Under the pieces are notes generated by a model. That model was not told where the DNA came from, searched no databases, and saw nothing but the letters and a program-made list of their open reading frames with translations. A program made the translations under genes and the position numbers. Below, piece by piece: positions 1 to 34,016 of a DNA stretch of 34,016 nt (positions are counted from its first letter, which is position 1; each line of letters starts with the position of its first letter). This DNA comes from Nitrospirota bacterium (GTDB lineage: Bacteria; Nitrospirota; UBA9217): contig JAOUEV010000039.1 in assembly GCA_029858565.1 (NCBI GenBank), positions 1 to 34,016 of the forward strand, read 5' to 3'.

Positions 1-656
1 GAACGGTTCTTTCCGGGGGCAGGCTTGTGGCATCCTCCGGAAGGACCGTTCCGATCTTCGGCGTGAATCTCGGGAGCATGGGGTTCATGGCCGAGGTTTC
101 GCTGGAAGAATTGTACGATAATCTTCAGAAAGCCCTTGCCGGTAAACTGAGATCAGAACAACGCATGATGCTTACTGCCTCCATCATCAGGGGCGGCCGA
201 AAGGTCTCGTCGTATACGGTCCTGAATGACGCCGTGGTGAGCAAGGGCGCTGTCGCGAGAATGATATCGCTCGAGGTCGCTGTTGGCGGGGATCATCTGA
301 CCTCGGTGCGCGCAGACGGTCTTATTCTGGCAACGCCGACTGGTTCGACAGCCTATTCCCTGTCTGCCGGAGGGCCGATCGTCCATCCCACCCTGAACTG
401 CATCGTGCTCACACCAATATGCCCGCATACGCTCTCGAACAGGCCGATCGCCATTCCTGACAGGTCACAGGTACGGGTCAAGCTGACGTCGACGAGTGAA
501 GGCGCCATGCTTACCCTGGACGGTCAGGTTGCCTGCCCATTGAAGAAGAACGATGTCGTGCTGGTCAGAAAAGCGAAGCACAAGGCAACGATCATCAAGC
601 ATCCTGTCAAGGACTACTACGAGATCCTTCGAACGAAATTGAAGTGGGGGAACTGA
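1..656 (+). CDS. nadK: NAD kinase (5' end cut by window)
   Basis: ATP- or polyphosphate-dependent NAD kinase, which phosphorylates NAD to NADP in the cytoplasm. The reading frame is open from the first base: the window begins inside the glycine codon of the family GGDGT motif and reads T-V-L-S-G-G, so the N-terminal third lies outside. Visible family motifs are FGVNLGSMGF, the L-N-D segment, and ATPTGSTAYSLSAGGPI, which binds the NAD ribose and adenine; the C-terminal β-rich domain is complete and ends in KLKWGN. A GTG at 27 could be mistaken for the start, but homology clearly continues upstream of it. The gene is followed after 92 bp by a uracil-DNA glycosylase gene on the same strand. Function is near certain from the motifs; only the true start is unknown. 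Confidence 0.96.
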   Translation, partial: TVLSGGRLVASSGRTVPIFGVNLGSMGFMAEVSLEELYDNLQKALAGKLRSEQRMMLTASIIRGGRKVSSYTVLNDAVVSKGAVARMISLEVAVGGDHLTSVRADGLILATPTGSTAYSLSAGGPIVHPTLNCIVLTPICPHTLSNRPIAIPDRSQVRVKLTSTSEGAMLTLDGQVACPLKKNDVVLVRKAKHKATIIKHPVKDYYEILRTKLKWGN

Positions 657-748
657 AACAAGTTCCGAGTGCGCCGCGAAAAACATCACCGCGCGTGCTC
701 AAGGAATCTCACCGGTGACATTCGTGGTCGGACCATAACTGCATAATC

Positions 749-1570
749 ATGACCGATAATCGAACAGACTTGCAGGAGATCATCACCGATATCCGCGGCC
801 ATGTGGAGTTCCAGCGGTCCCTGGGCATCAAGACGATCGAGATGACGACCGGTCAGGACAACCCTGTTTCTGTCCATCCTCCGGCGGACCGGATGCCCGC
901 TGCGGCGCCCGATGGTCCGGTCGTGCCTGTTCCCGCGCAGACATCGGTTGCCAGGACCGGGGAACACGAACAGCTCGCTTCTGGTGCGCCGCAGACGCTG
1001 GACACGGTTAAGGCCGAGATAGGCGATTGCACGCGGTGCAAATTGAGCAAGGGTCGGAGCACGATCGTGTTCGGCGAAGGAAATCCGAAAGCAGAAATCC
1101 TTTTTATAGGTGAAGGGCCGGGCTTTGAAGAGGACCAGCAGGGAAGGCCTTTTGTGGGAGCCGCGGGTCAGCTCCTGACCGACATCATTGTCAAGGGCAT
1201 GAAGCTTAGACGCGAGGATGTCTATATCTGCAATATCGTTAAATGCCGTCCGCCGGACAACCGGAACCCTGAACCTGACGAGGTCGATGCCTGCATAGGT
1301 TTCGTGAAACAACAGATAGCTGCGATCAAACCGAGGGTCATCGTGACGCTGGGCAATGTGCCTACCCAGAACCTGCTGGGAACCAAGCAGGGGATCACCA
1401 AGGTGCGCGGAATATGGCAGGAATATGACGGCATCCCGGTGATGCCCACGTTCCATCCGTCCTATCTGCTCAGGAGCCCCGGGGAAAAGAAGCTTGCCTG
1501 GGAAGATATTAAAATGGTGATGACGAAGCTCGGTCTTCCTCTCGATGGGCAGGGAGCCGGCGGCAAGTAG
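749..1570 (+). CDS. Family 4 (Fe-S) uracil-DNA glycosylase
   Basis: Removes uracil from DNA to start base-excision repair. The protein is 273 aa. The first ~90 residues are a poorly conserved, Pro/Ala-rich extension, followed by the catalytic domain. Family 4 hallmarks are visible: the CTRC pair near residue 94 and later cysteines in NIVKC and DACIGF, which fit the 4Fe-4S ligands; motif 1 GEGPGFEEDQQGRPFVGAAG; and motif 2 HPSYLLR close to the C-terminus. The first Gly-Glu-Gly-Pro replaces the more common Gly-Glu-Ala-Pro. No clear Shine-Dalgarno precedes the ATG at 749, so the start is the least certain part; a long N-terminal extension is common in relatives. It lies between nadK and mutS, so two repair genes stand side by side. 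Confidence 0.93.
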   Translation: MTDNRTDLQEIITDIRGHVEFQRSLGIKTIEMTTGQDNPVSVHPPADRMPAAAPDGPVVPVPAQTSVARTGEHEQLASGAPQTLDTVKAEIGDCTRCKLSKGRSTIVFGEGNPKAEILFIGEGPGFEEDQQGRPFVGAAGQLLTDIIVKGMKLRREDVYICNIVKCRPPDNRNPEPDEVDACIGFVKQQIAAIKPRVIVTLGNVPTQNLLGTKQGITKVRGIWQEYDGIPVMPTFHPSYLLRSPGEKKLAWEDIKMVMTKLGLPLDGQGAGGK

Positions 1571-1655
1571 CGCGATAGGAACATTTGCTGTATAGCCAAT
1601 TGGCTGATATTGGTTGTCTGCAATCTGACGAAAGATTTCTCTCCGGCTGATATCC

Positions 1656-4304
1656 ATGACCGACCTGACCCCCTTGATGAAACAATACCACGAGATCAAG
1701 CGGCAGCATCTTGACTCGATCCTGCTGTTCCGCATGGGCGACTTCTATGAGATGTTCGACCAGGACGCGGTGACGGCTTCCAAAGTGCTCGAGATCACGC
1801 TGACGCAGCGCAATAAATCAAAAGGGAACGAAACCCCCCTCTGCGGATTCCCGTACCATGCAGTGGAAGGGTATATTGCCAAGCTGATCCGCAGGGGTTT
1901 CAAGGTGGCGGTGTGCGAACAGGTCGAGGACCCCAAGCTTGCCAAAGGGCTGGTGAAACGCGAGGTCATCAGGGTGGTAACGCCCGGTACGGTGCTGGAC
2001 GCGAACCTGCTCGATGCCAAGGACAATAATTATCTTGCGTCCATCTATCCGGGCAGAACGGGCTACGGCGTCGCGTTCCTGGACATCTCGACCGGTGATT
2101 TTCACGCTGCTGAGGTGCAAGGCGCAGGTAATTTCGCAGAGCTCGATACCGTGCTGTCGCGGTTCACGCCGCGGGAGGTCGTACTGCCGAAGGGGCACCC
2201 GGCGGACCGGGATCTTATGGCGCTGATCAACCAGTATACCCGTGCGGTGAACACCTACGATGACTGGACCTTTGACCGGGATACGGCGCGCAGGTCACTG
2301 CTGGACCATTTCAAAATAACTTCGCTCGAAGGTTTCGGCTGCGACGGCATGACCACCGGGATCTCGGCCGCAGGCGCCGCGCTCAGGTACATCGAGGAGA
2401 CCCAGAAGACCGCCCTTGCCAATATCAGGACCATGAAACCGTACCTGGCGCGGTCGTCCATGATCATTGACGCGGCCTGCCAAAGGAACCTTGAGCTGGT
2501 AAGGAACATCTTCGACGGGTCCGTCAACGGCACGCTGCTGTCGGTCCTTGACCATACGGTCACGTCGATGGCAGGCAGAAAACTGCGGGAGTGGCTCCTG
2601 AACCCGCTTCTGGACCACCAGGAGATCAACGGCAGGCTCGATGCCGTTGCAGAGCTCAAGGACCGCCACCAGGTGCGTACCGGGGTCCGCGCGGCATTGG
2701 GCCGCGTCTATGACCTTGAACGGCTCATCAGCCGGGTTTCTCTCGGCGTTGCCAACGCCCGGGACCTGGTCGCGCTCAAGATATCCTTCAAGGCCCTGCC
2801 GGATATCAAGAACCTCCTTTCTCTGAGCGCATCGGGACTTATCAAGGACCTTCTGGAAAAATGGGACGATATCGAAGACCTGTATTCGCTCATTGAACGA
2901 TCGATCAACGATGATCCTCCGTTCACGCTTCGTGAGGGGAAGCTCATCAAGAAAGGCTGTAATGCGGAGCTGGACGAACTTCTTGAGATCAGCACCGAAG
3001 GAAAAGGGTTCATAGCTTCCATCGAACTGCGGGAACGGGAGCGGACCGGCATCTCATCGCTCAAGGTGAGCTACAACAAGGTCTTCGGCTACTATATCGA
3101 GGTGACCAAGCCTAACCTCCCGAACGTGCCGACGGATTATATCCGCAAGCAGACCATGACCAACGCAGAACGGTTCATCACTCCGGAACTCAAGGAGTAC
3201 GAGGACAAGGTCCTGAACGCGGAAGAGAAGATCCTGGACCTTGAATACCGTCTGTTCCAGGAAGTGCGCGAGCAGGTAAGCCGCCAGACGGTCCGCGTGC
3301 AGGACATGGCACGAAGGATAGCAGTGCTGGACTGCCTGGTCTCCCTGGCTGAGGCTGCCGCACAGTACAATTACAGCAGGCCGGTGGTTGACCAGGGGGA
3401 TTCTCTCCGGATCATCGAAGGCCGTCACCCGGTGATCGAACGTCTGACCGCGGACCGGTTCGTTCCGAACGACACGGTCCTGGACTGCGAAGAGAACCAG
3501 CTCATCATCATCACCGGCCCGAACATGGCGGGGAAGTCGACCTATATGCGCCAGGTTGCCCTTATCGCCATCATGGCGCAGATGGGAAGTTTCGTTCCTG
3601 CTCGCGAGGCGATCGTGGGAATCGTGGACCGCGTGTTCACCCGTGTCGGAGCATCGGATTTCCTCGCCCGGGGACAGAGTACCTTCATGGTCGAGATGAA
3701 TGAGACCGCCAACATCCTGAACAACGCCACGAGCAGAAGCCTGATCATTCTCGATGAGATCGGCAGGGGGACCAGCACGTTCGACGGCATAAGTATCGCC
3801 TGGGCTGTTGCCGAGCATATCCATGAGAAGCTCAGGGCACGGACGCTCTTCGCCACCCATTACCATGAGCTCACCGATCTTTCGCTTACCATGGACCGGG
3901 TCAGGAACTTCAATGTTGCGATCAAGGAGTGGAACGACCAGATCATTTTCCTGAGAAAGGTTGTGGAAGGCGGAGCTGACAAGTCCTATGGGATCCAGGT
4001 CGCCCGGCTCGCGGGATTGCCCGCCCAGGTGATCGAGCGCGCTCGGGAAGTGCTGGCAAACCTGGAACAGGCTGAGTTCGATGAAACCGGCGAACCGGTG
4101 GCAGGGCATACGGAACGTGCGGCGGCACGAGAAAAGCGAACTGCCAGGACGCCGGACGAACCTTCGGGTCCGCAGCTTGGCCTGTTCGCGGCCAGGGACG
4201 CGAATCTGGTCCGGGAAATCGCCGAAATGGACCTTGATGCCATGACACCGCTTGAAGCCATGAACAAACTTGCGGAGATAAAGAAGAAGGCCTTGGGAAC
4301 ATAG
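1656..4304 (+). CDS. mutS: DNA mismatch repair protein MutS
   Basis: Mismatch-recognition ATPase of methyl-independent or MutL-coupled repair. At 882 aa it is close to E. coli MutS (853). The N-terminal mismatch-binding domain begins LTPLMKQYHEIKRQ and carries the Phe-x-Glu wedge in FRMGDFYEMF. Connector, lever and clamp domains follow, then the ATPase domain with Walker A GPNMAGKST near residue 621, the DEIGRGTSTFDG Walker B/signature segment, and the FATHYHELT motif. The C-terminal ~80 residues are a less conserved tail. The start at 1656 matches the family N-terminus, although the Shine-Dalgarno is weak. The upstream 85 bp holds a 12-bp palindrome. No MutL is visible in the window. Confidence 0.98.
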   Translation: MTDLTPLMKQYHEIKRQHLDSILLFRMGDFYEMFDQDAVTASKVLEITLTQRNKSKGNETPLCGFPYHAVEGYIAKLIRRGFKVAVCEQVEDPKLAKGLVKREVIRVVTPGTVLDANLLDAKDNNYLASIYPGRTGYGVAFLDISTGDFHAAEVQGAGNFAELDTVLSRFTPREVVLPKGHPADRDLMALINQYTRAVNTYDDWTFDRDTARRSLLDHFKITSLEGFGCDGMTTGISAAGAALRYIEETQKTALANIRTMKPYLARSSMIIDAACQRNLELVRNIFDGSVNGTLLSVLDHTVTSMAGRKLREWLLNPLLDHQEINGRLDAVAELKDRHQVRTGVRAALGRVYDLERLISRVSLGVANARDLVALKISFKALPDIKNLLSLSASGLIKDLLEKWDDIEDLYSLIERSINDDPPFTLREGKLIKKGCNAELDELLEISTEGKGFIASIELRERERTGISSLKVSYNKVFGYYIEVTKPNLPNVPTDYIRKQTMTNAERFITPELKEYEDKVLNAEEKILDLEYRLFQEVREQVSRQTVRVQDMARRIAVLDCLVSLAEAAAQYNYSRPVVDQGDSLRIIEGRHPVIERLTADRFVPNDTVLDCEENQLIIITGPNMAGKSTYMRQVALIAIMAQMGSFVPAREAIVGIVDRVFTRVGASDFLARGQSTFMVEMNETANILNNATSRSLIILDEIGRGTSTFDGISIAWAVAEHIHEKLRARTLFATHYHELTDLSLTMDRVRNFNVAIKEWNDQIIFLRKVVEGGADKSYGIQVARLAGLPAQVIERAREVLANLEQAEFDETGEPVAGHTERAAAREKRTARTPDEPSGPQLGLFAARDANLVREIAEMDLDAMTPLEAMNKLAEIKKKALGT

Positions 4305-4391
4305 GCCCTCGTTGTATCGCCGCACCCGTCAGATCACCTATTCTCCCGTCAACCTACCTTGCCTGCTCCCGCACTGCGCATAAAAAAGGGC

Positions 4392-4419
4392 TTTACAGCC
4401 CTGCTGACTTTAGAATAAT
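4392..4419 (+). promoter_or_regulatory. Sigma-70-type promoter for the envelope cluster
   Basis: TTTACA (4392-4397), a 16-bp spacer and AATAAT (4414-4419), each 5 of 6 to consensus. It lies 33 bp before the start of the caspase-like gene and could drive the five genes up to 10961. The -35 hexamer overlaps a small GC-rich hairpin (4387-4402). Confidence 0.5.
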
Positions 4420-4451
4420 ATGCATCTGCTTTGCGATAAGGAGTGATCTTG

Positions 4452-5696
4452 ATGCTTCGTGCCGTTCTGATGCTTATAGCTGCCATGCTGAGCTTGCTGA
4501 CAGCACCTGAACCGGTCTTCGCGGTTGAGGATTGCGTATGGGCCGCGAGGTTGTCCGAGGAAGGCATCGCGCTTCTCAATGACCACCCGTCGAGGGCAGT
4601 GAATAAGCTGAAGGACGCGATAAGTTATTGCGGATTAAGCGCGTCGCTTTATTATAATCTCGGCTTGGCGTACTATAAGCAGAATAAATTTGCTGAGGCC
4701 CGCGACCAGATGGAGCGGGCTATGAGGCTGAGGCCAGGCTATGCAAAAGCAGCGAACGACCTTGCCTATATCTATGCAGCACACCTGAACGACAAGCAGC
4801 GGGCCTGGATACTTGCACGCGTAGCGGTGCGGTCTGATCCAAAGAACAATGATTTTCTTGAGACCTTTGCGCTGACAAAGGAACTGGATATCGAAGATCC
4901 GCCAAAGCTCGACACCAGGCGTCCTGATGCCGTGGCAATTGTTATCGGCAACCGGAACTATAAGAGCAGCAGCATACCTGCGGTGGAGTTCGCGCATCGT
5001 GATGCCTCCCTGGTCAAGCGATATCTCGATGAGGCATGCGGTTTCCGCGGCGGCGACATCATTGATATCTCCGATGCAAATGTGTCGCAGATGAACAAGG
5101 TGTTCGGAGACAAGGATGATCACCGGGGCATTCTCTACGACAGGATCGAACCTGCCAAGAGTGACGTGGTCATCTACTATACAGGGCATGGCGCCTATGA
5201 CCCCGTTGCCAGAGAAAGCTACCTTCTTCCCATGAGCGCTGACACTGCTGCGCTGGGAGAAACGGCCTACCCGCTGAGCATGCTCTATGAGAATCTTGCA
5301 AAGATCAACAAGGAAAAGAGACCTCGAAGCGTTGTCCTTATCCTGGATGCTTCTTTTAACAGCTCGGTCCCGGGCGGCGCAATCATCCCGGAAGCGGACC
5401 CGGTGGCCGTTCTTACCAATGCACCGCTGGCGGCTATGAAAAATGTCGCTGCCTTTATTAGCGCACGAAGCGATCAAGAGAGTTCCGTGTATGCTGAGAA
5501 GGGTCATGGATTGTTCACCTACCTGTTCGTGCGGTCGCTCCGAGAACTGATCGAGATGAACAGCAATGGTTCAGTTGCTGATTTGGAGGCGATCCTTTTA
5601 GGATTTGACGGGGTTAGCGACACAGCAAAGCGCCTATACAATAGGGACCAGGTCCCGCAGATCGTAGGGAACAAGACAATCACGCTGATGCCCTGA
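4452..5696 (+). CDS. Exported TPR plus caspase-fold protein, catalytic Cys replaced by Ser
   Basis: 414 aa from the ATG at 4452, preceded by a near-perfect anti-16S match AAGGAGTGATC; a GTG at 4443 is possible but overlaps that site. An N-terminal signal peptide ends around PVFA. Residues ~30-145 hold two or three TPR-like helical repeats (e.g. YYNLGLAYYKQNKFAEARD). The rest is a peptidase C14 (caspase/metacaspase) p20-like domain: VAIVIGNRNY, AHRDASLVKRYL, then the catalytic His in YYTGHGA (His246). The position of the nucleophile, normally D-A-C, reads LDASFN, so Cys is Ser301 (codon TCT, one base from TGT). The protein is thus probably a pseudoprotease or a binding module, unless Ser can serve. 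It is the first of five same-strand genes for exported proteins. The fold is secure; activity and partner are unknown. Confidence 0.85.
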   Translation: MLRAVLMLIAAMLSLLTAPEPVFAVEDCVWAARLSEEGIALLNDHPSRAVNKLKDAISYCGLSASLYYNLGLAYYKQNKFAEARDQMERAMRLRPGYAKAANDLAYIYAAHLNDKQRAWILARVAVRSDPKNNDFLETFALTKELDIEDPPKLDTRRPDAVAIVIGNRNYKSSSIPAVEFAHRDASLVKRYLDEACGFRGGDIIDISDANVSQMNKVFGDKDDHRGILYDRIEPAKSDVVIYYTGHGAYDPVARESYLLPMSADTAALGETAYPLSMLYENLAKINKEKRPRSVVLILDASFNSSVPGGAIIPEADPVAVLTNAPLAAMKNVAAFISARSDQESSVYAEKGHGLFTYLFVRSLRELIEMNSNGSVADLEAILLGFDGVSDTAKRLYNRDQVPQIVGNKTITLMP

Positions 5697-5718
5697 TCTC
5701 GTGATCAGGAGATACCTT

Positions 5719-6081
5719 ATGAGAAGAACATTCATATGCCTTATTCTTCTGTCGTTCTTTCTTCCTGTGCAGGTCCGCGCCGGGATCATCGGAACGCCGG
5801 ATCCGGTGGAAGACGCTCTGCAAAAACGTATTGAAAAGCAGAAGAACTTCATCCAGCGGCCGGACAGGTCCGACAGTGAGCGGATGACCGATGAATTTCA
5901 GGAGAACATGAAAACTGCCGAGGTCTCGCAGACCGGCGAGAAGAAGTCCGGTTCTGTCTGGTGGAAGTGGGCCCTCGGCATTCTCGTAGTCGGCGGTATA
6001 GCCGCGGCAGCGTCCGGAGGGGGCGGAAGCGGAGGCGGATCATCGTCAAGTACCGGCGCTACGGTAACCGGCTCGTGGTAA
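5719..6081 (+). CDS. Small exported single-pass membrane protein
   Basis: 120 aa from the ATG at 5719, which has AGGAGA six bases upstream; a GTG at 5701 would extend the frame by six residues but lacks a comparable site. The N-terminus MRRTFICLILLSFFLPVQVRA is a signal peptide or anchor. The middle (~25-80) is charged and probably helical. Near the C-terminus comes WWKWALGILVVGGIAAAAS, a strong membrane segment, followed by a Gly/Ser-rich tail that ends in TGSW. I do not recognise a family. It begins 22 bp after the caspase-like gene and so is likely co-translated with it; a small membrane partner or anchor for that protein is a reasonable guess but unproven. Confidence 0.7.
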   Translation: MRRTFICLILLSFFLPVQVRAGIIGTPDPVEDALQKRIEKQKNFIQRPDRSDSERMTDEFQENMKTAEVSQTGEKKSGSVWWKWALGILVVGGIAAAASGGGGSGGGSSSSTGATVTGSW

Positions 6082-6193
6082 CTACCGCCGGAAGCTGTTC
6101 GACCGGGCGATCGGGATCCCGGTCAACAAAGAACCACCGAAAGCAAACATCGGTACACGACGCAGTACCGGCCGTTTTTCTGGAGCAACCTGT

Positions 6194-8572
6194 ATGACAA
6201 GATTCGCTGTATCCATTCTCTGCATTTCCATCTTGGCCATTGCCGCTGTCTCTTGCAGTTCGGGCCCATTGGATTCCGGGTATGCTTCATTCACTTTTTC
6301 GCTCAAATGGCCGTCTGAATTCTCCGCTAAATCACCGGGTATATACCGTAACGCGCCCGCAGGCGTTGTCAACGTCAGGATATCCGTGTCAGCCATTGAT
6401 ATGACCATGATGAGCCGTGATTTCCTGGCCTCGGCAGGAACAGGTTCTCTTTCAGATGTGCCTCCGGGTGCGAATAGAACGATCGCTTTTGAGGGTCTTG
6501 ATGCCAACGGCAACGCGCAATACCGGGGACAGGTGACCGGCGTAACGCTCAAGTCCGGACAGGTCTTCGATTGCGGTACCGTGGCCATGGATCCCGTGCC
6601 GGCAGTTACCAACCTGGTGATATTTGAGTCCGACCGCAACGGCACCTGGCAGCTCTTTAAGATGAATCCTGACGGGACCGGCCAGACCCCGATAACCAGC
6701 GACACCTATAATAATCGCAACGCCTGTGCTTCTCCCGAGGGCGGCAAGATCGCGTTCAGGACGGACCGGAACAGCTCCTTCTGTGACAGCGGCTATTGCG
6801 ATCTCTACGTGATCAACGTCGATGGATCCGGCCTTACCCAGCTGACGAACGCCAGTGTCCGGAACGTGTATGACCTGGGAACCTGTGTGTGGTCAAAGGA
6901 CGGGAAAAAGGTTTTTTTCAGCGGGAAGAGCGTCTCCAGCGGCGGGAATCGTGAAGTCTGGTCAGCGCAGGCCGATGGAACCGGCCAGCAGCTGTTGCTG
7001 TCGCAGGCCGGCCGTGATCTTTCTCCCATGAGCATATCAGCGGACGGTTCGAGAATATCGCTCAATGACTCGCAAACAGGAGCTGACGGAGTCGATAATG
7101 TACAGTCCACGGTCAAGACTGACGGTACAGGCTATTCCTATGCGTCTCTTGTCAAGGAGCCGCGAGATGGCCGCGATGACGACGGCCGGTGGAGCCCGGA
7201 CGGAGCATTGTTTGTCTACCTCAAGGGAAGAGGGTCCGGTTCTCCAGCGCAGATCTATGTTGAGAACGGATCGGCCAACAACTATCCCGGAACGAACCTG
7301 ACCAGGGACTCTCTTGAGAACGGAGGACCATCCTGGTCGGCCGACGGTTCGAAGATCCTCTATTTTGCGCCCAAAGACGGCTTCAATCACATCTGGAGCT
7401 TCAATCTGGCCCTCAATGAAAAAATGCCGTTGTCAGCCGGCGAGTATTCAGATATGAATCCGGTGTGGTTAGTCATGGCCACCCCGGGCTCAGCCACAAC
7501 GGATATCTGGAAGACGACCTCAACGGCCGGCGCGCCGTCAGCGCGATCCCGTCATGGGGCGGTCTGGACAGGCAGTGAAATGATCGTATGGGGCGGATGG
7601 GACCTGAGCTGGGGTTTCAACACGGGAGGCCGGTACGATCCTGTGATAGATGTATGGAAGCCGGTGCTGGGGAGTCCCCCGCCGGCACGCTATGATATGG
7701 CCATGGTCTGGACCGGGACTGAAGTGATCATCTGGGGCGGGTATTGTGTTAATCTGTCAACGACCTGTGATGGCGGCGGTCGCTATAATCCGACAACCGA
7801 CTCCTGGACAGGGGTGGCTACGATAGGAGCGGCATCGCCTCGTTACGGTCTTGTGTCGGTATGGACCGGATCGCACATGCTTGTCTGGGGCGGAGTCTAT
7901 AGTTCTTTATCACCGACGGTTGTACCACCAATACTTGTCTCCTCTGTGACAGGTAGTCGATATGATCCGGCAGCAAATCTCTGGACAGCCATATCCACGA
8001 CGAATGCTCCCCCAAGCACCTACAATGCAAGCGCTGTCTGGACAGGCACGGAAATGATCGTCTGGGGCGGTTCTCTGAACAGTACCACGACCACCAGCGC
8101 CGGAGGAAGATATAACCCGGCGACAGATCTCTGGACAGCCGCATCCACGACCAATGCTCCCGCAAGCCGCGCGCGGCATACTGCGGTCTGGACCGGCACG
8201 GAAATGCTCGTCTGGGGCGGGCAGGGGGATGACGGCATGCCGCAGACTGCGGGAGGAAGATACGATCCCGCAACAGACATATGGACATCCATGTCGGCAA
8301 CGAACCAGCCTGTGCCGAGGACCGATATGCTCTATTCCAGCTGGACAGGATCAGAGATGATCGTTTGGGGTGGATATGACGGCTCCGCAGTCCTGAACAC
8401 GGGCGGAAAATACAACCCGGCGATTGATTCATGGATTCCCACAAGCACGTTGAATGCTCCCGCTGCCGTGAGAGGGATGACCAATGTGTGGACAGGGTCG
8501 CAGATGATCATTTGGGGCGGGGATAATGCCGCTTCGGTTGTGAACAACAGCGGGGGGAGATATACGCCCTGA
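6194..8572 (+). CDS. Lipoprotein with PD40/TolB-like and Kelch beta-propellers
   Basis: 792 aa. The signal peptide ends in the lipobox AVS-C (Cys21), so the protein is a predicted lipoprotein. Residues ~27-130 form a β-rich domain that also occurs in the next gene. Residues ~135-425 contain PD40-type repeats (DRNGTWQLFKMNPDGTGQTP, DLYVINVDGSGLTQLT, WSPDGALFVYLKG, WSADGSKILYFAP) as in TolB-like propellers. Residues ~430-792 hold seven Kelch-type repeats of about 50 residues, each with a W-T-G-x-E/Q-M-I-V-W-G-G strand and a G-G-R-Y-N/D-P-x-x-D-x-W turn; the last repeat is shortened. No catalytic residues stand out, so binding of a surface ligand or protein partner is the likeliest role. GGAG lies upstream of the ATG. 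Confidence 0.85.
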   Translation: MTRFAVSILCISILAIAAVSCSSGPLDSGYASFTFSLKWPSEFSAKSPGIYRNAPAGVVNVRISVSAIDMTMMSRDFLASAGTGSLSDVPPGANRTIAFEGLDANGNAQYRGQVTGVTLKSGQVFDCGTVAMDPVPAVTNLVIFESDRNGTWQLFKMNPDGTGQTPITSDTYNNRNACASPEGGKIAFRTDRNSSFCDSGYCDLYVINVDGSGLTQLTNASVRNVYDLGTCVWSKDGKKVFFSGKSVSSGGNREVWSAQADGTGQQLLLSQAGRDLSPMSISADGSRISLNDSQTGADGVDNVQSTVKTDGTGYSYASLVKEPRDGRDDDGRWSPDGALFVYLKGRGSGSPAQIYVENGSANNYPGTNLTRDSLENGGPSWSADGSKILYFAPKDGFNHIWSFNLALNEKMPLSAGEYSDMNPVWLVMATPGSATTDIWKTTSTAGAPSARSRHGAVWTGSEMIVWGGWDLSWGFNTGGRYDPVIDVWKPVLGSPPPARYDMAMVWTGTEVIIWGGYCVNLSTTCDGGGRYNPTTDSWTGVATIGAASPRYGLVSVWTGSHMLVWGGVYSSLSPTVVPPILVSSVTGSRYDPAANLWTAISTTNAPPSTYNASAVWTGTEMIVWGGSLNSTTTTSAGGRYNPATDLWTAASTTNAPASRARHTAVWTGTEMLVWGGQGDDGMPQTAGGRYDPATDIWTSMSATNQPVPRTDMLYSSWTGSEMIVWGGYDGSAVLNTGGKYNPAIDSWIPTSTLNAPAAVRGMTNVWTGSQMIIWGGDNAASVVNNSGGRYTP

Positions 8573-8638
8573 GATGTTACAGACAGTTCCAGATAATCTC
8601 TTGATGAAGCGTTTTTGATGTCTTTTGGAGGTACTGAC

Positions 8639-10447
8639 GTGAACGAGTTAAACCTGCGGTATGCAGCATATCAGGTGCGATATGCGATCATACTGTTATC
8701 CTTATTCATGTTCTCATGCGGCGGCGGTGGTGGTGCCGTGCCCGGTCCGCAGGATCCAGGATCGCAATATCCCGTACCTACGGGTTATGGTTCTATTGAT
8801 TATCAGATCCTTTGGCCGGGAAATACGAGCACACCGCCTTCCCGTGTGGCTACCTTGCGGATGATCATCTTCTCTCCTGAAATGGCGACGATGCAGCAGG
8901 ACCTTCCGTCAACATCAGACCAAGGCTCGATCTCGAGCATTCCTCAGGGCAGCGACAGGACGCTGACGGTCCGCGGGCTGGACAGTGCAGGCGTAGTCCT
9001 GTACGAGGGCGCGTCTGGAGCATTCACCATCACTGACGGCCAGACAACAACAGTACCACCTGTCACCATGGTTGCAGTCGGCGCCAATTCACCGACCTCA
9101 CCCAATGCGCCGACCGCGCCGACCGGTGTGTCAGCCACTCCTGCAGATTCTCAGAACGCGATCGAATGGAGTCCCTCAGCAGGAGCGACCTCGTATAACA
9201 TCTACTGGTCGAAATTGCCCGGGGTGACCAAGTGGAACGGGGCGAAGATCTCAGGAACCACAAGTCCGCATATTCATACAGGCCTCTGGAACGGACAGAT
9301 ATACTATTATGTCGTGACAGCGGTCAATGCCGAAGGAGAAAGCGCTGATTCTTCAGAGGTCAATTCAACACCGCTTGTCAATGTACCCGGGGTCCCGTCC
9401 GGAGTGTCCGCGACGCCGGGCAACGGCCAGACCACCATTACCTGGACTGCTGTACCTGGAGCAACGTGGTACAATATTTACTGGTCCGAATCCAGCGGCC
9501 TGACAAAAGCGAACGGAACAAAAATATCTATAACTACCAGCCCCTACAGTCCTTACATCCATACAGGTCGTACGAACGGCAAGACCTATTACTATATCGT
9601 GACCGCGGCAAACAACAGCGGAGAGAGCGCCGGTTCTTCAATAGTGAGCGCGACCCCGCAAATTGCTGCTCTGGGCGTGCCGACCGGCTTGTCGGCCACA
9701 CCGGGCGACGGCAGGATAACGATCAACTGGTCCTCCTTGACCGGAGCAACTTCGTACAATATTTACTGGTCCCTATCGAGCGTCGTGACAAAGACGACGG
9801 GAACCAAGATCTCGGGAGTAACAAGTTCCTATACCCATACCGGCCTGGCAAATGGTACTACTTACTATTATGTGTTGACCGCGCTGAATGCCGGCGGTGA
9901 AAGCGCTGAATCCATCGCAGCAAGCGCGCAGACGCGTGCGGGGATTACCGGAAAGATTCCTGATACCGGGCAGACAATCTGTTCAGATAGCAGCGGAACC
10001 CTTATTGCCTGTCCTTTGACTGATAATCCGTTGGCTCAGGACGGCAGCTATACCATCGATGCGCCATCCTTCACTGACAACGTAGACGGTACTATCACCG
10101 ATAGTGTTACCGGACTGATGTGGCAGAAGACAGATGATGGAACGACTCTTAACTGGACCTCGGCAAATTCCTATTGCGAGGGCTTGGTATTGCCGGTTGG
10201 AGGCTATTCTGACTGGCGGCTGCCTTCGAGAATGGAGTTGCTCACTATCGTTGATTATGGAAAGAAATCACCGGCTATCGACATGACGTTTTTCACGAAA
10301 ACAGCTGGTGTATGGGGTCACTACTGGTCGAATACAAGTTCCATTTTTTATCTTAACGAATATTATGTTTGGTACGTGGATTTCTCGAACGGCAGCACCA
10401 GCCATGACAAAAAAACTGGGCTTGGTGCTGTTCGTTGTGTCCGTTAA
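8639..10447 (+). CDS. Lipoprotein with three FN3 domains and C-terminal DUF1566
   Basis: 602 aa from the GTG at 8639, chosen because GGAGG lies seven bases upstream; ATG/TTG codons at 8615-8618 have no such site. The signal peptide ends at FMFS-C with a Gly-rich tether (CGGGGG), a predicted lipobox. Residues ~40-140 resemble the N-terminal domain of the preceding lipoprotein. Three fibronectin type III repeats of ~92 residues follow (about 158-248, 250-342, 343-435), each with GVSATPG, YNIYWS and TYYYVVTA-like strands. The C-terminus (about 475-602) is a DUF1566 domain: DGTITDSVTGLMWQK, GYSDWRLPS, and the terminal VRCVR. DUF1566 is found in secreted proteins of C-type-lectin-like fold. Probable adhesion or ligand-binding surface protein. 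Confidence 0.86.
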   Translation: MNELNLRYAAYQVRYAIILLSLFMFSCGGGGGAVPGPQDPGSQYPVPTGYGSIDYQILWPGNTSTPPSRVATLRMIIFSPEMATMQQDLPSTSDQGSISSIPQGSDRTLTVRGLDSAGVVLYEGASGAFTITDGQTTTVPPVTMVAVGANSPTSPNAPTAPTGVSATPADSQNAIEWSPSAGATSYNIYWSKLPGVTKWNGAKISGTTSPHIHTGLWNGQIYYYVVTAVNAEGESADSSEVNSTPLVNVPGVPSGVSATPGNGQTTITWTAVPGATWYNIYWSESSGLTKANGTKISITTSPYSPYIHTGRTNGKTYYYIVTAANNSGESAGSSIVSATPQIAALGVPTGLSATPGDGRITINWSSLTGATSYNIYWSLSSVVTKTTGTKISGVTSSYTHTGLANGTTYYYVLTALNAGGESAESIAASAQTRAGITGKIPDTGQTICSDSSGTLIACPLTDNPLAQDGSYTIDAPSFTDNVDGTITDSVTGLMWQKTDDGTTLNWTSANSYCEGLVLPVGGYSDWRLPSRMELLTIVDYGKKSPAIDMTFFTKTAGVWGHYWSNTSSIFYLNEYYVWYVDFSNGSTSHDKKTGLGAVRCVR

Positions 10448-10511
10448 TAATAGTGAGATAGACGCGATATGACCGGGGAATAACTAAAATAACGACAACA
10501 ATGGAGAGGTT

Positions 10512-10961
10512 ATGAAACGTGGTGAATATTTATTTACTCTTATAATATTAATGCTGTTCTTCGCGAATACTGTTTATGCATCATCCTATGTGGACAATGG
10601 GAATGGCACAATAAGCGACACTGTCGCCGGCCTTATGTGGCAAAAGCAGGATGATGGCACGGCCAAGACCTGGGAGGCCGCAATTGCCTATTGCGAGGGA
10701 TTGGTGTTGCCGGTTGCAGGCTATTCTGACTGGCGTTTGCCGCAGATCAAGGAACTGAATTCATTGGTCGACAGCAGCCGTTCCAATCCGGCGATCAACA
10801 CAACCTTTTTCCCGAGCACGCAATCAACCTCGTACTGGTCGTCAACGAGCACTGTGGCAGATACTCTCAAAGCATGGGTCGTGGATTTCAATTCCGGCAT
10901 AACTAGTTTCTCCACAAAGACTGGCAGCAATTATGTCAGGTGCGTTCGCAACCTTCCGTAG
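10512..10961 (+). CDS. Secreted DUF1566 domain protein
   Basis: 149 aa with a signal peptide (MKRGEYLFTLIILMLFFANTVYA) and a single DUF1566 domain that fills the rest: NGNGTISDTVAGLMWQKQDDG, YCEGLVLPVAGYSDWRLPQ, SYWSSTST, WVVDFNSG, VRCVR. GGAGAGG precedes the ATG. It closely resembles the C-terminal domain of the previous lipoprotein, in places almost base for base, so the two arose by a fairly recent duplication or exchange. It begins 64 bp downstream and probably ends the envelope cluster. Ligand unknown. Confidence 0.85.
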   Translation: MKRGEYLFTLIILMLFFANTVYASSYVDNGNGTISDTVAGLMWQKQDDGTAKTWEAAIAYCEGLVLPVAGYSDWRLPQIKELNSLVDSSRSNPAINTTFFPSTQSTSYWSSTSTVADTLKAWVVDFNSGITSFSTKTGSNYVRCVRNLP

Positions 10962-11005
10962 CCGAAAGACGTTATTAACTCTCTGAAATCAAATTAAAAT
11001 CCCTG

Positions 11006-11035
11006 TTGACACCTGGGTACCTATTCTGGTAATAT
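11006..11035 (+). promoter_or_regulatory. Promoter upstream of rplI
   Basis: A perfect TTGACA (11006-11011), an 18-bp spacer and TAATAT (11030-11035, 4 of 6). It lies 39 bp before the rplI start and separates ribosomal gene expression from the envelope cluster upstream. Confidence 0.55.
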
Positions 11036-11074
11036 CTGCCCTTGCAATAATATTCGAAAGGAGCTTCACGAACA

Positions 11075-11521
11075 ATGCAGGTGATCCTACGCGAAGAGAT
11101 TGAAAAATTGGGGAAGATCGGCGACCTCGTAAAGGTGAAGGACGGATTCGGCCGCAACTACCTCATTCCGACGAAGAAGGCTATTGAGGCCACCCCGAAG
11201 AACGTCAATGCCATGAACCATGCCAAAAAGATGGTCTCCGACCGTCTGCGCAAGCTCAAGAAGGAAGCTGCTGCTGACGCCGAGAACATCAAGGCATTGT
11301 CCATCACGATCAAGGCCAAGGTGGGCGAGGAGGGCAAGCTGTTCGGCTCCGTGACCTCCATGGACATCGCTGAAGCAGCGGCTGCCCAGGGCGTGAAGAT
11401 CGAAAAGCGCAAGATCGTGCTCGAAGAGCCCATCAAGCGGCTCGGCGAATTCACCGTTGCGGTGAAGCTCCACAGCGACGTGACGGCAGACCTCAAGGTC
11501 ACGGTCGTCGCAGCAGAATAA
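11075..11521 (+). CDS. rplI: 50S ribosomal protein L9
   Basis: Structural protein of the large ribosomal subunit. At 148 aa it has the standard length. The N-terminal 23S-rRNA-binding domain begins MQVILREEIEKLGKIGDLVKVKDGFGRNYLIP, a family signature; a long Lys/Ala-rich connecting helix follows (about 45-75), then the C-terminal domain with GKLFGSVT and the final VTADLKVTVVAAE. GAAAGGAG lies upstream of the ATG. In many bacteria rplI closes an rpsF-ssb-rpsR-rplI group and is followed by dnaB. Here dnaB does follow, but the genes upstream are the unrelated exported proteins, so the usual partners must be elsewhere. Confidence 0.98.
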   Translation: MQVILREEIEKLGKIGDLVKVKDGFGRNYLIPTKKAIEATPKNVNAMNHAKKMVSDRLRKLKKEAAADAENIKALSITIKAKVGEEGKLFGSVTSMDIAEAAAAQGVKIEKRKIVLEEPIKRLGEFTVAVKLHSDVTADLKVTVVAAE

Positions 11522-11545
11522 CTTCCTGCTCCAGGATCCGGAACC

Positions 11546-11606
11546 AGGAGTCAGAAGTCAGGGTCAGGAGGTCTTCTCCCGGCTTCTGATACTGACTCCT
11601 TTTTTA
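11546..11606 (+). terminator. Long intrinsic terminator after rplI
   Basis: Left arm AGGAGTCAGAAG (from 11546) pairs with CTTCTGAT-ACTGACTCCT (ending 11600), with a small bulge, followed by six Ts. It stands between rplI and dnaB, so dnaB must be read by read-through or from its own weak promoter. Confidence 0.65.
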
Positions 11607-11628
11607 TTCTCCCCTCCAAGGTGGTGCC

Positions 11629-13020
11629 ATGTCCCTTCAATCGGATGTCGCGCTCCAGAAACTGCCTCCCCAGAACATCGAGGCCGAGCAAATGGTCCTC
11701 GGCGCCATTCTGATCGAGAACAGCGCGATCGAAGGCGTCAGCGACATTCTCGTTCCGAACGACTTCTACCGTGACGCCCATCGCCAGATCTACGCCGCTA
11801 TGCTCGAAATGGCGGACAGCCGCGAGGCCATTGACCTCATCACGCTGACCGATACCCTACGACGGGGCAGCGTCCTTGACAAGGTCGGCGGAGCGTCCTA
11901 TCTTTCGAACCTGGTCAGTCTTGTACCCACGGCGGCCAATGTCAAGTACCACGCCCGCATCATTCATGACAAATCCGTTCTTCGCCAGCTCATTCACGCT
12001 TCCACGGACATCATAAGCCAGAGCTACGAGGATTCGCCGGAAGCGCTCAAGATCAGCGAGATCATCGACCGCGCCCAGCAGGAGATCCTCCGCATCTCGG
12101 ACCAGAAGATGGTGGAGCCGTTCACCTCGGCCCGGGATGTGATCAAGCAGAGCTACGAGACGATCGAGCTTCTCTATGACCGCAAGGAAATGGTCACGGG
12201 ACTCCCGACCGGTTTCGTGGACATGGACAAGATGACCTCAGGCCTTCAGGCCGGTGACCTGATCATTGTCGCCGGCCGCCCGTCCATGGGAAAGACGGCG
12301 TTCTGTCTGAACATCGCTCAGCACGTTTCCGTGGATAACGGCAAGACCGTTGCTGTCTTCAGCCTGGAAATGGCCAAGGAGCAGCTGGGGCTTCGTATGC
12401 TCTGCTCCGAAGCCCGCATTGACGCGCACAAATTGCGCACGGGCCATATCGCGGAGTCGGACTGGGGGAGGATCGCCATGGCGGCGGGGAAGCTTTCCGA
12501 GGCTCCCATGTACATCGATGATACCGGCGCCATCGGGATCTTCGAGATGAGGTCCAAGGCGCGGCGCCTCAAGGCAGACCGGGGACTGGATCTTATCATC
12601 GTGGACTACCTCCAGCTCATGCGCGGCAGCGGCGATACCAACAGCCGCGAACAGGAGATCTCCAGCATCTCGCGGTCGCTGAAGGCGCTGGCAAAAGAAC
12701 TGCGTGTCCCGGTCATCGCCCTGTCCCAGCTCAACCGGGCGGTGGAAACGAGGGGCAAGGACAAGCGTCCCATGCTGGCGGACCTTCGCGAATCAGGGGC
12801 CATCGAACAGGACGCAGACGTCATCCTGTTCATCTATCGCGACGAGGTCTACAACAAATGCGAATGCCCGCCGCCGCCCGAGGGAGAGTGCAGCTGCGGA
12901 CGGCGGGGAACCGCCGAAGTGATCATCGGCAAGCAGAGAAACGGACCGACGGGAACGGTCAACCTGACATTCCTGCACAAGTTCACACGGTTCGAGAACG
13001 CTGAAACAAGAAACTTTTGA
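11629..13020 (+). CDS. dnaB: Replicative DNA helicase DnaB
   Basis: Hexameric 5'-3' helicase that opens the replication fork. It is 463 aa (E. coli 471). The N-terminal domain begins LPPQNIEAEQMVLGAIL, as in the family. The RecA-like ATPase domain has Walker A GRPSMGKTAF near residue 216-225, Walker B LIIVDYLQLM, the ALSQLNRAVE segment and the KQRNGPTGTV finger near the end. Between Walker B and that finger sits a small insertion with cysteines in a CxC-x7-CxC arrangement (Cys411, 413, 421, 423), which could bind a metal ion. The ATG at 11629 is preceded by CCAAGGTGG, a usable ribosome site. rplI-dnaB order is conserved across many phyla. Confidence 0.97.
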   Translation: MSLQSDVALQKLPPQNIEAEQMVLGAILIENSAIEGVSDILVPNDFYRDAHRQIYAAMLEMADSREAIDLITLTDTLRRGSVLDKVGGASYLSNLVSLVPTAANVKYHARIIHDKSVLRQLIHASTDIISQSYEDSPEALKISEIIDRAQQEILRISDQKMVEPFTSARDVIKQSYETIELLYDRKEMVTGLPTGFVDMDKMTSGLQAGDLIIVAGRPSMGKTAFCLNIAQHVSVDNGKTVAVFSLEMAKEQLGLRMLCSEARIDAHKLRTGHIAESDWGRIAMAAGKLSEAPMYIDDTGAIGIFEMRSKARRLKADRGLDLIIVDYLQLMRGSGDTNSREQEISSISRSLKALAKELRVPVIALSQLNRAVETRGKDKRPMLADLRESGAIEQDADVILFIYRDEVYNKCECPPPPEGECSCGRRGTAEVIIGKQRNGPTGTVNLTFLHKFTRFENAETRNF

Positions 13021-13044
13021 GAATTTTGAAAAATCAGCTATAAT
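13017..13044 (+). promoter_or_regulatory. Strong promoter for the two cyclic-nucleotide-binding genes
   Basis: TTGAGA (13017-13022), a 16-bp spacer and a perfect TATAAT (13039-13044). The -35 box overlaps the dnaB stop codon. The leader to the next GTG start would be about 50 nt and holds a good GAGGAGG ribosome site. Confidence 0.6.
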
Positions 13045-13100
13045 AAGTAACCATGGACCGGTCGCAACGCCGTTCATGACCATTCTTTGAGGAGGATCCC

Positions 13101-13883
13101 GTGGCATCGGAAAAAGCGCAGATCAGCGAGAACGTCCAGAAGTTCCTGAACAAGAGCGACTGGAAGAACGCCATCACGGAGATGGAGAAGCTCTACGCCA
13201 TCGACCATGACCCTCAGGTCAAGGTCCGCATGGGGGACGCGCGGCAGAAGATGAACCAGAAGCCGCAGGCCATAGCCGAGTACATGAAAGCTGCAGAGAT
13301 CTTCGCGGAAAAGGGATTCGTGGTCAAGGCGCTCGCGATGTACAAGCTCGTGCTCCGCATTGATCCGGGATATAGCAAGGCGCTGGACCTCATGGCAGGA
13401 CTGCATTCGAACAAGAGCGTGACCGAGCTGAAACTGGAACCGGTGGAGATCGGTGAGGAAGCGCCGACAAGCAGCGTCATTCCTCTTTTCTCGGACCTTA
13501 CGCAGGAGGAGTTCAACGATTTCACCAAGCGCATGGTATTCCACACCGAGCCGGCTGGCAAAGCGATCGTCAAGGAAGGCGAGGCGGGCGCTTCGGTCTT
13601 CGTGGTCACCCGCGGTACCGTCCGCGTCAAGACGACCAAGGACGGAAAGGACGTCGAACTGGCCGTGCTCCAGCCCAGCGATTTCTTCGGTGAGATCGCG
13701 TTCCTGACGGGCAAGCCGAGAACGGCGACGGTGGAGACGATCGAGGAATGCGATATCCTCGAAGTGCACGAGGACCAGCTGACCGACCTGATAAAGAACA
13801 AGCCCCGCATCCGCGATGTCATGCAGAACTATTACAACCAGCGAGTGGCGAGCACCATCGAGAAACTGAAGGGCGGCGCATAG
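13101..13883 (+). CDS. TPR plus cyclic-nucleotide-binding domain protein (copy 1)
   Basis: 260 aa from a GTG start with GAGGAGG upstream. Residues ~5-105 form TPR-like helices (KNAITEMEKLYAIDHDPQVKVRMGDA, QAIAEYMKAAEIFAEKGF, ALAMYKLVLRIDPGYSKAL). Residues ~125-250 are a cNMP-binding jelly roll: GKAIVKEGEAGASVFVVTRG, then FFGEIAFLTGKPRTATV. The Gly197-Glu198 pair and Arg207, the positions that hold the ribose and phosphate of cAMP/cGMP in this family, are present, so nucleotide binding is plausible. There is no HTH or other output domain, so it is not a Crp-type regulator; it may act as an adaptor that responds to a cyclic nucleotide. It is followed after 49 bp by a paralogue. Confidence 0.88.
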   Translation: MASEKAQISENVQKFLNKSDWKNAITEMEKLYAIDHDPQVKVRMGDARQKMNQKPQAIAEYMKAAEIFAEKGFVVKALAMYKLVLRIDPGYSKALDLMAGLHSNKSVTELKLEPVEIGEEAPTSSVIPLFSDLTQEEFNDFTKRMVFHTEPAGKAIVKEGEAGASVFVVTRGTVRVKTTKDGKDVELAVLQPSDFFGEIAFLTGKPRTATVETIEECDILEVHEDQLTDLIKNKPRIRDVMQNYYNQRVASTIEKLKGGA

Positions 13884-13932
13884 GCGCACGAGTTTCATCG
13901 GCCCGTTCAGATCCCTTCGGAGGCGATACGGA

Positions 13933-14727
13933 ATGTCAAATGACAAAACGAAACTGATCGAGAACATCCAGGGCTTTCTCGGGAAGGGAAAGTGGAAAGA
14001 AGCGGTCTCGGACATGGAGAAGCTGTTCGCGCTCAATCCCGACCCGATCATCCGCGTGAGGATGGGCGATGCCTACCAGAAACTGAACTCCAAGCCCGAG
14101 GCGACCAGGGAGTATGTCTACGCCGCGGACCTCTATGCTGAAAAGGGCGCCATCGTGAAGGCGCTTGCCCAGTACAAACTCGCTCTCCGCATCGATCCGA
14201 ACCATAAACGCGCCCAGGACCGTATGTCAGCTCTGCATTCGAACAAGGTCATCACGGAAAAGAAGGCCGAGCCGGTCGAGGACGGGAAACAGAAACCGGC
14301 GAACAGCGCGATCCCGCTTTTCGCGGGTTTCACCCAGGGCGAGTTCGAGGAATTCACCAAGCTCATGATGGTCCATGAGCATCCGAAGGGCGATGTGATC
14401 GTACGGGAAGGGGACAAGGGAAAGTCGGTTTACATCATCGCGGCCGGCTCGGTAAAGGTCTACACGACCATGCTGTCCGGAGAGACGGTAGAACTGGCAA
14501 AGCTCTGGCCAAGCGAGTTCTTCGGAGAAATAGCCTTCCTGAGCGGCAAACCCAGGACCGCTACGGTCGAGACCATCGAGGACACCACCATTCTGGAACT
14601 GACCGAGGATAATCTGAAGGAACTGGTCGCGAAACACCCCCGGGTGAGGGACGTTCTTCAGAAATTCTCTGAGATGCGGCTCAAAGGCACCATCGAAACG
14701 GTCATCAGCAAATCCGTGGAGTCCTAG
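13933..14727 (+). CDS. TPR plus cyclic-nucleotide-binding domain protein (copy 2)
   Basis: 264 aa, clearly a tandem duplicate of the preceding gene with the same order of parts: SNDKTKLIENIQGFLGKGKWKEAVSDMEKLFALNPDP, TPR-like helices to about residue 105, then a cNMP-binding domain with FFGEIAFLSGKPRTATV, in which Gly198-Glu199 and Arg208 are kept. The two proteins differ most in the linker around residues 112-125 and at the C-terminus. GGAGG precedes the ATG. Both copies keep the binding residues, so both may sense a ligand; the pair could form a heteromer. No cyclase is encoded in this window. Confidence 0.88.
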   Translation: MSNDKTKLIENIQGFLGKGKWKEAVSDMEKLFALNPDPIIRVRMGDAYQKLNSKPEATREYVYAADLYAEKGAIVKALAQYKLALRIDPNHKRAQDRMSALHSNKVITEKKAEPVEDGKQKPANSAIPLFAGFTQGEFEEFTKLMMVHEHPKGDVIVREGDKGKSVYIIAAGSVKVYTTMLSGETVELAKLWPSEFFGEIAFLSGKPRTATVETIEDTTILELTEDNLKELVAKHPRVRDVLQKFSEMRLKGTIETVISKSVES

Positions 14728-14774
14728 AATGTCGCTTTCCCGGTTCCTCCTGAAGTTCTCTGAATGGAGGCACG

Positions 14775-15602
14775 ATGCTTCGTCAACCGGCAGTCGCGGG
14801 GTACTTCTACCAGGGGTCGCAGACAGCTCTTAAGGACCAGGTAGAGCGGTTCCTGGTCACGAACGAACAGAAGATCCCCGCATTAGGTGTTTTGTCTCCC
14901 CACGCAGGTCTTGTCTATTCCGGTTCTGTAGCCGGCGCTGTTTTTTCCCGCATCATCATCCCTGAAACGATCGTTCTTATCGGCCCCAATCACACCGGCC
15001 TTGGCGCTCCCGTTTCCCTCATGGCATCGGGAACGTGGTCAACCCCGCTCGGGAACGTGACCATTCATGAAACCCTCGCACAGTCTATTCTGAGAAAATC
15101 CGGCCGCATCAAGGACGATATGCTGGCTCATCTCCGGGAACATTCCCTTGAAGTGCAGCTGCCTTTCCTGCAGATGCTGAAAAAGGACTTCCGCATAGTT
15201 CCCATTCAGATCATGGACGTACGTCTCGAGACCTGCGGGGACGTCGGCAAGGCAGTTGCCGCGTCCATCATGGAACTGCGGAAAGGTGAGGGCGGGTCAG
15301 GAACCCACGATGTCCTGATCGTGGCAAGTTCTGATATGAGCCACTACGTATCTGCCGATGTTGCGCGAAAGAAGGACCGGAAGGCCATCGACAGGATCCT
15401 GGCGCTCGACCCCGAAGGCCTGCATCACACCGTCCGCAACAATGATATCAGCATGTGCGGATTCGGCCCGGCAGTTGCCATGCTGACAGCATGCAAGATC
15501 CTGGGAGCCTCCAAAGCTGAGCTGATAAAGTACACGAACTCAGGCGAAGTGAGCGGAGATACTGACCAGGTAGTTGGATATGCGGGGATCGTGGTAAGCT
15601 GA
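14775..15602 (+). CDS. amrB: MEMO-family protein (AmmeMemoRadiSam system protein B)
   Basis: 275 aa member of the MEMO1 family, a fold related to class III extradiol dioxygenases. Conserved parts: RQPAVAGYFYQ at the N-terminus, SPHAGLVYSGSVAGAV, GPNHTG, HSLEVQLPFLQ, SSDMSHYV, and the C-terminal GYAGIVVS. The His residues in the second to fifth motifs line the putative metal site of the family. In many bacteria the gene stands with an AMMECR1-domain gene (A) and a radical SAM gene (C); neither is next to it here. TGGAGG precedes the ATG. The gene could be co-transcribed with the two cyclic-nucleotide-binding genes upstream (47-bp gap). The reaction of bacterial members is not well established. 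Confidence 0.9.
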   Translation: MLRQPAVAGYFYQGSQTALKDQVERFLVTNEQKIPALGVLSPHAGLVYSGSVAGAVFSRIIIPETIVLIGPNHTGLGAPVSLMASGTWSTPLGNVTIHETLAQSILRKSGRIKDDMLAHLREHSLEVQLPFLQMLKKDFRIVPIQIMDVRLETCGDVGKAVAASIMELRKGEGGSGTHDVLIVASSDMSHYVSADVARKKDRKAIDRILALDPEGLHHTVRNNDISMCGFGPAVAMLTACKILGASKAELIKYTNSGEVSGDTDQVVGYAGIVVS

Positions 15603-15729
15603 ACTGTCATGAATCTGCATACAGCCCGGATGCGATCTTGTGCGGCCGCCTGACTAAAGAAGGCAACGCAGGGTCGCCTTGCATGTTCTAAGCTCTGATG
15701 CACTACCTGCAAACAATCAGCTCCGGTCC

Positions 15730-16194
15730 TCATTCCTTCTGAGCGCGGCCCAAAGAAAGAACGATCCCGAAATGACCCCTCCTGTCGCAGATGAATGACT
15801 GCCGGGCGGGCATATCCACCGCGCTGGTGATGCCCAGGACCGCGGCCAGGACCGCGACATGCCAGTACCTGACCATGCCGGTCAGGACAAGGGTCCCGAG
15901 CAGCAACGCCTGGAACATCAGTATCGTCTGGCATATGATGATGATCTTTCGTTTGGGGAAATAATCTATGAATGGCCCGGTAAAGAACGAAAAAAGCAGT
16001 ATCGGCAGGAACTGGAGCGCCGTCACGATGCCGAGCTTGAGCGATGAACCGGTAAGTTCCAGCACCAGCCACGATTGGGCCAGGGACTGCATCCAGGTGC
16101 CGATGAGCGAGACCAACTGGCCTGTCCAGAAGAGACGGAAATTACGGTGACCGAGGGAGCGAAAGAGGGACTTTATTTCATCGGAGATGGGCAC
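15730..16194 (-). pseudogene. MFS transporter, 5' fragment only
   Basis: Encodes 154 aa of a major facilitator of the EntS/DUF894-like type, which normally has ~400 aa and 12 membrane helices. The start (GTG at 16194) and about the first four helices look normal: LGHRNFRLFWTGQLVSLIGTWMQ, GPFIDYFPKRKIII, ITSAVDMPARQSFI. After this signature the sequence leaves the family at once (CDRRGHFGIVL...) and stops 19 codons later; none of the remaining eight helices is found in any frame down to 15603. The 3' part has therefore been lost by deletion or replacement with a break near 15793, rather than by a simple frameshift. It is last in the selA-selB-zinc ribbon direction. Confidence 0.8.
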
Positions 16195-16222
16195 GTAATG
16201 TTTCCCGCGCGGACGCTACAAA

Positions 16223-16408
16223 TCAGGTCTTCTTCTTCTTTTCCTTGCTGCCGGCGGAATTCAGCGCAGCTCCACAAGTCTCGCAGTAAATGCCCTTGTC
16301 GTCAACACGGCTGGGATGCCAGCGGATAGGACCAGCAGGTGTCTTTTCGCTCAGCCGCTTGCCGCAGGTCTTGCAATGGGATTTTCTTTCAGGCGTGCTA
16401 TTCTTCAT
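16223..16408 (-). CDS. Small zinc-ribbon protein
   Basis: 61 aa from the ATG at 16408, which has GGGAG seven bases upstream; an in-frame start at 16453 would add 15 residues without a ribosome site. Two CxxC knuckles (CKTCGKR and CETCGAA), 28 residues apart, would hold one zinc ion. The C-terminus is Lys-rich (SKEKKKKT), which suits nucleic-acid or acidic-partner binding. It starts 68 bp after selB and lies 28 bp before the MFS fragment. Function unknown; I do not recognise a named family. Confidence 0.72.
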   Translation of the reverse strand: MKNSTPERKSHCKTCGKRLSEKTPAGPIRWHPSRVDDKGIYCETCGAALNSAGSKEKKKKT

Positions 16409-16476
16409 GGTGATCTCCCTGGAAGGACAGGTATAGCTCAAGACAACGGACACGCGGGGATGACAGCAGCATAGTC

Positions 16477-18378
16477 CTACCCGCGCAGGACCCGCTTGTC
16501 ACCGACGCGCTGGGTGAGCTTCTGGGAATCGAAGTACTCCAGCAGGGGAACAGCGAACTTGCGCGAGGTCTTCGCAATGTCCCGGAACTCGGCCACGGTG
16601 ATCTCCTTCTTCTCCTGCAGATGCTTTGCAAGATCGCCCCGCATCCGCTCCAGGGCTTCTCGGTCAAGGTAGATCGAATCGTTCACCCGGGCGATCCGGC
16701 CCTCATCAGCGAGCAGCCGGAGCAGGTCCCGGGCATCGCGGTCCGATATCTTGAACAGCTCAGGCAGCTCCTCGCGGACCGGAGGCTGAGAGCCGCCTTT
16801 TTTGATGGCATCAACGATCTTGTCCTTGATAGCTCCCTGGTCCTTGCCGATCGCGGCCCTGAATCCCGGCATCCTGAGCCTGGCTCCTTCGGCATCGAGC
16901 TGTTTCTTCTTGACCAGTCCCTCCACGGTCATGTTCAGCAGCTTGGGATGAAGCCTGAGCTTGAGCGTGCCTTTGAGCTCTTCCTTTTCCAGCCCTGGCT
17001 TGAGCGGATTGGCCTGGTGATAGTTGGCAACGGCCTGGAGTATCTTCTTCTCGAACTCGGCAAGATGGTTCATGTGCACGAACAGGTTGTCCACCCGGGC
17101 AAGGACCTTCTTCTGCACCAGCGAGGAAAGTGCGTTCAGGACCGCCTGCTTGTCAGCGGCGACCGTGCCGATGGCCTCGTTCTCTTCCATGCCCGCGAGC
17201 GCCCGGGACGCGATCAGCAGACCGAGCTTTTCGTCGAGCGTGCCTTGTGCAAGCACCGAGAGGTCCCTGACCGATTCGGCCATGGTGCGGGTCTTGTGCC
17301 TTCGGGGACGGGGATTCAGCACCATGCCGCCGCCCAGGGTCTCGACAGGTGAGTAAAAGCGGATGATGTACCGGTCGCCGTGCTGGATGATGACCGGCGA
17401 CTCAAGGCGGAACTGGACATAGCCTTCCTCGCCGGGTTTCAGTTCATTCACGCCGAGCACTGTTACGCGGCCGATGGCTTCCTGGGTGGTGTTGTAAAAG
17501 CGGACGCGCGTGCCCGTCTTGATGGTCCGGGCGGAACTTTTCAGCATGCTGAGCGAAGCATCGATGTTCCGGGTCGGCGCGTAGAAACCGCGGGTGACGA
17601 TGATGTCGCCGCGGGAGAGCTGGTCCTTTTCCACGCCCTGGAGGTTCACAGCCGTGCGCTGGCCCGCGACGGCGCGCTGGCTTGCCTTGCCGTGGGACTG
17701 GATCCCCCGGACCTTGGTCGTGATCCCCCGGGGGAGGATGTCCACTTCCTGGTCCTGGCTGATGGACCCGGAGTGGAGCGTGCCGGTGATCACGGTGCCG
17801 AAGCCCTTCATGGTGAAAACACGGTCTATGGGAAGGCGAAGAATGCCGTTCGACGACTTGGGAGCAACATCCTTGGCAAGCCTGTCCAGCTCCTGTTTCA
17901 GCGCGTCAAGGCCTTCAGCGGTCTTTGAGGAGACGGGGACGATCGGCGCTTTCTCAAGAAAGGTGCCTTTGACAAAGTCCCGGACCTCCTCCTGTACCAG
18001 GCCGAGCCATTCCTTGTCCACCATGTCCATCTTGGTCAGCGCGATAAGGCCCTGCTTGACCTGGAGAAGGTCGCAGATCGCGAGATGCTCGCGGGTCTGG
18101 GGCATGATGCTCTCGTCTGCGGCGATCACGAGCATCACAATGTCGATACCGCCGACGCCGGCAAGCATGTTCTTGATGAGCCCTTCATGACCGGGTACGT
18201 CAACGATGCCGAGCCGGTTGCCCGAGGGCAGGTCCAGGGACGCGAACCCGAGGTCAAGCGTGATTCCGCGCTCTTTCTCTTCCTTCAAACGGTCGGGATC
18301 AGTGCCGGTGAGTGCCTTGACAAGGCTGGATTTTCCGTGGTCGATGTGGCCGGCGGTGCCGAGGATGATGTATTTCAT
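16477..18378 (-). CDS. selB: Selenocysteine-specific elongation factor SelB
   Basis: GTPase that carries Sec-tRNA to UGA codons marked by a SECIS hairpin. At 633 aa it is close to E. coli SelB (614). The GTPase domain has G1 GHIDHGKSS, the RGITLDLGF switch, G3 DVPGHE and G4 TKMD. Two β-barrel domains follow, then about 250 residues of C-terminal winged-helix repeats that bind SECIS RNA ([22 protein letters not shown] is typical of the last). The start gives the family N-terminus [18 protein letters not shown], but no Shine-Dalgarno is present: the ATG follows a hairpin by a few bases. selA lies 75 bp upstream. No tRNA-Sec and no in-frame UGA selenoprotein was seen in the window. Confidence 0.97.
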
Positions 18379-18383
18379 AGGTT

Positions 18384-18459
18384 CGGTAGCCAGGGTCCTG
18401 TAGTCGGTGTGAAAAGACGAGATAGTTGTTTGTCGGATCTGAAGTTGACCAGGCTACCG
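18384..18459 (-). promoter_or_regulatory. Hairpin across the selA-selB junction
   Basis: CGGTAGCC (18384-18391) and GGCTACCG (18452-18459) are exact inverted repeats; a further 4 bp (18394-18397 with 18447-18450) can pair after a small internal loop. In the mRNA the first arm contains the selA stop codon and the second ends five bases before the selB ATG. This could control selB translation. Confidence 0.45.
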
Positions 18460-19875
18460 GACGAGGGTCGCCGGGTCCTGCAGTATCTTTCCCATGGATT
18501 CCACGATCTTCCCGATCTCGCTGTCGTTCAGGGTCCGGGGATCGAAAAGCACCATGCCTTCCTTTATACGCGTGATCACGGCAGGGGAGCCGAGCCGGAG
18601 CCGCGATTCCATTTCATTTGCGCTCAATGTCTTATGGCTGACAGCGACCACCCGGGTCGGCAGTTTGCCCGTGGGAAGAGCGCCGCCGCCGGTCTGGGAC
18701 AGATCATCGTGGATCGAAACAGCCAGGCCGGGCATGGACAGACCATTGATTCCAGCGGCAAGCAGGTCCGCTTTGCGCTGGACCTCGGCGAGCGGCTGGG
18801 TAAGCATCCAGAGCGTGGGAATGTCCCGTGTTGCCTTTTCCATGTCCAGGTACTGGCCGAGCGTCGCTTCCAGGGCCGCAAGCGTCATTTTATCGATCCT
18901 GAGCGCCCTGGCAAGGGGATTTGAGCGTATGGCGTCGAGATGCTTCTTTCCTCCCAGGATCATGCCGGCCTGGGGACCGCCCAGAAGTTTGTCTCCGCTG
19001 AAGGTGAGGACATCTACACCAGCGTCCATTGCCTGCCTGACCGTAGGTTCGTCGCCGATGCCGTAGGACGCCAAGTCGAGCAAACTGCCGCTTCCAAGGT
19101 CCCACATCACCGGGATGTTCTTCTTTTTGCCGAGACCGGCAAGCTCCGCCGGTGTTACTTCCTTCGTGAACCCGACGATCTTGTAGTTGCTCGTGTGGAC
19201 CTTGAGCAGCAGGCCGGTGTTCTCGTTGATGGCCTTCTCGTAGTCTTTCAGGTGGGTCTTGTTCGTGGCGCCTACCTCGCGGAGGATGGCGCCGCTGCGC
19301 TCCATTACCTCGGGAACGCGGAAGGAACCGCCGATCTCGACCAGTTCGCCCCGCGAAACGATGACCTCTTTGCCACGCGCAAGGGTGTTCAGGCAGAGCA
19401 GAACCGCAGCCGCGTTGTTGTTCACCGCGGTAGCTGCTTCGGATCCGGTCAGCCTGGAAAGGATGCCCTCGATGTGCGTATGGCGCTTGCCGCGCTCTCC
19501 TGCGGAAATGTCATATTCAAGGTTCGAATAGCTGCGATTGACGGCTATGATCCTTTCGATCGCGGCTTCCGAAAGAATGGACCTGCCAAGGTTGGTGTGC
19601 ACCACAACGCCGGTTGCGTTGATGAGGGGGCGGAGGCTCGGTTCCATCAGGCGGGCAAGGATCTCTTCAGCATGCGAGACGATTCCGGAGACCGGGATCT
19701 CCCGGTCCTGGCCGCTCTTGCCGGCGCTCTCCAGGATCGATTTCCGCCTGCTGTCCAGCGCCTTTCTGATGGCCTCAAGAACGAGCACGCGCGGATGGGT
19801 TTCGAGGAGGTGCCTGATCCGGTCATGCTTCAGGAGTTCATCGACAGAGGGCAATTGCCGCAGGAGCTCTTTCAT
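18454..19875 (-). CDS. selA: L-seryl-tRNA(Sec) selenium transferase SelA
   Basis: PLP enzyme that turns Ser-tRNA(Sec) into Sec-tRNA(Sec) with selenophosphate. The frame is open far upstream, but the start MKELLRQLPSVDELL at 19875 gives 473 aa (E. coli 463) and matches the family N-terminus. It places the PLP lysine in FSGDKLLGGPQAG at Lys296, next to E. coli Lys295. Other family segments: RPLINATGVVVHTNLGR, RGELVEIGGSFRVPEVM, LREVGATNKTH, and LLKVHTSNYKIVGF. The ribosome site is weak. It is the first gene of a selA-selB group and is divergent from the metallophosphoesterase gene (117 bp between starts). The organism therefore makes selenoproteins. Confidence 0.97.
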   Translation of the reverse strand: MKELLRQLPSVDELLKHDRIRHLLETHPRVLVLEAIRKALDSRRKSILESAGKSGQDREIPVSGIVSHAEEILARLMEPSLRPLINATGVVVHTNLGRSILSEAAIERIIAVNRSYSNLEYDISAGERGKRHTHIEGILSRLTGSEAATAVNNNAAAVLLCLNTLARGKEVIVSRGELVEIGGSFRVPEVMERSGAILREVGATNKTHLKDYEKAINENTGLLLKVHTSNYKIVGFTKEVTPAELAGLGKKKNIPVMWDLGSGSLLDLASYGIGDEPTVRQAMDAGVDVLTFSGDKLLGGPQAGMILGGKKHLDAIRSNPLARALRIDKMTLAALEATLGQYLDMEKATRDIPTLWMLTQPLAEVQRKADLLAAGINGLSMPGLAVSIHDDLSQTGGGALPTGKLPTRVVAVSHKTLSANEMESRLRLGSPAVITRIKEGMVLFDPRTLNDSEIGKIVESMGKILQDPATLVR

Positions 19876-19992
19876 GACCGTAACATAGCATAGAAAGCGG
19901 CTGATATCAACAGGTTCATGAGAAAGCGTCACCTGTCCAGTGATGCTCTTTCCCTTGACAGGGGGGAATGGATATGTCACTGTGTCTCTACC

Positions 19993-21009
19993 ATGAACAG
20001 GCGTGAATTCATCAGGAACCTGACGATCGCGGGAGCCGCGGCTGCAACTCCGCTCCTGGGAGATCGGTTCATCCCTTTTGCGGAAGCAGCCGACATCCCG
20101 ACGTTCAGCTTTGCCCACATAACAGACCTGCATCTTGATGTGAAAGGGGTGAGCAACTGGCAGCACAGGGAGAAGAGCGTGCCGCTGTTCATTGATACGC
20201 TCAGACAACTGGGCCGTCTGCCGCAGCTCAAGTTCGTTATTTTCGGCGGCGATCAGATCCACGCCGGGCCCCATGATCGCGAATCGCTCTATGTGTTCAA
20301 TGAATGGTCAAAGCAGCTGGCAGTGCCCTATTACATCCTGCTCGGGAACATGGAAGTGTCGCCTGTCGCAGGCGTCTCAACGCTGACAACAGAGGATTAC
20401 CTTTCGGCCTGGAGGGGCCGCGGCGTGGCGCCCGGCAGGACCTCCTGGACAGCTGACCCCGTGAGCACGGTACGGGTGATAGGGTTCGATGTGACCGTGG
20501 AAGGGAGGCCCTACGGCGAAGCGGGACCGGAGCGTCTTGCCTGGCTCAGGAAACAGCTGAGGGCGGCGAAAAAGAAGAAGCTGGTGATCCTTGCGACCCA
20601 TCAATTGCTGCTGCCGACCACGCCCCGGGATACCATGCCGGAATGGTCCCTCTGGATGGTCCGCAACCATGCTGTGGTGCGGGAACTGCTGGAACAGCAT
20701 CCCAATGTGCGGCTCGTGGTCTCAGGTCATCATCACGCGACCAAGGTGGATACGGTGAACGGAGTCACCTACGCGGCCGATCCATCGACCGTGACCTACC
20801 CATGCGCCTTCAGGCTTTTTTCCGTGACCCCCCAGGGCATCGCGATCCGCAGCGTGGGACTGGACGAACGTGCCGCGGTCAGTAAGGCCAGGGAACTGCT
20901 GCTCGCCGACCCCTATGCCCGCCTCTATGATCCCCAGCAGCCGGAGAACGTCCTGTCCTACAGTATCGGCTTGACAGAGCAGGACCGGGAGTCGCTCATA
21001 CCCCTCTGA
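19993..21009 (+). CDS. Tat-exported metallophosphoesterase with altered GNH motif
   Basis: 338 aa from the ATG at 19993; the frame is open upstream, but this start gives a typical Tat signal, NRREFIRNLTIAGAAAA, with likely cleavage after AEA near residue 35. The calcineurin-like domain shows Asp-x-His (HITDLHLD; Asp45, His47), GGDQ, and the late GHxH site (SGHHHA). The third block, normally Gly-Asn-His-Asp/Glu, reads GNME, so the usual catalytic His is Met120. The dimetal ligands otherwise appear complete. Folded, cofactor-loaded export by Tat fits a metal enzyme. The substrate may be a phosphodiester or phosphomonoester; it cannot be told from sequence. Confidence 0.86.
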   Translation: MNRREFIRNLTIAGAAAATPLLGDRFIPFAEAADIPTFSFAHITDLHLDVKGVSNWQHREKSVPLFIDTLRQLGRLPQLKFVIFGGDQIHAGPHDRESLYVFNEWSKQLAVPYYILLGNMEVSPVAGVSTLTTEDYLSAWRGRGVAPGRTSWTADPVSTVRVIGFDVTVEGRPYGEAGPERLAWLRKQLRAAKKKKLVILATHQLLLPTTPRDTMPEWSLWMVRNHAVVRELLEQHPNVRLVVSGHHHATKVDTVNGVTYAADPSTVTYPCAFRLFSVTPQGIAIRSVGLDERAAVSKARELLLADPYARLYDPQQPENVLSYSIGLTEQDRESLIPL

Positions 21010-21067
21010 CAGCGCACCGCATATTTTTCACCATCCAGCGCCTCCGCAGCTCGCCAAACACCGGTGA

Positions 21068-22045
21068 TCAGAAAACGATCCACGATCCAGCCAGGAAGAG
21101 TCCCACCATCACCAGCCACCCGAGAAATACGATTAACACAGGTTTCAATCCAACGTCAAAGATCGATTCAAGCTCTATGGAGAGGCCGATGCCGGCCAAT
21201 GCGACGGAAAAGACAAATGTCGCGAAGGGGCCGGCAAAGGACCTGAATGCATCCGCTCCGGGCACGAAATTCACAATTAGCGCCATCACAAGGGACCAGA
21301 TCAGGTACCAGGGGATCGGATTGCGCTGTGCGCCGCGGTCGGCCAGGAACGAAAAGGCGATCGCCACCGGCAGAAGCGCTCCCACGCGAAGCAGTTTGAC
21401 GGGAAGCGCGATCTCCATGGCCTCCCTGCTGATCAGCGATGCCGCGGCCTTGACCTGTCCCACCTGAAAGAGCGTGGAACCGCACAAAAGCGCATAGGTG
21501 TGATCGGACAGGGAGAACAGTTCCTGGAGAAGGGGGTAGGCGATCACGCCGGAAAGGCCGAGCACCGTGATGGACAGCAAAGCCACCGAAGTGTCCTCTT
21601 TCCTGGCCTTGAGGACCGGCGACAGGACCACGATCGCCGAGGCTCCGCAGATCGAAGAGCCGGCGGCAAGCAGCAGGCCCAGGTTCCTGTCTATCCCGAA
21701 CCGCTTCGAAAGCTGCGTGACAGCGGCCAATGTCGCCAGGACCATGAGGATGACGTAAATGACCGGCGCGATGCCGAGACGTCCGAGCGGACGGATATCC
21801 ATCTGCGATCCATAGAGAATAATACCCAGGGGGATGATGTACCGGTGGGAAAGTACGACCCCGGCGAAAAGCGCCGGGGTCGGGCCGGCAAGATTGCCGA
21901 TGATCATGCTGATCAGCATCGACAGGACAAGAGGATCGAGCGCATGGTTGCCCATAGAGAGAAGGAAGGAAACGGTCGCGATCAGGACCGCTGTGCCCAG
22001 TCCGGGCAGGGGAGACAAAGCGGGCTTCTCCGGCATGTCCTGCAT
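21068..22045 (-). CDS. YeiH-family (UPF0324) putative sulfate exporter
   Basis: 325 aa integral membrane protein of the YeiH/PSE family with about ten hydrophobic segments. Family features: LSMLISMIIGN near the N-terminus, the IIPLGIILYGSQM segment, LLLAAGSSICGASAIVVLSPVLKA (a conserved re-entrant-like region), and FQVGQVKAAA. AGGAGG stands nine bases before the ATG. Export of sulfate or another anion is the family's annotated role but is weakly supported by experiment. It lies 51 bp after rnr on the same strand and may be the last gene of a thioesterase-rnr-yeiH unit; it converges with the metallophosphoesterase gene. Confidence 0.87.
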   Translation of the reverse strand: MQDMPEKPALSPLPGLGTAVLIATVSFLLSMGNHALDPLVLSMLISMIIGNLAGPTPALFAGVVLSHRYIIPLGIILYGSQMDIRPLGRLGIAPVIYVILMVLATLAAVTQLSKRFGIDRNLGLLLAAGSSICGASAIVVLSPVLKARKEDTSVALLSITVLGLSGVIAYPLLQELFSLSDHTYALLCGSTLFQVGQVKAAASLISREAMEIALPVKLLRVGALLPVAIAFSFLADRGAQRNPIPWYLIWSLVMALIVNFVPGADAFRSFAGPFATFVFSVALAGIGLSIELESIFDVGLKPVLIVFLGWLVMVGLFLAGSWIVF

Positions 22046-22096
22046 GGTTCCCGACCTCCTGGTGCTGCCCCGGCCGGCGGCGCGTCCGCGGGCAGA

Positions 22097-24241
22097 TCAT
22101 TCGCTCATGAGGGAAAAATCGATACGCTTCCGGTCTCGATCAACGCGATCGACCCTGATCGTCACGCTGTCGCCTATGCGGAAAACGCGTTTCTTCCGTT
22201 CGCCGCGCAGGCAGTGGCGGTTCTCGATGTAGTGGTAGTAGTCGTCGGTCAGCGTTGAAACGTGCACGAGACCCTCGACATAGAGGTTCTTGAGCTGAAT
22301 AAAGAGCCCGAATGCCGTTACCCCGGTGATCACGCCTTCGTAGACCTCGCCCAGTTTGTCCTCCATGAATCGGACCTTGAGCATGGCGACCACGTCGCGC
22401 TCCGCCTCCATGGCAACGCGTTCCCGCCTGGAACAGTGCTCGGCGGCTCCGGACAGATATTCGGCGAGCTTGTCTGTCTCAGCTTCATCACGGTACCCGT
22501 TACGGAAGAGCGCCTTCAGAATGCGATGGACGATCAGGTCCGGATAGCGGCGGATCGGCGAGGTGAAGTGCGTATAGGTCTCGGCGGCCAGGCCGAAATG
22601 GCCCGCGTTCTCATCGGCATAGCGGGCCTGTTTCATGGTGCGCAGGACAACGGTGTTCACGATCGCTTCCTCGGGGCTGCCCTTGACCGACTGCACGGCC
22701 CGCTGGATATGAGTTGATTTCATCTTGTCTGCCGGGGGGAGCGTGATGCCGATGGTCGCCAGGAACTCCGCGAGGTCAGCGAGCTTTTCCTCGGAAGGTT
22801 CCTCGTGAACGCGATAGATGAACGGTATCTCCAGTCCTTCCACATGACCAGCCACGGTCTCATTGGCCGCAAGCATGAATTCCTCGATGATCTGGTGGGC
22901 GATGTTCCGCTCGGAACGGACGATGTCGGTCATCTGGCCCTGCAGGTTCAGGATGATCTCCGGTTCGGGAAGGTCGAAATCGATGCTGCCCCGCTTGGTC
23001 CGTTTTACCCTGAGGGCTTCCATGAGCTCGGCCATGAGCTCGAACTGGGGGAGAAGGTGTTCATACCGTCCGCGCACGTCCCGGTCCCGGTCGGTCAGGA
23101 TCCTGCGCACGTCGGTATAGGTCATGCGCTCATTGCTCTTGATGACGCTTTCGTACAGATCGTACCGCTTGACCGCGCCTGACGGGTCGATGTCCATCTC
23201 CGCGGTGAGCGTGAGGCGCTCCACCTTGGGATTGAGGCTGCAGATGCCGTTCGAAAGCTCCTCCGGCAGCATGGGAATGGCGCGGTCCGGAAGGTACACG
23301 CTGGTGCCGCGAAGGTAGGCCTCCTGGTCCAGGAACGAGCCCTCGGTCACATACTGCGCCACATCGGCGATATGGACCCAGAGCTTCCATCCGCCACGGA
23401 TCTTCTCGATGGAGACCGCGTCGTCGAAGTCCCTGGCCTTTTCCCCGTCGATCGTCACCGTGGGAAGGTCCCGGAGGTCGCGCCGTCCCTTGCGCAGGGC
23501 AGGGGTGACCTCCCGGGGAACCGCGCTTGCCTCTTCCCTGCAGGCGGGAGAAAAGGCCACGGGAAGTTCATGCTCCTCGATGATCAGGTCTGCTTCGATG
23601 CCCGGGTCCCCGGGCCGGCCGATGACCTTGGCGATCCTGCCTTCGGCTGGCCTGCCGCGCAAGGGATAGGTCAGTATCTCCGCGGAAACGATGTCCCCGG
23701 GCTTTGCCGCGCCCACATGCTCCGCCGCGATGAAAAGGTCCTGCATCAGGCGCTGGTCAGAAGGCGTGACAAAACCGTGCCGCTCAGTTTTGAGCGCTGA
23801 AAGCTCGAACACTCCCACGACCCTTGTGTGGGAACGCTCCAGGATGCGGATGATGGACCCCTCGCGCTTGCCTGTGGCCTTTTTCCTGCCCGCCGGCGGG
23901 TTGACCCGCACCATCACCTTGTCGCCGTCCATGGCGTCGAGCCGCGCGGCCGCGGGAATGTAAACGTCGGTCTTGCCCTTTTTCTCGGGAAGCAGGAACC
24001 CGAAGCCCGCGGAGTGGGCCTGGAACGTGCCGGTCTCAAGGTCCATTTTCTCCGGCGTGCCGAACCGGTTTCCCCGCGTGCGGACGATGGCGCCTTCGGT
24101 GACCAGTTCGCCCAGGAGATGCTTGAGCACCTTGCGGTCCGCCGTGGTGACCTTGAAGAGACGCATGAGCTCCCTGACCAGCAGGGGCCTGCCGGAGCGG
24201 GTCTGGAAGAACTTGAGGATGTCTTTTTTCGAAAGGTTCAT
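22097..24241 (-). CDS. rnr: Ribonuclease R
   Basis: Processive 3'-5' exoribonuclease of the RNB (RNase II) family that degrades structured RNA. 714 aa (E. coli 813). Order of domains: N-terminal winged-helix (KKDILKFFQTRSGRPLLVREL), two cold-shock OB domains (FGFLLPEKKGKTDVYIP in the first), the RNB catalytic domain with DGEKARDFDDAVSIEK, whose Asp cluster binds Mg, then VHIADVAQYV, LPDRAIPMLPEELSNGICSL and FTSPIRRYPDLIVHR, and a C-terminal S1 domain (GVITGVTAFGLFIQLKNLYVEGLVHVSTL). It ends without the long Lys-rich tail of E. coli RNase R. The thioesterase gene lies 58 bp upstream. Confidence 0.96.
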   Translation of the reverse strand: MNLSKKDILKFFQTRSGRPLLVRELMRLFKVTTADRKVLKHLLGELVTEGAIVRTRGNRFGTPEKMDLETGTFQAHSAGFGFLLPEKKGKTDVYIPAAARLDAMDGDKVMVRVNPPAGRKKATGKREGSIIRILERSHTRVVGVFELSALKTERHGFVTPSDQRLMQDLFIAAEHVGAAKPGDIVSAEILTYPLRGRPAEGRIAKVIGRPGDPGIEADLIIEEHELPVAFSPACREEASAVPREVTPALRKGRRDLRDLPTVTIDGEKARDFDDAVSIEKIRGGWKLWVHIADVAQYVTEGSFLDQEAYLRGTSVYLPDRAIPMLPEELSNGICSLNPKVERLTLTAEMDIDPSGAVKRYDLYESVIKSNERMTYTDVRRILTDRDRDVRGRYEHLLPQFELMAELMEALRVKRTKRGSIDFDLPEPEIILNLQGQMTDIVRSERNIAHQIIEEFMLAANETVAGHVEGLEIPFIYRVHEEPSEEKLADLAEFLATIGITLPPADKMKSTHIQRAVQSVKGSPEEAIVNTVVLRTMKQARYADENAGHFGLAAETYTHFTSPIRRYPDLIVHRILKALFRNGYRDEAETDKLAEYLSGAAEHCSRRERVAMEAERDVVAMLKVRFMEDKLGEVYEGVITGVTAFGLFIQLKNLYVEGLVHVSTLTDDYYHYIENRHCLRGERKKRVFRIGDSVTIRVDRVDRDRKRIDFSLMSE

Positions 24242-24299
24242 GAGATTGTTGTACCGCGCTTTCTTTACGTAGATGCATTATTCACTGATTTTGTAGAAG

Positions 24300-24695
24300 C
24301 TATTTTATCCGCAGCAGCTTACCTGTTGCCTCGCTGATCACGACCGGCCCGCGGGATATTGTTGCCTCGGTCTCGATCAACCGCTTCGTCTCGCTGAGGA
24401 TGCGGGCGGTCACGGAGAGCTCGTCGCCGGGTGCGGCAGGGGCCTTGAACTTCACCGTGATCTCCGCGCTCACCGCGGGGATGCCGCAGTGCCGGGCCAA
24501 CTTGACCATGGCCTCGTCAAGGACCGCGGCGATGACGCCGCCGTGGATGACGTTCTCGAATCCCTCGTGCTCTTTGCGCGCCTGGAATATGCCGGACGCA
24601 GTCCGGCCGGCCTTGTTGAGCTCGAAACGCACTTTGAGGCCGAGGGGGTTGTCGTTGCCGCAGACAAAACAGTTCTTCGTGTCGCGAAGATCCAT
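24300..24695 (-). CDS. Hotdog-fold thioesterase (PaaI/4HBT family)
   Basis: 131 aa acyl-CoA thioesterase-like protein. The N-terminal NCFVCGNDNPLGLKVRF is typical of a PaaI subgroup, and the central HGGVIAAVLDEAM helix carries the His-Gly-Gly and acidic residue that shape the active site of the hotdog fold. VSAEITVKFKAPAAPGDELSV is the long β-strand region. GGAG precedes the ATG. It is divergent from glnE and probably leads a unit with rnr. The acyl substrate is unknown. Confidence 0.88.
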   Translation of the reverse strand: MDLRDTKNCFVCGNDNPLGLKVRFELNKAGRTASGIFQARKEHEGFENVIHGGVIAAVLDEAMVKLARHCGIPAVSAEITVKFKAPAAPGDELSVTARILSETKRLIETEATISRGPVVISEATGKLLRIK

Positions 24696-24740
24696 GGTTC
24701 TCCGTTAGGGGATCAGGCAGGACCGTCCAACTTCAATTCC

Positions 24741-24769
24741 TTGTGTCTCTCAGGTGATGCAAGTATAAT
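24741..24769 (+). promoter_or_regulatory. glnE promoter with perfect -10 just before the start
   Basis: TATAAT (24764-24769) with TTGTGT (24741-24746; 3 of 6) 17 bp upstream. The expected first base of the RNA, 6-8 bases after the -10, falls at or beside the GTG start at 24777. Confidence 0.5.
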
Positions 24770-24776
24770 ATAAAAC

Positions 24777-27700
24777 GTGCGTAATGACAACGAAATACCG
24801 ATAGACCTGTCCGATCTCGAATCGACGGGGATCGCGGACGCCAAACAGGCCAACGTGAACCTGGGGCAGATCCGGCAGCGGATCGGCGACGGATCGTTTG
24901 CAGAAATGCTGCAGCCGATCATCGCCGGTCTCCGTCACTCGGGCGATCCGGACATGGCGCTGAACCACCTGGAACGCTTCCTGGCCGAACTCGATCCTCC
25001 GTCGCTTCTTCTCGATGCTGTCACAAAGAGGCCGCCGTTCCTTACGATGCTGCTGACGCTATTCGGCGCAAGCAGGTTCCTTTCCTCCTATGCGATCTCT
25101 ATTGCCGATGCGACACTGGTCCGGCTGAGCGATCCCGCGTACCTCGCTGCTCCGGCTGAGCATGAGCTTCTTGAAAAGCGATTATCCGGCCTTCTTGCCG
25201 GTCTGTCGCGTGAAGGGGATATCCTTCAGGCGATGCGCAGGTTCCGCAAGGACGAGATGCTGCGGATCGGACTTCGCGATCTCCTGGGCATGGCGGACCT
25301 GTCCGAGACCGTGAGCGAACTGTCCGCTCTTGCCGAGGTAACACTCCAGGCCGCTTATGCCTGGGCGGACGAGAACCTGACAAAACGGTACGGCACGCCG
25401 GGAACAGAGGATGCCGACGGGCGCAGGAGCAGCGTGGGTTTCGCAATCATCGGCATGGGAAAGCTCGGCGGCGGGGAATTGAACTTCAGCTCCGACGTGG
25501 ACCTCATGTACGTGTACGGTGCTGAAGGCGAGACCGAAGGCGTAGTGAACGAGGACGGCGCAAGAACGAACCGCATCACGAACCACCAGTACTTTATCAA
25601 GCTCGGGGAGATGGTCAGTTCAGCCATCGGCAGGAACACTGAAGAGGGCTTCGTGTTCCGGGTCGACCTGCGCCTGCGGCCCGAAGGCCAGCGCGGGCCT
25701 CTTGCCCAGAGCCTGAGCGGATATGAGATCTACTACGAGTCCTGGGGCCAGACCTGGGAACGTTCGGCCTTGATCAAGGCCCGTCGCGTTGCGGGCGATG
25801 AGGTCGTTGGACAGGAGTTCGAGGGCCGCATCCTGCCCTTCATATACCGCAAGTACCTGGATTTCAGCTCCATTGCCGAGATCAGGGACATGAAGCAGAA
25901 GATCAACCGCGAGGTGCAGCTGAAAGGAAAGACCCACCGGGACGTGAAGCTCGGCTACGGCGGCATCCGGGAGATCGAGTTCCTTGTCCAGGCGCTGCAG
26001 CTGATCTACGGCGGCCGCGACAGGACCCTGCGGGAGCGGGGCACCATGAAGGCCCTGCATATCCTTTCGCAGAAAGGCCTCCTGACCTACGAGGAGACGC
26101 GGGACCTGCTCAAGGCCTATGTGTTCCTGCGCACGGTTGAGCACCGGCTCCAGATGCTGAACGATCTCCAGACCCAGACCCTGCCCACAGCGGATGCGGA
26201 ACTGCGCACCCTTGCCCGACGGACCGGGTATCTCCGGACGGGAAGTGAAACAACTGACCTGCTGCGGGATTACCATGAACACGCCAGGAAGGTCAGGAAC
26301 ATCTACGACCAGCTGCTGGACCAGCCCAACGCGCCCGGCGAGGCGCCGGAAAAGCAGGATTTCTCGATCCTCCTTGAGCCGGACACGACGGAGCAGGAGG
26401 CAATCGAGGTGCTGGGAAGATACGGATTCCGCGATACCCGCAAAGCGCACAGGAACATCACGCTTCTTCGGGAAGGCCAGGCATTCACCCACCAGACCCC
26501 GCGAAGCAGGCGGGCCTTTGTCGAGCTCTTTCCACAGCTCTTCAGGGAGGTTGTCGGTTCTCCTGATCCTGACATGGCCTTGAACCATCTGGAGGCCTAT
26601 CTTGGAGCCCAGGGGTCCTGGGATTCCTTCCAGTCGGTGATGCGCCAGGACCCGCGGACCCTGCCGGTGCTGGTTTCGGTCTTCGGCAGCAGCGAATACT
26701 TCTCCCGCATGCTGGTGCGCACGCCCGCGCTCGTGGAAGACCACGCGGACGCAACTGCCGCAGGCGGAAGCATCGGCGCCATGGCCTGCAGGCGGAACCT
26801 CCAGGAAGCCATTGATAAGGCCGTGACGATCACGGACAAGCTCGATGCCCTGCGCTATTTCAAGAAGCGCGAGGAGCTGCACATTGGCATGGCGGATCTA
26901 TCCGGATCGCTTCCGCCGAGACAGGTCTGGAAGGCCCTGTCGCGGCTCGCGGAAGCGTGCCTCTCGGCCGCGCTCAGGCTTGCGGTCGTGGAAACGCAGA
27001 AACGCTATGGCGGAAGCAGCGAGAACGGCGAGTTTCCCGGCCTGGCGGTCGCTGCAGCAGGAAAGCTCGGGGGCAGGGAGATCATCTACGGGTCAGACCT
27101 GGACATCCTCTTTGTGTACGACGAAACGCGGGCGCTGCCGCCTCCGCCCGGTCTGACCGTGTTCGAGCACATGAGCAGGGTCGCGGAAAAGGTCATCTCC
27201 TACCTCACGTCCATGACCCGGGAAGGCGCGGCCTATCGCGTGGACACGCGGCTCAGGCCCACAGGCCAGAAAGGACCGCTGGTCCAGAGCATCGAGGCAT
27301 TCCGGACCTACTTTACAGGCCAGGCAGAGACCTGGGAACGTCAGGCCCTCATATCCCTCAGGGCAACCGCAGGCGACACGGTTGTCGGCAGCAGACTCGA
27401 GGATATCCTGCGCGACCTCATCTACAGGAACAGCGAACCAGCAGCTCTGGCCGCTGATGTGCGGAACATGCGAAAACGCATGCAAACGGAGCTGGCAAAA
27501 GAGGACGCGAACCAGTATGACATCAAACAGGGTGTCGGCGGTCTGGTGGATATAGACTTTACCGCCCAGTACCTGCTGCTGCTCCACGGCAGGGAACACG
27601 CACGGCTCAAGGCGCCGGGAACGATAAACGCGTTGAAGGGTCTGCAGAAAGAACGCCTGCTGTCCACTGAGGATGCCCGGACCCTCATAAATGCCTATGT

Positions 27701-27911
27701 GTTCCTCAGGATGCTCGAAAGCCGCATGCGCATCGTCGCGAACCAGTCGACCAGTCTGCTCACCAGGGATCCAGGCAAGGCAGGCCCGCTTGCCCGGCGG
27801 CTCGGGTACAAGGACCGGGAAGGGGATTCGGCGGGGAAGCAGCTGCTTGAAGAGTATGCGAGCACAAGCAGGAAGGTACGTGAGATCTTCGAGCGGGTCG
27901 TGAAAAGCTAA
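24777..27911 (+). CDS. glnE: Glutamine synthetase adenylyltransferase/adenylyl-removing enzyme
   Basis: Bifunctional enzyme that adds AMP to, and removes it from, glutamine synthetase in response to PII and glutamine. 1044 aa, slightly longer than E. coli GlnE (946). Two nucleotidyltransferase domains are seen: the N-terminal one (adenylyl-removing) with GMGKLGGGELNFSSDVDL from about residue 226, and the C-terminal one (adenylylating) with AAGKLGGREIIYGSDLDI from about residue 759; both keep the catalytic Asp pairs. Each is followed by RVDLRLRPEGQ/RVDTRLRPTGQ and a helical domain ending in conserved DLQTQTLP and RIVANQSTS segments. The GTG start has no Shine-Dalgarno and sits where transcription should begin. 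No glnA or glnB is nearby. Confidence 0.96.
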   Translation: MRNDNEIPIDLSDLESTGIADAKQANVNLGQIRQRIGDGSFAEMLQPIIAGLRHSGDPDMALNHLERFLAELDPPSLLLDAVTKRPPFLTMLLTLFGASRFLSSYAISIADATLVRLSDPAYLAAPAEHELLEKRLSGLLAGLSREGDILQAMRRFRKDEMLRIGLRDLLGMADLSETVSELSALAEVTLQAAYAWADENLTKRYGTPGTEDADGRRSSVGFAIIGMGKLGGGELNFSSDVDLMYVYGAEGETEGVVNEDGARTNRITNHQYFIKLGEMVSSAIGRNTEEGFVFRVDLRLRPEGQRGPLAQSLSGYEIYYESWGQTWERSALIKARRVAGDEVVGQEFEGRILPFIYRKYLDFSSIAEIRDMKQKINREVQLKGKTHRDVKLGYGGIREIEFLVQALQLIYGGRDRTLRERGTMKALHILSQKGLLTYEETRDLLKAYVFLRTVEHRLQMLNDLQTQTLPTADAELRTLARRTGYLRTGSETTDLLRDYHEHARKVRNIYDQLLDQPNAPGEAPEKQDFSILLEPDTTEQEAIEVLGRYGFRDTRKAHRNITLLREGQAFTHQTPRSRRAFVELFPQLFREVVGSPDPDMALNHLEAYLGAQGSWDSFQSVMRQDPRTLPVLVSVFGSSEYFSRMLVRTPALVEDHADATAAGGSIGAMACRRNLQEAIDKAVTITDKLDALRYFKKREELHIGMADLSGSLPPRQVWKALSRLAEACLSAALRLAVVETQKRYGGSSENGEFPGLAVAAAGKLGGREIIYGSDLDILFVYDETRALPPPPGLTVFEHMSRVAEKVISYLTSMTREGAAYRVDTRLRPTGQKGPLVQSIEAFRTYFTGQAETWERQALISLRATAGDTVVGSRLEDILRDLIYRNSEPAALAADVRNMRKRMQTELAKEDANQYDIKQGVGGLVDIDFTAQYLLLLHGREHARLKAPGTINALKGLQKERLLSTEDARTLINAYVFLRMLESRMRIVANQSTSLLTRDPGKAGPLARRLGYKDREGDSAGKQLLEEYASTSRKVREIFERVVKS

Positions 27912-28024
27912 TAGGTGCAGTAAAACCTGCCGGTTATCGCAGAATTAAATACAGCATCTCAGCATTCTCGTATTTACCCTCACTTGTTCACCTGTCAAAA
28001 AATAGACACAAAAAATAGATAGCC

Positions 28025-28053
28025 TTGACTCTCCATTGGAAACTCTATATACT
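28025..28053 (+). promoter_or_regulatory. Strong promoter upstream of the methyltransferase cassette
   Basis: TTGACT (28025-28030), a 17-bp spacer and TATACT (28048-28053), each 5 of 6. It lies ~100 bp upstream of the proposed cassette edge and 130 bp before the gene. The rest of the 272-bp stretch 27912-28183 is AT-rich and shows no other gene, terminator or clear attI site. Confidence 0.55.
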
Positions 28054-28151
28054 CGTCCCACAAAGTGCACCCTTCCTGGCATCATAATTGCTAAATTCGA
28101 TAAGAACGAAAATCCGTGCTTTCCTATACGGTTTATGAATAGATATACACA

Positions 28152-29203
28152 TTAGGCGTACAAAGACACACATAGGAGAACTAATGATAAATTTGATAAT
28201 AAAGGCACTTCCCCTAGCGGACATAATGTTGATGCCGCTCGTTTACCCAGCCGCATGGCTACTGAAAAATATTCGCAAAGCCGGAGTACACAGGTTACCG
28301 CTCTGCAAGAGTGCATTGATGAAGGTAGGCGTATTCCCAATTCGCAATCACTACTACGAGCCACAATTTGACAACCGGAATCCGAGGCCAGATTTTTCTC
28401 AAGACAGAAATTTGCAAGGAATAGACTGGAACATTCCAGAACAGTTGAAACTGCTTGGTTCATTTACATTTTCCCATGAACTTTTGGGCCTTACAAAAGC
28501 AAAACAGGACTCACTGGAGTTTTATTTAAACAACGGCGCGTTTGAGTCAGGAGATGCTGAGTATTGGTATCAAATAATTCGCGCCATTAAACCAAAGAGA
28601 ATAGTTGAGATTGGTAGTGGAAACTCCACTTTAATGGCAGTTAAGGCCATCAACAAGAACCGCAAGGAAGATCCAAGTTACAAATGCGAGCATGTTTGTA
28701 TTGAACCTTATGAAATGCCTTGGCTTGAGAAAGCTGGAGTATCTGTAATCAGAAAAAAAGTTGAGGAAGTTGATTTATCATTCTTTTCTCAACTACAAGA
28801 AAACGACATCTTGTTTATTGACTCGTCACACATTATACGCCCACAGGGTGATGTTCTTTTTGAACATCTCGAACTGCTTCCGTCTCTCAATAAAGGTGTA
28901 ATCGTTCATGTTCATGATATCTTTTCTCCTAAGAATTATCGAAAGGAATGGTTGACTGACGAGGTTAGGTTTTGGAACGAACAATATTTGCTTGAGGCGT
29001 TTCTTTCGCACAATAGCAGCTGGAGAATTATCGGCGCTTTAAATTTTCTGCATCATAATCACTACGAAGAATTTAAAATGGCAGCGCCGTTCTTATCACC
29101 TGAACGAGAACCTGGGTCATTCTATATTCAAAAAATCGCCTAACAAGGCGCTGCACCGGACGGCAATTGCACTCCGCTCCATTGCCGCCGGTGAGCTTGG
29201 TCG
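28152..29203 (+). mobile_element. Integron-type gene cassette carrying a methyltransferase
   Basis: The proposed cassette runs from TTAGGC (28152-28157) to the G of the attC core at 29203, 1052 bp. If it were excised and closed to a circle, this G would join TTAGGC and give GTTAGGC, the exact complement of the GCCTAAC at 29138-29144; that is the rule for integron cassettes. The cassette holds one gene that fills it and is more AT-rich than the flanks. The base before the left edge is A, not the usual G, and no integrase is in the window, so it may be a cassette that was inserted at a secondary site or left behind. Confidence 0.6.
28184..29143 (+). CDS. Class I SAM-dependent methyltransferase-like protein
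   Basis: 319 aa. The start at 28184 has AGGAG five bases upstream. A hydrophobic N-terminal stretch (about 1-30) is followed by a variable region and then a Rossmann-type domain: IVEIGSGNST at about 140-149 is motif I for SAM, EHVCIEPYEMPWL the motif II acidic strand, and DILFIDSSHIIRPQGDV and VHVHDIFSPK later strands with conserved His/Asp as in Methyltransf_24-like proteins. The substrate is unknown; relatives are common beside polysaccharide or glycan genes, but none is here. Base composition is clearly lower in GC than glnE or rnr. The stop codon lies inside the attC-like core, usual for cassette genes. Confidence 0.8.
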   Translation: MINLIIKALPLADIMLMPLVYPAAWLLKNIRKAGVHRLPLCKSALMKVGVFPIRNHYYEPQFDNRNPRPDFSQDRNLQGIDWNIPEQLKLLGSFTFSHELLGLTKAKQDSLEFYLNNGAFESGDAEYWYQIIRAIKPKRIVEIGSGNSTLMAVKAINKNRKEDPSYKCEHVCIEPYEMPWLEKAGVSVIRKKVEEVDLSFFSQLQENDILFIDSSHIIRPQGDVLFEHLELLPSLNKGVIVHVHDIFSPKNYRKEWLTDEVRFWNEQYLLEAFLSHNSSWRIIGALNFLHHNHYEEFKMAAPFLSPEREPGSFYIQKIA

Positions 29204-29209
29204 TTGCAT
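29138..29209 (+). repeat. attC-like recombination site (59-base element)
   Basis: GCCTAAC (29138-29144) fits the RYYYAAC core. The arms GCTGCACCGG-A-CGGCAAT and ATTGCCGCCGGTGAGC pair along their whole length around a 13-base loop, except for two unpaired bases in the left arm (the G after GCT and the A after CCGG), as expected for the extrahelical bases of attC. The right core GTTGCAT (29203-29209) fits GTTRRRY at six of seven bases. Confidence 0.75.
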
Positions 29210-29221
29210 GGGAGTCTAGTC

Positions 29222-29395
29222 ATGCTTAATAGAATTTATTTAATAGTTTTTCTGCTCGCCGTATCCATAGCAATGCACTTTTTCCCCACCATAAAAGAAT
29301 CCAACGCCCAGGATTCTTCTCTTTCAACCTTTGAACCAGGTAATGCTTCTAATTTCGTTCAGCCATCCTTGAAAAATAAAAAGCAAATTCATTAG
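29222..29395 (+). CDS. Small secreted peptide, probably cut short by an IS end
   Basis: 57 aa from the ATG at 29222: MLNRIYLIVFLLAVSIAMHFF is a signal peptide or membrane anchor, followed by a polar tail. The stop codon (29393-29395) lies just where the terminal sequence of the IS remnant begins, so the original protein was probably longer. It follows the attC-like site by 13 bp and may be the first part of a second cassette gene. I do not recognise the family. Confidence 0.4.
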   Translation: MLNRIYLIVFLLAVSIAMHFFPTIKESNAQDSSLSTFEPGNASNFVQPSLKNKKQIH

Positions 29396-29616
29396 TGTCC
29401 GGTAAAAACTAAAAAGGCATGGCCTGATTCCTTGTCTTGTTAGATAATAGAGTTATCCCTAACACTATTACTACAAGGAGGAACAAGCCATGCGCTAGTT
29501 GGAGACGATCTTCGGTGAGCTGCTGAAACTCATACCGAGATATAAGTTCGACAAAGCTGTACAGCAGTACCAGGGAGACAGATACGCCAAGTCCTACACG
29601 ATGTGGCATCTTCTTG
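29394..29616 (+). mobile_element. Left-end remnant of an IS4-type insertion sequence
   Basis: The region begins AGTGTCCGGTAAAAACTAAA, like the ends of IS4-family elements, runs through a leader with AAGGAGG, and enters a transposase start at 29490. It ends near 29616, where the sequence changes to BrnT. The rest of the element and its right end are missing. Confidence 0.6.
29490..29615 (+). pseudogene. IS4-family (DUF4372) transposase, N-terminal fragment
   Basis: ATG at 29490 behind AAGGAGG, then a TAG at codon 3 (MR-stop-LETIFGELLK), where relatives have Gln (CAG to TAG is one change). The remaining codons, ETIFGELLKLIPRYKFDK, then KSYTMWHLL, match the N-terminal DUF4372 part of IS4-type transposases. 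The frame then runs into the BrnT remnant without a break. Only about 40 of some 380-400 codons remain. Confidence 0.7.
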
Positions 29617-29741
29617 GATTAAGCGCCAAAATCCGTTTATTGGCAATATGTCACTGCTACAGAAAGAGCGACGAGGTTGTCAGGATCATAACCGCGCGAA
29701 AAGCAACCCGCAACGAGCAGAAACGTTATTGGGAAAGGTGA
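29613..29741 (+). pseudogene. brnT: BrnT ribonuclease toxin, C-terminal half only
   Basis: The 42 residues LGLSAKIRLLAICHCYRKSDEVVRIITARKATRNEQKRYWER match the second half of the RelE-fold toxin BrnT, including the RIIxARKATxxE block found in nearly all members. The first ~45-50 residues are replaced by the transposase fragment, fused in frame. The N-terminal core strands and helix are gone, so the toxin should be inactive, and the native promoter is lost too. The stop lies 6 bp before brnA. Confidence 0.8.
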
Positions 29742-29747
29742 GGGAAG

Positions 29748-29999
29748 ATGAGAAAAGAATACGACTTTTCAAAAGCAGTGAAAAATCCCTACGCGAGCAG
29801 ACTCAAACGTCAAGTAACGCTCAGGATGGATGAGGGTACGATCAGTTATTTTAAGAAACTGGCCGAGGAAATCGGTGTGCCCTATCAGACCCTCATCAAT
29901 CTCTATCTGAGGGATTGCGCCGCGTCTCATAAGAAACTGGCGCTTCACTGGAAAACTGCTTTGCTCATGCCAGGGTGGGTCCTTCCTGGCACGCAATGA
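29748..29999 (+). CDS. brnA: BrnA antitoxin
   Basis: 83 aa. MRKEYDFSKAVKNPYASRLKRQVTLR is the toxin-binding N-terminus of BrnA, and DEGTISYFKKLAEEIGVPYQTLINLYLRDCAA the ribbon-helix-helix DNA-binding domain. GAGGGAAG precedes the ATG. The last ~13 residues (TALLMPGWVLPGTQ) do not look conserved. In intact loci BrnA neutralises BrnT and represses the brnTA promoter; here the toxin gene and the operator in front of it are destroyed, so this is an orphan antitoxin, which might still protect against BrnT from elsewhere. Confidence 0.86.
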   Translation: MRKEYDFSKAVKNPYASRLKRQVTLRMDEGTISYFKKLAEEIGVPYQTLINLYLRDCAASHKKLALHWKTALLMPGWVLPGTQ

Positions 30000-30049
30000 C
30001 CAAACAAATGAACGGGAAGAATGACGACAGCGGCGCGAACATGGCCGGG

Positions 30050-30114
30050 CCGGGAAATTGGCTTGACACACCGGGAAATTGGTTCTTGACTCGACCATAT
30101 CTTTGCGTTATTCT
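30050..30114 (+). promoter_or_regulatory. Promoter with two operator-like direct repeats
   Basis: TTGACT (30086-30091), 17 bp, TATTCT (30109-30114) forms the promoter. CCGGGAAATTGG occurs twice just upstream (30050-30061 and 30071-30082), 21 bp apart, or two helical turns, each followed closely by TTGAC. This fits an activator or repressor that binds in tandem. Confidence 0.5.
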
Positions 30115-30140
30115 CCTCCATTCATCAAAGAGGAGTCCTT

Positions 30141-30950
30141 GTGAAGAAAGTTTTTCTGGCCCTGCTGACCTCAGTCCTGCTGCTCAGTGCATGCGGAGGG
30201 AACGATCATAGCGGCATCCGTGCGACCGGCGTCCTTACCGTGAACGGTTCCGGATGGAACGGTTCCGTGCTCGTGGGGGCGCAGCGCATCTACGCCTTCT
30301 CCAACATCGTCGCGAACAACCGCTACACGGTCCGGACCATGATCTCGCCCGGAGGCACGCTGGAGGGTAAGATCTACGCAAGCGAGGCCGACTACAAGAA
30401 CAACGCCGCTCCCATCGCGTCGCTTCTTGCCGACACGGTCTCGACCCATGTTTATGAGGTCTTTTTCCAGGCGCCTTCCACGGGTACGTACTATATCGCC
30501 ATGAGCGGCACGCCGAACAGCACCAACGACTCGCAGTTCTTCTACGACCTTCGCATAATGTCGGCGGACGCCCTTACGAGCTTTGCCACGACAACGGTCC
30601 CGGCGAGCAACACCGAGTTCATTCAGGCGGGTTATGTAAAGATCTACAGCGGCGTCACTGTTACCCCCGCGGGGACCTATACGGTCTCGGTCACGTCCAA
30701 GTCCACGACCACGATAGGGAATCCCCAGATTTTCATCTATAACGACGAAAAGCTGACCATCCCGTCGCTGCTCTATTCCGCCATCAGCTCGACCATGGAT
30801 TACACGGTGAACACGATCGTGAGCGGCGTTTCCACCAGCGTCTCGTCCCAGACCAACTCGATCCCCAATGTACCCTTTACCTCGGCAGGTCCTTTTATCC
30901 TGCTGAAGGGCAACAGCGCGATCGACTACACCATCACGGTCGGACCGTAA
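30141..30950 (+). CDS. Lipoprotein with beta-sandwich-like domains
   Basis: 269 aa from a GTG start with AGAGGAG upstream. The signal peptide MKKVFLALLTSVLLLSAC ends in the lipobox LLSA-C, so Cys18 should be acylated. The mature part is rich in Thr, Ser and Val in alternating patterns, with AQRIYAFSNIVANNRYTV and APSTGTYYIAMSGT that recall pre-peptidase C-terminal (PPC)-like β-sandwiches, possibly two in a row. No catalytic motif is seen. It has its own promoter with tandem repeats upstream and a palindromic repeat element downstream. Function unknown. Confidence 0.75.
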   Translation: MKKVFLALLTSVLLLSACGGNDHSGIRATGVLTVNGSGWNGSVLVGAQRIYAFSNIVANNRYTVRTMISPGGTLEGKIYASEADYKNNAAPIASLLADTVSTHVYEVFFQAPSTGTYYIAMSGTPNSTNDSQFFYDLRIMSADALTSFATTTVPASNTEFIQAGYVKIYSGVTVTPAGTYTVSVTSKSTTTIGNPQIFIYNDEKLTIPSLLYSAISSTMDYTVNTIVSGVSTSVSSQTNSIPNVPFTSAGPFILLKGNSAIDYTITVGP

Positions 30951-30960
30951 TAATCCCCAT

Positions 30961-31053
30961 TTGTCATTGCGAGGAGCGTTTTCGCGACGCGGCAATCCCG
31001 TCTTTTTGATCAAGACGAACTACGAGATTGCTTCGCTTCGCTCGCAATGACAG
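30961..31053. repeat. Palindromic repeat of the TGTCATTGCGAG type
   Basis: TGTCATTGCGAG (30962-30973) and CTCGCAATGACA (31041-31052) are perfect inverted repeats. Between them GCAATC/GATTGC and CGTCTT/AAGACG also pair, so the ~92-bp unit can fold into one long stem on either strand. Similar sequences occur as dispersed intergenic repeats in several bacterial genomes. Only one copy is seen here. Confidence 0.75.
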
Positions 31054-31098
31054 AATTGAACTTGTTTAGCTGTCTCGAGATGTTTTCTCAGGCTTCCT

Positions 31099-32013
31099 AT
31101 GACCCTGTCAGAACTGAGACCCTTCCTCGCGCTCCGCTATCTGCCGACCTGGATCGGCATAGCGGTCATGCGGGCCATTTCTCTGCTGCCCATGCCTGCC
31201 ATCTGGCTTCTCGGCTCAGGACTCGGCTCTCTGGTCGGGATGTTCCCGTCGAAGCTCAAGAAGATCGCAGCGATCAACATCAGAATATGTTTTCCCGAAC
31301 GGACCGATGCCGAGCGCGCAAGCCTGCTGAGACGGCATTTCCGGGTGCTCGGCGTTTCCATCCTGTCCTACGGTCTTGGATGGTGGTCGTCCGCTGAACG
31401 GCTGAGAAAACTGGTCCATTTTCGCGATCGCCATCATTACGATCAGGCTGTTGCCTCGGGCAGGAACATCATCCTCTTTTCTCCCCACTTCCTGGCGCTC
31501 GATATCAGCGGGATAACCCTGAGCAGCGAGCGGCCCATGGTCTCCATGTACCGCGCGCCCAGGAACGGCCTGCTTGACGCCATGCTCCGGAAACGGGGGC
31601 GGTTCGGCGCCCTGGTGTTCGAGCGCAAGGACAACCTCAAGGCCCTGATCCGGCTCATACGGGAAGGGAAGCCGTTCTACTATCTGCCTGATCAGGACCC
31701 GGGCGGAGCTGACGCGGTATTTGTTCCGTTCTTCGGCATGCCCGCGGCAACGGTCACGGCCTTCAGCCGCATCGCGGTCATGACGAACGCCCTGGTCATC
31801 CCGTGCTATAACCGCATCCTGCCCTGGGGCAGGGGGTTCGAGGTACGTTTCGAGGCCCCGCTGGCCGGGTATCCCAGTGATGATCCTGTGCAGGACGCCC
31901 GCAGAATGAACGAATCCATTGAAAAGGTGATCCGCCAGTACCCGGACCAGTATCTCTGGTCCTACAGAAGGTTCAAGACACGTCCTGCTGGTGAATCCTC
32001 TTTGTATAGGTGA
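31099..32013 (+). CDS. lpxL: Lipid A-type lysophospholipid acyltransferase (LpxL/HtrB family)
   Basis: 304 aa inner-membrane acyltransferase that adds a secondary acyl chain to Kdo-lipid A or a related precursor. An N-terminal hydrophobic region (about 12-48) would anchor it. The catalytic H-x4-D is seen in SPHFLALDIS (His130, Asp135), followed by the family blocks MYRAPRN and the YYLPDQDPGG substrate site with FVPFFGMPAATVTA, and WSYRRFKTRP near the C-terminus. The ribosome site is weak. The gene stands alone between a repeat element and the TauE gene. Presence of the family implies a Gram-negative outer membrane. LpxL against LpxM or another acyltransferase cannot be decided. Confidence 0.9.
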   Translation: MTLSELRPFLALRYLPTWIGIAVMRAISLLPMPAIWLLGSGLGSLVGMFPSKLKKIAAINIRICFPERTDAERASLLRRHFRVLGVSILSYGLGWWSSAERLRKLVHFRDRHHYDQAVASGRNIILFSPHFLALDISGITLSSERPMVSMYRAPRNGLLDAMLRKRGRFGALVFERKDNLKALIRLIREGKPFYYLPDQDPGGADAVFVPFFGMPAATVTAFSRIAVMTNALVIPCYNRILPWGRGFEVRFEAPLAGYPSDDPVQDARRMNESIEKVIRQYPDQYLWSYRRFKTRPAGESSLYR

Positions 32014-32102
32014 CCTTCGGCTGAAACGCGACTGCCGCGGTCCGTCATAAGCTATTTTTATAGTTTCTTTGTATGTTTTAATGCTCCATCCTGTCATTTT
32101 TC

Positions 32103-32135
32103 TTGACGAAACTCCGTCATTATAATAACATGACG
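32103..32135 (+). promoter_or_regulatory. Promoter/operator region of the TauE-type exporter
   Basis: TTGACG (32103-32108) lies 17 bp before TAACAT (32126-32131). The inverted repeat CGTCAT (32115-32120)/ATGACG (32130-32135) encloses TATAATAAC and so covers the -10 region. A further TGACG half-site (32104-32108) and CGTCAT at 32044-32049 lie upstream. The rest of 32014-32236 shows no gene. Confidence 0.4.
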
Positions 32136-32236
32136 AGCTGCTTGCAAAATGAAACACCATGATTGCATTCAGCACCACTGTTGGACCTAATCGCTCAATT
32201 TCCATATATTTCTTGCAAGGAGGACAGGGACAGGAA

Positions 32237-33250
32237 ATGGTATCTCGTAATGTTTTCTTAGCGGTCCTTATGGTTGTCATGTTGTTCTCTGCGATGCCGG
32301 TATTGGCATCGTCCGGTGAGCCGGCCCCGGCTGCTGCTGTTGCGGCGAGCAGCCCCACGGCCACGGCACAGGCAGTTGCTCTGACAGATGAGGCGCCGAA
32401 GTCGACCATGCCGTGGTGGGCATGGCCGCTCATTCTCTTTATCGTGACCTTCATCCTCGGGATCATGGCAGTGCTCGGCGGCGTGGGCGGCGGTGTGCTC
32501 TATGTGCCGATCATCGGCGGGTTCTTTCCCTTTAACCTCGATTTCGTCCGCGGCGCCGGTCTCATGGTCGCTCTGGCGGGCGCTCTTGCTGCCGGTCCGG
32601 GCCTGCTGAAGCGCAACCTGGCGAGCCTGAGGCTGGCCCTGCCTGTGGCCTTGATCGCGTCGTCCTCGGCCATCGTGGGCGCCATGATAGGTCTGGCGCT
32701 TCCCCAGAACGTGATCCAGATCGCCCTGGGCGGCACCATCCTGGGCATCGTGGCCATCATGCTCATGGCCGGCAAGTCGGACTTCCCGAATGTGAAGGCC
32801 GACAAACTGTCCCAGTCGCTCGGCATCATGGGTATCTACCGCGAGGAGTCCATCGGCAAGGATGTCGAATGGAACGTCCATAAGACGCTTCCCGGGCTCC
32901 TGATGTTCATCATCATCGGCATCATGGCCGGCATGTTCGGTCTTGGCGCCGGCTGGGCGAACGTCCCGGTGCTGAACCTCATGATGGGCGCGCCGCTCAA
33001 GGTATCTGTGGCAACCAGCAAGTTCCTGCTCTCGATCACCGACACCTCGGCAGCCTGGATTTACATGAACAACGGCGCCGTCCTTCCCATGATGGTGGCG
33101 CCTTCGATCATCGGCATCATGCTCGGCTCCATCGTGGGCGTGAAGATCCTGGCAAAGGCCAAGCCCAAGGCGATCAAGTACATGGTCATCGCCCTGCTGC
33201 TCTTTGCGGGACTTCGCGCGCTCCTGAAGGGGCTCGGGATCTGGAAGTAG
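32237..33250 (+). CDS. TauE/SafE-family sulfite/anion exporter
   Basis: 337 aa from the ATG at 32237, close behind AGGAGG and ACAGGA; an upstream in-frame ATG at 32159 would put 26 unlikely residues before the signal. MVSRNVFLAVLMVVMLFSAMPVLA is a signal sequence, followed by an Ala-rich linker of ~45 residues. Then come eight or so membrane segments with the family Gly-rich start VLGGVGGGVLYVPII and a second, repeat-like GLGAGWANVPVLNLMMGAPLKVSVATS block, typical of the internal duplication in TauE/SafE. An extended loop with KSDFPNVKADKLSQSLG separates the halves. Family members move sulfite, sulfoacetate or similar anions out of the cell. The next gene, 51 bp on, encodes a small membrane protein. 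Confidence 0.87.
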   Translation: MVSRNVFLAVLMVVMLFSAMPVLASSGEPAPAAAVAASSPTATAQAVALTDEAPKSTMPWWAWPLILFIVTFILGIMAVLGGVGGGVLYVPIIGGFFPFNLDFVRGAGLMVALAGALAAGPGLLKRNLASLRLALPVALIASSSAIVGAMIGLALPQNVIQIALGGTILGIVAIMLMAGKSDFPNVKADKLSQSLGIMGIYREESIGKDVEWNVHKTLPGLLMFIIIGIMAGMFGLGAGWANVPVLNLMMGAPLKVSVATSKFLLSITDTSAAWIYMNNGAVLPMMVAPSIIGIMLGSIVGVKILAKAKPKAIKYMVIALLLFAGLRALLKGLGIWK

Positions 33251-33301
33251 ACCGGCGTGTCGCGGTAATCGAATACAAGACCATTAACGGAGGAATGCAC
33301 C

Positions 33302-33826
33302 ATGTCGTCCGAGAAGACCAAGGCCAGTGAAGAACAGATAATCTACGCGAACATCCTGAATTACGGCATGATGATCGGGTTCGTGATCCTTACGATCACA
33401 TTCCTGCTCTACGTGTTCGGGGCTTTCAACAACTTTGTGCCCATCGATAAACTGCCGAACTACTGGAAGCTGAAGGTAGGCGACTATCTCTATGTGATGT
33501 CCCAGATCGAGCAGGGCAAGGATGCCGAGGCGGTCGCGCTCATCGAGAAGTGCAAAGCCGAAGGCGGCAAGGCCGAGGAGTGCAAAGAGATCTATGAAAA
33601 GGGCCACAAGATGGCCGGCTGGAGCTGGCTCAAGAACATCTCCAAGGGCGACTACATGAACTTCGTGGGCATCGCGATCCTCGCGGGCCTGACCATCGCC
33701 TGCTACGCCGCCATCATCCCCGCGCTGTTCAGGAAAAAGGATACGGCATACCTTCTCATTGCCATCGCCGAGGTGCTGGTGCTCACGCTTGCGGCAAGCG
33801 GCATACTCAAAGGCGGGGGACATTGA
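33302..33826 (+). CDS. Small membrane protein, likely partner of the TauE exporter
   Basis: 174 aa, with GGAGG ten bases before the ATG. Three membrane segments: ILNYGMMIGFVILTITFLLY (about 18-40), YMNFVGIAILAGLTIACYAA (about 118-138) and YLLIAIAEVLVLTLAASGIL (about 149-169). Between the first two lies an ~75-residue soluble part with two Cys (EKCKAEGGKAEEC). The layout recalls DUF1634 proteins, which accompany TauE/SafE exporters, but the match is loose. Spacing and the terminator behind it make a two-gene operon with the exporter likely. Role unknown. Confidence 0.72.
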   Translation: MSSEKTKASEEQIIYANILNYGMMIGFVILTITFLLYVFGAFNNFVPIDKLPNYWKLKVGDYLYVMSQIEQGKDAEAVALIEKCKAEGGKAEECKEIYEKGHKMAGWSWLKNISKGDYMNFVGIAILAGLTIACYAAIIPALFRKKDTAYLLIAIAEVLVLTLAASGILKGGGH

Positions 33827-33860
33827 TCGCCTGATCAGCGGAAAACGTATGCTATTTGAA

Positions 33861-33886
33861 GGCGGCTCTTTGAGCCGCCTTTTTTT
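33861..33886 (+). terminator. Strong intrinsic terminator
   Basis: GGCGGCTC (33861-33868), a three-base loop TTT, GAGCCGCC (33872-33879) and seven Ts. It ends the exporter operon and lies immediately before the intron. Confidence 0.93.
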
Positions 33887-33889
33887 GTC

Positions 33890-34016
33890 GTGCGCCCAGC
33901 ATGGGCGCACTCCTATGGGTGCAAGTCCCATCGTAAGTTGATCACGACGAACGAAGCGAAGCGCAACTGCATGAGGGCGACCGAGTGTGGGAAGGAAGCG
34001 CAGAGCGAAGTTGCGA
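33890..34016 (+). mobile_element. Group II intron, 5' end (continues past window)
   Basis: It begins GTGCG, the group II 5' consensus, with TGCGCCC-AGCAT-GGGCGCA as the first stem and then ATGGG-TGCAAGT-CCCAT, a segment found near the 5' end of many bacterial group II introns. It starts three bases after the T-run of a terminator, as is usual for group IIC introns. The reverse transcriptase gene and 3' domains V/VI would lie beyond the window. Confidence 0.75.

Follow-up and report, generated by a model that had tools for sequence, protein, structure and literature searches.

An integron gene cassette beside one of several dispersed attI-like elements in a Nitrospirota genome

Introduction

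Sedentary chromosomal integrons are described with one attI that directly adjoins the integrase gene, intI (PMC9668308, PMC8618304). Cassette clusters devoid of intI are also known; proposals for their origin include off-target insertion, rearrangement and the loss of intI (PMC8618304). In the open-access literature searched, we found no precedent for attI sites that are scattered or stand without intI, or for attI hairpins.

Here we analyzed a window of 34,016 bp, the entire contig C101 of a 3.92-Mb Nitrospirota draft genome of 144 contigs. We assign a probability of roughly three in four to the reading that dispersed attI platforms without intI each found their own array, with the window comprising a Pc promoter, an attI-like element (termed E) and one cassette. 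Those parts of this reading that were observed are both edges of the cassette, its attC site, the occurrence of E in many copies, copies adjacent to intI, an attC behind most copies, and differing cassettes at orthologous loci; the genomes compared are draft, MAG-like assemblies, a caveat that we counted against it. Below, G-numbers denote genomes of relatives, C-numbers contigs and L-numbers compared loci.

Results

The cassette and its attC site

The first-pass annotation of the window had proposed a complete attC with both cores, pairing arms and two unpaired bases, and the site withstood closer scrutiny. It spans 29138-29209 on the forward strand and displays the R'' core GCCTAAC (29138-29144), paired arms with two extra-helical bases and the crossover G29203|TTGCAT, positions 29204-29209 being the half core TTGCAT of the neighbor. 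A covariance model of five attCs of the Thiolapillus plasmid pTBH13, generated with the window excluded (R1), reached 71.1 bits at this site, with E=2.7e-15 for a search of the whole genome, and the DNA fold of -19.1 kcal/mol (z=-2.9) was equalled by only 1 of 200 shuffles. Furthermore, attCs of three plasmids, of Geoalkalibacter, Citrobacter and Thiolapillus, are 85-94% identical to that of the window, the Citrobacter one adjoining a group II intron. An Rfam search returned no match. As also anticipated, the attC overlaps a stop codon, the TAA within the core GCCTAAC terminating an ORF at 28184-29143 (forward strand) for a SAM-dependent methyltransferase of 319 aa (PF13578, Methyltransf_24), the GC content of which is 40% as compared to 61% for glnE.

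The gene cassette occupies 28152-29203 on the same strand, from TTAGGC at the left edge to the crossover G of the attC at the right. We consider the left edge real because homologues in four other genomes begin exactly at 28152, namely in a gammaproteobacterium (L068), Leptolyngbya (L093), a Cycloclasticus symbiont (L065) and Candidatus Electronema (L069). These loci belong to Cyanobacteria, Gammaproteobacteria and Desulfobulbaceae, their host genomes being unrelated to the source genome, and in L069 and L068 the homology runs through the gene into the attC. A TTRRRY left bound and an attC right bound are hence common, as a unit, to unrelated genomes. Judged from sequence, the segment is a real integron gene cassette, and its excision as a circle by IntI is predicted.

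Directly behind it, at 29204-29396 on the forward strand, the layout hints at the start of a possible second, truncated cassette, with an ORF of 57 aa (29222-29395) that begins 18 nt past the crossover. Covariance models detected no attC behind this segment, and no plasmid homologue of it was found. Next follows an insertion-sequence (IS) remnant at 29397-29738 (forward strand), in which a DUF4372 N-terminus with a stop at the third codon continues as a BrnT toxin C-terminus. The array seems to be cut short on the right by this remnant, which would explain why it ends there. With a single attC the window falls below the IntegronFinder 2 default for a CALIN (at least two attC sites without intI), and it would correspond to a single-attC CALIN. 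Separately, we observed that positions 29499-29999 hold the in-frame fusion of the DUF4372 transposase N-terminus with the BrnT C-terminus, followed by an intact BrnA antitoxin.

Spread of the methyltransferase between phyla

The methyltransferase family is found across many phyla, and the suggestion that this gene travels as a cassette was substantiated by the left edge shared among four distant genomes and by a complete attC after the gene in L069. In L070 an attC lies upstream of the gene, and half attCs (TAACAARGC straight after the stop codon) persist in L065, L066, L068, L085 and L097, that is in five of approximately 78 loci with at least 5 of 6 matching bases, against 0.36 expected. 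In the gene tree the window is sister to Leptolyngbya and the gammaproteobacterial L068 (99/90), against the organism relationships. Sequence comparison accordingly indicates that the methyltransferase moves between bacterial phyla as a cassette, one that is common to Nitrospirota, Cyanobacteria and Gammaproteobacteria. In L097, where the half attC follows the stop codon, imperfect direct repeats, about 100 bp long, also stand on both sides of the gene.

A trivial explanation would be that the hairpin at the gene end is no attC and that the gene is ordinary and vertically inherited. Indeed, a genome of the same genus carries a 74% identical gene elsewhere, without an attC. The nearest genome, which is of this genus, includes the contig "Nitrospirae bacterium isolate WY3.bin154", L072 and L044 being apparently one and the same contig of 52,750 bp. 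The strength of the covariance match and the exact left edge common across phyla nevertheless speak against coincidence, and the same-genus gene is not the nearest in the tree; we regard the chance reading as already refuted, its residual probability being negligible. The same-genus gene was also considered as the source of the cassette, and rejected, as the tree shows other nearest relatives for the window gene.

An attI-like element at the left edge

A search for the empty site among 148 relatives revealed element E. The simple junction that had been predicted, of 28151 with 29204, was found in none of them; instead, the left flank recurs in relatives joined to different sequences, the similarity stopping at the cassette edge. 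The empty site of the window itself is not reconstructable because the right flank of the cassette is disrupted. E is located at 28078-28151 on the forward strand, with a length of about 75 bp, and its copies end in CACTGG|TT with a different sequence after each. A sequence model of E obtained from ten copies, again with the window excluded (R2), matched 28078-28150 at E=1.5e-15.

At a distance of 11-12 nt from the crossover, on its left, copies of E contain a hairpin that is paired in 87% of cells, with double-sided changes in 6 of 7 pairs. Its covariation score is 0.51, whereas shuffles gave 0.21 and sliding gave no more than 0.13. A second hairpin, overlapping the first, is more weakly supported. 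G-U intermediates are almost missing from the hairpin, which suggests, as far as an alignment can tell, that a DNA structure rather than an RNA structure is maintained.

In the window the 3' end of E has decayed from CACTGG|TT to CACA|TT. The left edge was placed correctly by the first-pass annotation and is exact in four loci. The nucleotide that precedes the crossover is A instead of G, however, so that the left core is not intact. Considering this loss of the last bases of E, including the G at the crossover, the cassette is probably locked in.

Upstream of E by 24 nt we find a Pc-like sigma-70 promoter, TTGACT-17-TATACT, at 28025-28053 (forward strand). Its similarity to a Pc had been pointed out before; the 10 of 12 consensus matches do not by themselves exceed chance (1.1 expected, 1 found), but the spacing is conserved at homologous sites. 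The motif TTGACN-17-TATANT stops precisely 24 nt short of E in four copies, in the window, G006:C54, the intI-adjacent G012:C81 and G004:C5, and 23 nt before it in a fifth, G009:C72, whereas most E copies are missing the motif. The idea that this promoter originally served the gene that follows glnE was also contemplated and dropped, since the promoter-E spacing recurs at other loci. As an aside, 23 of the 33 E copies contain GGCAY-N5-TTGC (columns 1-14 of alignment A8), which resembles a sigma-54 promoter (GG-N10-GC). A sigma-54 promoter inside E is a suggestion at best, as 10 of 33 copies are without the motif and E would sit in the leader of the Pc transcript.

The nature of this left flank bears on whether IntI inserted the cassette off-target, at a non-attI genomic position (an attG or a classical secondary site) that lay near a promoter by chance. 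Insertions at attG sites are known (Loot et al. 2024, as related in passages of PMC12901181 and PMC12444791), the contig is devoid of intI, and the base at the left crossover is A. An attG or secondary site would however be unrelated to attI or attC, while here the left flank is a conserved, attI-like multicopy element that ends at the crossover and stands beside intI in two relatives, which is not expected of a random site. Together with the R2 match this strongly disfavors off-target insertion, and we judge it very unlikely; the secondary-site insertion put forward by the first-pass annotation is thereby replaced by an attI-like element with many copies in the genome and the family.

Copies of the element across genomes

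Searches with R2 recovered eight strong copies of E in the source genome, on contigs C18, C19, C20, C36, C38, C62, C101 and C117, approximately 11 in G009, approximately 8 in G006 and fewer in other members of the family (3-11 in several), while among six genomes of the phylum that belong to different families no match fell below 0.02. At G012:C81 and G009:C15, E lies immediately upstream of a full intI in divergent orientation, that is in the attI position; intI adjoins only these 2 of 33 copies. An attC on the same strand follows within 5 kb downstream in 29 of the 33; the exceptions are C117 and G004:C121 with a weak attC, C20 with none, and G012:C81 at a contig edge. Upstream of E, an attC is present at C19 only.

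Alternatively, E could be a small dispersed repeat, such as a leader, a promoter module or a REP/MITE-like unit, behind which cassettes and other inserts tend to follow. E is a discrete unit of about 75-100 bp with a left edge that is sharp in some pairs and with a covarying hairpin, and searches of plasmids, phages and viral contigs each failed to find it, features that are congruent with such a repeat. That 28 of 33 copies end in TGG|TT, the cassette crossover, is difficult to reconcile with it, as are the attI position of the intI-adjacent copies and the downstream attCs, and we find this identity for E improbable. Rather, comparison of the copies leads us to infer that E is an attI and a putative substrate of IntI.

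Two further observations concern gene content, by eye only. In L180 (contig C117, from about 2400 down to 270 on the minus strand) the first cassette behind E is an ORF of about 2 kb that looks like a SIR2-type defence gene, and TIR- and caspase-like ORFs occur at an E site of G009:C1. Cassettes at E sites may hence carry defence genes.

Integrases and further attC sites of the source genome

A search of the whole genome with the profile TIGR02249 identified full IntI genes on C137 and C128 only, and none on the window contig, so that no intI adjoins the array. The earlier statement that no integrase is visible consequently holds for the contig, but not for the genome. The C137 gene is located at L022:1164-2558, with an attC at 93-149, and that of C128 at L024:1620-3053, with attCs at 4418-4479 and 5450-5508. 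Neither has an E-type attI beside it, a point against our preferred reading: the E copies of the source genome may be left over from an integrase that has been lost. In this Nitrospirota family the IntI proteins comprise 464-477 aa, with about 150 residues, covered by no Pfam family, preceding the usual N-terminal SAM-like domain.

A nucleotide search of the source genome with the window attC matched only itself, because the other attCs of the family differ; these were recovered with a covariance model (R3). With a covariance model of nine family attCs, at least 39 further sites emerged on approximately 20 contigs. It follows that cassette loci are dispersed over the genome and that the window holds one of a number, in contrast to the lone cassette that had been described. 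One of the other loci, L262 on contig C40, holds an N-terminal intI remnant of 39 aa (1531-1647; 59% to the C137 protein) near three attCs, and is another integron that has lost its integrase. In L025 (contig C26) an attC at 3166-3225 is adjoined by a gene encoding a tyrosine recombinase and by an ORF that resembles a transposase, IS91-type in appearance.

Differing cassettes at orthologous sites

Sister species allow direct comparison of E sites without intI. At an orthologous locus between a uracil-DNA-glycosylase-like gene and mutS (udg-E-mutS), G006 and G009 are 93% identical from -589 to one base past E, followed by unrelated inserts of about 0.4 kb in G006 and 3.1 kb in G009, and 89% identity resumes at the end of the last attC. 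A second orthologous pair, G006:C36 and G009:C57, equally has both flanks in common and different cassettes. Thus, cassettes differed or were exchanged at sites without intI. Moreover, G006:C110 and G009:C53 have only E in common (-2 to 72), with sharp edges on both sides, and so, from these alignments, E itself seems to have been copied.

These comparisons also bear on ordinary decay in place, according to which every E locus was once a complete integron that lost intI independently, with no system acting in trans. The last 23 residues of an intI are kept at G006:C2, at -206 to -274 from E, and with the N-terminal remnant on C40 they imply that losing the integrase gene is one way, at least, in which such sites arise. 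The window moreover retains Pc at the usual spacing, and CALINs have been proposed to originate, among other ways, by losing intI (PMC8618304). On the other hand, most E copies lack an intI remnant, some pairs of copies share nothing besides E, and cassette content differs between sister species at two intI-less loci. As a general account we therefore hold decay to be unlikely, though a serious contender. The relic of a lost chromosomal integron that had been offered for the window is the closer of the two original alternatives, at least.

Discussion

Aggregated, the data favor dispersed attI-like platforms as the setting of the window cassette. In the corresponding mechanism, E is one of about eight dispersed chromosomal copies, nearly all without intI and most with their own cassette or small array. 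IntI would have captured a circular methyltransferase cassette by joining its attC to E, with recombination at such an intI-less site presumably performed in trans or before intI was lost. The methyltransferase would then be transcribed from Pc (28025-28053) through E (28078-28151), making Pc its putative driver. The E copies of the source genome may be relics in this mechanism as well, whereas G009 and G012 possess an intI that matches E.

A further-reaching form, which we put forward tentatively and at slightly below even odds, is a distributed integron. Here many chromosomal attI sites without intI in this Nitrospirota family, each about 75 bp long and bearing a DNA hairpin that is conserved and in some cases a Pc as well, would be served in trans by one or two integrases encoded elsewhere, which insert and exchange cassettes. 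Several genomic outlets per integrase would alter the picture of cassette expression, with many first positions in place of one. Irrespective of this, a conserved attI-like site marks cassette loci without intI, the origin of which becomes directly testable in this family, and the 33 attI-like copies with covariation provide a dataset suggesting that structure matters in attI.

Among known systems, CALINs (IntegronFinder 2.0, PMC9024848) are alike in having attC cassettes with no intI nearby, several per genome, and possibly an intI elsewhere. Their definition includes no attI, whereas the intI-less loci here are founded on a conserved, recognizable attI-like site of many copies. The sedentary chromosomal integron, organized as intI - Pc - attI - array, is comparable in the Pc-like promoter, the attI-like site, the G|TT crossover and the attC cassettes, and is matched by the divergent arrangement of E beside intI at G012:C81 and G009:C15; the difference is that attI-like copies are dispersed here over 3-11 places, hardly any of them with an intI, and that they contain a covarying hairpin. 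The attG and secondary sites share the placement of cassettes outside the main integron near promoters, but in the passages on Loot et al. 2024 in PMC12901181 and PMC12444791 attG sites are reported as many and diverse, and E is one conserved family of about 75 bp. Finally, the Delta-attI-type gene cassettes (PMC12901181) set a precedent for attI sequence leaving intI; there, fragments of attI delimit cassettes of mobile integrons, while in the present family whole attI-like sites are dispersed on chromosomes.
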